Shown here: in pieces, positions 1-61,374 of the stretch
Position numbering within the stretch: position 1 is the first letter of the stretch
How the letters are laid out: each line of letters starts with the position of its first letter
Assembly: GCA_011046135.1 (NCBI GenBank)
Contig: DSBG01000114.1
Coordinates: forward strand, 1 to 61,374
Source: Deltaproteobacteria bacterium
Lineage (GTDB): Bacteria; Desulfobacterota; Desulfomonilia; UBA1062
Direction: 5' to 3'
DNA length: 61,374 nucleotides
Notes under the pieces: generated by a model
Seen by the model: the letters and a program-made list of their open reading frames with translations, nothing else
What the model was told of the DNA's origin: nothing
Databases searched by the model: none
Made by a program: the position numbers and the translations under genes

Positions 1-256
1 CATCATATCCGGTAAGGTGCAGGAGGGCGTAGAGAAGCATCGACCCATGTCCTGCAGAGAGAATGAACCTGTCTCTGTTTACCCACTTCGGATTCCGGGG
101 ATTGTGCCTGAGATGTTTTGACCAGAGAACATAGGCCATGGATGCAGCACCCATGGGAAGCCCGGGGTGACCTGAATTGGCCTTCTGGATGGCGTCAACT
201 GCGAGAAACCGTATGGTGTTGATGCATCGATCTTCAAGAAGAACCTGATCCGTCAT
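1..256 (-). CDS. tkt: Transketolase, N-terminal part (truncated by window edge)
   Basis: Reading leftward from the ATG at 254-256 gives about 85 residues beginning [13 protein letters not shown]. They contain the transketolase N-terminal signature: [16 protein letters not shown] at about residues 22-37, which binds thiamine diphosphate, then [19 protein letters not shown]. The family transfers two-carbon ketol units in the non-oxidative pentose phosphate pathway in the cytoplasm. An AGGAGGG ribosome binding site lies just before the start. The glucokinase gene ends 13 bases upstream on the same strand, so the two are probably one operon for sugar phosphate metabolism. No stop is seen; the rest of the gene lies left of the window. 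Confidence 0.93.
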
Positions 257-269
257 GGAGAAACCCTCC

Positions 270-1271
270 TTATATCGTCTCCATCATTTCGAGCCCGATG
301 AGTGCAGCGCCCATGAGGGCCACTTTCGGGTTGAGAATGACTCTGATAGGTATGTGTTTCAGGATAGGGGAAAGACGGCCTTTGTTCAAGAAAGAATCCA
401 AGAACAGCCCCCTGTTCACTGCTGGCAGAATTCGGGGGAGGATGCCCCCACCGAGGTAGATACCGCCGGTTGCCAGGATCTTGAGGGCAAGATTGCCGGT
501 CTCGGCTCCGAGGATCGAGAGAAACATCTCGAGGGTCCGCGTGCAGATCTCTGGTGCGTGCTGCCCATCAAGCGCCGTGGACAGGATATGAGCCGTCTTG
601 TCGGGGGCTTCGGCGAGCTGTTCGGCATACCAGGCCGGTTCGTCACAGAGACGTTCCTCTTTGAGAAAGCTGTAGATGTTGGGAATCCCGCTCCCTGAAC
701 AGACACGCTCAACGCTCACGTGGTCGAATCGCCCCAGGAGGTTCCTGAGAAGAGCCAGCTCGTGCACGTTCGTCGGTGCGAAATCCGCATGGCCGCCCTC
801 CGAAGGATGTGCCCGGTACCGAAACCCATCCCAGGTGAGGTATGCCTCACCGAGGCCTGTTCCCGGTGCTATGATTGCACGAGGACCACCGGGGTGGGCA
901 TCTCCAGGGGAGAGCACATGGAGATCCTTGTCATCTAAGAGAGCGATTCCATAGGCGATGGATTCAAGATCATTCATCACCACGGCTTTAGCGAGGGAGA
1001 GTGCAGAGCGCACCGTGTCTGAATCGATGACCCAGGGAAGATTTGTGATGGTTGCGCGTTTTCCCGAAACCGGGCCGGCGACACCGAAGGATCCGAACGA
1101 CACTTCAGCGCCTGTTGCTGTGATGAACTCGGCGCAGATCTCCTCGAGGCTCGCATAATCCGCACTTCTGTATGTCGCTTCCTCGAGAGGAGATCGGGGC
1201 CCCCCTTCCAACGAAAAGAGACCCAGGTTCGTCTTGGTTGCTCCAATGTCTCCAGCTATCAGCACACGCAT
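270..1271 (-). CDS. glk: Glucokinase (ROK-independent Glk family)
   Basis: A 333-residue protein, the usual length for bacterial Glk, that phosphorylates glucose with ATP in the cytoplasm. The phosphate-binding motif [13 protein letters not shown] is at residues 7-19. GTGLGEAYL and [10 protein letters not shown], both typical of the glucose- and ATP-binding core of Glk, lie in the middle, and [10 protein letters not shown] near residue 275 is the adenosine motif. The start ATG at 1269-1271 gives the expected short N terminus before the GDIGATK loop. It is followed after 13 bases by tkt, linking glucose activation to the pentose phosphate route. Confidence 0.93.
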
Positions 1272-1615
1272 TGTCCTTTTCCGATGTTTCGCTTATCATT
1301 ATTTCCATCGTCGTGCATCTGTTTTTCTCTGCCCATCCGGGGGGTGCATCCACGGCCCAGCTCTGCAGAGTTTCTGCAGGAACGTAAGAAACTGTCGCTC
1401 TTCCTGGGGAATCGTCACCCGGACCTCTGTTGCTGATGAATACACTTTACTGGCGGGCACCTCACGTCTGAAACAGTTGCGCTTCAGGAATGCAGTCGTT
1501 ATTATCAGGGAAAAACAGAGTTCCTGAATCGGAATTTTCACCATTGGGTGTGTGATACGAATCAGGATGCTGAACTCAGGTCATCCTGAATGAGGGTGAG
1601 AAAAGGAGATGACGG
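1272..1615. other. Intergenic region between divergent glk and DUF1499 gene
   Basis: About 340 bases between two divergently transcribed genes, so promoters for both directions should lie here. The short open frames crossing it on both strands do not resemble known proteins and run into glk. I see no RNA gene. AAAGGAGATGACGG at about 1601-1614 includes a strong ribosome binding site for the gene that starts at 1616. Confidence 0.5.
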
Positions 1616-2056
1616 ATGAGGATAACCATGCTTCTCATTGTAGCTGGGGTGCTGCTCTTTTCCTGCTCAGGAACACGCCCCGCTCACCTCGGTCCCCAAG
1701 AAGGCTCGCTCAGACCGTGCCCGGACAGAGCGAACTGCGTCTCGACCATGGGCAGCGATTCACGACATGCAATCGAGCCCATACGATACGATTCAACCAT
1801 GGAGCAGGCCAAGCAGAAGCTCATCAGGGCGATATCCTCGATGAAGAGGTCGCGCCTGGTGACAGATTCAGGAAACTACCTGCACGTCGAATTCACGTCA
1901 CTGATATTCCGGTTTGTCGATGATGTGGAGTTTCTGTTCAATGACGAGGAAAAAACCATTCATTTCAAGTCTGCATCCCGTGTGGGGTATTCGGATCTCG
2001 GGGTGAACAGGAAGAGAATGGAAGAGATCCGTCTGAGATTCCATCAGGAGTTATGA
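1616..2056 (+). CDS. DUF1499 family lipoprotein
   Basis: A 146-residue protein with a lipoprotein signal peptide: a short basic start (MR), a hydrophobic stretch and a lipobox LLFSC with Cys at about residue 17. The mature part has the DUF1499 pattern: CPDRANCVST near residue 35, then a helix and LVTDSGNYLHVEFTSLIFRFVDDVEFLF near residues 80-107. The family has no established biochemical function and is expected at a membrane, here probably as a lipid-anchored periplasmic protein. A GGAG ribosome binding site precedes the ATG. The next gene starts 81 bases downstream on the same strand and may be co-transcribed. Confidence 0.8.
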   Translation: MRITMLLIVAGVLLFSCSGTRPAHLGPQEGSLRPCPDRANCVSTMGSDSRHAIEPIRYDSTMEQAKQKLIRAISSMKRSRLVTDSGNYLHVEFTSLIFRFVDDVEFLFNDEEKTIHFKSASRVGYSDLGVNRKRMEEIRLRFHQEL

Positions 2057-2137
2057 TGCGCGGGTTTGATCCGGGTGTCCCGATCAGTCACGGTCGTCTC
2101 TCTTGGGTGAACAGAAGAGGGCAGGAAAATTGAGACC

Positions 2138-3517
2138 ATGAACCGACACCGGCTCCTCATCATTTTTACCCGATATCCGGTATCAGGAACGACGAAGACC
2201 AGGCTCATTCCAGCACTCGGTGCGCAAGGAGCAACAGATCTTCAGTGGGAAATGACATTCCGCATCCTGGCCATGGCGAGGAATGTTGCTTTCAAGCACG
2301 AAATCTTGGTCGAGATCCACCACGTGGGGGGAACGCAATCACAGATGGAGAAGGCCTTCGGGCACGACTTCACCTATGTCCTCCAGGAGTCCGGAGATAT
2401 CGGGAAAAAGATGGAACGAGCCTTTGATAAGGCTTTCGAGAAGAGAATGGAACAGGTCGTGCTCATCGGTTCAGACTGTCCGGGCATCACCGGTGAACAT
2501 CTCATGCAGGCATTTTTCTGCCTCGACGACACGGATGCAGTGTTCGGCCCCGCCCATGACGGGGGTTACTATCTCGTGGGGTTGAAACGTCGGTGTCCGA
2601 TGATGTTTTGGAACATCCCCTGGGGGAGCTACGAGACTCTTGGCGCTACCATCGAGACCGCTCACACCATGGGCCTGAGTGCCCGGATGCTGGAACCGCT
2701 CTCAGACATCGACAGACCTGAAGATCTTGTAATCTGGCGCGATATCAGAACCCGTGACCAGCAGGAGATCATCTCGGTGATCATTGCAGCCCTCAATGAG
2801 GAAGCCACCATCACCCGGACCGTGCAGTCTCTACGGGCAGGTGCCGGCATCGAGATCATTGTCGTGGATGGGGGCAGCACGGACGGCACGGTTTCCAAGG
2901 CAGCTGCATCAGGGGCAAAGGTTGTCTCACGGGCTCTCGGCAGAGCAGCACAGATGAATTACGGGGCGTCCCTGGCACGGGGCAGGATTCTCCTCTTCCT
3001 TCATGCAGACACCCTCGTTCCTGCAGGATATGACCGGGCGATCCGGGATGCCCTGCGGGATAATCTTTCTGTCGCCGGATCGTTCCGGTTGAGCCTTGAC
3101 GGGAAATCACCCGGGCTGAGGCTGATCGAGGCCGGGGCAAACCTGAGGACCCGAAGATGCATGCTTCCCTACGGAGATCAGGGGTTGTTCATGTGGAAGG
3201 TGTTTTTCCTCGAACTTGGAGGATATCCCGAGATGCCGATCCTGGAGGATGTGGCCCTGATCAGGGAGATCCGCCGGAGAGGTCACGTGATTCTCCTGCC
3301 GCTCGACGCGCTCACCTCATCCAGGCGATACGATTCCATCGGGGTATTCAGGACCTGGTTTATCAACGTCATGGTCTATGCCTGCCATGGTGCAGGCATG
3401 CCTTTCGAAGAGATTGCACGGCTCTACAGAACGAGAAGTTCAGTCTCGACCTGGATCTGGAGCCTTGTGAAAGGGCTCGCTAACAGATATTATCCCGAAA
3501 GGAGCAAAGAGACATGA
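2138..3517 (+). CDS. Fused DUF2064 (TIGR04282-type) and family 2 glycosyltransferase (TIGR04283-type)
   Basis: A 459-residue two-domain fusion. Residues 1-205 match DUF2064, a nucleotidyltransferase-like fold, with FTRYPVSGTTKTRLIP, LIGSDCPGI and FGPAHDGGYYLVGL. Residues 213-440 are a GT-A family 2 glycosyltransferase with SVIIAALNEEATI, IEIIVVDGGSTDGT (the DxD-like loop), LLFLHADTLVP and LPYGDQGLFM. In other bacteria these two domains are usually neighbouring genes annotated as rSAM/selenodomain-associated transferases 1 and 2. The acceptor is unknown. The gene overlaps the next by four bases (ATGA), so the two are translationally coupled. Confidence 0.88.
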   Translation: MNRHRLLIIFTRYPVSGTTKTRLIPALGAQGATDLQWEMTFRILAMARNVAFKHEILVEIHHVGGTQSQMEKAFGHDFTYVLQESGDIGKKMERAFDKAFEKRMEQVVLIGSDCPGITGEHLMQAFFCLDDTDAVFGPAHDGGYYLVGLKRRCPMMFWNIPWGSYETLGATIETAHTMGLSARMLEPLSDIDRPEDLVIWRDIRTRDQQEIISVIIAALNEEATITRTVQSLRAGAGIEIIVVDGGSTDGTVSKAAASGAKVVSRALGRAAQMNYGASLARGRILLFLHADTLVPAGYDRAIRDALRDNLSVAGSFRLSLDGKSPGLRLIEAGANLRTRRCMLPYGDQGLFMWKVFFLELGGYPEMPILEDVALIREIRRRGHVILLPLDALTSSRRYDSIGVFRTWFINVMVYACHGAGMPFEEIARLYRTRSSVSTWIWSLVKGLANRYYPERSKET

Positions 3518-4239
3518 GGAACAGGGGGAACTGTCTAATACTCTTCTGCTGCGTGTTGTTCATGATTCTCGTGCCGGTACAGGCCCGGACGCAGGAAGAG
3601 GCGGTGCTCTTCAGAGAGAACTTTACTGATCTGAAGAAGTGGAACGAGGTCTTTTTCCCGAAGATCCCGGCACACACAACGTACAGTATACAGACCGAAC
3701 ACAAAGATTCCTTCCTCAAGGCACGCAGCGCCTCCTCGGCATCGCTCCTAGTGTATCGAGAACCCTTCGATGTGTACGAATTCCCGAAGGTGAGGTGGCG
3801 GTGGAAGGTGGAGAATATCTATGCGAGGGGAGACGCCACGAGGAAGGACGGGGATGACTACCCGATCCGTATCTACATCGCTTTCGAGTACGATCCTTCG
3901 CGCGCAGGATTCATCCAGAAGGCCCAGTACAGTGCGATCAGGCTCATCTACGGAGAATACCCCCCTGAGCGTTCGTTGAACTATGTGTGGTCGAGCACTG
4001 AACAAGCAGAACGCATTCTCCCCAGCCCCTACACGGACAGGAGCATGATGGTTCTCCTCGAACAGGGAGATGCGAATGTTGGGAAGTGGATCACCTACGA
4101 GGTTGATATTCTGGAAGATTATTCAAGGGCCTTCGGCACATCCCCCCCACGTGTTGCCACCATCGGGATCATGAACGACTCAGACAATACCGGGGAGGAG
4201 TCCACGTCCTGGGTGGACTTTATCATGGTCTATCGTTGA
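3514..4239 (+). CDS. Exported DUF3047 protein
   Basis: A 241-residue protein. Residues 1-25 form a Sec signal peptide (basic NRG, hydrophobic core, cleavage after VQA), so it should be periplasmic. The mature part has the DUF3047 pattern: an early FRENFTDLKKW, VRWRWKVENI near residue 95, DDYPIRIYIAF near 113, SLNYVWSS near 152 and a C-terminal SWVDFIMVYR. The fold is expected to be a beta-sandwich; no reaction is known. It starts inside the stop of the glycosyltransferase fusion, so the two proteins probably act together, perhaps on an envelope glycan. Confidence 0.8.
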   Translation: MRNRGNCLILFCCVLFMILVPVQARTQEEAVLFRENFTDLKKWNEVFFPKIPAHTTYSIQTEHKDSFLKARSASSASLLVYREPFDVYEFPKVRWRWKVENIYARGDATRKDGDDYPIRIYIAFEYDPSRAGFIQKAQYSAIRLIYGEYPPERSLNYVWSSTEQAERILPSPYTDRSMMVLLEQGDANVGKWITYEVDILEDYSRAFGTSPPRVATIGIMNDSDNTGEESTSWVDFIMVYR

Positions 4240-4340
4240 GCACACGACCGGGGCGCCTGTTCTCAGCAGTGACCCTGAAACCCCGGCCGGGTTACCTTCC
4301 AGGCCAGCCTGCGCCGGTGCGGTGAGTATTGAACCTGTTC

Positions 4341-5192
4341 TCAGGGGTATTCGTAGAATCCCTTGCCGGTTTTTCTTCCAAGCCAACCTGCTTCGACATA
4401 TTTCTTCAGTAACGGGCACGGCCGGTATTTGGAGTCGGAAAACCCCGCATAGAGGGTCTCCATGATTGCGAGGCAGGTATCGAGCCCGATGAGGTCAGCC
4501 AGTGCCAGAGGCCCCATGGGATGATTCATGCCGAGTGTCATGACCGTATCGATGTCCTCTCTCCTCCCGACTCCGTGGTAGAGGCAGTAGACAGCCTCAT
4601 TGATCATGGGCATGAGGACCCGGTTTGAGATGAATCCCGGAAAATCATTTGCCAGGGCAGGTGTTTTTCCGAGCGTCAGGGCAAGATTCCAGGTGAGCTC
4701 GAAGGTTTCATCAGAGGTTGCAAGAGACCTGATTACCTCGACGAGCTTCATCACCGGGACGGGATTCATGAAGTGCATGCCGATTACTTTGTCGGGTCGT
4801 CTCGTTCCGGAAGCAACCCTGCCGATGGGAATGGAAGAGGTGTTCGTGGCCAGGATTGCACGGGAAGGGCAGATGGAATCGAGGTCTTCAAAGATCTTGA
4901 TTTTGATGGCCTCGTTCTCCGATGCAGCCTCAACCACGAAATCGACATCAGCCAGGAGCTTCAGATCCGTACCGGGCCGGATTCTGCCCAGGATGGCCTG
5001 CTTTTCTGCATCAGAGAGCGTTCCCTTGGCAACCGAGCGATCGAGTTGGGTTGTAATGGTTTTGACGCCCTTTATGAGGAACGATTCTCCGATATCGGTC
5101 ATAATCACGTCAAGACCCTGTGCTGCTGCGACCTGGGCGATGCCACTGCCCATCTGGCCTGCACCCACCACGGCAAAACGACGAATGTTCAT
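4341..5192 (-). CDS. hbd: 3-hydroxybutyryl-CoA dehydrogenase
   Basis: A 283-residue protein, the standard length for Hbd/PaaH. It oxidises 3-hydroxyacyl-CoA to 3-oxoacyl-CoA with NAD, or the reverse, in the cytoplasm. The Rossmann motif GAGQMGSGIAQ is at residues 10-20, ATNTSSIPIG near 114 and the catalytic-dyad region MHFMNPVPVMKLVEVI near 138. The C-terminal domain has NDFPGFISNRVLMPMINEA and ends GRKTGKGFYEYP, as in the family. It stands alone on the minus strand, convergent with the DUF3047 gene and divergent from the methyltransferase operon. It fits butyrate-type or syntrophic fatty acid metabolism. Confidence 0.95.
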   Translation of the reverse strand: MNIRRFAVVGAGQMGSGIAQVAAAQGLDVIMTDIGESFLIKGVKTITTQLDRSVAKGTLSDAEKQAILGRIRPGTDLKLLADVDFVVEAASENEAIKIKIFEDLDSICPSRAILATNTSSIPIGRVASGTRRPDKVIGMHFMNPVPVMKLVEVIRSLATSDETFELTWNLALTLGKTPALANDFPGFISNRVLMPMINEAVYCLYHGVGRREDIDTVMTLGMNHPMGPLALADLIGLDTCLAIMETLYAGFSDSKYRPCPLLKKYVEAGWLGRKTGKGFYEYP

Positions 5193-5348
5193 GGATCAGC
5201 CTCCTCTTTGGTGAGTATGACACCTGAAATGGCGGCATTGGCGACGAGCAATCCCACCGAGATCTCTGGTTAAATCATGACAAGGGTAAAATCAAGGAAG
5301 AATGCACAGAAAACATGAGAAGCACTGGGGTGTCATGTGCAGCGCTCC

Positions 5349-5376
5349 TTGACAGCATGTCTCAGGAAACTATGAT
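5349..5376 (+). promoter_or_regulatory. Sigma-70-type promoter for the corrinoid methyltransferase operon
   Basis: TTGACA at 5349-5354, 16 bases, then TATGAT at 5371-5376: a perfect -35 and a near-consensus -10. It lies about 50 bases before the UroD-like gene and points toward it. No cobalamin riboswitch box is seen in this leader. Confidence 0.7.
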
Positions 5377-5424
5377 GGTACAGCAGGTTGAACGTGTGAT
5401 TTTCAAGGTGATGTGGGGGAGAGA

Positions 5425-6594
5425 ATGTCTCAAGACAAGGGAATTTTCAGGAAGCTAGGAAAACCTCTTCTCCAGGGGATGATCCCTCCTCCGGGATTGT
5501 TCCCGGAGAAGTTCCTGGATGCTCTTTCAGGGCTGTGCAGCCTTCGGGGGAAGGTCTCCAGGCTGACCAACGTCGAGCGGCTCATAACAACGCTTCGGCA
5601 CAGGGAACCTGACCGGGTTCCCTGCTGTCCCCTTGTCATCAGTGGCTCGCGGCGTCTCATCGGAGCATCGTTTCCCGATTTTGCCCTCAAGCCTGAAACA
5701 ACGACCCGTGCCCTGATGGCGGCCTTCGATCTGATCGGGGGAGAAGTGGTCATCCCCATGCTCGATCTTTCGGTGGAGGCGAGTGATTTCGGTCAGACGA
5801 TGATCTATCCCGAGAATTCAACGCCGCATCCCGACTATGATCATCCCCTCATTACGGATCACACCGGCTACCAGAAGCTCAAACGGATAAATCTCAGGGA
5901 TGCCAGGCGCATGCACTCCCTGGTCGAGGTCTTGAGGATCGTTACCAGGCAGGTAGGCATGAAGGGGGTTGTCTCGGGCTTCTGCTTCGGCCCTCTGGGG
6001 GTGCTGTGCATGATGCGGGGTGCAGAGCACCTGTTTCGTGAGTGCATCCTGTATCCGACAGAGGTGATGGCCGCCCTCGAGACCATAACCGGAGTCCTTG
6101 CTGAATTCATCGAGGCCCAGTGCGAAACCGGTGTGGCTGCCATCACACTGGACACGCTTTTCGCCTCACACAACGGCTTGAGCAAGCCTCTGTGGGAGCA
6201 GATGGAAGGGCCGTTCGTTCGTGAGCTCTCGTCTCTCATACGGAGCAAGGGATGCATCGTCGGGGTTCACAATTGTGGCCATGGCAGCTACTTCGATTCA
6301 CAGATCCGATTCATGGAACCTCAGATCATGTCATTTGCAGAGCTTCCAGAAGGTTGCAATACCCTTGGCGAACTCAAGAAACGCTACGGAGACCAGGTTG
6401 TGCTCATGGGAAACATGAACACCTCGCTCCTTGCCCATGCAGGTCCCTGCGAGGTGATTCAGGACGCGAAGAGACTCATCGAAGCTCTCGCTGACGGAGG
6501 GGGGTTCGTCCTTGCACCAGGCTGTGAATACCCCCCGAATGCGCCCCTTGAAAATGCCTTTGTCCTTGCACAGGCAGCAAAGCTCTGTACATGA
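5425..6594 (+). CDS. Uroporphyrinogen decarboxylase-family corrinoid methyltransferase
   Basis: A member of the UroD/MtaA/CmuA superfamily of zinc-dependent methyltransferases, which move methyl groups between a substrate or coenzyme and a corrinoid protein. The zinc motif is visible as GVHNCGHG near residue 280 (H-x-C) with the distal Cys in LAPGCEYPPNAP near residue 362. True hemE enzymes lack this zinc site, and the next gene is a corrinoid protein, which argues against heme synthesis. Frame is open from a GTG at 5413, but the ATG at 5425 is preceded by GGGGGAGAG and is preferred (389 residues). The stop overlaps the next start (ATGATG). The methyl donor cannot be told from sequence. Confidence 0.86.
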   Translation: MSQDKGIFRKLGKPLLQGMIPPPGLFPEKFLDALSGLCSLRGKVSRLTNVERLITTLRHREPDRVPCCPLVISGSRRLIGASFPDFALKPETTTRALMAAFDLIGGEVVIPMLDLSVEASDFGQTMIYPENSTPHPDYDHPLITDHTGYQKLKRINLRDARRMHSLVEVLRIVTRQVGMKGVVSGFCFGPLGVLCMMRGAEHLFRECILYPTEVMAALETITGVLAEFIEAQCETGVAAITLDTLFASHNGLSKPLWEQMEGPFVRELSSLIRSKGCIVGVHNCGHGSYFDSQIRFMEPQIMSFAELPEGCNTLGELKKRYGDQVVLMGNMNTSLLAHAGPCEVIQDAKRLIEALADGGGFVLAPGCEYPPNAPLENAFVLAQAAKLCT

Positions 6595-7271
6595 TGGGAG
6601 AACAGGAGGATTCCGTGGAAAAGCTGGCTTTCCACACGCAGATGCAGCGCCGGATACGGTCAGCGGTCTGTTGCCATGATGCTGAAACGCTCAGAGCTCT
6701 TCTGGATGAGTGCCTCGTGGAAAAGAGCCCTGGGGAGGTTTCCGGCATCCTGCTCGATGCCCTTGAAGAGCAGCGGCTGAATTTCATGTCGAGTGCACGA
6801 TCTCTCCCGGAGTTCATCCTCACCATCGATACCGTGAATGCAGCCCTCGAACAGATGCGCTCCCTGGAGGAACCCAGGAAGAACAGTGATGCTTTCGTGA
6901 GGATCGTGATCGGTGTCGTTCGAGGCGATCCTCATGACCTCGGCAAGAACATCATTGCAGGGCTGTACCGTGCCTACGGATTCGAGGTTATCGATCTCGG
7001 CAGGGATGTCCACCAGGAGGCTTTCTCTGCAGCACTAACGACCTATGATGCAAAGGTTCTGGCACTGTCAGCCATGATGTCAACCACCATGCCCGCAATG
7101 AAAGAGATCATCCGCGAGGTCAGGATCACAGGATCGAAAGTGGCAGTCGTTATCGGCGGTGCACCTCTTGATGCTGAGATTGCCCGTGCGTACGGCGCAG
7201 ATGGTTACGCCCAGTCGGCAAGACATGCCATAGAGGAAACACGCTCGGCAATCTCGCGTGTTTTTCCATGA
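6591..7271 (+). CDS. Methyltransferase cognate corrinoid protein (B12-binding)
   Basis: A 226-residue protein with the two domains of methyltransferase corrinoid proteins. Residues 1-95 are a helical B12-binding cap. Residues 100-215 are a Rossmann-like B12-binding domain with the lower-ligand motif DPHDLGKNI (DxHxxG, His as cobalt ligand) near residue 108, ALSAMMSTTMPAMKEII near 150 and VVIGGAPL near 180. It should carry the methyl group as methyl-Co(III) for the upstream UroD-like methyltransferase. It starts four bases before the end of that gene and ends 6 bases before the next one, so all three form one operon. Confidence 0.93.
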   Translation: MMGEQEDSVEKLAFHTQMQRRIRSAVCCHDAETLRALLDECLVEKSPGEVSGILLDALEEQRLNFMSSARSLPEFILTIDTVNAALEQMRSLEEPRKNSDAFVRIVIGVVRGDPHDLGKNIIAGLYRAYGFEVIDLGRDVHQEAFSAALTTYDAKVLALSAMMSTTMPAMKEIIREVRITGSKVAVVIGGAPLDAEIARAYGADGYAQSARHAIEETRSAISRVFP

Positions 7272-7277
7272 AAGGTC

Positions 7278-7973
7278 ATGACCATTCTCGATCTCGAGCT
7301 CGATGAGGACATGCTTCTGCATGTCGAATCAAGGGTCCGACCCTCGTTGTGGACCCCAGGAGACCATGCCAGAGCATCTCAGGTGAAAGGGCTGATCAAA
7401 GAGGCTGTGGACAAGATCGGCGAGATCTCCCGCATCAGGGCCGTGCACACGATCATGCCCGTCGAATTCCTGAACGGCAGGGAGATACATACCCGGGCAG
7501 GTTCCATCATGAGCCGACGTTTTGCACGACTCGCATCTGGAAGCACAGGAGAGCTGTTCGTGGTTTTTCTGATCGCAACGCTGGGACAGCGTGCATCCTC
7601 GCTGGCAGAAGATCAGGAGACCCTGCTGTCTCGCCTGGTGTTTGACTGTGTGCTCTCGGAGACCATCGAAATCGTCGTGCAACGACTCGAAGAGGCATTG
7701 CATCGTGATATGGCAGTGTGCAGTCGCGAAATGACTTCGCGGTTCAGCCCAGGGTACTGCGACTGGCCCCTCGAAGGGCAGCGTGTTGTATTCAGTGCCC
7801 TGGATGCATCCAGCATCGATGTCGAACTGAACGATTATTGTGTCATGGTGCCTGCCAAATCAATCTCCTGCGTGTTCCTCGCGGCTTCTTCTGTTCCCAG
7901 TGCAACGCCGTGCACCTTCTGTCCCCTTGAAGACTGTGCCTGGAGGCGAGATACGCACACCGGGGAATTTTGA
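7278..7973 (+). CDS. Stand-alone MetH activation-domain-like protein
   Basis: A 231-residue protein resembling the activation domain of B12-dependent methionine synthase as a separate polypeptide. The diagnostic stretch is RFSPGYCDWPLEGQ near residue 155, followed by CVMVPAKSISCVFLA near residue 192. In MetH this domain binds S-adenosylmethionine for reductive remethylation of inactive cob(II)alamin. Its place right after a corrinoid protein suggests that it reactivates that protein. A C-terminal CTFCPLEDCAWRR holds three Cys that could bind a metal or an iron-sulfur cluster; MetH lacks them. There is no RamA-type activase in the operon, which this protein could replace. Confidence 0.75.
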   Translation: MTILDLELDEDMLLHVESRVRPSLWTPGDHARASQVKGLIKEAVDKIGEISRIRAVHTIMPVEFLNGREIHTRAGSIMSRRFARLASGSTGELFVVFLIATLGQRASSLAEDQETLLSRLVFDCVLSETIEIVVQRLEEALHRDMAVCSREMTSRFSPGYCDWPLEGQRVVFSALDASSIDVELNDYCVMVPAKSISCVFLAASSVPSATPCTFCPLEDCAWRRDTHTGEF

Positions 7974-8053
7974 ACTTTTCGATAAAACAGCGTGTACCCT
8001 GTCGGTTGTCTGTGGTATCTCCAGTAAAAATTTATGCATGGACGAGGTGATCG

Positions 8054-8338
8054 ATGGCAAAGGATATTACTGACCTGACTATTGCATACGAGGAGGATGG
8101 GGTCGTCGTGGTCGAGGAGCTCGATAAGGTGATTCTGTCGAAAGGGGCGTGGTCGACGATTCTGTTCAGGTACCGGCAGTGGGACGCCGCGAAAAACGAG
8201 TATGGTCCGGAGAGGTACTCTCTTCGCAGGTATCGGAAAATGAAAGACGAGTACCGTCAGCAGTCAAAGTTTACCATTTCCAGCAAAGAACAGGCCCAGA
8301 AACTGATAGATGCCCTCAGAAAATGGGTGGAGAGCTAG
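8054..8338 (+). CDS. Small conserved basic protein, possibly PC4/YdbC-like
   Basis: A 94-residue charged protein. The N-terminal half has beta-rich TIAYEEDGVVVVEELDKVILSKGAWSTILFRYRQWD; the C-terminal half has basic SLRRYRKMKDEYRQQSKF followed by TISSKEQAQKLIDALRKWVES. I recognise the pattern as a conserved deltaproteobacterial hypothetical protein. The strand-then-helix layout ending in a Trp-containing helix recalls PC4-type single-stranded nucleic-acid-binding proteins, but I cannot prove this. It starts 80 bases after the activase-like gene and may be in that operon or independent. It converges with apbE. Confidence 0.7.
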   Translation: MAKDITDLTIAYEEDGVVVVEELDKVILSKGAWSTILFRYRQWDAAKNEYGPERYSLRRYRKMKDEYRQQSKFTISSKEQAQKLIDALRKWVES

Positions 8339-8410
8339 AGAAGGAATACGTTCCCGAGGCAACAGAACACATGAAAAGTCGGAGGGGAACGACAGACAGG
8401 AAAGATCTTC

Positions 8411-9394
8411 TCAGTGAATACCAGGGAGCTTTTCTGGAAGGAGGTTCTCGAGAGAGGGACTGGAGGAGATCTTCCCGTCCTTATCGATCACGATCCACTG
8501 GATAGATCGTGCTTCGAGAAGTTCCTTCAACGGTTCTACTCCCCTAACGAACAGCGCAGTGGCCCAGGCATCGGCCTCGATGCAGGTTGCAGCAATCACT
8601 GTTGTGCTTATAACGTGATCAACCGGCCACCCTGTTTCAGGATCCAGGATGTGGCTGTAGCGGGTTCCGTGTGTCTCGAAAAAGCGCTCATAACTCCCTG
8701 AAGTGGCTATTGACCGGTCCTTGATGGGGATCGTGGCAATAATGCCGGGACCTTGCGGGTTCTTGATTCCGATCCTCCAGGTTTTCTCTCCAAAGGTTGC
8801 GATATCTCCACCTGCATTGATGAGGCCGGAGCGTACACCCTGTTGCCGCAGTATGGTGGCTGCACGGTCAGCAGCATATCCCTTGACGATACCCGCAAGA
8901 TCCACCTTGAGGCCCTCTGCGGTTGTAATGCTTTCTCCGTCATCTGCAAGGACGATCCCTTCCTCACCGGGCAGGGATTTCCACAGGAGGAACTCGTCAT
9001 CGGTGGGCAGACGATAGGGGTGTGTTCCGGTAAATCCCCATGCATCGAGGATGGGGCGCATTGTCAATGAGAATGCCCCCGATGATGCACGGTGAATCTC
9101 CAGAGCCTGCTGCATCACGGTGAAGATTTCGGCGTCTTTGATCGTGTTGAAGGAGTTGAGTTCCGTAATGAGCGAGTCCTGGTACCCGAAGATTCTTTCG
9201 ATCCTGATGAGTTCTTCGGAGGCCTTTTTTATCGCAGCTTCAACGGCATTCTTTGAACCCTGGCCCTGAATCTCCACGATTGTCCCCATGGCAAAGAACT
9301 GCATGCTATGGAGCCGTGAGGTTCCCCCGGAGAGCACAAGATAGATGCCGATAATCAGCACCACGGAAATAATGGAAAATAATATCTTTCGCAC
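8411..9394 (-). CDS. apbE: FAD:protein FMN transferase
   Basis: A 327-residue ApbE enzyme, which attaches FMN covalently to Ser/Thr of exported proteins such as Rnf or Nqr subunits. A hydrophobic segment (residues 4-22) without a lipobox Cys suggests a membrane-anchored protein facing the periplasm. Family motifs: ITELNSFN near 75, SGAFSLTMRPILDAWGF near 105, VDLAGIVKGYAADRA near 170, LINAGGDIATFG near 196 and the Mg-binding HILDPETGWPVD near 257 followed by CIEADAWATALFV. It follows eno by 48 bases on the same strand. No Rnf gene is in the window. Confidence 0.92.
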   Translation of the reverse strand: MRKILFSIISVVLIIGIYLVLSGGTSRLHSMQFFAMGTIVEIQGQGSKNAVEAAIKKASEELIRIERIFGYQDSLITELNSFNTIKDAEIFTVMQQALEIHRASSGAFSLTMRPILDAWGFTGTHPYRLPTDDEFLLWKSLPGEEGIVLADDGESITTAEGLKVDLAGIVKGYAADRAATILRQQGVRSGLINAGGDIATFGEKTWRIGIKNPQGPGIIATIPIKDRSIATSGSYERFFETHGTRYSHILDPETGWPVDHVISTTVIAATCIEADAWATALFVRGVEPLKELLEARSIQWIVIDKDGKISSSPSLENLLPEKLPGIH

Positions 9395-9442
9395 GGGGAT
9401 TTCAGGCAGTGGGGGGCACAGAGCCCCCCCCGATAATTCACG

Positions 9443-10732
9443 CTATCCGAAAATGCTGTAGAGAACCTTTTTCCCCCTGAACACAGAGGATGATCCGAGT
9501 TCTTCCTCGATGCGCAGAAGCTGATTGTACTTGGCCAGACGTTCACCCCTCGAGGTCGATCCTGTTTTAAGCTGCCCGGCACTGCAGCCAACCGCTACGT
9601 CGGCAAGCCAGGAATCTTCAGTTTCCCCGGATCGGTGAGAGAATACCGTAGTAAAATGGGCATGACGGGCCATTTCGATCGTCTGGACCGTTTCGGTGAG
9701 CGTCCCGATCTGATTCACCTTGATGAGAATCGAGTTGGCCGATTTTTCCCTGATGCCCCGTTCCAGAAACTTCGCATTCGTGACGAAGAGATCGTCTCCA
9801 ACGATCTGAATCCTCCCGCCCAGTCGCTCGGTAAGATTCTTCCATCCATCCCAGTCCTCTTCCGCAAGCCCGTCCTCGATGGAAACAATGGGATACTTTT
9901 CTATGAGCTCCGCATAGAAATCGATCATCTCTCCCGAGGTTCTCTCGGGGTCGATCTCGGAGGCGAGAACGTAGTTTCCCTCTTTGAAGAAGGAGCTTGC
10001 CGCAGCATCAATCACGATGGCTATGTCTTCGCCTGGCCTGTATCCCGCCATCTCGATGGCCTGAACAATGAGCTCGAAGGGTTCGGAATTTGACTTCAGA
10101 TTTGGAGCGAAGCCGCCTTCGTCACCAACATTGGTTGCATAGTTGTTTTTCGAGAGAATCTCCTTGAGACTGTGAAAGGTCTCAGCTGCGTAGCGCAGCG
10201 CCTCTCTGAAGGTTGGAGCACCAAGGGGCATGATCATGAATTCCTGCAGATCCACGTTGTTGTCTGCGTGCTTGCCTCCGTTGATGATGTTGAACTGTGG
10301 AACGGGAAGCTCTCTGGCGAACGTTCCGCCAAGGTACCGGTAGAGGGGAAGGCCCAGAAAATTCGCTGCGGCTCGTGCCACGGCGACGGAGACACCCGTA
10401 GTTGCGTTGGCTCCGAGTTTGGATTTATTCTCGGTCTCATCGAGTTCCAGAAGGAGGGCGTCGATGCCTGTCTGGTCCATGGCATCCATTCCGGAAAGAC
10501 TCGGCGCGATCTTCTTGATCACATTGTCAACAGCCTTGAGGGTTCCCTTTCCCTTGTATCGCTTCGGGTCTCCATCTCTGAGTTCTACGGCTTCATTGAC
10601 TCCCGTCGATGCACCCGAGGGAACGGATGCTCGTCCCATATCTCCTGTCGACAGGAACACGTCGACCTCCACGGTCGGATTTCCCCGTGAATCCAAAAGC
10701 TCTCTTGCAACAACATCGAGAATTTCACTCAT
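9443..10732 (-). CDS. eno: Enolase
   Basis: A 429-residue protein of standard length, converting 2-phosphoglycerate to phosphoenolpyruvate in glycolysis and gluconeogenesis. Clear signatures are [17 protein letters not shown] at residues 9-25, SVPSGASTG near 36, [14 protein letters not shown] near 285 (metal ligands), GDDLFVTN near 312, the catalytic Lys region [11 protein letters not shown] near 333 and [18 protein letters not shown] near 367. The start is fixed by [11 protein letters not shown]. It lies between rlpA and apbE on the minus strand with gaps under 50 bases, suggesting one transcript. Confidence 0.98.
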
Positions 10733-10778
10733 AGCACCTGTTCCTCCTTGTCGTATGGTTACTGCCTTGAAGTAGTAA

Positions 10779-11417
10779 TCAAAGCTGGATTATCACTGAG
10801 GCAAACCCCTCGGAATGGAGCTTCTCGGCAACTCCCCGTGCCTGCTGGAGGGAAGGATATTCTCCGAGCCGAACCCTGTGGAAGGATTTTCCCTTCACCA
10901 CAACCTCTTCTATGCTGGGTGTATACCCGCGCATCGCAATCTGATTCGCCACATGCAGGGCATTGTTCCTCTCCGCATATGAGCCGAACTGCAGGACATA
11001 CCCATACGTTAAGGTACCCGGTGTTTTTAGCACTTCAACGCGTACCTTGGCAAGGCCTTCTTCAACCATACCCAGACGTCGGGCAGCACCATAGGACAGA
11101 TCGATGATCCTGTCGCCCACGAACGGACCACGATCGTTGATGGGGAGGACAATCTTTCTTCCGTTGGCAAGATGGGTCACCCGTACCGTTGTTCCAAGGG
11201 GCAGGGTTTTGTGTGCTGCACTGTACCCGTACATGTTGTACTTCTCGCCGGAGGCTGTGGGGTTCCCGTGAAAATCCCTGCCGTACCACGAAGCCGTGCC
11301 GATCTGCTCCCATGTTGAGGATTGTTTGGATACATGCGAACAACCGGAAAGGAACAGCAGAAGGACAAGAATCAGGATGGCAGAATGGTCAATTCTCCAG
11401 ATAACCTTCAATTTCAT
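10779..11417 (-). CDS. rlpA: RlpA-like septal ring lipoprotein with SPOR domain
   Basis: A 212-residue lipoprotein: basic start, hydrophobic stretch and lipobox LSGC with Cys at about residue 26. Residues 38-120 are a double-psi beta-barrel with [30 protein letters not shown] and [17 protein letters not shown], whose Asp is the proposed lytic transglycosylase residue. Residues 135-212 form a SPOR domain ([21 protein letters not shown]) that binds denuded glycan strands at the division septum. The ATG lies 29 bases inside the end of plsB, so it is probably translationally coupled to it. Confidence 0.92.
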
Positions 11418-13869
11418 GCATCACCCACTTCAGTTTGTCTTCGTCGATAATGCTGTTCTGATCGTCCAGGATGCCTTTGGCCTTGAACGTATCCAGAGCC
11501 CCCTTGTACACAGGAAGGCACAGAGCTTCCGGACGCTTTATTTCTCCCTTCTTGAGCATCCTGACGGCATAACGGTTGATGGTCTTGAGGGCATCTTTGC
11601 TCTGGAAATTCTTGATCCTGGCTGCATGACGGGCCACACACAGATACGACTCGAGGTAGTTCTCAATGAGACCGTCGAAGAACGCGATCTGCTGACGAGC
11701 AGCAGGATTCACGGTATAGAATCCTTTTGTTTCTGTGACGAAGCCAGAATCTTTCATGTAATCAAGGGCACGGCCAACACTGTTCCCCTCGAGGATGAAT
11801 TCGTTCTCCAGCAGAGAGGCGAGCGTTGCCACCTGCTCTTTGAATATCTTTTCAACTATCCCCTGATCGTATTTGAGGAGAACATTGGCTATCAGAGATG
11901 CTGGGACAAAGAAATTCAAAATGGTGTTTTTGTAGTATTCCAGGTGAATCCGGTTCTCATTCTGAACTGAGATCAGTGCAGAATCATCCTCAGTCGCCCC
12001 CTCGTCGATACTCACCAGCCCTTTTTTCTTGAAAGTTTCAAATGCCTCGTGGAAGGCCTCGGTTTCGTCCGAGAAGGAAGAAGTCAGGTTGTAACCGAGA
12101 TACTTAAGATAGCTCAGAAAGGTTGTAAACCCCTGCTGCAACGCTTCTTCTTCCAGCGCTGAGGTTGAACTGGTGAGTACACAGGAGAGGAGCGAGAACG
12201 GGGTTGCCACTGTCTGCTTATAGATGTTCGAGATGATCTCTTGAGCCATGTCGTCGTAGAGAGATTCACGTTGCTCCGGTTTCATCCGGGAATAGGTCGG
12301 TTTTCCTTTCATGTACTCATTGAGCGACAACGGCTGTGCAAAACGGATGTACACTTTGCCGTAGCGGTTCTTCAGGATGCTGCGGGCTTTCAGGAGCTGC
12401 CAGAAGGACTCCTTCTGTTTCGGCTCTCCCTTCATCTCCCTGATGTAGACATTCTCTTCCACCACGGTGTCATAGCCGACATACACCGGAACAAAGATAA
12501 CATCCCTGCTCACCCCCGATTCCCACCCCTGGATGATCATGGAGAGCAGCCCCTTTTTCGGGAGCATGAGCTTGCCAGACCTGCTCCGGGCTCCCTCGAT
12601 GAAAAACTCCATGGGAATTCTCTCTCCGAGCAGTGTCCTCACGTATGCGGCAAAGGTCTGGGCGTAGAGGGGGTTGTTTTTGAAGCTCCTCTTCATGAAA
12701 AAGGCTCCTCCCTTTCTCAGGAAGGGTCCCATGGGAAAGAATGCGAGATTAATGCCTGCTGCAATTACCGGAACGCTCATCCAATTCTGAAAGAGGAAGT
12801 ACGAAAGGATCAGGTAGTCGATGTGGCTCTTGTGACACGGAACATAGATGAGCGATCCCTTCCGGGCCATTTCCTTGACAGCCTTCATTCCCTCTTCGTT
12901 CACATCCACGCCGTCGTAGATGTTATTGAAGACCCAGGTAAGGGTCTTGTTCAGAAAGTTGATGGTTGCAGGGCTGAGGTCGGAGGCGATCTGGTCGAGG
13001 TATTTGTAGACAGATCGTTCGAGGTCCTGGACACTCTTGTTTTCGTCATGTGAGTGCGCCTTCAGGAAGGATTGTAGCATGGGGTCTTTCATGGTCTTGG
13101 TGATGAGAAAAGACCTCTCACGAACCGGTGCGCCGGAAACATTGCTTCCGAGTTCAGCGAGGCGGTGCATGAGTTCGTTCCTGATATCAACGGCAACCTC
13201 CTCAAGGAATTTTTCGCCGGTCAGCGCCTTTTTCAGTTCATCCTTGAGGTTGATGGGTTCCCCGTGCTCAAGAAAACCGTTTTCTTCGGCGAGAAGGAGC
13301 GTGAACAGTTTCCTGATGCCCTGGATTTTTGCCTGGTCCTCCTTTGAGGCATCCTTTATCTTCAAGGGGGCTCTCCGATAGATGATCCGCTGTGGAACGA
13401 TGTACATGGGAGTCTCTTTTTCCCGCTGAGTCTTCAAAAGTTCGAGTATCGGGTCCGGGTATGCTCTCTGTGGATCCTTGTCCAGGAATACCAGAGATGC
13501 GGATGAAGAGTGTTCCATGAATTCCTGGTAGAAGCCGTTTCGAAATGGTGATGTCTTTCCCATCGCTAGGGTTTTTAGGAGTGATACAATTCTTGAAACT
13601 GGCTGAAACAGCGCGAGGGCGTTGCCGAAAACGATCCTGGGAAAGGGGAGTTCTTCATGTTTGAGACGGTGATTGAGCAGCAGGGTATCAATAAGGCTCT
13701 CCGAACTCTGCGCAAAAATGATGTGACCTTTGCGTGAGAGGGCATGGAGAGATTCCCGGTACAGCTCAGGAATATTGATGGGGGAAAAGAGACGCCGGAA
13801 AAGCGGACCTAAAAGGAAGCCGTACAATCCATCGAAGGTCAGGGGTTCATTTCTGCGGGGTGTCTTCAT
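11389..13869 (-). CDS. plsB: Glycerol-3-phosphate 1-O-acyltransferase
   Basis: An 826-residue PlsB, the full length of the gammaproteobacterial enzyme and much longer than PlsC. It acylates sn-glycerol-3-phosphate, the first step of phospholipid synthesis, at the inner membrane. All catalytic blocks are visible: VPCHKSHIDYL (the HxxxxD dyad) near residue 343, GPFLRKGGAFFMKRSF near 385, FFIEGARSRSGKLMLPKKG near 423 and VIFVPVYVGYD near 455. Long N- and C-terminal regions match PlsB rather than other acyltransferases. It lies between uvrC (70 bases upstream) and rlpA (overlapping). The PlsX/PlsY route is not represented in this window. Confidence 0.96.
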   Translation of the reverse strand: MKTPRRNEPLTFDGLYGFLLGPLFRRLFSPINIPELYRESLHALSRKGHIIFAQSSESLIDTLLLNHRLKHEELPFPRIVFGNALALFQPVSRIVSLLKTLAMGKTSPFRNGFYQEFMEHSSSASLVFLDKDPQRAYPDPILELLKTQREKETPMYIVPQRIIYRRAPLKIKDASKEDQAKIQGIRKLFTLLLAEENGFLEHGEPINLKDELKKALTGEKFLEEVAVDIRNELMHRLAELGSNVSGAPVRERSFLITKTMKDPMLQSFLKAHSHDENKSVQDLERSVYKYLDQIASDLSPATINFLNKTLTWVFNNIYDGVDVNEEGMKAVKEMARKGSLIYVPCHKSHIDYLILSYFLFQNWMSVPVIAAGINLAFFPMGPFLRKGGAFFMKRSFKNNPLYAQTFAAYVRTLLGERIPMEFFIEGARSRSGKLMLPKKGLLSMIIQGWESGVSRDVIFVPVYVGYDTVVEENVYIREMKGEPKQKESFWQLLKARSILKNRYGKVYIRFAQPLSLNEYMKGKPTYSRMKPEQRESLYDDMAQEIISNIYKQTVATPFSLLSCVLTSSTSALEEEALQQGFTTFLSYLKYLGYNLTSSFSDETEAFHEAFETFKKKGLVSIDEGATEDDSALISVQNENRIHLEYYKNTILNFFVPASLIANVLLKYDQGIVEKIFKEQVATLASLLENEFILEGNSVGRALDYMKDSGFVTETKGFYTVNPAARQQIAFFDGLIENYLESYLCVARHAARIKNFQSKDALKTINRYAVRMLKKGEIKRPEALCLPVYKGALDTFKAKGILDDQNSIIDEDKLKWVMHEIEGYLEN

Positions 13870-13939
13870 GGCGCCCGTGAGTATAGACCACAGGCATGAT
13901 CTTGGAAAGATGAATTATGACGTCATGCGAGCGTATGGA

Positions 13940-15730
13940 TCATTGTTCGTGTTCTGAGAGCCCTGGCGTGAAGCCTTTCAGTAGGGAGAGAACGGCGATT
14001 CTATCGGCCTCGGTGAGTCCAGGAATGTGTTCCAGGTCCTGTGCCGAACACTGCGAGAGATCCTCGATCCGGCCAAGGGTTTTCAGAAGAGCCGTTGCTT
14101 TCTTCGGGCCGATTCCTGGGATTTCTTCGAACAGAGATTTTGTGGCTCTCCTGCGGAGAAGCCTGTGGTACCTGATGGCAAAACGATGGGCCTCGTCCCT
14201 GATCATCCGAAGGGTTCTCAGCGAACCGGAGCGTTCTGGGAGAAGAACAGGGTTTTTTCTTCCCGGGACAAAGAATCGATCGGATTTTTTACCCCTGGCC
14301 TTGGCCATTGCAATGACAGGGATCGATGGTATGTCCATTTCCCTAAATACCCGCAGGCAGACTTCAAGCTGACCCTTGCCCCCATCGAGTATGATGAGAT
14401 CAGGTTTTGGTTCATCAGATCCGAGCCTGCGCTCCATGACCTCTTTAAGCATGCTGAAATCATCCGGTGTCTCTTTCGATCTGATTTTGTAGTGACGGTA
14501 GAGTGTCGTATCAGGAACGGCATCGATGAATACTGCTCTGGATGCCGTGGCGTAAGCTCCCTGTAGGTTTGAAACATCAAAGCACTCCATGCGGTAGGGA
14601 ATGGCGCCGAGGTGGAACGCCCGTGCGATGTCATCGAGAACAGATGAGCCTTTCTCTCGGGAATGGTTCCGAGCATTCTCCTGCGCCAACAGGATCCACT
14701 GCAGGGGCTTGCCTCGTAATGCCTTCCTGATCGTCACTCGAGATCCCCTCATGTCCGAAAGGATCGCCGCGAGCGATTCTCGATTTTCCGGCAGTGTATC
14801 GATGAATATGAGGGGGGGTATCTCTGTCCTGTTCAGGTAGAACTGGAGGATACTGTTGGTTACGAGATCTTCTTCAAAGACTTCCTTTACGGAGAAATTA
14901 TGACTGTCTGAAAGAATGCCCTGATACACCGACAGAATCGATATCTGCAACTGACCATGCTGTCTGTAGGTGCCGAATATATCGATATCCGTAAATGAAT
15001 CCCCCACGATTGCCTGTGGTACGAGAGTGGTTCGGATCGCGTCGATCTGGTCCCGGATCTGTGCCGCTTTTTCGAAGTTGAGCGCGTCCGAGGCGCTCTT
15101 CATGCGTTGGATCAGGCTCCTTTCGAGATCCCTGTTTCTTCCCTCGAGAAAGGAGATAAGGTCATCAAGGGTCTGATCGTAGTCTTTCCTGATGTCCCGA
15201 TAGACACAGGGCGCCATGCACAGACCGATCTGATGAAACATGCAAGGTCTGCTCCTGTTTTCAAACTCGGTGTCCCTGCACCTCCTGACGGGAAATATTC
15301 TCCCGATGGCGCTGAGCGTCTTCCGGGTTGCCTGAGCTGAAGAATAGGGGCCGAAATAACGGGATCCGTCCTTGATCACTTTCCGGGTGATGAAGATACC
15401 GGGCCAGGGGTGGGCGAGGGTTATCTTGAAGCGGACATAGGTTTTGTCATCCTTGAGATCGATGTTGTATCTGGGCTTGTGTGCTTTGATCAGCTGATTT
15501 TCGAGCAGGAGCGCCTCGGTTTCATTCCTGGTAAGGATGTAGTCAATCTTGTCGGTCTGTGCGCAGATTCGTTGCGTGTAGATTCTGGTGTCGTCGGTGA
15601 GATAGGATCGCAGCCGGGACCTGAGGTTTTTTGCTTTCCCGATGTAGATGATCTGACCCCCGGTGTTTCTCAGGAGGTACACGCCGGTCGCCCGTGGAAG
15701 CCCGGTGATCATATCCTGTATTAATGCCAT
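13940..15730 (-). CDS. uvrC: Excinuclease ABC subunit C
   Basis: A 596-residue UvrC, which makes both incisions in nucleotide excision repair with UvrAB. The GIY-YIG nuclease domain is at residues 15-95 (GVYLLRNTGGQIIYIGKAKNL). A UVR motif is near residues 200-232 (MKSASDALNFEKAAQIRDQI). The RNase H-like second nuclease follows (ECFDVSNLQGAYATASRAVF, LIILDGGKGQLEV), and tandem helix-hairpin-helix motifs close the protein (EIPGIGPKKATALLKTLG). It is divergent from pth and heads the minus-strand group uvrC-plsB-rlpA-eno-apbE. Confidence 0.97.
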   Translation of the reverse strand: MALIQDMITGLPRATGVYLLRNTGGQIIYIGKAKNLRSRLRSYLTDDTRIYTQRICAQTDKIDYILTRNETEALLLENQLIKAHKPRYNIDLKDDKTYVRFKITLAHPWPGIFITRKVIKDGSRYFGPYSSAQATRKTLSAIGRIFPVRRCRDTEFENRSRPCMFHQIGLCMAPCVYRDIRKDYDQTLDDLISFLEGRNRDLERSLIQRMKSASDALNFEKAAQIRDQIDAIRTTLVPQAIVGDSFTDIDIFGTYRQHGQLQISILSVYQGILSDSHNFSVKEVFEEDLVTNSILQFYLNRTEIPPLIFIDTLPENRESLAAILSDMRGSRVTIRKALRGKPLQWILLAQENARNHSREKGSSVLDDIARAFHLGAIPYRMECFDVSNLQGAYATASRAVFIDAVPDTTLYRHYKIRSKETPDDFSMLKEVMERRLGSDEPKPDLIILDGGKGQLEVCLRVFREMDIPSIPVIAMAKARGKKSDRFFVPGRKNPVLLPERSGSLRTLRMIRDEAHRFAIRYHRLLRRRATKSLFEEIPGIGPKKATALLKTLGRIEDLSQCSAQDLEHIPGLTEADRIAVLSLLKGFTPGLSEHEQ

Positions 15731-15771
15731 GAATTCATGCTACCACGTTATCTAGAAGAGTCAAAGTGCAC

Positions 15772-15800
15772 TTGACAGGCACCGGGGGAACGTATATAGA
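15772..15800 (+). promoter_or_regulatory. Sigma-70-type promoter for pth-hppA
   Basis: TTGACA at 15772-15777, a 17-base spacer and TATAGA at 15795-15800, a near-consensus promoter about 40 bases before the pth start and on the plus strand. Confidence 0.75.
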
Positions 15801-15842
15801 AACAGGCGATGAATGAGTATTCATTTCTTAGAAGGCGCTTTC

Positions 15843-16415
15843 ATGACAATCGTCTATGGCTTGGGGAACCCGGGGAGACAATATCAGAAAACCCGGCACA
15901 ACATCGGATTTATGGTCGTGGATCATCTTGCACACATATGGAACATATCCCTCAAATCTGCAGAGGCAGACATCGTAACGGGCAAAGGCTTTGTTGGTAG
16001 GATGCCTGTCATGCTCGTCAAACCCTGCACCTTCATGAACAGGAGTGGTCTGCCCTTGAGGAGGCTTGGCATCGGAGCAGAGTCACTCCTGGTAATCCAT
16101 GACGACATGGACATTGAATTCGGAACGATACGCATCAAGACCGGCGGCGGCTCTGGCGGCCACAAGGGAATCAAATCCATCGTCGAACAGATCGGGAGCG
16201 ATTCATTTCTCCGTATCCGCTGCGGGATCGGAAGGCCTTCTCATGATTGCGACCCGAGTGATTATGTGCTAGGGCGATTCAGCAGTGGAGATCAGAGCAT
16301 TCTCGATGCTGAAATTGAGATGGCGACGGATGCGGCTGTCCTCTGCGTTCAGGGAGAGGTCACAAAAGCGATGAACGCCTACAACAGGCGGGAGAGAGAC
16401 AACTCAACTACGTGA
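15843..16415 (+). CDS. pth: Peptidyl-tRNA hydrolase
   Basis: A 190-residue Pth when started at 15843 ([11 protein letters not shown]), which matches the family N terminus and follows AGAAGG by eight bases. An upstream in-frame ATG at 15813 would add ten residues and is less likely. The enzyme releases peptides from peptidyl-tRNA dropped by ribosomes. Signatures: [22 protein letters not shown] with the catalytic His near residue 20, [10 protein letters not shown] near 60, [15 protein letters not shown] near 86 and [12 protein letters not shown] near 105. The stop lies 17 bases before hppA, sharing the promoter at 15772. Confidence 0.95.
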
Positions 16416-16432
16416 AGGGAGGTTACTTGTCT

Positions 16433-18433
16433 ATGGAACAGTGGGCAAATTGGGCGTGGGTTTTGGGTATCATAGGGCTGGGAATTGCCCTATTGATGTA
16501 TGCATCACTCAAGAAAAAAGATGCGGGAACGGAACAGATGCAGGAACTCGCGGAGATGATCCATGAGGGAGCGATGGCATTCCTGAAGAAGGAGTATGTG
16601 TTCCTTGTGGCTTTCGTTATCGTGGTGGCGATTCTCCTCGCAATAGGCATCAGTATGCAGAGTTCCATCGCATATATCTTCGGAGCATTCTGTTCGGGTC
16701 TTGCGGGATTTATCGGGATGTCATCGGCCACAGCGGCCAACGTCCGTACCAGCCAGGCTGCAGCGACCAAGGGGATGGATGCGGCACTGAATGTCTCCTA
16801 CTTCGGAGGAGGTGCCGTGATGGGAATATGCGTTGCATCCCTGGGCCTGATCGGTCTGGGAATTTTTTATGCAATCTGGCACTCCGCTGAAACCGTGCAG
16901 TACCTGAGCGGCTTCGGTATGGGTGCATCGTCTGTTGCACTCTTTGCCCGTGTCGGCGGCGGCATCTATACAAAGAGCGCCGATGTCGGTGCTGATCTCG
17001 TCGGCAAGGTGGAAGCCGGTATTCCTGAGGACGACCCGAGAAACCCCGGGGTCATCGCAGACAATGTCGGCGACAATGTGGGTGACATTGCCGGAATGGG
17101 CGCTGACCTGTTTGAGTCTTACGTGAACTCCATTATCGCAGCCATCGCCATTGCCTCCACGAGCACGGTCGCCCTGTTCGCCGGGGTAACAGAAACACAG
17201 CGCAGCCTGTACATGGCTCTGCCCGTACTGCTGGTCATGTTCGGACTTGTCGCCTCTCTCATAGGCATCGTATCCGTGAAAGTGCTGGCTAAACTCGGCC
17301 CGCAGAAGGCGCTTCGCTACTCGACATGGATCGCCGGTATCCTCTTCATCATCTTTGCCATCATCATTGTAAGGAGCCTGGGTGTTGATTTCGGCGTGTT
17401 CTGGTCCATCTTCTTCGGTCTGCTGGCGGGCGTGCTCATCGGGCTCACCGCCGAGTACTACTGCTCAGGCACCCCCATCAAGAAGATTGCAGAGGCCTCG
17501 CAGACTGGCCCGGCCACCAATGTGATCACCGGTCTGGCCGTCGGTCTGGAATCAACAGCACTGCCGATGTTCATCATTGTTGTTGCCATCGGGATCGCAG
17601 CACACTTCTCCGGGCTTTTCGGCATCGCGCTTGCCGGTGTGGGTATGCTGGCAACCATCGGTGCGACCATGGCTGTGGATGCCTACGGACCTGTTGCGGA
17701 TAACGCAGGGGGCATCACCGAGATGTCCGCCCTCGGCCATGAAGTCAGGAAGATCACGGACGAGCTGGATGCGCTCGGAAACACCACTGCTGCCATCGGC
17801 AAAGGCTTCGCCATCGGCTCAGCGGCTCTGACCGCACTGGCACTCTTTTCGGCATACGGAAAGGCTGTTGGCCTGGATACCATCAACCTCGTGAACCATA
17901 TGACGGTCATGGGTCTGTTCATCGGCGGTATCATTCCGTTCCTGGTGGCAGCGCTGACCATGACGTCTGTGGGACGTGCAGCGTTCAAGATGGTGGAAGA
18001 GATCAGGCGCCAGTTCAAGGAAATACCGGGGCTCATGGAAGGAACCGGGAAACCTGACCCTGCACGGTGTGTTTCCATTGCCTCCGGGGCTGCCCTCAAG
18101 GAAATGATCCTTCCCGGTCTCATTGCAGTGCTCGCTCCAGTTGTCGTGGGCTTTGTGTTCGGCAAGGAGGCCCTCGGAGGGATGCTTGCCGGTGCAACGT
18201 TGACCGGAGCTATGCTGGCTCTCTTCATGGCCAATGCCGGCGGTGCATGGGACAATGCCAAGAAGTTCATCGAGGAAGGTCATTTCGGCGGAAAACACAG
18301 CCCGCCGCATGCAGCGGCAGTCATCGGCGATACAGTGGGCGACCCGTTCAAGGATACTTCGGGTCCTGCCATGAATATTCTGATCAAGCTCATGAGTGTT
18401 ATCGCCCTGGTTATTGCCCCGTTGATCCTTTAA
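16433..18433 (+). CDS. hppA: K+-dependent membrane-bound pyrophosphatase (ion pump)
   Basis: A 666-residue integral membrane protein of about 16 segments that couples PPi hydrolysis to H+ or Na+ export across the inner membrane. The substrate loops are [20 protein letters not shown] near residue 183 and [19 protein letters not shown] near 208; later loops include [15 protein letters not shown] and [18 protein letters not shown]. The stretch [20 protein letters not shown] has Ala, not Lys, after GNTT, which marks the K+-dependent subfamily. The Glu in GADLFESY sits where Na+-pumping enzymes have it; plant H+ pumps read DLFGSY there. The ATG at 16433 follows AAGGGAGG; an upstream GTG overlapping pth is less likely. 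Confidence 0.96.
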
Positions 18434-18455
18434 TCTTCGTATCAACACAAACACG

Positions 18456-18494
18456 AGCCGGGGAGCAGGGTGAAGCGCCTGTTTCCCGGCTTTT
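18456..18494 (+). terminator. Rho-independent terminator after hppA
   Basis: AGCCGGG at 18456-18462 pairs with CCCGGCT at 18485-18491, with inner CAGG/CCTG pairing, and is followed by TTTTC. It lies 22 bases after the hppA stop. Confidence 0.75.
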
Positions 18495-18534
18495 CTCATA
18501 TAGTACGTAACAAGTAACGAGGAATCGTGCCGGA

Positions 18535-18891
18535 ATGGTCGTTGTGCCCATGACCAGGCCCCTCCAATTCATTCTCTGTGCAGCTTCTCGAGAGGGTTTC
18601 GAGAACGGTGACCCAAACCCCCGATTGGTTCTTCTTCCGGAGCAGATGTTGTGGTATAGCATCCCCACCATGATTGAGAAGATTCCGTTCATGCACAGGC
18701 AGAGGATGTACAACATCATTATCGAGGATGACATTTCTTTCGTTGCTCTGCACCACATCCTGGATCAACTCATCGACATGGATGCCTTTCGCGGTGGAAT
18801 AAACCCCGCAGAGCTTCATACCGTGCCCTTTGAAGACGTATGCTACACCGTCGGTGTGGACGGGATTGACGTGATTGTCGTGATACGATAG
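18535..18891 (+). CDS. Hypothetical protein
   Basis: An open frame of 118 residues between the hppA terminator and the next gene, ending 11 bases before it. I do not recognise it. The C-terminal half (NIIIEDDISFVALHHILDQLIDMDAF, then DVCYTVGVDGIDVIVVIR) has the amino acid mix and third-position bias of a real protein. A His-rich open frame on the opposite strand looks like its shadow. The start is uncertain: an ATG at 18535 with GAGG upstream, or ATG at 18673 (MIEKIPFMHRQRM). It may be co-transcribed with the Cys-rich protein and the nad genes. Confidence 0.45.
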   Translation: MVVVPMTRPLQFILCAASREGFENGDPNPRLVLLPEQMLWYSIPTMIEKIPFMHRQRMYNIIIEDDISFVALHHILDQLIDMDAFRGGINPAELHTVPFEDVCYTVGVDGIDVIVVIR

Positions 18892-18902
18892 CGGTCGAGT
18901 CC

Positions 18903-19724
18903 ATGAAGGGAATACACCTGTGTCAGCCCCATGAAGGCACATCCTGTGCTGCCTGCTGTGGAATATACAATTATGCAGAGAATTCAAGGAGTTCTCTGGT
19001 GAATCGATTCCGGTATCGAACCAGACTGTTCTCCATGGTGCGACAGAACAGGATACCACTTGTGGAATATCAGGCCATTATACGACACAGGGAACATTCC
19101 AAAAGGATCTTCACGACGATCTATACCTGTGAGTTTGTGGGATTTCTGAACCAGCACGAACGCCGTGTCGGCTGTCTGCTCCATCCCATGGGCAATGATG
19201 GAAAGGATCTCCGCGATGTCAGTTTCTATGGCAGAGCTCTCTGTGAGGGGCATTTCTGTCCGAGCTACGAGAAGCTGGAAACAAACGAGGCAGAGGCAGT
19301 ACTCGCAACGGTTGATGACTGGTATCTCTATGGGGTCGTGATCACCGATATCGACTTCGTCAAGACATTTTTCAAGATCGTTCAGAACAGGCTCGGAGAA
19401 CGGGTGAGGTCAGATGTATTGAGGCAATCAGCGCGTTCAATGCAGGCATTGCACCGTTTTTTTGCCACGAAACGTGAGTGGCCCTTTCGCGATTCCTCGA
19501 GACCACGTTTCGGTAAATACTACTTTCTCGGAGAGGAATACGCCGTTGATCGGATAGACTATACGGCTCTCGGTTCCGATCCGTCTCGTTTCGATGGAAT
19601 TTTTCTCGGCCTGTCTTCATTGTTTCACTCGAGAAACGATCTGGTGAAGGCGGAGGCCTATCTGAACTCGATCGTGGAGGAGTTCTGTGATGGATACAAC
19701 AGCCTTGATCGATCAAATCATTGA
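18903..19724 (+). CDS. Conserved Cys-rich protein of unknown function, upstream of nad genes
   Basis: A 273-residue protein starting MKGIHLCQPHEGTSC, with TSCAACCGIYNY at residues 13-24. Further Cys-containing motifs are YTCEFVGFL near 77, RVGCLLHP near 90 and LCEGHFCPSYEKL near 113. The many conserved-looking Cys and His suggest a metal or iron-sulfur site. I recall the CCG-(I/L)-(Y/F)-N start from unannotated deltaproteobacterial proteins. The gene overlaps nadC by 35 bases, so it is translationally coupled with NAD synthesis. A role with the oxygen-sensitive 4Fe-4S enzyme NadA is possible but is only inference from position. Confidence 0.7.
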   Translation: MKGIHLCQPHEGTSCAACCGIYNYAENSRSSLVNRFRYRTRLFSMVRQNRIPLVEYQAIIRHREHSKRIFTTIYTCEFVGFLNQHERRVGCLLHPMGNDGKDLRDVSFYGRALCEGHFCPSYEKLETNEAEAVLATVDDWYLYGVVITDIDFVKTFFKIVQNRLGERVRSDVLRQSARSMQALHRFFATKREWPFRDSSRPRFGKYYFLGEEYAVDRIDYTALGSDPSRFDGIFLGLSSLFHSRNDLVKAEAYLNSIVEEFCDGYNSLDRSNH

Positions 19725-20529
19725 CCGTGCCTTTGAAGAGGACGGTCAGGACATCACCTCGATGGCACTCTTTTCTGGGGATGACTGCATGGATGCTGTC
19801 CTGTGGGCCAAGGAACCGGGGATTATTGCCGGTCTGGATGTAGTCCGAAAGGTTTTCAATCGTCTCGACGAGGGAATTCTCTGCAGTTTTTTCATCACCG
19901 ATGGAACCCTGGTTCGGGAGGGAACCGAAATCGGCCATATCAATGGTCACACCCTCGGCATCCTCAAGGCGGAACGGGTGGCACTGAATTTTCTCCAGAG
20001 GATGTCCGGTATCGCCACAAGAACCGCACGCTATGTCGAGGCAGTCAATGGTACCCGTGCACGGATTCTTGATACCAGAAAGACCGTTCCCGGGCTGCGG
20101 ATCCTCGACAAGATGGCGGTACGAATGGGCGGAGCTGAAAATCACCGGATGGGTCTGTGGGACATGGCGCTGATCAAGGACAACCATGTCGATGCTGCGG
20201 GGTCGATTGCCCGTGCAGTCCGGAAGGTTCGCCATGCGTTTCCGGGGATCCCCATCGAGGTCGAAGCCCGCTCCCTGGACGATGTCATGGAGCTTCTCGA
20301 GCTGAACCCGGACAGGATCATGCTTGATAATTTCACCATAGATACTATGAAAAAGGCTGTCGAACTGGTGAATACCCGTATACCCCTCGAGGCGTCCGGT
20401 GGCATCACCCTGGATACGGTTCGGGATGTCGCCCTTACCGGTGTGGATTTCATCTCGGTGGGTGAACTGACCCACTCAGTGCATGCCCTTGACATATCGC
20501 TGATCACAGGAGAGCATCGTGACACGTGA
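19690..20529 (+). CDS. nadC: Nicotinate-nucleotide pyrophosphorylase (quinolinate phosphoribosyltransferase)
   Basis: A 279-residue NadC from the ATG at 19690, which follows GGAGG by nine bases; a GTG sits directly before it. It converts quinolinate and PRPP to nicotinate mononucleotide. Motifs: EDGQDITSMALF near residue 16, NFLQRMSGIATRTARYVEAV near 99, ILDTRKTVPGLRILDKMAVRMGG near 125, LIKDNHVDAAGSI near 158, EVEARSLDDV near 192 and LDNFTIDTM/EASGGITLDTVRDVALTGVDFISVG near the end. It is the first of nadC-nadA-nadB, with a coupled upstream gene and an 11-base overlap into nadA. Confidence 0.96.
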   Translation: MDTTALIDQIIDRAFEEDGQDITSMALFSGDDCMDAVLWAKEPGIIAGLDVVRKVFNRLDEGILCSFFITDGTLVREGTEIGHINGHTLGILKAERVALNFLQRMSGIATRTARYVEAVNGTRARILDTRKTVPGLRILDKMAVRMGGAENHRMGLWDMALIKDNHVDAAGSIARAVRKVRHAFPGIPIEVEARSLDDVMELLELNPDRIMLDNFTIDTMKKAVELVNTRIPLEASGGITLDTVRDVALTGVDFISVGELTHSVHALDISLITGEHRDT

Positions 20530-21559
20530 AGAGGCCAGAGAACTCATTGATCGCAGACGGAACGAGCTCGGGGAGAGACTCATCATCCTCGGACATCACT
20601 ATCAGAAGGATGAAGTTGTGGAGTTTTGTGACGTTGTGGGTGATTCTCTCGAATTGGCCCGCAAGGCCTCTCAGATAGAAGCTGCAGAGATCATTGTCTT
20701 TTGTGGGGTCTATTTCATGGCAGAAACCGCCTCTATCCTCGCTCAGGACAAGGCTGTCTACATTCCGGATCCCACAGCGGGATGTCCGCTGGCCGACATG
20801 GCGGACATCCGGCGGGTTATGCAGGCCTGGGAAGAACTTTCCCGGATTGGAAAATCATTCGTGCCGGTAACGTATGTCAATTCTTCAGCAGAGATCAAGG
20901 CATTCTGTGGGAGAAATTCTGGAACAGTCTGTACCTCAGGAAATTCACAACTGATATTCGAATGGGCGTTGTCGCATGGAGAGACTGTTTTTTTCATGCC
21001 TGACAAGAACTTGGGAAGGAACACCGCGAAAATGATGGGAATCCCAGGAGAGCAAATCGTACAGTGGGATCCCGATCAGGCACGTGGTGGTCTCACGGAC
21101 GATGACATTGTGAGGGCGCGTGTTATTCTCTGGAAGGGATGGTGTCCTGTTCACTGGCCGGAATTTGCCATATCGGATATCTGCTCGATGCGGAAACAGT
21201 TCCCAGGGATCAAGATTATCGTGCATCCAGAGTCTGACCCTGAGACAGTTGAAGCGAGCGATTCCGCGGGGTCAACTGCCCAAATACTCAAGTATTTCAG
21301 AGGGCTAAAGCCGGGGGATAAGGTTGCCGTCGGGACAGAATTCTCCATGGTCAAGCGGGCAGCAAAGGAATACAAGTCCATTATTGATATTATGGCCTTG
21401 AAAGGGATATACTGCGAGGACATGGGAAAGATCTCCCTCGAGAACCTCGCAGCAACACTGACGAATCTGGAAGGGAAAGAACACAGGGTCGTGGTACCGG
21501 ATTCCATCGTACGAGAAGCGAAAAAGGCTCTTGACACCATGTTAAGGCTCTCTGAATGA
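20519..21559 (+). CDS. nadA: Quinolinate synthase
   Basis: A 346-residue 4Fe-4S enzyme that condenses iminoaspartate with dihydroxyacetone phosphate. It begins at a GTG preceded by AGGAGAG and overlaps nadC by 11 bases. Signatures: LGHHYQKDEVVEFCDVVGDSLELARKA near residue 23, the first cluster Cys in IVFCGVYFMAETA near 61, PDPTAGCPLADM near 84, PVTYVNSSAEIKAFCG near 116, VCTSGNS near 136, and the last Cys in IYCEDMGKISLENL near 302. MPDKNLGR and HPESDP are also present. It ends in an ATGA overlap with nadB. Confidence 0.96.
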   Translation: MTREEARELIDRRRNELGERLIILGHHYQKDEVVEFCDVVGDSLELARKASQIEAAEIIVFCGVYFMAETASILAQDKAVYIPDPTAGCPLADMADIRRVMQAWEELSRIGKSFVPVTYVNSSAEIKAFCGRNSGTVCTSGNSQLIFEWALSHGETVFFMPDKNLGRNTAKMMGIPGEQIVQWDPDQARGGLTDDDIVRARVILWKGWCPVHWPEFAISDICSMRKQFPGIKIIVHPESDPETVEASDSAGSTAQILKYFRGLKPGDKVAVGTEFSMVKRAAKEYKSIIDIMALKGIYCEDMGKISLENLAATLTNLEGKEHRVVVPDSIVREAKKALDTMLRLSE

Positions 21560-23202
21560 ATGCATCCCAGAAAGAGACCGAGTGTCTGATCATCGGTACG
21601 GGTATCGCCGGTGCGACCTGTGCCCTGATCGCAGCCAAGGCGGGAATAAAGGTTTGTCTGCTTACCAAGAGATCTGATCCAACCACCACCAATACAAACC
21701 ATGCCCAGGGTGGTATCGTGTACCGGGGCAACAGCGATTCACCCGAGCTCCTGATGGCAGACATCCTCAGAGCAGGCAGAAACATCAACTGCCTCGAAAC
21801 CGTGAAGTTCCTCGCCAACAAGGGCCCCGACGTGGTCAAAGAAATCCTCATTGATGAACTGCGTGTGAATTTCACCCATCTCACCGGGTCAGAGGAGGAG
21901 AATTTTAATCTCACCCGGGAAGGTGCTCATTCAGTCAACAGGATTCTCTTTTCAGCAGATCACACCGGAAGAGACATTGAACGGACCCTCCTCGATGCGT
22001 TGAGGATCTACGAGAATGTCGAGATCATCACAGATGCAACGGCAATCGATCTTATCACGCTACAGCACCACTCCTCGGATGTTCAGGCACGCTACCGCCT
22101 CGAAGACAGGTGCCTTGGCGCATATGTATTTTTCGATACGACAAAGGAAGTGATCTCCATCCTTGCACAATACACGGTCCTGGCCACCGGAGGACTTGGA
22201 GATATATTTCTCCACACCACGAATGAAAAAGGAACCGTCGGTGACGGCATTGTCATGGCAAAACGTGCGAATGCGCGGGTGATCAACATGGAATTCATGC
22301 AGTTTCACCCTACGACGCTCTTTATCACCGGTGCTCGCAGATTTCTGATTTCAGAAGCCCTCCGAGGTGAGGGAGCCCGTCTCAGGAATATCCGGGGAGA
22401 GTACTTCATGGAGCGGTACAACCCCGAGCTGAAGGACCTCGCACCCAGGGACGAAGTCGCGGTGGCAATCTGGGTCGAAATGATCGAAAACAAGGAAGAT
22501 CACGTTCTCCTTGATGTGGCAAACTTTGTTCAAGAGGATATCCCCGAACGATTTCCCAGCATCTACAGTGCCTGCAGTGAAGCCGGAATTGATATCACGA
22601 AAGAACCAATCCCTGTCGTTCCTGCCGCTCACTACTTTTGCGGCGGTGTCCATGTAGACACCAGGGGCAGAAGCACGCTCAACGGCCTCTATGCGGTGGG
22701 TGAAGTCTCCTGCACGGGCCTCCACGGGGCAAACAGACTTGCCTCCACATCCCTTCTGGAGGGGCTCACGTGGGGGTACTGCGCTGCAAAAGACATCACC
22801 TCGAGGCTCTCATCGGGAGAGACCATGAGGCCGGACATTCTCCATGCGGTGCGAGACTGGATACCCACCGGTAACGTGGAGAATGAAGATCCTGCGCTCA
22901 TCGCTCAGGACTGGATGTCCATCAAATATACCATGTGGAATTATGTGGGAATCCTCCGCACACGGCCACGACTCAAGAGGGCAATCGAAGATGTGCGGCA
23001 CATGTACATGAGAATTGAGGAGTTCTACCGTGAAACTCCGGTTTCCGGTGATATCATCAGCCTGTTTCACGGTACACAGGCGGCCATCATGGTTGCTGAG
23101 GCAGCCTTACGAAACAGGGTCTCCATTGGGTGCCACCTGCTCGGCTCTGCAAAGGGCACTGAAAGGGCCTTTCCTGCCTTGAGGCGCAACTATATCCTCT
23201 GA
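21556..23202 (+). CDS. nadB: L-aspartate oxidase
   Basis: A 548-residue flavoprotein supplying iminoaspartate to NadA. The FAD-binding fold begins LIIGTGIAGATCALIAAKAG at residues 10-29; HAQGGIVYRG, NLTREGAHSVNRILFSADHTG, VLATGGLGDIFLHTT and MEFMQFHPTTLFI follow, with AAHYFCGGVHVDTRGRS and GLHGANRLASTSLLEGL in the FAD-closing region. These resemble the succinate dehydrogenase flavoprotein family, but the nadC-nadA context and ending fix the assignment. In an anaerobe fumarate rather than oxygen is the likely electron acceptor. It converges with the CoA-ligase gene 48 bases downstream. Confidence 0.96.
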   Translation: MNASQKETECLIIGTGIAGATCALIAAKAGIKVCLLTKRSDPTTTNTNHAQGGIVYRGNSDSPELLMADILRAGRNINCLETVKFLANKGPDVVKEILIDELRVNFTHLTGSEEENFNLTREGAHSVNRILFSADHTGRDIERTLLDALRIYENVEIITDATAIDLITLQHHSSDVQARYRLEDRCLGAYVFFDTTKEVISILAQYTVLATGGLGDIFLHTTNEKGTVGDGIVMAKRANARVINMEFMQFHPTTLFITGARRFLISEALRGEGARLRNIRGEYFMERYNPELKDLAPRDEVAVAIWVEMIENKEDHVLLDVANFVQEDIPERFPSIYSACSEAGIDITKEPIPVVPAAHYFCGGVHVDTRGRSTLNGLYAVGEVSCTGLHGANRLASTSLLEGLTWGYCAAKDITSRLSSGETMRPDILHAVRDWIPTGNVENEDPALIAQDWMSIKYTMWNYVGILRTRPRLKRAIEDVRHMYMRIEEFYRETPVSGDIISLFHGTQAAIMVAEAALRNRVSIGCHLLGSAKGTERAFPALRRNYIL

Positions 23203-23250
23203 CGTCAACGGAGGTCGTGCTCGTCGGCCTTTTTGGAAACGAGGGGGGTT

Positions 23251-24633
23251 CTACCTGGAATCTTTCCTGCTGAAGTGTCGTCTCAATCCCCTGAGAAAAT
23301 GAACACCTCTGGTCATCTCGTCGAACACGGGAATCCCCATCTCCTCGAGGTCTCTTCGGATGACATGGAATCGCTCACCATTCCCCGTGAGCCAGGCGAC
23401 CACGGGTTTACCCAGTTCATTTTTCAGCCTGTTCAACGATGAGAATAGTGAACTGTCGACCCAGTTCGCGAGAATGTGAAAGATGAGAGAATCCACATCG
23501 GGATCGTGCATCAGGGCTTCGGTGACCGCATGGAAGACAGTGTTTATCCCGTTGGCCTCGATGGCCGGCCAGACATCGGCGGGATTGGACGGAGCCATCC
23601 ACTTCGGGTAGACGGATTTCATGGCGTCAAGGGTCTGTTCAGAAAGTCTGGCGAGTCTGAGATTTGATTCGTGAAGCGCGTCAGTGGTGAGGATACCCCC
23701 GGCGCCTGAAAACGTGACGATAGCAGTTCCTCCATCGTGGGAAAAGGAGGAGGTCTTGGAGAAGCCCCTGAGAAAATCCATGAGTTCATGTACATCGAAG
23801 ACTTCAATGATTCCTGCCTGCCTCATGGCGCTTGCCAGGATTGCATGGTTTCCTGCCATGCTTGCCGTGTGGCTCATCGCCGCCCTGGCGCCTTCCGGAC
23901 TTCTGCCGCCCTTCAGGAGAATGATGGGTTTGTGCGAAGATGATGCAATCTTGAGGAACCGCCTGCTGTCCACGATGGATTCGAGGTAGAGGCCGATCAC
24001 ACCGGTGTCATCATCACAAACAAGGTATTCCAGTAATTCGGTTTCGTGAACATCGCACTTGTTGCCAATGGAGCAGAGCTTGTTGATTCCAAGGCCTCCT
24101 CGTTCCAGGATCATCAGGAGAAACCCGGCGGAAAGCATGCCGCTCTGGACAACCATGGAAACGGTTCCCGGTTTCAGGAGCGTTTTCCACGAATCAGTAT
24201 ACATAAATGAAAACACGTGTCTTTTGCGGGCGTCGATCAGGCCCATGCAATTTGGTCCCCACAGGCGGATGCCGGACATCTTTGCCCTGGAAACACTCTC
24301 TTCCTGGAGGCGCCTGCCGACGTCTCCGACCTCTGAAAAGCCCGCTGACTCAATGATGATGCCTTTCACGTGTTTTTGTGCGCACGCATCGATGGTTTGG
24401 GGAAGGTATTGGGCTGGGATAAAATAGATGGCCAGATCAAACGGGCGCGGAATCGATGCCACATCGGGGTAGCACGGCAGACCCGATAGAGCTGTGTACT
24501 TTGGATTGACCGGGAAAATTTCTCCACGGTAACCGCTGATGATATTGTTGAGGAGGTAGTGCCCCCCCTTTCCAGGATCATCGGTGGCGCCGATAACGGC
24601 AATTCCATCAGGGTTGAAAAATGTGTCCATCAT
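23251..24633 (-). CDS. ADP-forming acyl-CoA synthetase alpha-like subunit
   Basis: A 460-residue protein with the domain order of the alpha subunit of ADP-forming acetyl-CoA synthetases. A CoA-binding Rossmann domain opens it (FNPDGIAVIGATDDPGKGGHYLL at about residues 5-27, then GEIFPVNPKY), followed by two succinyl-CoA ligase-like domains (IRLWGPNCMGLID, MVVQSGMLSAGFL, ILLKGGRSPEGARAAMSHTASMAG). The His in SHTASMAG corresponds in position to the phosphorylated His of the family. No beta (ATP-grasp) subunit is adjacent, so it needs a partner elsewhere or acts differently. Such enzymes make ATP from acyl-CoA in fermentative and syntrophic anaerobes. Confidence 0.85.
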   Translation of the reverse strand: MMDTFFNPDGIAVIGATDDPGKGGHYLLNNIISGYRGEIFPVNPKYTALSGLPCYPDVASIPRPFDLAIYFIPAQYLPQTIDACAQKHVKGIIIESAGFSEVGDVGRRLQEESVSRAKMSGIRLWGPNCMGLIDARKRHVFSFMYTDSWKTLLKPGTVSMVVQSGMLSAGFLLMILERGGLGINKLCSIGNKCDVHETELLEYLVCDDDTGVIGLYLESIVDSRRFLKIASSSHKPIILLKGGRSPEGARAAMSHTASMAGNHAILASAMRQAGIIEVFDVHELMDFLRGFSKTSSFSHDGGTAIVTFSGAGGILTTDALHESNLRLARLSEQTLDAMKSVYPKWMAPSNPADVWPAIEANGINTVFHAVTEALMHDPDVDSLIFHILANWVDSSLFSSLNRLKNELGKPVVAWLTGNGERFHVIRRDLEEMGIPVFDEMTRGVHFLRGLRRHFSRKDSR

Positions 24634-24678
24634 GGTGCGATCCCCACAGAATGCATGTCATTCATACAATTCTTTCTA

Positions 24679-24707
24679 TCCATAGATACTTTCCCCTGTT
24701 CTGTCAA
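24679..24707 (-). promoter_or_regulatory. Sigma-70-type promoter for the acyl-CoA synthetase-like gene
   Basis: On the minus strand TTGACA (complement of 24702-24707), 17 bases and TATGGA (complement of 24679-24684), lying about 45 bases before the ATG at 24633. Confidence 0.55.
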
Positions 24708-24906
24708 CTATGGTGAAAAAGGCACATATGGGGTGAACAAAAAAATCGGTTTGGATATTCTCGTGAATAGTCAGTCCTCTCAGACCTGAAATACACGGTT
24801 CAATGATCGATCTCGAGATGATTTGTTCCTTCGAGACTCTCGTGGCACGGCATTCGCATATAATGGAGAAAAGCATCCCAAGACGGTGACAACACACGAG
24901 ACAAAG

Positions 24907-25203
24907 ATGACAATCATACCCGAAGAACGAGTTCTCTGCGGCATATGTGCACGAAACCCTTCAACCACGACATGTAACGGGTGCGGGAAACCCCTGTGTC
25001 GCAGGTGCAGGATCAGTGAGATTGATACGTCTGCACGCGGTGAGATGACCATCAGGGATTTCTGCCCTGACTGCAGAAAAGATCATGCGGAGAACCATCG
25101 AGGCAGGGGAGAAAAGTCCTTCGGTCTCGGGGAAATAACTGAAATGGTCAATTCTGAACAACTGAAGAACTGTAGGTTCAGGATTAAACTCAAGATGAAG
25201 TGA
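24907..25203 (+). CDS. Small zinc-ribbon protein (B-box-like Cys pairs)
   Basis: A protein of about 98 residues from ATG 24907; the frame is open further upstream, but nothing there looks coding. It has three CxxC pairs: CGICARNPSTTTCNGCGKPLCRRC and, after a spacer, FCPDC. This is a treble-clef or B-box-like zinc-binding layout. The C terminus is basic (RFRIKLKMK). No catalytic domain is seen. It stands alone upstream of a long non-coding stretch; a nucleic-acid or protein-binding role is possible but unproved. Confidence 0.55.
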   Translation: MTIIPEERVLCGICARNPSTTTCNGCGKPLCRRCRISEIDTSARGEMTIRDFCPDCRKDHAENHRGRGEKSFGLGEITEMVNSEQLKNCRFRIKLKMK

Positions 25204-25495
25204 TCAGATCATATCCTCTACGTATGGTTCTGGTACCAAAACAACCCTGAACATCTATGGCAAGAACACCATAGAACAGACGGGTAAGATAAATTCAATA
25301 ATATAATCAATATGGTGAAATAATATACTGCCTGGCATGTATTTCGCATTATATCATGCGGCTAAAGGGAGAACACAGGAGAACGTACACACAGTCCCCT
25401 TTCATGTGAGTGTACGGTCCAGGACAGGGGCCGCATACTAGGAAGACTGTGGACACAATACTCCAAACAAAATCTTAACTGAAACCTCCTTTTTG

Positions 25496-25561
25496 ATGCC
25501 AGAAGATGGGACACTCCATTCCGCTATCGTCCCCACACCTAATTCTTCTGGCATTTTTTTT
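25496..25561 (+). terminator. Hairpin plus T-run upstream of rplU (terminator, possibly of a small RNA or leader)
   Basis: ATGCCAGAAG at 25496-25505 pairs perfectly with CTTCTGGCAT at 25545-25554, and is followed at once by seven T (25555-25561). The 39-base loop contains GGGAC and GTCCCC that can extend the structure. It ends about 110 bases before the first likely -35 element of rplU and about 290 bases after the stop of the zinc-ribbon gene. It may terminate that gene, a small RNA or a transcript not otherwise visible. Confidence 0.6.
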
Positions 25562-25672
25562 GTTCTTTTATGGGTGGGTTGTGTCTGGGATCTCAAGCAG
25601 ACGAGGTGGCCCGAGCGCGTGCTCATGACCCGGTAGGCGTAGGCGCATCTCCCAGATTCATGGCAAAACTCC

Positions 25673-25709
25673 TTGACAATCCTTGACGGTTTCATTAATA
25701 GCTCATAAT
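25673..25709 (+). promoter_or_regulatory. Probable promoter region of rplU-rpmA-obg operon
   Basis: Two overlapping candidates: TTGACA at 25673-25678 with TAATAG at 25696-25701 (17-base spacer), and TTGACG at 25683-25688 with CATAAT at 25704-25709 (15-base spacer). Both sit 35-45 bases before the rplU start, whose ribosome binding site is GAGGTG. Confidence 0.5.
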
Positions 25710-25742
25710 CCCTAGCAGGAAAGAAATGGTTCGAGGTGCAGT

Positions 25743-26063
25743 ATGTATGCAGTCATAAAGACGGGCGGCAAGCAGTATAAAGTGGAAGAGGGCGATATTA
25801 TTCGAGTTGAGAAGCTTCCAGCTCAAAAAGGCGACACAATAACCTTCGAAGATATCTTGTTCTTAGGTGGTGACGAGTATGTTCTCGGTGTTCCCAAGAT
25901 TGAGGATGCACAGGTGAGTGCAAAAGTTCTCAGACAGATGAGGGACAGGAAGATCATCGTGTTCAAGATGAAGCGCAGAAAGCGCTACAGAAAAAGACAG
26001 GGGCACAGGCAGGATCTGACTGAGATCTGCATCACCAAGATCGAGACAGGTAAGGGGGCGTAA
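25743..26063 (+). CDS. rplU: 50S ribosomal protein L21
   Basis: A 106-residue L21 with the standard start MYAVIKTGGKQYKVEEGD and the family end region FKMKRRKRYRKRQGHRQDLTEICI. It is a structural protein of the large ribosomal subunit that binds 23S rRNA. GAGGTG precedes the ATG. It starts the conserved bacterial order rplU-rpmA-obg, with three bases between it and rpmA. Confidence 0.98.
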   Translation: MYAVIKTGGKQYKVEEGDIIRVEKLPAQKGDTITFEDILFLGGDEYVLGVPKIEDAQVSAKVLRQMRDRKIIVFKMKRRKRYRKRQGHRQDLTEICITKIETGKGA

Positions 26064-26066
26064 ACC

Positions 26067-26327
26067 ATGGCTCATAAGAAATCCGGAGGAACCTCGAGAA
26101 ACGGAAGGGACTCAGCGGGAAAGCGTCTTGGTGTGAAACGATTTGACGGACAGTGGGTCAAGGCTGGAAACATCCTGGTACGCCAGAGAGGGACAAAGAT
26201 CCACCCAGGGGAACATGTCGGTTGCGGGAGAGATTACACACTGTTTGCCCTCAGTGATGGTGTGGTGCGATACGAAACCCTGTTCAACAAAAAGAAGAAG
26301 GTGCACATCGTTCCCAGTCTCTCCTAG
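26067..26327 (+). CDS. rpmA: 50S ribosomal protein L27
   Basis: An 86-residue L27. The N-terminal [20 protein letters not shown] reaches toward the peptidyl transferase centre; [21 protein letters not shown] and the rest match the family over the full length. It lies between rplU and obg with gaps of three bases each side. There is no N-terminal extension of the kind cleaved in Firmicutes. Confidence 0.98.
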
Positions 26328-28454
<2,127 letters not shown>

Positions 28455-28458
<4 letters not shown>

Positions 28459-29714
28459 GTGTGAATCTCACATCCATTCGTGAGGTTGCCCTCAAGGCAC
28501 GAGCTGCATCACGGGCAGTCATGAATCTTCCAAGCGGAGTAAAGGAACAGGCTTTGCTGAATGTGGCGGCCTCTCTTCGTGAACATGTAGATTTTCTGAA
28601 ACAGGAGAACGTCAAAGATCTGGATGCAGCCGAAACGAACAGTCTCAGTGCGGCCATGCTGGACAGGCTCACCCTGAGTGAACGGGTGATCGATGGGATG
28701 GGCAAGGCACTGGAAGAGATTGCCGTCCTGCCCGATCCGGTGGGGAAGATCACGGGGATGACCAGGAGACCAAACGGATTGATCGTCGGCAAGATGCGCA
28801 TTCCCATCGGGGTGGTGGGGATCATCTACGAATCACGTCCGAATGTAACAGCTGATGCTGCGGGGCTCTGCCTTAAATCAGGCAATGCAGTCGTTCTCAG
28901 GGGAGGCTCCGAGGCGTTTCACTCAAATCGTGCAATCACCAAGGTATTCAGGGAATCCCTTGAAAAGACGGGCATCGACCCAAACGCAGTCATGCTCATA
29001 CCGGTAACAGACAGGGCAGCGATCATGGAACTGCTCAGCTTGGAAGACTGCATCGACCTGATCATACCCCGTGGAGGGGAGGGCCTGATCCGGACCGTTG
29101 TCGAACATTCGAAAATCCCGGTATTGAAGCACTACAAGGGTGTCTGCCACATCTTCGTCGACAGAGACGCCGACCTCGAGAAGGCATACTCTATCTGTCT
29201 GAATGCAAAGGTCCAGAGACCAGGGGTCTGTAATGCGATGGAAACCCTCCTGATCGATAGCGCCATTGCAGAATCTTTCCTGCCGGAGATGACACGGATG
29301 TTCAGAGATCACGGCGTGGAACTGCGGGGATGCAAACGATGCAGGGCGATCATTCCGGACATGGTAACAGCGCGGGAGGAAGACTGGTACGAGGAATTTC
29401 TCGATTTGATCCTGGCTGTGAAGATCACCGAAGGCCTATCGGAGGCAATTGATCACATCGAGAACTATGGATCAAATCACACCGAGGCCATTATCACCGA
29501 GAATTACTCCCGGGCTATGGAATTTCTGCATCAGGTGGACTCTTCTACGGTGCTCGTCAATGCAAGCACTCGTTTCTCGGATGGGGGGGAGTTCGGTCTC
29601 GGGGCCGAAGTGGGGATCAGCACGTCAAAGGTTCATGCCTACGGACCCATGGGGATTGAAGACCTCACCATCGGGAAATTTATCTGTTTCGGGGATGGCC
29701 AGATCAGGCAATGA
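28455..29714 (+). CDS. proA: Gamma-glutamyl phosphate reductase
   Basis: A 419-residue ProA of the aldehyde dehydrogenase fold, reducing glutamyl phosphate to glutamate semialdehyde with NADPH. It starts at GTG 28455 behind GGGAGG and overlaps the proB stop. Motifs include GVVGIIYESRPNVTADAAGLCLKSGNAVVLRGG (in parts) near residue 116, DLIIPRGGEGLIR near 197, the catalytic Cys in QRPGVCNAMETLLID near 253 and NASTRFSDGGEFGLGAEVGISTSK near 372. ProB and ProA act as a complex to pass on the labile intermediate, in agreement with the coupled genes. Confidence 0.97.
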
Positions 29715-30340
29715 GGCTGGGTCTTTTCGGAGGAACATTCAATCCGCTCCACATAGGCCACTTGAGAGTGGCTGAGGAGGTTAGGGAAAAAGTCCGGCTC
29801 GACACCATCATCTTTGTTCCCTCGTATGTTCCCCCTCACAAGGAGCTCGATTGCAACGTATCAGGTCAACAGAGACTGGAGATTATCCAGCGCTCCATAC
29901 GCGCAAATCCATTTTTCGAGGCATCATCCTATGAAGTGGAACGCAGCGAACCCTCGTACTCCATCAGGACCATCGAGCATTTCCGTTCGGGAAACCATGT
30001 CGCACCGTTCTTCATTCTCGGACAGGATGCCTTCAACGAAATAGCGACCTGGTACGAAGCAGAAAGACTCTTCTCTCTTGCCCACTTCATTGTCATGTCC
30101 AGACCAGGGGAAGAAAAATTGAACCTCGACCAGGTCCTGGGAACCAGCTCTTCCCTCTACCGGCCCAGCGTCAATGGGTTTATCAACGTCCATGGAAATG
30201 AGATCCTCTTTATCGATGTGACGCCATTTTCCCTCTCGTCATCTCAGATTCGATCGAACAGAAAAGAAGGAAAATCAATCAGATACCTGGTTCCGGAGGA
30301 GGCATACGAATACATTATGACTGAAAGGATCTATGGCTAG
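29711..30340 (+). CDS. nadD: Nicotinate-nucleotide adenylyltransferase
   Basis: A 209-residue NadD making deamido-NAD from nicotinate mononucleotide and ATP. The nucleotidyltransferase motif LFGGTFNPLHIGHLRVAEEV begins at residue 4 (GxFNPxHxGH), followed by FVPSYVPPHK, FILGQDAFNEIATWYEAERL and the C-terminal SSSQIRSNRKEGKSIRYLVPEEAYEYI with the (S/T)SSxxR signature. It overlaps proA by four bases and is followed directly by rsfS. It continues the route started by nadC-nadA-nadB about 7 kb upstream. Confidence 0.96.
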   Translation: MRLGLFGGTFNPLHIGHLRVAEEVREKVRLDTIIFVPSYVPPHKELDCNVSGQQRLEIIQRSIRANPFFEASSYEVERSEPSYSIRTIEHFRSGNHVAPFFILGQDAFNEIATWYEAERLFSLAHFIVMSRPGEEKLNLDQVLGTSSSLYRPSVNGFINVHGNEILFIDVTPFSLSSSQIRSNRKEGKSIRYLVPEEAYEYIMTERIYG

Positions 30341-30660
30341 ATGGATGTGAACTGGGAAAACTGTGTAACTGCTCTTGAGGACAAGAAAGCAAAAGATGTT
30401 GTGTACTGGACGTGCGGGAGATCTGTTCGTTTACCGAGTACATCATCATCGGCACAGGCATGTCGGACAGGCAGATCAGGGCAATGGCAGACCATGTCAT
30501 CAGCGAATTCGGAAAACCCTTCGGCACAGAGGGACTTGAGCAGGGAAGGTGGGTTCTTTTAGATTACATCACGAGCGTGATTCATATCTTTCAGGATGAT
30601 CTCAGGCACTATTATGATCTGGAAGGCATGTGGTTCGAGGCAAAGAGGCTTCATGGGTGA
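30341..30660 (+). pseudogene. rsfS: Ribosomal silencing factor RsfS, frameshifted
   Basis: The RsfS/Iojap reading is split over two frames. From ATG 30341 it reads MDVNWENCVTALEDKKAKDVV; the family then continues in the -1 frame from about 30400 as LDVREICSFTEYIIIGTGMSDRQ to the stop at 30660. Adding one base near 30397-30401 would restore a protein of 106 residues, the usual length. RsfS binds L14 and blocks subunit joining in starvation. The position between nadD and rlmH is the standard one for rsfS. No slippery heptamer is seen, so a real one-base deletion or a sequencing error is more likely than programmed frameshifting. Confidence 0.88.
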
Positions 30661-31067
30661 AAATCGTCTTCTGTTTTACGGGAAAGACCGTCAAGGGGCC
30701 TGTTTACGAAATCGTTGAAGATTATCGTGCGAGGATCAGGAAATGGGCTGGTGTCGAGATCATCGAGGCAAAGAACCTGAGGCTTCAGTCCCGGGAAGGG
30801 ATTCATCTTCTCCTGAGTCCCTCAGGCCGTACTCTTTCTTCCGAAGAATTCGCGGATATCATACAGAAATCCATGGAGCAGGCAGTAAAACACCTGTTCT
30901 TCTATACGGGCGGCCCTTCGGGTATCTGCAAGGAGATTGCATCGAAGGCAGATATGACCCTTTCATTATCCGCCATGACCTTCAACCATCAACTTGTTCG
31001 TGCCATGCTTCTCGAACAGGTATATCGCGCATTCACCATCATCCGGGGGGAACCCTATCACAAGTAA
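30657..31067 (+). CDS. rlmH: 23S rRNA (pseudouridine-1915-N3)-methyltransferase
   Basis: A 136-residue SPOUT-class methyltransferase. The GTG at 30657 (MKIVFCFTGKT) is chosen because it matches the RlmH N terminus and overlaps the rsfS stop; an upstream ATG at 30630 would add nine residues. LLLSPSGRTLSSEEFAD near residue 61, FFYTGGPSGI near 90, LSLSAMTFNHQLVRAMLLEQVYRAF and the final IIRGEPYHK are family signatures of the SAM-binding knot. It modifies helix 69 of 23S rRNA. It closes the rplU-to-rlmH group. Confidence 0.96.
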   Translation: MKIVFCFTGKTVKGPVYEIVEDYRARIRKWAGVEIIEAKNLRLQSREGIHLLLSPSGRTLSSEEFADIIQKSMEQAVKHLFFYTGGPSGICKEIASKADMTLSLSAMTFNHQLVRAMLLEQVYRAFTIIRGEPYHK

Positions 31068-31116
31068 TAAACGAGCCGGGTAACGATCACCCTCGTGTAC
31101 CAGAGGTGCTCGTGTT

Positions 31117-32256
31117 TCACACGATCGCTGTGTATGCAGGTTCTTTCACGTGATCTTCTCCGGATTCACCGAGCCATCCCTCATTCAAGCGCAATTTCCG
31201 GGAAAAAAAATCACCCATGTTTTTCACGGAGCGTGCCTGGTGAAATTTAAAGTACAGGGTGTCACCCTTTCTCCCCACGATCTCAATTTTACCTCTGCGG
31301 TGAGACATGATGAATTTGAATCGCTTGGAATGCCCATTGAGCATTTTTTTGGAAAGCTCAACTATCTGGTAGGCGCGCAGCAAAGGAACCTGGAAGTGGT
31401 GCATAACCCTCTTCACCGGCCTGCACTGAAAGACATAGTAGGGGTTCACGCCTATTCCCACGAGGGCGTTCTGGAGTGACGCCAGGCATGCAGGGGAGTC
31501 GTTGACTCCCCTGAGAAGAACCGTCTGATTGTTCACTACGATTCCTGCGCTAATGAGCGTATGGACAGCCTCGATGGCCCTTTCAGTGATCTCCCTGGGA
31601 TGGTTGAACTGTGTAACCACGAAGATTCTTCGCTGTTTCGACGAGTGAAAGCGAAGGAGGTGCATGAGTTCAGAATCTTCGATGATTCTGTCCGGCAGAG
31701 TGACAGGGACCCTTGTTCCAAAGCGGACAAAAGAGAGGTGATCAATGGGAGCAAGCATGTCGAGAAACCCTGCTAGGGTTGAAGTGGGCAGAACAAAGGG
31801 ATCACCTCCCGAGATGAGCACATTATTTATTTCCCGGTGGTCTTTCACGTAGATGGCGGCCTCGTCGAAGCGCTGGAGCAGTTCGTTCTGGCTCAATCCC
31901 ACCAGTCTCTTCCGGAAGCAGTGTCTGCAGTACATCGCACATCTGTTTGTGGAGAGAATGAGTGCTGTCTGACCATACTTGTGCTGGAGGCCAGATATCT
32001 TGGTATTCTCTTTCTCTCCACTTGTATCGTAAGAACCGTGGAGATCGAGTTCATCGATGCTTGGGACCGCCATCGCCCGTATGGGATCATACGGGTCGTT
32101 CCTGTCCACCAGGGAGAGGTAGTGGCGCGGAATGCACATCGGGTGACGTTCGATTACCTTCTTGAGTTTTTTCTTCTCGTGGAGCCTGAAGTCCAGAAAA
32201 TGTTCAAGCTCTCCGATGGTGCGGATGCTTTCTTTCAGTTGTGTTTCCCATGTCAT
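31117..32256 (-). CDS. KamA-family radical SAM protein (lysine 2,3-aminomutase-like)
   Basis: A 379-residue radical SAM protein of the KamA/EpmB group. The cluster motif is CAMYCRHCFRKR near residue 107, with ILSTNRC before it; VLISGGDPFVLP near 146 and RFGTRVPVTLPDRI near 178 follow. The usual PLP-lysine motif GGGGK of aminomutases is not seen: the equivalent region reads FKFIMSHRRGKIEIVG. A lysine or beta-lysine aminomutase is therefore doubtful and the substrate is open. It may act on a protein or another amino acid. It is a single-gene unit convergent with rlmH. Confidence 0.82.
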   Translation of the reverse strand: MTWETQLKESIRTIGELEHFLDFRLHEKKKLKKVIERHPMCIPRHYLSLVDRNDPYDPIRAMAVPSIDELDLHGSYDTSGEKENTKISGLQHKYGQTALILSTNRCAMYCRHCFRKRLVGLSQNELLQRFDEAAIYVKDHREINNVLISGGDPFVLPTSTLAGFLDMLAPIDHLSFVRFGTRVPVTLPDRIIEDSELMHLLRFHSSKQRRIFVVTQFNHPREITERAIEAVHTLISAGIVVNNQTVLLRGVNDSPACLASLQNALVGIGVNPYYVFQCRPVKRVMHHFQVPLLRAYQIVELSKKMLNGHSKRFKFIMSHRRGKIEIVGRKGDTLYFKFHQARSVKNMGDFFSRKLRLNEGWLGESGEDHVKEPAYTAIV

Positions 32257-32693
32257 GCCGTTCTCCTTCTCTCAAGGTTACAGAACGCCACCCTTCCTTG
32301 AGTGAGATTCGTTTTCAGCGGGAGTGTCGATTTGAAGATGCGCCTGTCATTGAAACACAACACGATAACGCTGTTTGACGGGCTCAACACAAGAAGTATA
32401 CCAGAGTATCATGTTCTCTTTTTATCATAGCTGAGCGATGATCGCAAGTGTGTGCGAGACACCGAATATTTGTAATCACGAATGAATATTCAGAATAAGT
32501 CCATAGCACAGATTGTTTCAACCCTGACGAGTCTTCCCGGAACCCTGAATGTCTTCTGTCGTAAGATCAGATCACGCCTAGGAGAAAGAGAGAATTGCAC
32601 CTTGCCATGATCCGGAAAGATAGTATATAAAATTTATCTGGACAGACCCTTTGAACTCTCATGCATGTGGGGACGAATCCACAAGGAGGAGCC
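32257..32693. other. Intergenic region between divergent kamA-like gene and helical-domain gene
   Basis: About 435 bases, AT-rich in the middle, between two divergent genes. A promoter toward the plus-strand gene is visible at 32602-32629. I see no RNA gene or coding frame. The AAGGAGGA at about 32683-32690 is the ribosome binding site for the gene at 32694. Confidence 0.5.
32602..32629 (+). promoter_or_regulatory. Promoter for the tandem helical-domain genes
   Basis: TTGCCA at 32602-32607, 16 bases, then TATATA at 32624-32629 followed by AAAT. It lies about 65 bases before the ATG at 32694. Confidence 0.5.
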
Positions 32694-33176
32694 ATGATCT
32701 ATTCAAAACTGATTCAGCTCATAGAAAACAACGCAGATGAATTGAGCCGGAGGCTGTGCAGGGATGTGTTCAGCAGGGAAGAGACGAAGGCATATCGAAA
32801 ATTTTCTGAAGATCTTTTATGTGATCGTGTATTCGATGTCTACAGCAGACTGGGAATGTGGCTCAGCAAGGAAAAACAAACCGGAGAGGTGGAAAGATAC
32901 TATACCGAGCTTGGAAAGAAACGATACAGGGAAGGGATACCGCTGAACGAAGTCGTTCTGACCTTCATGCTGATCAAGAGATACCTGTGGCTGTATGTCA
33001 GGGAGAAGCACTTCTTTGACTCCACGTATGAATGCTACCAGGCCCTGGAAATGAACAACAAGGTTGTCTTGTTTTTTGACCGGGTTATTTTTATTATCTC
33101 AAGAGCATATGAAGAAGAATTGCGCAAAGAACAGCGCGTGAGCGGGGGACTCTTTTCCAGGATTTTCAAGAAATGA
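32694..33176 (+). CDS. RsbRD_N-like all-helical protein, copy 1
   Basis: A 160-residue, apparently all-alpha protein, from an ATG preceded by AAGGAGGA. The layout (IQLIENNADELSRRLCRDV, YYTELGKKRYREGIPLNEV, KRYLWLYVREKHFFDS, LFFDRVIFII) resembles the globin-like N-terminal domain of RsbR-type co-antagonists (RsbRD_N), here as a free-standing protein with no output domain. It ends in a basic tail. The next gene is a clear paralogue. The pair could sense a signal or bind a partner; no ligand residue can be identified. Confidence 0.65.
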   Translation: MIYSKLIQLIENNADELSRRLCRDVFSREETKAYRKFSEDLLCDRVFDVYSRLGMWLSKEKQTGEVERYYTELGKKRYREGIPLNEVVLTFMLIKRYLWLYVREKHFFDSTYECYQALEMNNKVVLFFDRVIFIISRAYEEELRKEQRVSGGLFSRIFKK

Positions 33177-33268
33177 GAGCACAAGCAAAAGCGATTCAAC
33201 CGTTTCCTGGGGATATATTCATCTGGGTTCCAGCATGCCTGATGCATGCATGGTGAAGGGGAGGGTGA

Positions 33269-33757
33269 ATGATTTCTGAAAAAATGGTGCACCTGATCAG
33301 GGAAAATGCGGATGATCTCACCAGGAAGCTCTGCAAGGAACTCATCACGAGAGAGGAGACAAAGAGCTACAGGCTCGTGAATCAGGATCTTCTCTACGAC
33401 AGGGTGTTTGATATCTACATCAGGCTTGATTCATGGCTCCTGGGGGACAAAGTAAAGGGAGAGGTCCGTAACCACTACACCAAACTCGGGAGAAAACGCT
33501 ATGAAGAGGGAATCCCGCTCAATGAGGTCATCATGTCCCTCATGCTCACCAAGCGTCGTATCTGGCTGTATGTGGTGGAAAAGCACTTTTTTGATTCCTC
33601 CTATGAATTCCAGCAGGCCCTGGAATTCAACAACAGGATCGTCCTGTTTTTTGATCGGGCGATCTATTTTACCAGTATCGGATATGAAGATGAGCTGAGG
33701 AAGGCCGTACCGAAATCACCAGGAGGTTTTCTCTCTCGGCTGTTCGGAATGCGTTGA
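33269..33757 (+). CDS. RsbRD_N-like all-helical protein, copy 2
   Basis: A 162-residue paralogue of the preceding gene, collinear over the full length. Shared blocks are HLIRENADDLTRKLCKEL, RDVF/KELI-REETK-Y, TKLGRKRYEEGIPLNEV, KRRIWLYVVEKHFFDSSYE and NNRIVLFFDRAI. It is preceded by AAGGGGAGGG and lies 92 bases after copy 1. The two probably arose by local duplication and have since diverged at about half of the positions by eye. It converges with the ahb/hemB genes seven bases downstream. Confidence 0.65.
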   Translation: MISEKMVHLIRENADDLTRKLCKELITREETKSYRLVNQDLLYDRVFDIYIRLDSWLLGDKVKGEVRNHYTKLGRKRYEEGIPLNEVIMSLMLTKRRIWLYVVEKHFFDSSYEFQQALEFNNRIVLFFDRAIYFTSIGYEDELRKAVPKSPGGFLSRLFGMR

Positions 33758-33763
33758 TTCGGT

Positions 33764-34210
33764 TCACTCCAGGTCGAAGTGCACACGGATCTTGAAGGTC
33801 CTGCGTGCGGGGAGATTCTGGATATCGACTCCAAGTGCTGTCCTGAGTTCTGAAATGATCTCTTCAGCTCTCTTACTTTCCGGTGTTATCAAGGTGAACC
33901 AGCAATTGGGAGAGCCTTGCCGCAGGTAGTTATGAGTCACCTCCTGGTATGCATTCACGGCACGGACATAGTCTTCAATCTTGTCCTGGGGAATCTCTGC
34001 TGCGCAGAGAGTGGAGTACCACCCGAGCCTCTTGGGGTCGATGATTGCTCCGATCCTTCTGATAACCCCCTCCTGTTTCAGAGCATCCATCCTCCTGATG
34101 ACTTCATCCTCCGGGAGATCAAGCTTCCGTGCCACATGGAGATAGGGACGCTGCTGTATTGGGAATGCAGTGTTAACAAGATTCAGGATTTTCTTATCGA
34201 TACTGTCCAT
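33764..34210 (-). CDS. ahbB: Siroheme decarboxylase subunit, AhbA/AhbB family (Lrp/AsnC-like)
   Basis: A 148-residue protein from ATG 34210 (MDSIDKKILNLVN); the frame is open further upstream but that part overlaps ahbD. It has an Lrp-like winged helix (DEVIRRMDALKQEGVIRRIGAIIDPKRLGW) and an AsnC-like ligand domain with VTHNYLRQGSPNCWFTLI, a typical AhbA/B/NirD signature with the active-site His. The family decarboxylates siroheme on the way to heme in anaerobes. Only one of the two expected subunits is here. The last gene of hemB-ahbD-ahb, it starts within the end of ahbD. AhbA versus AhbB cannot be decided with certainty. Confidence 0.82.
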   Translation of the reverse strand: MDSIDKKILNLVNTAFPIQQRPYLHVARKLDLPEDEVIRRMDALKQEGVIRRIGAIIDPKRLGWYSTLCAAEIPQDKIEDYVRAVNAYQEVTHNYLRQGSPNCWFTLITPESKRAEEIISELRTALGVDIQNLPARRTFKIRVHFDLE

Positions 34211-35210
34211 GGATTCGATCTGCCTGTGTGTAAGAGCACAGGGGGTCAGCAGCCATGATGTCACCAGAGATCTCGTAAGCTCGAGCCCGGCAGCCGCCGC
34301 AGACATCAGTGTATCTGCACGTGCCACATGCACCGGTGAGGGCGGTGCTGTCTCTGAGCGAAGTCAGGATTGGGGAGTTCTCCCAGATCTGAGTGAAGGA
34401 GGATTCTCTGAGGGACCCGCAGTTGATCTGCAGGAAACCACAGGGCTGAACGACCCCTCTGGAAGAAACAAAGCCGAATCGAGTTCCTGCAAGACAGCCC
34501 TTGGTTGTTACGTCATCACCTTTTTGGGCCAGGAGCCGGTAAAACTGGGGTGCACACGTTGCTTTGCATTCGATCTCGGCATCCCGATACACTCGATAGA
34601 ATGTCTCGAGAATATCGTGATACTGCTTCACCGTAGCAGCTTCGAGATTTTTTCCTCTTCCCGTTGGCACAAGGAAAAATACGTGCCATGCAACCGCACC
34701 CAGGCCTTTGACAAACGACGGGAAAAATTCTATCTGTTCCACATTCATGGCGGCTACCGTGGTGTTGATCTGGAAGGGAACCCCGGCATCCGAAAGAATG
34801 GTGAGGGCTTGTAATGCACTGGCATAAGAGCCCGGTGTCCCCCTGAAAGCGTCGTGAATATCTGCGGTGAGCCCGTCAATGCTGATAGAAACCCGAACGA
34901 TTCCTGCATCGAGCATTCTGGAGGCAGTTTCCTGCGTAATCAGTGATCCGTTCGTTGCCATGGTCATGCGGAGACCCAATGAGCTTCCATGCCGGGCAAG
35001 CTCGTAGAGATCCTGGCGAATCATGGGATCTCCACCAGAAAGAATGACCATCTTCGTTCCTGCCCGGACAAGTTCATCGAGCAGGAAAATCCCTTCTTGT
35101 GTGGTCAGTTCGTCGGTTTCTGGATTCGGAAGAGAAGATGCCCGGCAGTGAAAGCATGCCTGAGTGCACGCCCTGGTGAGTTCCCATGCAACGATAGAGG
35201 GGCTGCTCAT
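34194..35210 (-). CDS. ahbD: Heme b synthase, radical SAM (AhbD)
   Basis: A 338-residue radical SAM/SPASM protein from ATG 35210 (MSSPSIVAWELTRAC). It oxidatively decarboxylates Fe-coproporphyrin III to heme b. The first cluster motif is TRACTQACFHCRA near residue 13, followed by ILSGGDPMIRQDLY, RVSISIDGL and WHVFFLVPTGRGK. The auxiliary cluster region has CAPQFYRLL, GCLAGTRFGF, QPCGFLQINCGSLRE and CGTCRYTDVCGGCRARAY. These C-terminal blocks match AhbD better than AhbC or NirJ. It overlaps the hemB stop by four bases. Confidence 0.88.
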   Translation of the reverse strand: MSSPSIVAWELTRACTQACFHCRASSLPNPETDELTTQEGIFLLDELVRAGTKMVILSGGDPMIRQDLYELARHGSSLGLRMTMATNGSLITQETASRMLDAGIVRVSISIDGLTADIHDAFRGTPGSYASALQALTILSDAGVPFQINTTVAAMNVEQIEFFPSFVKGLGAVAWHVFFLVPTGRGKNLEAATVKQYHDILETFYRVYRDAEIECKATCAPQFYRLLAQKGDDVTTKGCLAGTRFGFVSSRGVVQPCGFLQINCGSLRESSFTQIWENSPILTSLRDSTALTGACGTCRYTDVCGGCRARAYEISGDIMAADPLCSYTQADRIHGQYR

Positions 35211-36184
35211 GCGATAAGCTCTGAAATCCTTGGAGCAAAATACGTAATGATCATGTCTGCCCCAGCACGTTTTATGGAGGTCACACTTTCCATGATACAG
35301 GAATCTTCGTCGACCCATCCCCTCTGAGCTGCTGCCTTGATCATTGAATATTCTCCTGAGACCTGGTAAGCGCACAGGGGTTCATCGAATTCATCGGCGA
35401 TAACCCGGATGACATCGAGATAGGGAAGAGCGGGTTTAACCATGATGAGGTCAGCCCCCTCTTCGATATCCAGGGCAACTTCACGAAGTGCTTCACGAAC
35501 ATTTGCCGGGTCCATCTGGTGAGATTTCCTGTCACCGAACGAAGGGCTAGATTGTGCCGCTTCTCTGAAAGGGCCATAATAGGATGATGCATACTTTGCA
35601 GAATAACTCAGGATCGGGGTATGTTCGTAGCCACCTTCATCCAGTGCGTCTCGGATGACACCGACTCGTCCATCCATCATGTCGGAGGGAGCGATGATGT
35701 CCGCTCCTGCCTTTGCGTGGGAAAGAGAAACACTGGCAAGAACATCGAGGGTGTCGTCGTTGATCACCTCTCCTTTCTCGTTGAGGATGCCACAGTGTCC
35801 GTGATCGGTATACTCACACAGACAGACATCGGTGATTACAATGAGATCTGGAACCGCGTTCTTGATGACCTGTATGGCCTGCTGCACGACTCCATCTTTT
35901 CTGTGTGAAGAGGTGCCCTGTGCATCCTTGTGCCTTGGGATGCCAAAGAGCAGTACGGCGGGGATACCTTTCGATGTGATGTCCTTTACTACTCCGGGGA
36001 GGATATCGGGGGAACAGCGGAACTGGCCGGGCATGGCATCAATAGGTTCATGTATGGATGTTCCCTCCCTGACGATGATCGGGTAGATGAGAAAATCACG
36101 AGACACTCTCGTCTCTCTGACCATGGATCGGAGTACTTCATTCTTTCGCAGTCTTCGAGGTCTGTGTTCGGGAAACATTGTCAC
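35207..36184 (-). CDS. hemB: Delta-aminolevulinic acid dehydratase (porphobilinogen synthase)
   Basis: A 325-residue HemB that condenses two aminolevulinate molecules into porphobilinogen, the precursor of heme, siroheme and cobalamin. The Cys-rich zinc site is DVCLCEYTDHGHCG near residue 120. The two active lysines lie in ILSYSAKYASSYYGPF near 195 and LIMVKPALPYLDV near 246. GEYSMIKAAAQRGW completes the signature. It is upstream of and coupled to ahbD, so the operon provides both ends of the siroheme-dependent heme route and also feeds cobalamin, which the window's corrinoid protein needs. Confidence 0.97.
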   Translation of the reverse strand: MTMFPEHRPRRLRKNEVLRSMVRETRVSRDFLIYPIIVREGTSIHEPIDAMPGQFRCSPDILPGVVKDITSKGIPAVLLFGIPRHKDAQGTSSHRKDGVVQQAIQVIKNAVPDLIVITDVCLCEYTDHGHCGILNEKGEVINDDTLDVLASVSLSHAKAGADIIAPSDMMDGRVGVIRDALDEGGYEHTPILSYSAKYASSYYGPFREAAQSSPSFGDRKSHQMDPANVREALREVALDIEEGADLIMVKPALPYLDVIRVIADEFDEPLCAYQVSGEYSMIKAAAQRGWVDEDSCIMESVTSIKRAGADMIITYFAPRISELIA

Positions 36185-36252
36185 CCCCCGTAGGAACGTT
36201 TTTTATCAAGCACGAATTGTTTCTTATATCTTTCCACAATTCAAGTTGCAAG

Positions 36253-36867
36253 TCAGGGAATGTGGAATATGACGGGAAGGATATTCAGTGCGTGGAGACG
36301 ATCAATGACAAGAACAAGCATGTACCCGATGGGAAACCACATCACGCTGAAAAAAGACCTGCGAAATGCCCGGGTATCGATGGTGTACGTTCGGGGTTCC
36401 TGGTACAGGGAAAAGCGGGGAATGAAGCAGGGAGTCTTTTCCCTGTACGAAAGAAACGCCACCCCGTGCGTTTCAAGGAGGTGCTTTTCCTCTGCCTTGA
36501 TGGCGAGCGGGTAATAGACGGCAAACAGGAGCAGGATCAGAGCGAGAACGAGAATGTTGTTCGTTGCAATACCGATGCCCAGAGAACCGAGCAGGCTGAA
36601 CAGATAGAGGGGATTTCTCACCATAGAGTACGGTCCGTGCCTGATCAGGTCTTTTGTTTTGTGGCCGCTGATGTAACTGAGCGCCCAGAGACGTCCGAAC
36701 ATGCCGACGAGAACCAGTAAGAAGGAAAACAGTTCTAGGGCGATGTCGGCAACAGGGGGGACGGGGAGTGAAGAGGTACTCAGGACAGTCACGAGCAGGA
36801 TGAGCGCGACCGTGATACGGCTGAGCATAACTCGGTAATCTTTGGTAAAATCAGCAAATATTGACAT
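36253..36867 (-). CDS. Isoprenylcysteine methyltransferase (ICMT)-like membrane protein
   Basis: A 204-residue protein with about four to five membrane segments (residues 16-32, 42-62, 97-118 and 176-190). The conserved ICMT/PEMT core is RHGPYSMVRNPLYLFSLLGSLG near residue 75 and KAEEKHLLETHGVAFLSYREKTPCFIP near 124, the part that binds S-adenosylmethionine. The acceptor in bacteria is not established. It lies 68 bases upstream of hemB on the same strand, so it may be co-transcribed with the heme genes. Confidence 0.75.
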   Translation of the reverse strand: MSIFADFTKDYRVMLSRITVALILLVTVLSTSSLPVPPVADIALELFSFLLVLVGMFGRLWALSYISGHKTKDLIRHGPYSMVRNPLYLFSLLGSLGIGIATNNILVLALILLLFAVYYPLAIKAEEKHLLETHGVAFLSYREKTPCFIPRFSLYQEPRTYTIDTRAFRRSFFSVMWFPIGYMLVLVIDRLHALNILPVIFHIP

Positions 36868-36966
36868 GATTATGGAAAGAATACCTAGGATACCTTGAGG
36901 GAAAAAGTCAATTGAATTTGCAAGGATTGACGATATGGTTCACACATTGATCTCCCCCTGCCTGTG

Positions 36967-37077
36967 ATGAAGAATCGGGAAGCCGTTCGAGCACGGTTTA
37001 TCACTGAATGGTTCGATCTGCCAAGAGAGCCGGTTGACCTCCAGGAGCACTTTGTATTACAAGCCATGAGGGGATAA
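36967..37077 (+). CDS. Possible short ORF upstream of manC
   Basis: ATG 36967 opens a 36-residue frame (MKNREAVRARFITEW, then FDLPREPVDLQEHFVLQAMRG) that ends 19 bases before manC. The composition is protein-like, but there is no good ribosome binding site and no family that I recognise. It could equally be leader sequence of manC. Confidence 0.22.
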   Translation: MKNREAVRARFITEWFDLPREPVDLQEHFVLQAMRG

Positions 37078-37096
37078 CGATATTCACGGGGGGGGT

Positions 37097-38149
37097 ATGG
37101 CCCTGCACACGGTGATTATGGCAGGAGGAAAGGGTGAGCGTCTGTGGCCTCTTTCGACTCCTGAGCATCCAAAACAGCTGATCGCTATTTCCGGTGACAA
37201 GAGCCTGTTACGCGACACGTTCGAACGATCCCTGGTGTTTTCCAAACCAGAGACCATCTACGTGGTCACCGGCGAACTCCTCCGAGGAGAAGTGCTCCGT
37301 CAGATTCCGGAGATACCTGAAGAAAACATTCTTGCAGAACCCTTCGGGAGGAATACGGCTCCCTGCATCGGGTATGCCGGGGTGGTAATCTCTCAAAGGG
37401 ATCCGGAAGGGATCATGATTGTGTTCCCCTCGGATCATACCATAGAGGATGTAGACGGGTTCTCCGAGGTAATTGCAACAGGGGTGCGTGCATTGGAGAC
37501 GTATCCCGAACTTCTCATCACGATCGGTCTCGTTCCCGATAGCCCGGAAACAGGCTATGGCTACATCGCTCCCGGCGAGACCCTCTTCGAAAGCGGGAAG
37601 ATTCTCGTGCATCAGGTTACACGGTTCCACGAGAAACCGACCAGAGAAACGGCTCTCGAATATATTCACAAAGGCTTCCTGTGGAACGGGGGGATGTTTC
37701 TCTGGAAGGTGTCGACTATTTTGAATATGTTTGCACGCCACATGCCTGAAATACACCGGGACCTCATGAGTCTCGAGGATTCGTTGCGTCGTTCATGCCC
37801 GGGAGGGCTCCGAGAATTTTACGAGAGAGCCCCCTCACTATCCATCGACTATGGTGTCATGGAAAAGGCCGAGGAGATTGCGGTTATTCCAGCCCAGTTC
37901 GGATGGAGCGATATCGGGTCATGGGATGCCCTGGGCAGGCATCTCGAATGTGATCAGGACGGTAATGGGGCAAGAGGTGAACATTGTTTCGTTGATTCCC
38001 GGGGGAACGTCACCTCTTCATTTGGGAAGAAGATTGTTCTCGTCGATGTCAATGATCTTGTCGTCGTTGAAGGGAAAGACACGATTCTGGTCTGCCCCAG
38101 GAAGAGTTCCCAGAGGGTCAGTGACATTGCCCGGAAAATTCAGAACTGA
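37097..38149 (+). CDS. manC: Mannose-1-phosphate guanylyltransferase
   Basis: A 350-residue GDP-mannose pyrophosphorylase of the short form, without the C-terminal isomerase domain found in longer ManC. The nucleotidyltransferase motif IMAGGKGERLWPLSTPEHPKQ starts at residue 7; AEPFGRNTAPCIGYA near 83, VFPSDHTIED near 111, FHEKPTRETA near 184, WNGGMFLWK near 203 and SIDYGVMEKAEEIAVIPAQFGWSDIGSWDAL near 256-286 follow. It makes GDP-mannose for envelope polysaccharide. GGGGGG directly precedes the ATG. Confidence 0.94.
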   Translation: MALHTVIMAGGKGERLWPLSTPEHPKQLIAISGDKSLLRDTFERSLVFSKPETIYVVTGELLRGEVLRQIPEIPEENILAEPFGRNTAPCIGYAGVVISQRDPEGIMIVFPSDHTIEDVDGFSEVIATGVRALETYPELLITIGLVPDSPETGYGYIAPGETLFESGKILVHQVTRFHEKPTRETALEYIHKGFLWNGGMFLWKVSTILNMFARHMPEIHRDLMSLEDSLRRSCPGGLREFYERAPSLSIDYGVMEKAEEIAVIPAQFGWSDIGSWDALGRHLECDQDGNGARGEHCFVDSRGNVTSSFGKKIVLVDVNDLVVVEGKDTILVCPRKSSQRVSDIARKIQN

Positions 38150-38310
38150 GAGGTTTTTCTCTGAGCACTCTTCTGCGACATTGCGTGAATCCTGGATTTC
38201 AATTACAGTTTGTCGAATAAAAATCCGATCCCATGGAAGATCGCCCCACAGATCTTCTGCTGAAGATGGTCTTCGGTTGAGGTCAGGATAGGGAGAGAGG
38301 AACTACCGGT

Positions 38311-39060
38311 ATGAAGATTACAATTCTCGGATGCAGTGGTTCGGTCACACCAGGATACAACACCACCAGCATCCTCATCAACGGCCACACGCTCATCGAT
38401 GCCGGATCAGCAGCCTCGGTGCTGACGGAAAAGGCCCTTTCCGGGATACGGACCATTCTCCTAACTCACTCACATATCGATCATATCAAGGAACTCCCGT
38501 TTATCATCGATACCCTGTATTCTCTCGGGACAACAGGTACTACCATCTGGGGGAGTGAAAAGACGATCGAGGCTCTTAAAACGCACGTGTTCAATGGTCT
38601 CATCTGGCCGGACATGAAAGAGCTTGATGCAGAGGAAGGTTTTGTTCGTCTGAAGATACTTCCCTCTTCTGAGATCGTGATTGAAAACATCACGGTGCAG
38701 GCCGTCTCCGTGGACCATATTGCAGGATCCGTGGGATATATTCTCTCTGATAACGGAAACAAGGTTTTCTTCAGCGGTGATGCCGGTTATCAGCAATCCA
38801 TGTTCGAGCGGATAGGCCATCTGGGAGATGACCTCAAGGCTCTCTTCATCGAGGTGTCATTTCCCGACAGGATGCAACATATTGCCAAGGTGTCACGCCA
38901 TCTTACACCCGGATCGATCCGGCAAGGAATCAAGGGACGTGTTGGAACCTCAACACGGGTGATTGCGTATCACATAAAGCCAAAGCACCTCGAAGAAGTA
39001 ATTAGTGAATTATCCCCGGAGATAGAGTATATTGTCGGCGGGGAGGAATTTACCTTTTGA
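38311..39060 (+). CDS. MBL-fold metallohydrolase (RNase Z/class II cAMP phosphodiesterase-like)
   Basis: A 249-residue metallo-beta-lactamase fold hydrolase. It starts MKITILGCSGSVTPGYNTTSILI; the two-metal site is LTHSHIDHIKELPFI near residue 51 (HxHxDH), with SVDHIAGSVGY near 132, FFSGDAGY near 152 and IAYHIKP near 223. The early layout is closest to class II cyclic-nucleotide phosphodiesterases and RNase Z relatives, but the substrate is not certain. It precedes accD with a four-base overlap and thus sits in a lipid/folate/envelope gene group. Confidence 0.8.
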   Translation: MKITILGCSGSVTPGYNTTSILINGHTLIDAGSAASVLTEKALSGIRTILLTHSHIDHIKELPFIIDTLYSLGTTGTTIWGSEKTIEALKTHVFNGLIWPDMKELDAEEGFVRLKILPSSEIVIENITVQAVSVDHIAGSVGYILSDNGNKVFFSGDAGYQQSMFERIGHLGDDLKALFIEVSFPDRMQHIAKVSRHLTPGSIRQGIKGRVGTSTRVIAYHIKPKHLEEVISELSPEIEYIVGGEEFTF

Positions 39061-39803
39061 CGGAACTGCTGGACTTGGCGAAAAAGGATGGAAGGTGGTC
39101 CGAGTGCCCATCGTGCTCCGAAATCATCATTACCACGAAGCTGAAGGAAAATCTCTGGGTCTGCTCTCACTGTAATCATCATTTCCGCATCAATGCCAAG
39201 GAGCGGATAGCTCTCCTGTGTGATCAGGAAGGATTCATCGGACTGGACCTCACCGGTCAAACCGTGCATCAGGGCGGTGTGCCCCCGGAAGACTCCATCA
39301 GGGCCGGGGAGGCTACCATTGACGGACAGAAGTGTATTCTTGCCGTCATGGATTTTACCTTCAAGGGCGGTTCCATGGGAGTGTACCTCGGTAATGCCGT
39401 AGTTCGGGTTTTCCATTACGCACAGGAAATGAAGGTTCCCCTTGTGTTTTTCACTGCCTCGGGCGGGGTGAGGATTCAGGAGGGAATCTGGGGACTCCTC
39501 CAGATGATCAGAACGGTCCATGCACGAACTGCAACCGAGAAGATCCCGATGATTACCGTATTCACCGATCCGACCACGGGAGGAGTTAGTGCAAGCTTCG
39601 CTTCTCTTGCAGATATTCTCCTTGCAGAACCAGGAGCACGGATAGGATTTGCCGGCCCCAGGGTTATCGAGGCTACCACACAAGTAACCTTGCCGCCTGG
39701 TTTTCAGGAGGCGCGTACATTGCTTGCCCATGGATTTCTCGATCGTATTGTGAGCCGCCATGAGTTGCGTTCCACTCTGTCGTCTTTTCTGAGATGGTTC
39801 TAG
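39057..39803 (+). CDS. accD: Acetyl-CoA carboxylase carboxyltransferase beta subunit
   Basis: A 248-residue AccD with a TTG start overlapping the previous stop (TTGA) and GGAGG upstream. The N-terminal zinc ribbon is CPSC near residue 18 with CSHC near 37. The crotonase-like carboxyltransferase core has GGSMGVYLGNAVVR, FTASGGVRIQEGIW, DPTTGGVSASFASL and IGFAGPRVIEATT. It transfers the carboxyl group from biotin to acetyl-CoA to make malonyl-CoA for fatty acids. It is about 30-50 residues shorter than E. coli AccD, mainly at the N terminus. folC follows, as in many bacteria; accA is not in the window. Confidence 0.94.
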   Translation: MTELLDLAKKDGRWSECPSCSEIIITTKLKENLWVCSHCNHHFRINAKERIALLCDQEGFIGLDLTGQTVHQGGVPPEDSIRAGEATIDGQKCILAVMDFTFKGGSMGVYLGNAVVRVFHYAQEMKVPLVFFTASGGVRIQEGIWGLLQMIRTVHARTATEKIPMITVFTDPTTGGVSASFASLADILLAEPGARIGFAGPRVIEATTQVTLPPGFQEARTLLAHGFLDRIVSRHELRSTLSSFLRWF

Positions 39804-40948
39804 GTGATTTTGATCAGAATGCGTGGTCTTTTGGTCTTACGCGTGTCAGAAATGCCCTCGATCTCCTCGACCACCCGGAAAGAACCTACCGGCATGTGCT
39901 GGTCGGGGGAACGAACGGCAAAGGATCAACGTGCATCTATCTCGAACAGCTCCTGATCCGTGGCGGCATGAAGGTAGGCACGACAATTTCTCCGCACGTG
40001 TCTTTTTTTGAAGAGCGTTTCAGAATTCAGGGACATTTAACGGATCATGCTGAGCTGGAATCCATCCGGATAAGAATTGAACCAACACTATCCCACCTCG
40101 GGCTCACCTACTTCGAATGGTGTGTCGTCCTTGCAGTGGTGCTTTTCGCCGAGGCCAAGGTGGACATCGGGATTTTCGAAGTGGGGCTGGGCGGCAGGTA
40201 TGATGCTGCCAACACCCTCGATCCAGAGCTTTCTCTCATTACCGATATTTCACGCGATCATACCCAGTACCTCGGGACAACAATCGAGCAGATTTCACGG
40301 GAAAAGGTCGAAATCTCTCGATCTGGCAGACCGCTCATCACGACAGCCTCAGGAGAGGCTCTTCGCGTTATCAGAGATCACTGCCATCGAATAGGAGCCC
40401 ACCTCACGGAGATTGTCCGGCCCTATGAAGGACCCACAGGCATGAAGGGATCGCACCAGGGACGAAACGCTGCACTTGCCCTCAAGGCCATGGAACTTCT
40501 TGACGTTCGCCTCCCGGGGGATGATATTGTATCAGCGCTGAACAGTGCGTTTCTCCCGGGCCGACTTGAGTATATCGGTGATCACATAGTACTTGATGTG
40601 GCACATAATCCTTCCTCTATGGTAGTTCTTGTACAGCATCTCGAGGCAAAAGGCTTTTCCGGAGTTGGAGTGGTGGGCATCCTTGCTGACAAAGAATACG
40701 AGATTCTCGTAACCTTGTTGAAACAAGTCTGTTCCCATCTTTATATTGCACAGGTCGCTTCTGAACGATCCTGGGGGGGGCGTGAAATGGAGAAAATCAG
40801 AGACACGGGAGGGATCACCCGGTGTGAAAGTATACCGGATGCGTTTTCCCGGGCACTCGCCACAGGGGAAGACATCGTGGTAACCGGTTCATTCTTGACG
40901 ATAGGAGCGCTTCGACATTGCATTATATGTCACGCCTGTATATTCTGA
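39794..40948 (+). CDS. folC: Folylpolyglutamate synthase/dihydrofolate synthase
   Basis: A 384-residue Mur-ligase-type enzyme adding glutamate to folates or dihydropteroate. The P-loop is VGGTNGKGSTCIYLEQLL near residue 36, followed by SPHVSFFEERFRI, EVGLGGRYDAANTLDPELSLITDISRDH (in parts) near 123-150 and, in the C-terminal domain, FLPGRLEYIGDHIVLDVAHNPSS near 254-276. It overlaps accD by ten bases, the standard accD-folC pairing, and its end overlaps the lptD start. Confidence 0.94.
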   Translation: MVLGDFDQNAWSFGLTRVRNALDLLDHPERTYRHVLVGGTNGKGSTCIYLEQLLIRGGMKVGTTISPHVSFFEERFRIQGHLTDHAELESIRIRIEPTLSHLGLTYFEWCVVLAVVLFAEAKVDIGIFEVGLGGRYDAANTLDPELSLITDISRDHTQYLGTTIEQISREKVEISRSGRPLITTASGEALRVIRDHCHRIGAHLTEIVRPYEGPTGMKGSHQGRNAALALKAMELLDVRLPGDDIVSALNSAFLPGRLEYIGDHIVLDVAHNPSSMVVLVQHLEAKGFSGVGVVGILADKEYEILVTLLKQVCSHLYIAQVASERSWGGREMEKIRDTGGITRCESIPDAFSRALATGEDIVVTGSFLTIGALRHCIICHACIF

Positions 40949-43035
40949 TTCTTTCTGTCGTGTTTCCCGTGCATGCTCTGGCCGCAATTCTCACGGTTGA
41001 GGCTGATACGATTCAGAAGATCGGGGCACGGATAGAGGCAAGCGGAAATGTCATCATCAGCGGTGAAAACATCACGCTGAAAGCCGGAACTGTCATCTAT
41101 GACACCCATTCGGAGGATATCTGGGCAGTGGGTGACTGTCTTCTCTATGAGGAAACCGGCGAAGTCAGAGCATCCATGATCTACTACAACGTCAGGACCA
41201 AGGACTTCTCCCTGGAGAACGGAGAAGTCTTTATCTATGATGAGCCAGTGAAGATCACCGGGGAGATCATCACCCGCTCTGGTGAGGATTTTTATTCTGG
41301 GAAAAAGATCACCTACACCCCCTGCATCGACAGTCCACCGGCATGGTCGTTTTCTGCCCGAGATCTGGAAGTGCCTCTGGAGGGCTACGGTACGGGACGG
41401 GGCGTGTCCTTTCATGTGCGCACCATACCCATCATGTATGTGCCCTATATCCTGTTTCCTGCAAAGCTCAAGCGGCAGTCCGGCCTGCTCTTTCCAGAAA
41501 TGAGTCATTCCACGGACTACGGATACCGGTTCGGTGTTCCAGCCTATTTTGTCATCGGTCGTTCAGCTGATCTGACCCTGACCCCTACCTATCTGAGCGA
41601 GAGGGGACTTCTCACCTCTGCAGAATTCCGCTATCGCATGGATTACGAGCGTGAAGGCCAATTTTACGTAGAACATCTCAGAGATGAAAGGGGAGGGGAG
41701 GAGAGCCGTTATGGAATCATCGATGAGATACCGAAGCAGAGATGGTTCGCAAAGGCCGTTCATACGGGAGGATCACTGACCTGGGACGTCAACCTGGTAA
41801 GCAATGAGGATTACCTCCGGGACATCGGGCCTTTTTATGGAAAAAGCTCCGACTGGCGGAGCGTCACTCTCGACGGCGATGAAGACCTGGATGCCCTGAT
41901 TTCGAGGATGCAGTGGACAGAGACAGCCAGGGGCATTAGCCTGGGAATTTCCGCGAGGTGGACACAGGATCTCACGGTAGAGGGCGATGACAGAACCCTT
42001 CAGGAACTACCGAAGATCAGGGTGAGAATGAATCAGCGGCCGGTCCTGTCAACACCCTTCGCTGTGGCTGGAGAGGTCAGTTCCACCCGCGTATACTCGC
42101 TTGATTGGATTGAAGCCATCAAGGATGATGGGCATATAGAAGTCTCCCTGCCTGTAGCGATACATCCCTACGTCACCCTCAGGCCCTATGTGTCGGAACG
42201 CTACAGAGACACGCTGTTTACGAAGAAAGACGGGGAATATGAAAAGAACACCTATGCAGAAACCTGGCAGATACGGGGAGCTTCTCTGAACACCACGTTG
42301 TACAGTGCACGCTTTGGTGACATGTGGTATCACCAGATCATCCCTGAATCGAAGTGGATCTACCGGTCGCGCCACGGGGGTAATTACGATCCTGCTGGAA
42401 CGGACGATCTCTTCCCGGTTCTTTTCGCGGCGGATGAATGGGAAAAGCAGTACGACATGAACCTCAGCCTGGCGAACTATATCCGAGACCGTTCGGGAAA
42501 GTCTCTCATGGACCTGACCATCGGCAGAACGTACAGCTACCTCACCCGTGAATGGGATCTGTTTTCTGCCAGGGTTCGGTTTGCCCCGGTAGACTGGCTT
42601 TCTGTAACCCACACGAACAGGTTCGGGAGAGCGTCTCTGAGACCGTATGCAACTCATGAGCATGCCACGAAACTTACCCTGATGGATGAGCGGGGTGATG
42701 AACTTTTCTTCTCCGAAGAATACAACAGAGAGGATGTAAAAACAGCAACCGGTGGATTCAGGGTTTCATTACTAGGTGGATTTTCAGCCCGGTTTGTTAC
42801 CAAGTATGATTATCGGGTTCGCAGGTTTGACTACTCACGGCAGGGAGTTACCTATGATTCCCAGTGCTGGAGCATCGATTTTTCACGGGAAGTGAACGTG
42901 TCCAAAGATGATAAGCCCAGAGAGACAAAAGTGGGAATCACGGTGAGCCTGCTCGGCTTTGGGGACGTCATACAAACGAGCCAGAGCTTTGAAAAGGAAC
43001 GTAATGGAGCATCCAACCCGATCACAGGCCCTTGA
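40927..43035 (+). CDS. lptD: LPS assembly outer membrane protein
   Basis: A 702-residue protein when begun at ATG 40927. Residues 1-20 are a signal peptide (hydrophobic core, cleavage near HALAA). Residues 25-130 form an OstA/LptA-like jellyroll (ADTIQKIGARIEASGNVIISGENI, VIYDTHSEDIWAVGD). The rest is a beta-barrel that begins with IPIMYVPYILFPAKLKRQSGLLFPE, typical of LptD. With LptE it inserts lipopolysaccharide into the outer leaflet. A TTG at 40918 could add three residues. gmhA and manC nearby also serve LPS or polysaccharide. Confidence 0.9.
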   Translation: MSRLYILILSVVFPVHALAAILTVEADTIQKIGARIEASGNVIISGENITLKAGTVIYDTHSEDIWAVGDCLLYEETGEVRASMIYYNVRTKDFSLENGEVFIYDEPVKITGEIITRSGEDFYSGKKITYTPCIDSPPAWSFSARDLEVPLEGYGTGRGVSFHVRTIPIMYVPYILFPAKLKRQSGLLFPEMSHSTDYGYRFGVPAYFVIGRSADLTLTPTYLSERGLLTSAEFRYRMDYEREGQFYVEHLRDERGGEESRYGIIDEIPKQRWFAKAVHTGGSLTWDVNLVSNEDYLRDIGPFYGKSSDWRSVTLDGDEDLDALISRMQWTETARGISLGISARWTQDLTVEGDDRTLQELPKIRVRMNQRPVLSTPFAVAGEVSSTRVYSLDWIEAIKDDGHIEVSLPVAIHPYVTLRPYVSERYRDTLFTKKDGEYEKNTYAETWQIRGASLNTTLYSARFGDMWYHQIIPESKWIYRSRHGGNYDPAGTDDLFPVLFAADEWEKQYDMNLSLANYIRDRSGKSLMDLTIGRTYSYLTREWDLFSARVRFAPVDWLSVTHTNRFGRASLRPYATHEHATKLTLMDERGDELFFSEEYNREDVKTATGGFRVSLLGGFSARFVTKYDYRVRRFDYSRQGVTYDSQCWSIDFSREVNVSKDDKPRETKVGITVSLLGFGDVIQTSQSFEKERNGASNPITGP

Positions 43036-43561
43036 TCTGCTCCATGAATATCAGGTCCCACACCATATCATAGAGCACAGTATGGTGGTCAGGCGAGTCG
43101 CCACAGCCATTGCCTGCTCCATGGTTTTGCGCGGAGTGTCCCTTGATATCACCCTGGTGGATAGGGCTGCAATGCTCCATGACATCTGTAAGATGCATAC
43201 CGTTACCTCCGGTGGAGATCATGCCTTGCTTGGCCAGGAGCTCTTAAGCAGCATGGGATATTCCTTGCTCGGAGATGTCGTGGGTCAGCACGTTCACCTG
43301 AGGTCATTCGACCTCAGTGAAGCGATGGTGGTAAACTATGCTGACAAGCGTGTCATGCACGAAAAAATCGTTTCTGTTACCCGGAGATTTATCGATCTGA
43401 TGATTCGTTACGGAACGGACGATGCCAGGCGGGCCAGAATCATGGCCCAGCATCACAAGACACTCAAAATTCAGGATATCATCGCGGCCGCATCAGCCCT
43501 GGATCTCTCATCCCTGGAGATGCTACATCTGATACCGAGCGACAAGGCGTTCAATGGTTAA
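43004..43561 (+). CDS. HD-domain phosphohydrolase
   Basis: A 185-residue HD-domain protein from ATG 43004 behind AAAAGGAAC, inside the end of lptD. The metal ligands are visible as IIEHSMVVRRVA near residue 19, AAMLHDICKMH (the HD pair) near 51, HALLGQELL and VNYADKRVMHEKIVSVTRR near 108-126. It resembles the HDIG/YqeK-like small hydrolases acting on nucleotides or dinucleoside polyphosphates; the substrate is unknown. Its 3' end overlaps the opposite-strand receiver gene by about 39 bases. Confidence 0.8.
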   Translation: MEHPTRSQALDLLHEYQVPHHIIEHSMVVRRVATAIACSMVLRGVSLDITLVDRAAMLHDICKMHTVTSGGDHALLGQELLSSMGYSLLGDVVGQHVHLRSFDLSEAMVVNYADKRVMHEKIVSVTRRFIDLMIRYGTDDARRARIMAQHHKTLKIQDIIAAASALDLSSLEMLHLIPSDKAFNG

Positions 43562-44593
43562 AGTGGTTTCCTGGGGAAGCACTGCCTTGTTGAAAAGCAG
43601 GATGAGGATGTAGATCTTGAAGGGATAGATCAGAACCATCTTCCCCTGATTTATGAACGAGACCTTCTTCGGCATGGAATTTGTGATTCCTGCCAGAATA
43701 TCCGTGAGATTGAGAAAGAACCTGTTGAGATGGGACACGTCGATTTCTCCGGAGACATGCCCTCGCTGGAAGAGCGTTTCTCCCTCGGAGGTCATAATCA
43801 CGATACCCGTACAGTCATTCAGTGAGGAGATGTTCTTGACAAGCATGCGAGTAGATTCATCGATGGGAGCGATCTCTTTCTCGTCGATCTCTCCCCTCTC
43901 AAGGGCAAGGCTCATTTCATCGGCCTTCCGCATACCTTCGATCAGCAGGTATTCCCAATTTGAGGAAATCGTGATTCGTGGAGCCTTGATACCTCCGATA
44001 AACTTGAAGCTGCCCGTTGACCATGAGAGAATGGAAAACAGGGCTTCTTCTCCCTCCACGGCGCCCACTTCTGCGTGGGTTATCTGGCCATCCTCGAAAT
44101 AGATGCACCCGTTCCTCTGTCCTTTCGTAACGTAGAGAGCTGTTGTAATCTGGCTCAGACAATTCATCTGAATGAGATCCGGAAGCTGCAGTCCGGTAAT
44201 ACTGCCATTGAAGCCCCGTGCTTCGACTTCCTTCAAGCCCTTGAGAATAAGACTTCTCATCTGTTCAATCTCGAAGGGTTTCTCTATGTAGTAGAGAGAT
44301 CCCCTGGCGTGTGCCTTGGCCTTGATCTCGGAAGAACCGTAGGCGGTCATGATGATGACCTTGGTCGCGGGTCGTAGTTCCTTGATTTTCACCAGGAGAT
44401 CCAATCCACTGATTCCTGGGAGTCGAATGTCCAAGACAACGACATCGAAGATGGTGCTGTTCAAGAGAGAAAGGGCCGTCTCACCATCGTTGACTGTGGT
44501 GACCTCATAGGTTTCTCGGTCGTGAGAGAGTGACTTTGCCAGAGACCAGGTAAGGGTCTCTTCATCGTCTACGATGAGTACCTGTTTGGGCAT
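43523..44593 (-). CDS. Response regulator with PATAN (DUF4388) and roadblock-like domains
   Basis: A 356-residue protein of three parts. Residues 1-120 are a receiver domain (LIVDDEETLTWSL, the phospho-Asp in DVVVLDIRLPGISGLD, MTAYGS, the Lys in IEKPFE). Residues 127-225 are a DUF4388/PATAN domain (FNGSITGLQLPDLIQMN, GCIYFEDGQITHAEVG, EALFSILSWSTGSFKF). Residues 255-350 look like a roadblock/LC7 domain (DCTGIVIMTSEGETLFQRG). There is no DNA-binding or enzymatic output, so it should act by protein contact. It starts directly after the stop of the HAMP gene, preceded by GGAGGAG. Confidence 0.85.
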   Translation of the reverse strand: MPKQVLIVDDEETLTWSLAKSLSHDRETYEVTTVNDGETALSLLNSTIFDVVVLDIRLPGISGLDLLVKIKELRPATKVIIMTAYGSSEIKAKAHARGSLYYIEKPFEIEQMRSLILKGLKEVEARGFNGSITGLQLPDLIQMNCLSQITTALYVTKGQRNGCIYFEDGQITHAEVGAVEGEEALFSILSWSTGSFKFIGGIKAPRITISSNWEYLLIEGMRKADEMSLALERGEIDEKEIAPIDESTRMLVKNISSLNDCTGIVIMTSEGETLFQRGHVSGEIDVSHLNRFFLNLTDILAGITNSMPKKVSFINQGKMVLIYPFKIYILILLFNKAVLPQETTLTIERLVARYQM

Positions 44594-45343
44594 TTACGCT
44601 CCTCCCAGTCGTTCAAGGGCCATTCTCAGAGAAAGCTTCAGTCGGACAAAGGATGCGCCGAGTTGTTTCATTTCACGGGAGGACGCTTCGGGAAATTCAC
44701 GTTCAAAGTTACCGAGACTCAGCTCTTCCAGGGCTTCAAAGGATCGTGTGAGGGGAGAAGTGACGACACGAGAAACAAAAACCCCTGCTCCGAGGATAAC
44801 GAAGATCCCGGCAAGGAGATAGATCAAGAGAAAGCGCATCATGCTGTCGATATTCTGACTGATCTGTTGATCCTGCGTGGAGACCAGGTCCTTTTCCCAC
44901 ATCCCGGGTTTTACGGCTATAATATACGCGTCTTCATGTACCGGAGAGAAGACCAATAAGTAGTCCTTTGTGGCGATGGGTTTTGATCGACCGGCTTTCA
45001 ATGCGGCCATGATGGTGTGTGCCTGATCGAGGACCTCGGGAAGTTCGTACATATAGTGACCGACATGAGGGGTATGGGTTGAGGCGGAAATTTTAAGGTC
45101 ATCTGAGCTCACCACCATGATTTCTGCCCAAGAGCGGGGGAGATCCATTTCATTGATCTGTTCCGGGGAAAGAACGGAAAGGATCCAGGTGAGCACTTCC
45201 GTGTTCTGTTGAACGAGATGTTCAGTAAGCGGATTCAGATTGATGTTCCGCATCTGCTGAAGCTGCATGAATACAACGGCAAAAGATCCAGCAAGAATGA
45301 GGAGGGACGATAGACAAACGATGAGAAAGACTCTCAGCTTCAT
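44594..45343 (-). CDS. HAMP-domain membrane sensor without kinase
   Basis: A 249-residue protein from ATG 45343 (MKLRVFLIV). A membrane segment at residues 4-25, a periplasmic domain of about 140 residues, a second segment near 173-195 (LLIYLLAGIFVILGAGVFV) and then a HAMP-like helix pair (TSPLTRSFEALEELSLGNFE) ending in a short cytoplasmic tail. No histidine kinase, chemotaxis or cyclase domain follows. The periplasmic part includes LLVFSPVHEDAYIIAVKPG, a Cache/PAS-like strand pattern. It overlaps the DUF4388 gene by four bases and is followed directly by the receiver gene. Confidence 0.75.
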   Translation of the reverse strand: MKLRVFLIVCLSSLLILAGSFAVVFMQLQQMRNINLNPLTEHLVQQNTEVLTWILSVLSPEQINEMDLPRSWAEIMVVSSDDLKISASTHTPHVGHYMYELPEVLDQAHTIMAALKAGRSKPIATKDYLLVFSPVHEDAYIIAVKPGMWEKDLVSTQDQQISQNIDSMMRFLLIYLLAGIFVILGAGVFVSRVVTSPLTRSFEALEELSLGNFEREFPEASSREMKQLGASFVRLKLSLRMALERLGGA

Positions 45344-46164
45344 GAATGATCTCCGTCCGCTTTCAGCCAATCTGTCATGTCATCGAGAAATTTCAGGGAC
45401 ATTCGTTCATCAGGGATTCTGCTCGAGAGTGTTTCAATGAGGGAAGCCTTCTGTTCCATGGTATCGGAGAGCAGATCAATCCCCATTTCTCTGGAGATTT
45501 CCATGATAATCACCGGTGCGATAGGCCCGATTGCCTTTATCAGAGCCATTTTCAACGATTCAATGAAGGGAACGTCCGGGAGTATGACCGGCTGGAATCC
45601 TCTGTGTACTTCGGTCTGTACTGCCTCTTTGATGAGACCTAGCTTTACAAGCGTGTAGAAAATTCTCATGGTGTCGGATACGCCATAGCCGATAAGCTGT
45701 GCAATCTCGGCAATGGACTTCTTTGCGTCTACGTTTGCCAGGGCCTTCCATTGAAATGACTTGAGTTGAAGATCGCGCTCCCTGATATCAGGTTCAAGGG
45801 TATACACGATGCTGCTGGAAGGAATAAGTGTGGTTACCTTGTCCATCTGACGGATTCGGTTGGTGGTCTCGGCGAGGATTTCTTCCATGCCCATGTCAAT
45901 GGTAGTACCGTGGGGAACCTCATCCACATGAAACCTGTACTCACCGGAGGTCCAAACCGCCAGTTCATAAATGGCTTTTGTCCCGCTCAGTGATCCACAC
46001 TGGGCATGAATGACATGCCCCTCGTTAAAAAAAATATTTCCTGTTTCCGCCCCGTTGGTGAGGAACAGCCTGCCGGTTCGTTTGCCCAAGGAGAGAATTT
46101 TTATGATTTCCGGGCAGCGGGTATTCTCGAGATCTCCGCTGATATCCTGTTTCATGATGCTCAC
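45340..46164 (-). CDS. PATAN (DUF4388) domain protein
   Basis: A 274-residue cytoplasmic protein. Residues 6-100 are a DUF4388/PATAN domain (ISGDLENTRCPEIIKILSLG, GRLFLTNGAETGNIFFNEGHVIHAQCG, AIYELAVWTSGEYRFH). A middle winged-helix-like part (KALANVDAKKSIAEIAQLIGYG) and a C-terminal helical part of unknown type (LKMALIKAIGPIAPVIIMEISREMGID) follow; the latter resembles the C-terminal region of roadblock-linked signalling proteins. ATGA overlaps on both sides show tight coupling with the roadblock gene upstream and the HAMP gene downstream. Confidence 0.78.
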   Translation of the reverse strand: MSIMKQDISGDLENTRCPEIIKILSLGKRTGRLFLTNGAETGNIFFNEGHVIHAQCGSLSGTKAIYELAVWTSGEYRFHVDEVPHGTTIDMGMEEILAETTNRIRQMDKVTTLIPSSSIVYTLEPDIRERDLQLKSFQWKALANVDAKKSIAEIAQLIGYGVSDTMRIFYTLVKLGLIKEAVQTEVHRGFQPVILPDVPFIESLKMALIKAIGPIAPVIIMEISREMGIDLLSDTMEQKASLIETLSSRIPDERMSLKFLDDMTDWLKADGDHS

Positions 46165-46484
46165 GACTCCTTGTTCATGTCTGCGATGAGGAGTTTTCCT
46201 GTCATCCTGACAAACGCCTGATTAACCTGAGAGCTTGAAACAACGGTGAGCATTCTGTCTGTATTGGGGAACACGGTGAGCGTGAGGTCTTCAAGGAAGA
46301 TCTCCACAATATTGCCGGGACGCTGCTGGGTCAAGGCGAGAGCTGCGTACAGTTCCTGAAACTGTTCTTTTGCTCCGGCGAACGGATGTTTCGATGGGAG
46401 TTTAATCTGGACCCTCTTGTCCTGAGAAATCACGTATCCGTGCACACCAGGAATTTTGAGGAGATCTTTTATGGACTTCTTCAT
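46161..46484 (-). CDS. Small roadblock/LC7-like protein
   Basis: A 107-residue protein, first gene of the signalling operon. The start KDLLKIPGVHGYVISQDKRV and the later EIFLEDLTLTVFPNTDRMLTVVSS match the strand-helix layout of roadblock/LC7 proteins, which act as partners of small GTPases such as MglA. The similarity is weak and from pattern only. It overlaps the PATAN gene by four bases. No Ras-like GTPase gene is in the window. Confidence 0.6.
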   Translation of the reverse strand: MKKSIKDLLKIPGVHGYVISQDKRVQIKLPSKHPFAGAKEQFQELYAALALTQQRPGNIVEIFLEDLTLTVFPNTDRMLTVVSSSQVNQAFVRMTGKLLIADMNKES

Positions 46485-47016
46485 GTCACATGCCCTATCG
46501 GCAATAAAAAAATGTTTCTTTACGGATCGTTATCACTGTTGAACACCTCAAGCTTTTTCCCTCTAAACCGATACGTTTTCTAGAAAATTGAGTATAAAAA
46601 AAGGGTCAAAACAATGTTCTGGCGCATTCACTATTTCTTGTCAACACTGATGAGTTATTTTTCCTACGGGTGGTACGTGTTGTTCCAGAAGAATCATGAA
46701 AAAACCCGTGAATGTCGTCGTGATTATGGACGGAATTCCCGCAGCATAATCGAAAATCAATTCAAAACCTTTCAGAACATGGATGAATACAACAGGGACT
46801 TTCTCTGCATCATCCAGTCACACCGACGCTCTTTTCTCATCGATTATTCCCAGAAAGATGGTCATTTCAGGGTATAGAGAGCTTTAACAAGAGCTTCAAT
46901 CTCCCTGACTTGAAACCCCCTGACCAGTTCCATAACAGGAAACATTGAAATCCCTCTTGAGAAAAGGTTGTGACACGCCTATAGGTTACAGAACATCAGT
47001 ATTCCGGAGAGAAGAA
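46485..47016. other. AT-rich intergenic region between signalling operon and gmhA
   Basis: About 530 bases between divergent transcription units, clearly richer in AT than the neighbours. One plus-strand frame (46614-46877, 87 residues) has AAAGGG eight bases before its ATG but no recognisable content, so I do not call it a gene. A TTTTCTAGAAAA palindrome lies near 46570. Promoters for the minus-strand operon and gmhA should lie here. GGAGAGAAGAA before 47017 is the gmhA ribosome binding site. Confidence 0.45.
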
Positions 47017-47586
47017 ATGCAAGAGAGGATACACTCCATAATTGAAGAGTCTCTGGAACTCCACGGGACGCTGCACAGGTTGACGCCCGAGATTGTTGCA
47101 GCCGCACAGGTCCTGCTCGAGTCCCTTCGAAGAGGAAACAAGATCATGTTTGTCGGCAACGGCGGTTCTGCAGCCGATGCCCAGCACATCGCCGCAGAAC
47201 TCGTCAACAGATTTAGACTAGAACGGGAACCGCTGGCCGGTCTTGCTCTCACGACGGACAGTTCGGTTCTCACCTCGATCAGCAATGACTACTCCTTTGA
47301 TGCAATCTACGAAAAACAGATTAGGGCCCTGGGGAAGCAAGGCGATTCTCTCGTGGGAATTTCAACGAGCGGAAACTCTCCAAATATCATCAGGGCATTC
47401 GAGGCTGCTCGGGAGATGGGCATTTCCACTATAGCCATGACCGGCAACAAAGGAGATCTCGCCGAACTGGCTGATGTCGTTCTTGCTGTTCCATCCGTGA
47501 TCACTGCTCGTATCCAGGAGATGCATATTCTTCTGGGACACATTCTCTGTGAGGTGCTCGAGCAGGGGATGGTAGGATTGATTTGA
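47017..47586 (+). CDS. gmhA: Phosphoheptose isomerase (SIS domain)
   Basis: A 189-residue SIS protein from ATG 47017 (MQERIHSIIEESLELH). It converts sedoheptulose 7-phosphate to glycero-manno-heptose 7-phosphate for the LPS core. The signature MFVGNGGSAADAQHIAAELVNRF is near residue 46, LVGISTSGNSPNIIRAF near 111 and the catalytic Glu/His segment ARIQEMHILLGHILCE near 167. The DiaA replication factor is a close relative, but the active-site residues favour GmhA. The ssrA promoter overlaps its stop codon. Confidence 0.88.
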   Translation: MQERIHSIIEESLELHGTLHRLTPEIVAAAQVLLESLRRGNKIMFVGNGGSAADAQHIAAELVNRFRLEREPLAGLALTTDSSVLTSISNDYSFDAIYEKQIRALGKQGDSLVGISTSGNSPNIIRAFEAAREMGISTIAMTGNKGDLAELADVVLAVPSVITARIQEMHILLGHILCEVLEQGMVGLI

Positions 47587-47611
47587 CAAAACATCTTCAT
47601 GCAACTATGTA
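47583..47611 (+). promoter_or_regulatory. Promoter of ssrA
   Basis: TTGACA at 47583-47588 overlaps the gmhA stop codon; a 17-base spacer leads to TATGTA at 47606-47611 (TGTATA at 47608-47613 is an alternative). The mature tmRNA 5' end is 14 bases on. Confidence 0.7.
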
Positions 47612-47624
47612 TAGGAGTATCGTC

Positions 47625-47981
47625 GGGGGCGTAATGGGTTCGACGGGGGCAGTTGATGCCCAAGGAGCATGCCGAGGTCTGTCTCCTCGTTAAACAGGCA
47701 GAGACACGATAAGTGCCGACGATTATTCTTACGCACTGGCTGCCTAACGAGCAGTCACGTCCTGCATAAACCCGCCTTCCGGTTTATGTATGGATGTCAA
47801 ATGAAGGAAGGCAACCCTCACAGTCAGGCCTCTGGGCTGCATGGGTACTCAAGAGAGGCTGGGCAATGCAAAGCCTGTCTGCGGGCAGAGCATAGCTGAG
47901 ATCTGAATACACAGACTACGCATGTAGGAGCCTTGTGCTGAAGGCCTTCGGACGGGGGTTCGATTCCCCCCGCCTCCACCA
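47625..47981 (+). ncRNA. ssrA: Transfer-messenger RNA (tmRNA)
   Basis: A standard one-piece tmRNA. The 5' end GGGGGCG (47625-47631) pairs over seven positions with CGCCTCC (47971-47977) to form the acceptor stem, followed by A and an encoded CCA. The T-arm GGGGG-TTCGATT-CCCCC is at 47954-47970. The tag reading frame starts with the resume codon GCC at 47715 and encodes ADDYSYALAA followed by TAA (47745-47747), a typical degradation tag ending in ALAA. It rescues stalled ribosomes with SmpB. The 3' end is a common integration site, and the defence island begins just after it. Confidence 0.97.
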
Positions 47982-47995
47982 GTTAAAAAAGGCAG

Positions 47996-48041
47996 ACCCG
48001 TCCACTAACCGCGCCCGGTTGGTGGGCGGGTTTTCTTTTAC
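47996..48041 (+). terminator. Rho-independent terminator after ssrA
   Basis: ACCCG-CCAC-AACC pairs with GGTT-GTGG-CGGGT around a CGCC loop (47996-48032), followed by TTTTCTTTT. It closes the tmRNA transcript. Confidence 0.85.
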
Positions 48042-48500
48042 TACCTATTGTCAGTGACTTACGTCGCTTTTAATGTGTCGGCGCTACCGCCCCGATCACT
48101 CCCGTTTCGGGAAATCAGTCACACCCGGCTTCTCTTTCGACTGAAAATTCTCCGTATTCTTACCCCCATTCTCCAGACCTCGTACGGTGTCCTGCATTTT
48201 TTCCTGCAACCGCTGTTCGGCAATCTGATGAACAGGGACGTTCGAATGCCGCGAAGCACAGGACGTGCGAGAGCGGCCTTCGGCAAACTGGTTGATACTC
48301 TTCATGATTTAAGTCAAACAGGTCGTTGATGTCCATGGTCGGTCGCTCCTCGTTGTGGTTTATGCCCTTACTTACCGGAGAGACGGAGAAAGAGTCGGGC
48401 GGTGGCTGAAATTTTTTCGCGATGTCCTTCTCTGGGGGCTTACTTACCGGGCGGTGGCGGGATGTGTCGGAAAATTCTGAAATAATCGCCAATTTTCAGC
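48042..48500. other. Island boundary region behind ssrA
   Basis: About 460 bases between the tmRNA terminator and the promoter of the defence operon. No integrase or transposase is visible. A minus-strand frame at 48096-48305 (69 residues, MKSINQFAEGRSRTS) is open but unrecognised. Two imperfect direct repeats lie at 48367-48406 and 48439-48458: both have CTTACTTACCGG and GGGCGGTGGC, 18 bases apart in the first copy and overlapping in the second. This looks like decayed mobile-element sequence. Confidence 0.4.
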
Positions 48501-48529
48501 TTTCCACATGCGTTGTCACCTGCTATATT
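48501..48529 (+). promoter_or_regulatory. Candidate promoter and operator of the restriction operon
   Basis: TTTCCA at 48501-48506, 17 bases and TATATT at 48524-48529. Just downstream lies an inverted repeat, CGTAA-TT-TTACG (48536-48547), and a second, TGGTG-GCG-CACCA (48582-48594), shortly before the xre start. Both are plausible binding sites for the XRE protein encoded next, for autoregulation. Confidence 0.45.
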
Positions 48530-48613
48530 GAGGACCGTAATTTTACGTTGGGCAAATTGCATTCGCTTGCCGCCGGTGAATTGGTGGCGCACCAGAAATT
48601 GAGGCAAACCGAT

Positions 48614-48853
48614 ATGGCAAAGGCACCGGAAAATATTGCGGAGACGGTCAAAGAAGTCCGCCAGCAACTGGGGCTCAGCCAGGAAGAGCTGGCCCACGAG
48701 CTGGGCGTGAGCTTTTCCACGATCAACCGCTGGGAAAACAGCAAGACGGTTCCCTTCAAGCTGGCGAGAAGGCAATTCGAAGCCTTTTGTGAGCGGATGA
48801 CGGAGCGGGGGAAATTGCATCTGCCCGAGAATATGAGGAGTGATATTCGATGA
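48614..48853 (+). CDS. XRE-family helix-turn-helix regulator
   Basis: A 79-residue protein from ATG 48614 ([20 protein letters not shown]). The helix-turn-helix is [30 protein letters not shown] (in two parts) at residues 19-48, with the typical WENSK recognition region. The frame is open upstream to 48422, but that part is not protein-like. It is the first gene of the operon and overlaps hsdM by four bases. It resembles control (C) proteins that time methyltransferase and nuclease expression in restriction systems; inverted repeats upstream fit that. Confidence 0.85.
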
Positions 48854-50480
48854 GCACCAACACCGGAGCCAATCTCGGGTTTGAGGACAAGCTGTGGAAT
48901 GCGGCCGACAAGTTGCGCGGCACTATGGATGCGGCCGAATACAAGCATGTCGTGCTCGGCCTCATCTTTCTGAAATACATCTCCGATTCGTTCCTCGAAA
49001 AGCATGCGGAGCTTCAGGCTGAGGAATATGCCGACCCTGAAGATCGCGACGAATACAACGCCGCCAACGTTTTCTGGGTGCCGACCGAGGCCCGCTGGAA
49101 TTATCTGCAGGGCCGCGCCAAAGATCCGAAAATCGGCCAGCTCATCGATGAAGCCATGGCGGCTATCGAGCGCGACAACACCTCGCTGAAAGGTGTTCTC
49201 CCCAAGGATTACGCCCGCCCGGCCCTCGATAAATCGCGCCTTGGGGAGCTGATTGATCTCATTGCCACGATAGGCCTTGGCGACAGGGAGAGCCGCAAGC
49301 AAGACATTCTCGGCCGCGTCTACGAATACTTTCTGGCGCAATTTGCCGAAAAGGAAGGCAAGGGCGGCGGTGAGTTCTACACCCCCCAATGCGTGGTCAA
49401 GCTGCTGGTCGAGATGATCGAGCCCTTCAAGGGCCGTGTCTACGACCCGTGCTGCGGGTCGGGTGGCATGTTCGTGCAGGCCTTGCGCTTTGTCGAGGCG
49501 CACGCCAACGGTAATGGCAACGGGTCCTCAAATTCACAGGGGGCCCGCCGGGAGATTGCCGTTTACGGCCAGGAGATGAATTACACCACCTGGCGTCTGG
49601 CGATCATGAACATGGCCATTCGCGGCATCGACGCCGATATCCGCTGGAATGAAAAAGGGTCGTTCCTGCAGGATGCCCATAAGGATCTGAAAGCCGACTT
49701 CATCCTCGCCAATCCCCCGTTCAACGATGAGGACTGGGGCTTTTCCAAGGTCAAGGAGGACGTCCGCTGGGCTTTTGGCACACCTCCGGCCGGTGGCCCG
49801 CGCAAGCAGAAGGACGGCTCCGTTGTCCATGTGGACGGCGGCAACGCCAACTACGCATGGATTCAGCACTTCGTGCATCACCTCGCGCCGGACGGCATCG
49901 CCGGTTTTGTGCTGGCCAACGGTTCCGTTCCATGTCCACCAACACCTCCGGCGAGGGCGAGATCCGCAAGTCGCTGATGGAATCCGATATGGTGGATTGC
50001 ATGATCGCCCTGCCCGGCCAGCTCTTCTACACCACCCAGATCCCGGTCTGCCTCTGGTTTCTGACCCGCTCCAAGAAGGCCGACGCCAAACGGAGCTTCC
50101 GCAGTCGCGCAGGTGAAACCCTGTTCATCGACGCCCGCAAGCTGGGCACGCTGATTGACCGCACCCACCGGGAATTGTCCGACGAGGAGATCGCCGAGAT
50201 CGGCCGCACCTATCATGCCTGGCGCGGCGAGGAAAAGGACGGCATCTACGAAGACAAAGCCGGTTTCTGCAAGTCTGCCATTCTCGACGACATCCGCTCC
50301 CACCACCATGTATTGACCCCAGGCCGCTATGTCGGCGCCGAGGCCATCGAAGACGACGGCATCGCCTTTGAAGAAAAGATGGCGGAGCTTTCCGACCGAC
50401 TTTACCAGCAGATGCGCGAGTCGGTGGAGCTGGATGCCGTGATCCGCCGCAATCTGGAGGTACTGGGTTATGGTGAGTAA
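48850..50480 (+). pseudogene. hsdM: Type I restriction-modification DNA methyltransferase subunit, frameshifted
   Basis: HsdM split into two frames. The first (48850-49977) carries the N-terminal helical domain ([24 protein letters not shown]), the SAM site [10 protein letters not shown] near residue 198 and the N6-adenine motif ANPPF near residue 286. At 49922-49931 the sequence GTTCC occurs twice in tandem; removing one copy restores reading into the second frame (to 50480), giving 541 residues, the normal HsdM length. The C-terminal part ([20 protein letters not shown], then the helical tail) is needed for contact with HsdS. Without it methylation and restriction should both fail. Confidence 0.93.
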
Positions 50481-51390
50481 GGGAAACACCGCCATCGTCC
50501 TCCGGGAGGAAAACCTCCGCAGCCTCAATTACCACGTGCGTGGAGTTGAAGTGATGCTGGATCGCGACCTGGCAGACCTGTACCAGGTGGAAACCAGGGC
50601 GCTAAAACAGGCCGTGAAGAGGAACAGCAGGCGTTTTCCTGAAGATTTCATGTTTGTGCTCGATGATTCCGAGGTCGAGATGCTGGTATCACAATCTGTG
50701 ATACCTTCAAAACAGGTGCTTGGCGGAGCTATGCCCTTTGCCTTTACAGAGCAGGGGGTGGCCGCGCTCTCCTCCGTTCTTACCAGCGATCGGGCCATCG
50801 AGGTCAATATCGCCGTCATGCGTGCCTTTGTCGCCATGCGCCGGTTGCTGGCGGCCAGCGGCGGCCTGCTCCAGCGCATGGACACGCTGGAAAAACGGCA
50901 GATCGCCAGCGAAATCAAGACCGACGCCCGTTTCGACAAGGTGTTCGACGCGCTGGAGAGCAGAAGCCTGAACCCTGCTCAGGGCATCTTCTTCGACGGC
51001 CAGATCTTCGACGCCTATGTCTTCGTCAACGACCTGCTGCGCCAGGCGAAAAAGTCCATCGTCCTGATCGACAACTACGTGGATGACAGCGTACTGGCCC
51101 AGCTCGCCAAACGCAAAAACGGCGTCAGTGCTACGATCCTCACCAAAACCATCGGCAAGGCGCTGGCCCAGGACCTCAAGAAGCACAACGCCCAATACCC
51201 GCCCATCGTCATCCAGGAATTCGCCGACAGCCACGACCGCTTCCTGATCCTCGACGGCGAAACCGTCTATCACCTCGGGGCTTCGCTCAAGGACCTGGGC
51301 AAGAAGTGGTTTGCCTTCTCCAAGATGGACAAGAGCGGCTTGAAGGTGATGGAACGGGTGACTGCCATTCTGGGAGGTGCCCATGCGTAA
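50470..51390 (+). CDS. ORF6N-domain protein with PLD-like C terminus
   Basis: A 306-residue protein overlapping the hsdM end by 11 bases. Residues 15-105 are an ORF6N/KilA-N-type DNA-binding domain known from phages ([30 protein letters not shown], in parts; [24 protein letters not shown]). The C-terminal half resembles a phospholipase D-like half-domain ([42 protein letters not shown]), with a single variant H-x-x-F-x-x-x-D instead of two HKD motifs. Such proteins are common passengers in Type I restriction loci; their role is unknown. Confidence 0.85.
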
Positions 51391-51541
51391 CCTTGACCAC
51401 AGCCGTAAACCCGTCGAATTCGACGGAATAAGAACCACCTTGGCAAAACTGGTCGAATTCGACCGGTTTAACCGTGTCGGATTCGAGGCGGTTGCAGACA
51501 AGGGCGACGAACGCATGAAGCTGCCGGGAGGTGAGCAATGA
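51383..51541 (+). CDS. Short ORF in the restriction operon (52 residues)
   Basis: A 52-residue frame beginning [20 protein letters not shown], starting eight bases before the end of the ORF6N gene behind GGGAGGTG and ending in an ATGA overlap with the next ORF. I do not recognise it. It contains three in-frame copies of a 12-bp palindrome or near palindrome (GTCGAATTCGAC at 51413 and 51452, GTCGGATTCGAG at 51476), so the DNA may serve as binding sites as much as coding sequence. Confidence 0.5.
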   Translation: MRNLDHSRKPVEFDGIRTTLAKLVEFDRFNRVGFEAVADKGDERMKLPGGEQ

Positions 51542-51795
51542 CCGTCGCCGAACTGATCGCCCGATTGCAGAACTACCCGGCCGACCTGGAGGTGGTTGTC
51601 GCCAGCTACGAACAGGGCTACGACCCGGCCACCGACCTGCGCGAGATCGCCATCGAGAAGGTCGAGGACAGGGAGTGGTATGTCGGCGTCTACGATGACG
51701 CCCCGGCCCCTGCTTGCGCGCAACGCGCAGGCAAGTCGGGCCGCAAGGCGCTGCTGATCCATTCGCGCTTTCTGCGCTCGGAGGAGAAGGCATGA
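51538..51795 (+). CDS. Small conserved hypothetical protein in restriction operon
   Basis: An 85-residue acidic protein. The start MTVAELIARLQNYPADLEVVV, followed by REIAIEKVEDREWYVGVYDDA, is a recurring small-protein pattern in bacterial accessory regions, with no known function. Residues 58-67 (PACAQRAGKS) are encoded by a GC-rich inverted repeat (51713-51735) that looks inserted. It overlaps its neighbours by four bases on both sides, in the middle of the operon. Confidence 0.6.
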   Translation: MTVAELIARLQNYPADLEVVVASYEQGYDPATDLREIAIEKVEDREWYVGVYDDAPAPACAQRAGKSGRKALLIHSRFLRSEEKA

Positions 51796-51929
51796 AACGG
51801 CAGGGACGATTCGATTGTCTGGATGGGGCCAGGGGTGGGTTCATGGAGCTGGTTGCCGCCTGCCTGCCGAAGCCTCGGCGCAGGCAGGTAATTCGCCGCA
51901 GCTTGGAGGGGGGCGGCTATGGGGAATAA
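51792..51929 (+). CDS. Short ORF upstream of hsdS (45 residues)
   Basis: A 45-residue basic frame (MKRQGRFDCLDGARGGFMEL) that links the small acidic protein to hsdS through overlaps of four and eleven bases. Residues 24-32 (CLPKPRRRQ) come from a strong palindrome at 51859-51888. It may be a real peptide or only a coupling ORF. No family is recognised. Confidence 0.4.
   Translation: MKRQGRFDCLDGARGGFMELVAACLPKPRRRQVIRRSLEGGGYGE
51859..51888. repeat. Palindromic element inside small ORF before hsdS
   Basis: CCTGCCTG (51859-51866) pairs perfectly with CAGGCAGG (51881-51888), with an inner CCGA/TCGG stem and a CG bulge. A second hairpin, CTTGC-GCGC-AAC-GCGC-AG-GCAAG (51713-51735), lies 125 bases upstream. 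Their shape and GC-rich core resemble repeated palindromic elements that spread inside genes. Confidence 0.6.
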
Positions 51930-53268
51930 TTGGCCAACCTATCCTCTTGAGAAGTGTATGGAGGCGATAATTGACTATCGGGGCAAAACTCCTAATAAAA
52001 CTTCATCAGGAGTCCCACTGATTACTGCCAAAATTGTGAAAGGAGGCCGAATACTTCCTGTTCAAGAATACATTGCCGAATCGGAATACGATACGTGGAT
52101 GCGTCGTGGTCACCCCCAGAAGGGAGACATCTTAATAACCACAGAAGCACCTCTTGGCGAAGTTGCTCAATTGGATGGTCGCAAGGTTGCACTTGCTCAA
52201 AGATTAATCACTTTGCGTGGTAAGAAAGGCTTTCTTGATAACACATTTCTGAAATACCTTCTTCAGTCACACGAAGTCCAACATCAAATAGATGGTAGAG
52301 CATCGGGTACAAACGTATCAGGTATCAAGCAAAGCGAGTTGCGAAAGGTATTACTTCCGATTCCAGATTTCCCCGAACAACGCGCCATTGCCCACATTCT
52401 CGGATCGTTGGACGACAAGATCGAACTGAACCGGCGGATGAATGAAACGCTGGAGGCCATGGTCCAGGCGCTGTTCAAGAGCTGGTTTATCGATTTCGAT
52501 CCGGTCATCGACAACGCCCTGGCCGCAGGCCACCCCATCCCCGAAGAACTGCAAGCCCGCGCCGCCCTGCGCGAGTCCCTCGGCGACGCCCGCAAACCTC
52601 TGCCGGACGACCTCTGCAACCTTTTCCCCAGTGAGTTTGAATTCACCGAAGAAATGGGCTGGATTCCGAAGGGGTGGGAGGTCGGAACATTTGGAAATAT
52701 CGCAATACAAAAAAGGCTTCCAGCGCATCCCCCCTCGATTCCAACAGACACACCGTACATTGGCCTTGAACATATGCCTATGGGTTCTATTTCACTGGGC
52801 AATTGGGGCTTAGCAGAAGACATAAGTAGCGGAAAATCTTGGTTTGCTGAGAACGATATTCTCTTCGGTAAATTGCGCCCATATTTTCACAAGGTAGGAG
52901 TGGCACCAGTTGATGGCGTGTGTTCGACCGATATTGTTGTCATAACACCAAAAACTGATGAATGGTTTTCTACTGCACTTTGCATTGCTTCGAGCAAGGC
53001 GTTCGTCGAGTACACTACGGCTGGTTCTACTGGCACCAAAATGCCGCGAACCAATTGGAAGGACATGGCAGCCTATAAGGTATGCCTGCCAGCAAAGAGC
53101 GTGGCGGACCTTTTTGATTCTTCGCTAAAACCTTCTATCGCGAAAATACTCGCAAACCTTCATGCAAACCGTGACTTGTCACGAACCCGCGACACCCTGC
53201 TCCCCAAACTCCTCTCCGGCGAAATCCGCACTCAGGCCGCTGAAAAACTGGTGGAGGTTGCCGTATGA
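51919..53268 (+). CDS. hsdS: Type I restriction enzyme specificity subunit
   Basis: A 449-residue HsdS with two target recognition domains. TRD1 (residues 3-155, WPTYPLEKCMEAIIDYRGKTP to VLLPIPDFPEQ) and TRD2 (residues 255-395, WIPKGWEVGTFGNIA to YKVCLPAKS) are separated by the conserved helical region AIAHILGSLDDKIELNRRMNETLE; a second such helix ends the protein (RDTLLPKLLSGEIRTQA). Each TRD reads one half of a bipartite DNA site. The TRD-coding parts are visibly AT-richer than the linkers, a sign of domain exchange. It overlaps the next gene by four bases. Confidence 0.94.
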   Translation: MGNNWPTYPLEKCMEAIIDYRGKTPNKTSSGVPLITAKIVKGGRILPVQEYIAESEYDTWMRRGHPQKGDILITTEAPLGEVAQLDGRKVALAQRLITLRGKKGFLDNTFLKYLLQSHEVQHQIDGRASGTNVSGIKQSELRKVLLPIPDFPEQRAIAHILGSLDDKIELNRRMNETLEAMVQALFKSWFIDFDPVIDNALAAGHPIPEELQARAALRESLGDARKPLPDDLCNLFPSEFEFTEEMGWIPKGWEVGTFGNIAIQKRLPAHPPSIPTDTPYIGLEHMPMGSISLGNWGLAEDISSGKSWFAENDILFGKLRPYFHKVGVAPVDGVCSTDIVVITPKTDEWFSTALCIASSKAFVEYTTAGSTGTKMPRTNWKDMAAYKVCLPAKSVADLFDSSLKPSIAKILANLHANRDLSRTRDTLLPKLLSGEIRTQAAEKLVEVAV

Positions 53269-56200
53269 GCAAAAGCAAGAAGCTCAGCAACCCTTTTTCA
53301 ACCGGCGGTGGCGGCGTTCATTTTGAAGCGCATGTCCAGGCGTCATTTGTCGCGCTGATGCTTACCGGTGGTCACGCCCCCTGCCTTCCCTGCTGGCCCA
53401 TTGCGGAAATCAAACTTCAGGGCAAGATCGACGGCTTTGATACCGACGATCTCGTTGTTGTCGTGGAAAACGTGAACAGCAAGGAACGGCGGAAACTTCT
53501 CGGGCAGGTCAAGCATTCCATTGCCATCACGCAGGGCAGCACCCTGTTTGGGGAGGTGATGCAAGCCGCCTGGAATGATTTCAAGAATCCCAAGGTGTTC
53601 GCCAAGGATAAGGATATTATTGCACTGATCACAGGACCGCTCAGCGTGACCGATGCACACAATGTGCAATGGTTGCTGAACCAGGCGAGGCACACCAAGA
53701 ACGTTGATGAGTTTTTCAGAAACGTCCAGCAGACGAATTTCAGCCCACCCAAGAGTACCGATAAACTTGAGGTTATTCAGCACCATCTGAAGGCAGCAAA
53801 CGGCGGCAACGATGTATCAAGGGATGAACTCTATGACTTCCTGAACCACTTCCATCTGCTCGGTTACGATCTTGGTAACGAAATCGGTGTTGTCCTGTCT
53901 CTGTTGCACTCCCACATTTCCCAATTTCAGCAGCAGTATCCGCAGTGGGTTTGGTCACGGGTTGTCGATATTGTACAAACATGGAATCAGGATGCCGGTA
54001 CGATCACGCCCGGCAAGCTGCCGGACGACCTTCTGGATGCCTTTAAACAAAAGGCCGTGGCGGAGATGCCCGAGGAGTTCAAGGCGGCACAGGAGAAACC
54101 TAAAACCGATTGGACCCAGCATCCGGACGCCACGTATCTGGCTTTGGCGATTTTGATCGGCTCTTGGCAAGACAAAAGTCGATGCGACCTTGAGGCGATA
54201 ACCCAACTGCTCGGCATCAGTTATGACGAATGGCTAAAGAAGGCGCGGGAAATATTGCACTGCCCTGACAGCCCGTTGGCTCTCGAAAACGGCATCTGGA
54301 AAGTTGTTAATCGAGCCGAGCTTTGGAGCCTGCTGGGATCGCGCCTCCTTGATCAGAATCTCGATACGTTTAGGTCGCTTGCTGTTTCCGTCCTGAAGGA
54401 GGCAGACCCCGCTTTTGAACTGCCCGCCGAAGAGCGATACGCGGCAAGCATTCACGGCAAGGTGCTGAAATGTTCACACGTGCTGCGAAAAGGCATTGCC
54501 GAGGGCTTGGCCATTCTGGGCAGCCAGACGGAGTCGTGCGCTAACTGTTCGCAAGGGAAAGCTGAAGCAACCACCGTATTGGTGATACGCGAACTTCTGA
54601 CCGATGCCGACTGGGTTTTGTGGGGCAGCCTGAACAGTCTGCTGCCCACCCTGGCCGAAGCCGCCCCGGGTGAATTTCTTGCTGCGGTCGAGAAGGCGAT
54701 GCGTCTGACGCCCTGTCCTTTTGATGCGCTTTTTTCCCAGGAAGGCAACGGCATCACCGGCGGCAATTATTTAACCGGCCTGCTCTGGGCGCTGGAAGGG
54801 CTGGCCTGGGATGAACAATATCTGGTTCGAGTCTGTGTTGCGCTTGCTGAACTTGCCAGCCATGATCCCGGCGGCCAGTGGGCCAATCGACCATCCAATT
54901 CGCTTGCAACCATTTTGTTGCCTTGGCTGCCGCAAACGCTGGCATCTGTTGACAAGCGCAAGGTGGCGGTACGAACGATCCTTAATGAATGGCCGGATAT
55001 TGCCTGGAATCTGATCATTCAGCTTCTTCCCGGCCAGCATCAGACCTCTTCCGGATCGCACAAACCAAGCTGGCGCAAGACCATCCCCGATGATTGGGAA
55101 AAAGGCGTGACGCATCAGGAATACTGGCAGCAGGCATCTTTTTACGCGGAACTTGCGGTGGCTGCCGCTGGTCAAGATACCGATCGGCTTTCCGCCTTGA
55201 TTGATCATTTTGATAACCTGCCTGAACCCGCTTTTGATCAACTTCTTCAGGCTCTTGCCTCCCAACCCATTTCAGAGCTCCCCGAGGAGCAACGACTTTC
55301 GATTTGGGACCATCTCACGAAATTCACAAACAAACACCGGCGGTTCTCCGATGCGAAATGGGCATTGCCCGACGAACTGATCACCCGCATTGAACACGTT
55401 GCCGGGCAACTCGCCCCCGCCAACCCGTTCAATTTATATCAGCACCTTTTCACAGACCGTGACTTTGATCTTTACGAAGAGAATGGCGATTGGGAGGAGC
55501 AGCGAAAGAAACTCGACACCCGACGCGAAGCGGCGATTTCGGAAATCTTTCAGCAAGATGGTGCCGAGGGTGTTATCCGATTTGCCGATTCCGTTTCTTC
55601 ACCCGGTCAGGTAGGGCACGCGCTTGGCGTTATTGCCGATGATGTGTTTGAACGTACTCTTTTGCCGCATTTTCTGGATTCAGCGGACAACAAGCGTAAG
55701 GCGCTGGTGAGCGGTTTTATCTGGAGGCGTTACCATCTCAAAGGCTGGGAGTGGTGCGACGACCTCGATAAATCTGATTGGACGCCCGAGCAAGTAGGTC
55801 AATTCCTGGCTTGTTTGCCGTTTACCAAGGAAACATGGGATCGGGCCTCTGAATGGCTTCAGGCGCCCGAAAGTGAATATTGGACGCGCACCGGTGCAAA
55901 TGCTTATCAGGCCGATGGTGATCTTGCTATTGCGATTGAGAAACTGATCGAGCATGGCAGGCCACACGCGGCAATCAACTGCCTGGACAGGTTGCGCCAT
56001 GCCAAGCAGCCCATCGATAGTAACCAATGTGTCCGAGCGTTGCTTGCAGCGCTTTCCTCCAGTGAGCCCAGCTACGCCATGGACGGGTATCACATCGTCG
56101 AACTGATCAAGTTTCTTCAGGCAGAACCTGAGGTGAATCAGGACGATCTCTTTAGGGTCGAGTGGGCATATGTTCCCTTGCTCGACCGTCATAGAGGTGC

Positions 56201-56807
56201 CGCGCCCCAACTCCTTGAAAGCAGACTGGCCAATGATCCCGAGTTCTTTTGCGAGGTTATTCGACTGATCTACCGTTCTAAGAAAGAAGATCAACCGTCG
56301 AGAGAATCCACCGAGGAATCAAAGGCAATCGCAACAAATGCCTGGCGGCTACTGCATGAGTGGAAGACACCACCGGGAACACAAAAAGATGGAACGTTCA
56401 GCGAAGAGCGCTTTGCTGAATGGCTCCAAAGGGTAAAGGAAGCCTGTACGGCATCCGGCCACCTGGAAGTTGCACTTATCAATATTGGCGAAGTATTGAT
56501 TCACGCCCCACCCGATCCAGACGGCTTATGGATACGCCGCGCTGTCGCTGCCGCACTGAATGACCGCGAAGCCGATGACATGCGCGACGGTTACAGGACG
56601 GGGACATACAACTCACGCGGTGTTCATTGGGTTGACCCAACCGGAAAACCGGAGCGAGAACTGGCTGAACAGTTCCGAAGTAAAGCCGAGGAAGTAGAGA
56701 ACGCCGGATTTCAGCGATTTGCCGTTACCTTGAGAGGTTTGGCGGACAGCTACGACCGTGAGGCTGAACGCATTGTCATTGAGCATCGACAGGAGGATGA
56801 GGAATGA
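53265..56807 (+). CDS. Large PD-(D/E)xK-like protein embedded in Type I restriction operon
   Basis: An 1180-residue protein coupled by ATGA overlaps to hsdS and hsdR. Residues 1-120 look like a restriction-endonuclease-fold domain: [20 protein letters not shown] (Glu21), [11 protein letters not shown] (Asp59/61/62) and [11 protein letters not shown] (Gln81-x-Lys83), the E/D-QxK pattern of Cap4/DUF4297-like and Avs-associated nucleases. [10 protein letters not shown] and a helical region follow. Residues 300-1180 are helical, probably repeat-like ([46 protein letters not shown]). I find no Walker A P-loop, so the STAND ATPase often joined to such an N terminus seems absent. Role unknown; a second DNA-targeting effector or a regulator of HsdR are both possible. 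Confidence 0.75.
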
Positions 56808-59800
56808 CCGGAATCACCGAAAACATCCTCGAACAAACCTGCCTGGAATGGCTGGCCGAACTGGGCTGGACAGTGTTGCACGGCCCGGACCTGGCTCCCG
56901 GCATGCCGGGGCAGGAGCGCGAGGATTACCGACAGATTTTCCTTCTGGATCGCTTGCGTAATGCATTGACCGCAATCAATCCTGATGTCCCATCTGCGGG
57001 GATTGAAGAGGCGCTGCGCCAGATACTCGCCGTTGGCGGGCCAGATATCGTCAGCAATAATCGCGCCTTTCACCGGCTGCTGACCGACGGCGTGGACGTT
57101 GAAGTGCCGTCCCTTGATGGCTATGGCGGTTCCCGGCATCTCAAGGTCTGGCTGCTGGACCTGGAAGAGATCGACAACAACGACTGGTTGGCGTTGAACC
57201 AGTACACCGTCATCGAGGACAACAAGAACCGGCGTGCCGACGTGGTGGTCTTCGTCAACGGTTTGCCGCTGTCGATTCTCGAACTGAAAAACCCCGGTGC
57301 CGAAAACGCCACCATCAAGCACGCCTTCAATCAGCTTCAGACCTACAAGAAGGACATCCCGTCTCTTTTTACCGGCAACGAACTGCTGGTGATCTCCGAC
57401 GGGATTCAGGCGCGCTCTGGCACCATCACCTCGGGATGGGACCGGTTCATGCCCTGGCGAACCATCGATGGCGAGAGCGTCGCGCCCAAAGGGATGCCGG
57501 AACTGGAGACCACCATCCGCGGCCTGTTCGAGCGCCGGGTGTTCCTCGATTACATCCTGAACTTCGTGGTTTTCGAGGATGACGGGGCGAAGATCATCAA
57601 AAAGTCGGCGGCCTACCATCAGTACTGGGCGGTCAACAAGGCTTTGGGCTGTACCCTTTCGGCCTGCGGCATCGATGCCGAGGCTTCCAGGCTCTTCGGG
57701 CGTTTCCCGGCCGAGAGCAACCCCTGGCAGGTGGCTGAGCCCACGGCCCACTACGGTAAGGGGACGCCCCATTTCGGCGGCAAGCGCATCGGGGTGGTCT
57801 GGCACACCCAGGGCAGCGGCAAAAGCCTGTCGATGACCTTCTATGCCGGGAAGGTGATCCGCCACCCGAACATGAACAACCCAACGCTGCTGGTCATTAC
57901 CGACCGCAACGACCTGGATGATCAGCTCTTCGGCACCTTTGCCGGGTGCAAGGACCTGCTGCGGCAATCGCCGGTGCAGGCTGGCTCCAGGGCGCATCTG
58001 CGGGAATTGCTGAAGGTCGCTTCAGGCGGCGTGGTGTTCACCACGATCCAGAAGTTCATGCCGGACCAGAAAGGTGATGTCCACCCCCTGTTGTCGGACC
58101 GCGCCAACATTGTCGTCATCGCCGACGAGGCCCACCGCAGCCAGTATGACTTTATCGATGGTTTTGCCCGCCACCTGCATGACGCCTTGCCGCATGCCTC
58201 GTTCATCGGCTTTACCGGCACACCCATCGAAAGCGACGACCGCAGCACCCCGGCGGTCTTTGGCGAGTATATCGACAAGTACGACATCCTCCGTGCGGTG
58301 GAAGACGGCGCGACGGTTCCCATCTACTACGAAAACTGCCTGGCCCGCATCGAACTGGTGGAGTCGGAAAAGCCTCGCATCGATCCCGTGTTCGAGGAGA
58401 TCACCGAGGGCGAGGAAGAGACCGGCAGGCAGAAGTTGCGCAGCAAGTGGGCGGCGCTGGAAGCCATGGTGGGGGCCGAAAAGCGCATTGCGCTGGTCGC
58501 CGAAGACCTGGTGGCGCATTTCGAGGCGCGGCTTGAGGCCATGGATGGCAAGGCCATGATTGTCTGCATGAGCCGACGTATCGCGGTGGACACCTATCAG
58601 GCGATCCGGAAGCTTCGTCCCGACTGGCACGCGGATGACGATACGGCGGGAAAAATGAAGATCGTGATGTCGGGTTCCGCCTCCGATCACATGGACTGGC
58701 AGCCCCACATCCGCAACAAGGCCGGGCGCGAGGCGATGGCGAAACGGTTTAAAGATCCAGCAGATGAGCTGAAACTGGTCATCGTGCGTGATATGTGGCT
58801 GACCGGTTTTGACTGCCCCAGCATGCATACCATGTATATCGACAAACCGATGAGCGGCCACAACCTGATGCAGGCCATCGCACGGGTCAACCGGGTTTTC
58901 CGCGACAAACCCGGAGGGCTGGTGGTCGACTATATCGGGCTTGCCGACTCCTTGAAACGGGCACTTGCCAATTACACCGCCAGCGGCGGCAGGGGTGACG
59001 CCACCATCGATCAGGAACAAGCCCTGGCGGTCTTCCTGGAGAAATACGAAATCGTGCGGGACATGCTGCACGGCTTCGATTACCAGAGTGTCATTTCCGG
59101 TCCGGCATCCGGCCGTATCGCAGGTCTGACCCGGGCAATGGAGTATGTGCTGGCGCTGGAGGACGGCAAAAAGCACTATCTACCGGCTGTCTCAACGCTC
59201 ACCAAGGCGTTTGCGCTGGCAGTGCCGAATCCGAAGGCGCTTGTCTTACGCGATGAGGTCGGCTATTTTCAGGAGTTGCGGACTGCCCTGGTCAAGACGA
59301 CCGGCGACGAACGCGGCAAGTCTCCCGATGAAATGGAAAGCGCCATCCGTCAGCTTGTATCCCGTGCGGTCGCGTCAACGGAGGTGGTCGATATTTTCGC
59401 GGCGGCGGGCATGGAGAAACCGGACATCTCAATCATGTCGGATGAATTCCTCGAAGAGGTGCAGGCGATGCCTCAGAAGAACCTGGCCCTGGAGCTGCTG
59501 AAAAAACTGATCAATGATGAGATCAGGACACGCTCGAAAAAGAATGTGGTTCAGGCCCGTTCCTTTGCCGAGATGCTGGAGCAATCGGTACGGAAATATC
59601 AGAACCGCGCCATCGAAACCGCCGAGGTCATTCAAGAACTGATTCGGCTCGCCAGGGAACTGCGGGAGGCGGGAAAGCGCGGGGAGACACTCGGGCTGAA
59701 CGAAGACGAGGTCGCCTTTTATGATGCACTCGCCGACAATGGCAGCGCCACCCAAGTCATGGGCGATGAGAAGCTGAAGATGCTGGCCATGGAACTGGTT

Positions 59801-59983
59801 CTCCGGGTTCGGCAAAGTGTCACCATCGACTGGACGCTGCGCGAAAACGCCCGCGCTCAAATCCGCGTTCTGGTCAAACGCATCCTGCGCCAGTTCGGTT
59901 ACCCGCCGGACATGGAAAAGAAGGCGATGGAACTGGTGCTGGAGCAGGCCGAGGTTCTTTGTAAGGCATGGGCGATGTCATGA
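56804..59983 (+). CDS. hsdR: Type I restriction enzyme endonuclease/translocase subunit
   Basis: A 1059-residue HsdR. The N-terminal PD-(D/E)xK nuclease has [23 protein letters not shown] near residues 140-162 (catalytic D and ExK). The SF2 motor follows: Walker [16 protein letters not shown] near 331, [20 protein letters not shown] near 442, FIGFTGTP and the later [20 protein letters not shown] and [12 protein letters not shown]-terminal helical domain binds the methyltransferase core. It cleaves unmethylated DNA after ATP-driven translocation. The gene is intact although hsdM is broken, which is harmless only because HsdR needs HsdM2S to act. Confidence 0.96.
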
Positions 59984-60132
59984 GCGGATTCCAGCTCCAA
60001 TTCACCATCACCAACCGGATGACCCAGGCGATCACCCGTATTGAACGGGCATCTTCGGCATGGAATCGTGTTGAGCTGGGGCACTGCGCAACATGGTTTG
60101 CGCCATTTCAAACAGCAGAGGGGGCAATATGA
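59980..60132 (+). pseudogene. Remnant of a Fic-family gene (N terminus only)
   Basis: A 50-residue frame starting four bases before the hsdR stop. The first 25 residues, [22 protein letters not shown], resemble the start of a Fic subfamily whose proteins open with FTITNRI...ITRIERARGFL (from memory). The rest (SSAWNRVELGHCATWF) does not continue that family, so an internal deletion has fused it to unrelated sequence. The frame ends in an ATGA overlap with the intact fic gene, so it still links hsdR to fic translation. Confidence 0.55.
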
Positions 60133-61133
60133 AATTTCAGCCGCCCTACACCATCACCCCTGAGATCCTGAACCGGGTTGCTGCGATCAGCGAGGCCATC
60201 GGGCGGCTGACCGTGCTCACCGATCAGGCCAGTTCCTTGCGGTTGCGGCGTATCAATCGCATCCGTACCATCCACGGTTCGCTGGCCATCGAAGGCAACA
60301 CCCTGAGCGAGGCGCAGATCACCGCGATTCTGGAGGGCAAGCGGGTCATCGCCCCGCCCCGTGAGGTGCAGGAGGTGAAAAACGCCCTGGCCGCCTACGA
60401 CCGGTTCGACACCTGGAAGCCTGAGTCGGAAAAGGACTTGCTTGAGGCACACCGGATTCTGATGTCCGGCCTGATCGACGAGGCGGGACTGTATCGGCAT
60501 GGCGGCGTGGGGGTGATGGCGGGCCAGCAGGTAATCCACATGGCCCCGCCCGCAGACCGGTTGCCGCAGCTGATGAGTGACCTGTTCACCTGGCTGGCCG
60601 CCACCGACGCCCACCCACTCATCGCCAGCTCGGTCTTTCACTACGAGTTCGAATTCATCCACCCCTTCGCCGATGGCAATGGCCGCATGGGGCGGCTATG
60701 GCAGAGCCTGATTCTGGCCCGCTGGAATCCCCTGTTCGCCGACATCCCGGTGGAAAGTCTGATCTTCGAACACCAGGCCGAGTATTACCAGGCTATTCAG
60801 GAAAGCACCCAAAAGACCGATTCCGCTCCATTTATCGCCTTCATGCTGCGGATGATTTTGGATACCGTGACCAGCTCGACCCCGGAAGTCGCACCGGAAG
60901 TTACCCCGGAAGTCCGGCTGCTCTCAGTTCTTGCCGGAGAGATGAACCGGCAACAGCTCAAAGAGGCGCTCGGGCTGAAAGACGATGAGCATTTCCGCAA
61001 GACCTATCTGCTCCCCGCTTTGGAGGCAGGGTTGGTTGAAATGACCATTCCCGACAAGCCGCGCAGCAGCAAACAGAAATACCGGCTGACCGACAAGGGC
61101 CGCCAGGTGGTGGCCCGGCAAGGCGGTGGATAA
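60129..61133 (+). CDS. Fic-family AMP-transferase with winged-helix C terminus
   Basis: A 334-residue protein from ATG 60129 (MKFQPPYTITPEILNRVAAI). The catalytic loop FIHPFADGNGRMGRLW is complete near residue 180 (HPFxDGNGRxGR). An N-terminal inhibitory helix with SLAIEGN (the S/TxxxEG motif) near residue 55 makes it a class II, self-inhibited Fic. It should transfer AMP from ATP to a target protein. The C terminus has three copies of a 12-bp repeat (60879-60914, encoding TPEVAPEVTPEV), then a winged helix (MNRQQLKEALGLKDDEHFRKTYLLPALEAG, in parts). It ends the restriction operon and may modify its components or host proteins. Confidence 0.92.
   Translation: MKFQPPYTITPEILNRVAAISEAIGRLTVLTDQASSLRLRRINRIRTIHGSLAIEGNTLSEAQITAILEGKRVIAPPREVQEVKNALAAYDRFDTWKPESEKDLLEAHRILMSGLIDEAGLYRHGGVGVMAGQQVIHMAPPADRLPQLMSDLFTWLAATDAHPLIASSVFHYEFEFIHPFADGNGRMGRLWQSLILARWNPLFADIPVESLIFEHQAEYYQAIQESTQKTDSAPFIAFMLRMILDTVTSSTPEVAPEVTPEVRLLSVLAGEMNRQQLKEALGLKDDEHFRKTYLLPALEAGLVEMTIPDKPRSSKQKYRLTDKGRQVVARQGGG
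60879..60914 (+). repeat. 12-bp tandem repeat in fic
   Basis: Three consecutive units of the form ACCCCGGAAGTC / GCACCGGAAGTT / ACCCCGGAAGTC encode the peptide repeat TPEV-APEV-TPEV between the Fic domain and the winged helix. The unit length is a multiple of three, so copy changes would keep the frame and alter linker length. Confidence 0.8.
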
Positions 61134-61315
61134 CTTGCGACAAATTTGCCTGGAGCAAATTTGGACAGCCGAATGGCTGGTCCCGAAGGGACGGCCTCCA
61201 GGGATGGAGGCCGCACAAACTCACGACACGGCTTGCGACATTGAGCTGTGACAAAGCTATGACAAGGGCTGTGACATCTTGGTGGGCCAGAGTGAGGTAA
61301 CCAGAGAGGCATCCT
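61134..61315. repeat. Stacked hairpins and GACA-type repeats after fic
   Basis: A 180-base stretch full of structure. Two palindromes CAAATTTG (61141-61148 and 61156-61163) are followed by three hairpins in a row: AGCC-GAAT-GGCT (61167-61178), GTCCC-GAA-GGGAC (61180-61192) and GGCCTCC-AGGGAT-GGAGGCC (61193-61212). Then GCTTGCGACA (61231), GCTGTGACA (61245), GCTATGACA (61256) and GCTGTGACA (61268) repeat every 11-14 bases. No T-run is present, so this is not an ordinary terminator. Confidence 0.6.
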
Positions 61316-61374
61316 ATGAAGCAGATGAAACCGTTTGCAGGAAAATGGCGTATCGTAGAGATGGAGGTCTGGGA
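61316..61374 (+). CDS. Start of a conserved hypothetical protein (cut by window edge)
   Basis: ATG 61316, behind AGAGAGG, opens a frame beginning MKQMKPFAGKWRIVEMEVW that runs off the right edge. The start resembles a small uncharacterised protein family (GxWRIxEMExWD) that I recall from restriction loci. Too short for a firm call. Confidence 0.5.
   Translation, partial: MKQMKPFAGKWRIVEMEVW

Follow-up and report, generated by a model that had tools for sequence, protein, structure and literature searches.

We found a three-gene cassette in a 61,374-nt stretch of DNA (the window, meaning the whole stretch analysed) whose third protein, ORF3, is probably a MetH-type reactivase that uses S-adenosylmethionine (SAM), acts in trans on the corrinoid protein of the cassette and replaces the RamA/RACo activase (probability roughly 0.6, judged from sequence comparison and a structural model). 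Trans reactivation by this MetH-like protein appears well supported by comparison, through the fold, the SAM-site residues, the conserved linkage and the exclusion of RACo at the level of the locus.

The cassette spans 5425-7973 of the window and consists of three same-strand ORFs in the order UroD, corrinoid protein, ORF3. The gene for the UroD-family (SCMT/Mlp-like) corrinoid methyltransferase (5425..6594, + strand, 389 aa) has an alternative start, also open, at a GTG at 5413, and its stop overlaps via ATGA the start of the gene for the cognate corrinoid (B12-binding) protein (6591..7271, + strand, 226 aa). After a gap of 6 bp follows ORF3 (7278..7973, + strand, 231 aa), a stand-alone protein (Act) like the MetH reactivation domain. 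The positions of the genes agree with the first-pass annotation, as does the lack of a second methyltransferase in the cassette; RACo is absent from it as well. The upstream 'strong promoter' of that annotation is a sigma-70-like match, TTGACA-16-TATGAT (5349..5376, + strand), which fits 11 of 12 consensus positions, a score that no other site in the window reaches; being a match to a consensus, it is no proof of promoter strength. Just 3' of ORF3 lies a 94-aa ORF (8054-8338) without a Pfam or NCBIfam match.

The methyltransferase matches URO-D (PF01208) with 180 bits in Pfam and is MtaA/CmuA-like, yet it is far under the equivalog cut-offs, with 98.5 bits against mtaA_cmuA (cut-off 235.4) and 77 against MtaA (cut-off 400). 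On these scores, we rejected it as an MtaA/MtbA coenzyme M methyltransferase equivalog, and we rejected it as a HemE-type decarboxylase (HemE, 30 bits vs a cut-off of 303). Its His-Cys-Cys zinc site is intact, as the earlier description of a zinc-type UroD methyltransferase implied: the ligands H282 (6268-6270), C284 (6274-6276) and C367 (6523-6525), all on the + strand, are unchanged in 81/81 UroD relatives. Within the UroD superfamily, His-Cys-Cys zinc goes with S- or Se-methyl chemistry, carboxylate substitutions with oxygen substrates (PMC10418091). Hence, the zinc site weakens the case for methoxyaromatics, methylamines and betaine, the donors first proposed; these fit it more poorly than S- or Se-methyl compounds do and appear less likely as substrates. 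Methoxyaromatic donors belong with the Acetobacterium O-demethylase/Cdm group (PMC13222342).

Among acetogens, UroD relatives lie in RACo-bearing clusters with genes for a cysteine-synthase-like protein, a Cys/Met-metabolism PLP enzyme and homoserine succinyltransferase (L164), and this gene context is that of the sulfur-type mlp gene clusters (MGCs) of PMC10418091. The L164 cluster of Acetobacterium dehalogenans (5677-16534) runs through cysteine-synthase-like, Rrf2, corrinoid protein, UroD, CobW GTPase and DUF1638 genes and then continues with a second UroD, RACo, the PLP enzyme and homoserine succinyltransferase. In Phaeobacter, split MetH depends on DUF1638, a protein whose role is unexplained (PMC5764234).

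The second protein was correctly called a corrinoid protein. Its B12-binding domain (PF02310) scores 88 bits in Pfam and the B12 motif is complete, with DPHDLG (D-x-H-x-x-G), 41 residues, the tripeptide SAM (S-x-M), 26 residues and GG; the cobalt ligand is His115 (6933-6935, + strand). It is similar to 1y80 and to methylamine and betaine corrinoid proteins.

ORF3 has the fold of the MetH reactivation domain by both structure prediction and profile, which bears out the initial label 'MetH-activation-like'. Since Pfam misses the Act family (ORF3 scores 21.8 bits against Met_synt_B12, PF02965, just below the 25-bit cut-off, and its paralogue on contig C8 has no match), we used family profiles, and the profile of ORF3 relatives matched Thermotoga maritima TM0269 (1j6r) over nearly the full length (E=1.5e-19). 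The AlphaFold2 model of ORF3 has a pLDDT of 92.6, and 19/19 of its significant PDB matches are MetH reactivation domains, with TM0269 at the top. ORF3 residues R155, Y160 and E131 align with Arg1134, Tyr1139 and the acidic column 1097 (E1097) of Escherichia coli MetH, and G159-Y160 with Gly1138-Tyr1139. The first two lie in the motif RFSPGYCDW (residues 155-163; 7740..7766, + strand), which holds an extra Cys161. The SAM contacts described for MetH include Arg1134 and Tyr1139, and the acidic contact named is Glu1101, one helical turn from 1097 (PMC1282579). The reactivation-domain Tyr, which is universally conserved, has an important part in reactivation (PMC10567725), and in the human enzyme a mutation of the proline-rich loop within its AdoMet domain impairs reductive methylation (PMC12272874). 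The predicted SAM site of ORF3 is not identical to that of MetH: columns D946 and Y1189 are gapped or replaced, as in other short stand-alone Acts.

TM0269, itself a stand-alone MetH reactivation protein, resembles ORF3 in fold, size and the RxSPGY motif, and ORF3 would share its trans action on a corrinoid protein; TM0268/TM0269 are the precedent for such action, as cited in PMC7857596 (Huang 2007). However, TM0269 serves MetH, whereas ORF3 is coupled to UroD and a corrinoid protein and has four additional Cys (C161 and those of its tail). ORF3 is neither part of methionine synthase nor beside it: the MetH of its genome is on another contig. RamA/RACo (PF14574) presumably does the same job as ORF3, the return of Co(II) to the catalytic cycle, but is of the ATP type, whereas ORF3 is predicted to be of the SAM type. 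ORF3 itself was rejected as a RamA, as it has no ATPase fold and no Pfam match to RACo_C_ter, Raco_middle or a ferredoxin domain.

The cassette shares with type 1 MGCs a UroD/SCMT-like His-Cys-Cys methyltransferase, a corrinoid protein and the lack of a tetrahydrofolate methylase. By definition, though, a type 1 MGC has at least two Mlps plus Ram, whereas the cassette lacks Ram and has a MetH-type reactivator with a single UroD and a single corrinoid protein; we rejected it as a type 1 MGC for lack of Ram and its single UroD. The Acetobacterium O-demethylase/Cdm systems (PMC13222342) also pair a UroD-fold methyltransferase I with a corrinoid protein but, unlike the cassette, rely on an activating enzyme that is ATP-dependent and on a tetrahydrofolate methyltransferase II.

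A UroD alignment scan of 84,980 genomes gave 80 named loci, and UroD, corrinoid protein and Act occur together at 17/81 UroD loci (window included). Act-bearing cassettes are present in the cultured Desulfatibacillum alkenivorans DSM 16219 and Desulfosediminicola flagellatus IMCC35005. The UroD tree divides into two supported halves, one with the window (34 rows, SH-aLRT 99) and its sister (47 rows). In the window half, 17 loci carry a Tyr-type Act, one more Act (L087) is truncated by its contig and no locus has RACo; in the sister half, 15 loci carry RACo and none a Tyr-type Act. Act is absent at L085 (the nearest UroD relative, beside the same enolase gene), L088, L099, L103 and in Actinomycetota. 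Hence, the UroD-corrinoid pair does not need a linked Act, and the linkage is common, not obligatory.

The actinomycetotal loci (L104-L109, L111, L114) have UroD, mostly with an adjoining corrinoid protein, and neither Act nor RACo nearby; at several of them Fe-S oxidoreductase-like genes adjoin UroD. At L110, L112, L117, L119, L120 and L124, UroD is followed by what by eye are a MoxR-like AAA ATPase and a partner of ~750 aa, with no adjacent corrinoid protein, a gene context of another kind.

By gene context, the Act relatives split into four groups. Group A, in UroD-corrinoid cassettes, has RFSPGYCDW and CxxCxxxxC, as does group D, which is found alone or in cassettes with MttB and corrinoid proteins and Pterin_bind (L056, L197, L198). 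Group B adjoins an ~800-aa MetH that has no activation domain; it has RxSAGYGDF and no Cys tail. Group C adjoins RACo and has PGSLxDWP, with the SAM-site Tyr gone and the Arg mostly gone and the tail retained. At L056, L197 and L198, a Tyr/Cys-type Act occupies the place expected for RamA beside an MttB-type methyltransferase, a corrinoid protein and a Pterin_bind MTII, and there is no RACo. L058 (5878-10401) holds two Act-like genes with altered SAM-site residues, then a hydantoinase/oxoprolinase-like ATPase gene. Six cassette Acts have Pro in place of the SAM-site Arg.

The 'added CxxCxxxxC tail' noted previously is present in ORF3 (C212, C215, C220; 7911..7937, + strand) but is no one-off: entire subfamilies share it, and it is accompanied by a fourth Cys that is likewise invariant. 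Across 76 proteins, the tail occurs in 23/23 Acts that have both the Tyr and Cys161 (two more are cut by contig ends) and in 0/21 that have the Tyr without Cys161. The conserved Cys besides the tail is Cys161 in the Tyr/Cys class and a Cys at aligned residue 102 in the RACo-linked class (20/27). None of the four Cys of ORF3 is found in MetH, and Cys161 neighbours Tyr160, the counterpart of the MetH Tyr that lies over the cobalt. The pattern suggests that Cys161 and the three tail Cys may form a four-Cys site. We tentatively raise the further possibility that ORF3 and its kin are metal-centre MetH reactivation domains, in which the four Cys would bind a [4Fe-4S] or similar cluster at the SAM/cobalt face and supply an electron relay of their own in place of flavodoxin, giving an ATP-free substitute for RamA in UroD- and MttB-type systems of anaerobes.

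RACo lies within 6.5 kb of 0/46 Tyr-type Acts vs 15/30 non-Tyr Acts among these 76 homologues, a correlation that rests on few events, as the Act tree shows just two changes of the Tyr state. With so few independent events, a sign test on tree-independent pairs was not significant for the correlation between SAM residues and RACo.

The genome of the window (2.9 Mb, 99% complete) has a MetH on contig C101 (L020:543-2993, 816 aa), and ORF3 might chiefly reactivate this methionine synthase, as a TM0269 equivalent located in the cassette, or serve both clients. The C101 MetH has no activation domain and no adjoining Act gene, and the genome encodes two Act-like proteins only, of which ORF3 alone keeps the SAM residues; hence, MetH has no other SAM-competent candidate here, and ORF3 may serve both this enzyme and the cassette corrinoid protein. 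Most relatives, moreover, have a tail-less Act adjoining an ~800-aa MetH. However, the cassette-linked Acts are a separate clade that tracks the UroD-corrinoid pair in many genomes, both a MetH-linked Act and a cassette Act are present in G005 and G007, and a RamA-like DUF4445 protein is also able to service MetH (PMC5764234). We consider MetH an unlikely chief or joint client on this balance. The L085 genome is a mirror image, with a cassette that lacks Act and with Act halves at a contig break beside MetH. A flavodoxin-like gene lies ~1.8 kb downstream of the C101 MetH (4751-5329).

The first-pass annotation reported no RamA-type activase and named a RamA homologue elsewhere as the alternative to ORF3. 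The former holds for the cassette and not for the genome, whose sole RACo is on contig C8; such a homologue thus exists in form. There it belongs to a second UroD cassette (L019:6743-11196, minus strand) made up of UroD_C8 (without the third zinc Cys), a corrinoid protein, RACo and an Act without SAM residues. This RACo could reactivate both corrinoid proteins with ATP, leaving ORF3 as a loading, shielding or scaffold factor. RACo-adjacent Act homologues persist despite the loss of their SAM residues, which argues for some non-SAM role of the Act fold. Against this stand the SAM residues kept in ORF3, the Tyr-type Acts that never adjoin RACo and G005, a 100% complete genome of the same family that has the cassette (corrinoid protein, Act and a UroD end at the contig edge) and in which two domain models found no RACo. 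At least one RACo was found in 22/23 of the cassette-host genomes checked. Altogether, we regard reactivation of both proteins by the C8 RACo as quite improbable.

Two side observations concern these loci. A stand-alone homocysteine S-methyltransferase (PF02574; L019:15661-16629, minus strand) lies ~4 kb from the C8 cassette, and this family is also close to UroD in L063 and L074; with it, the C8 cassette resembles a corrinoid methionine synthase in split form or a methyl-to-homocysteine system. Directly downstream of the G005 cassette is, by eye, an HgdB-like 2-hydroxyacyl-CoA dehydratase (L055:4563-5966), a possible low-potential electron donor.

That SAM is instead the regular methyl donor, with ORF3 methylating the corrinoid protein at each turnover and UroD passing the methyl to a thiol or selenol with no separate donor enzyme, would suit a single methyltransferase of the methyl-Co-to-thiol (MtaA-like) type next to a SAM-type Act but is very unlikely, as MetH uses its SAM step for repair and not at every turnover, UroD-corrinoid pairs without Act occur and the SAM cost would be high.

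In the preferred reading, reactivation in trans by ORF3, the zinc UroD would exchange methyl groups with the corrinoid protein, the other partner being a soft (S or Se) substrate, and oxidation of Co(I) would leave this protein in its inactive Co(II) form. ORF3 would then dock onto the corrinoid protein and place SAM above the cobalt, and Co(II), one electron and SAM would yield the remethylated cofactor, the reductive methylation known from MetH, here carried out in trans. The electron may come from flavodoxin or from a metal site formed by the four Cys. ORF3 would thus stand in for the ATP-dependent RamA/RACo activase of the sister systems.

A search of open-access papers found no prior description of Met_synt_B12/PF02965 with corrinoid methyltransferases. 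Corrinoid methyltransferase systems are recognised and defined by a RamA/RACo activase, which PMC10418091, for instance, demands, and in 2005 the MetH reactivation fold was said to occur only in methionine synthase (PMC1282579). If a MetH-type reactivator does replace RamA, an entire group of corrinoid systems has been overlooked in sulfate reducers and other anaerobes, and the MetH reactivation fold would be a general corrinoid-repair module. With the 231-aa ORF3, the supply of low-potential electrons for SAM-based repair in an anaerobe would become directly testable.
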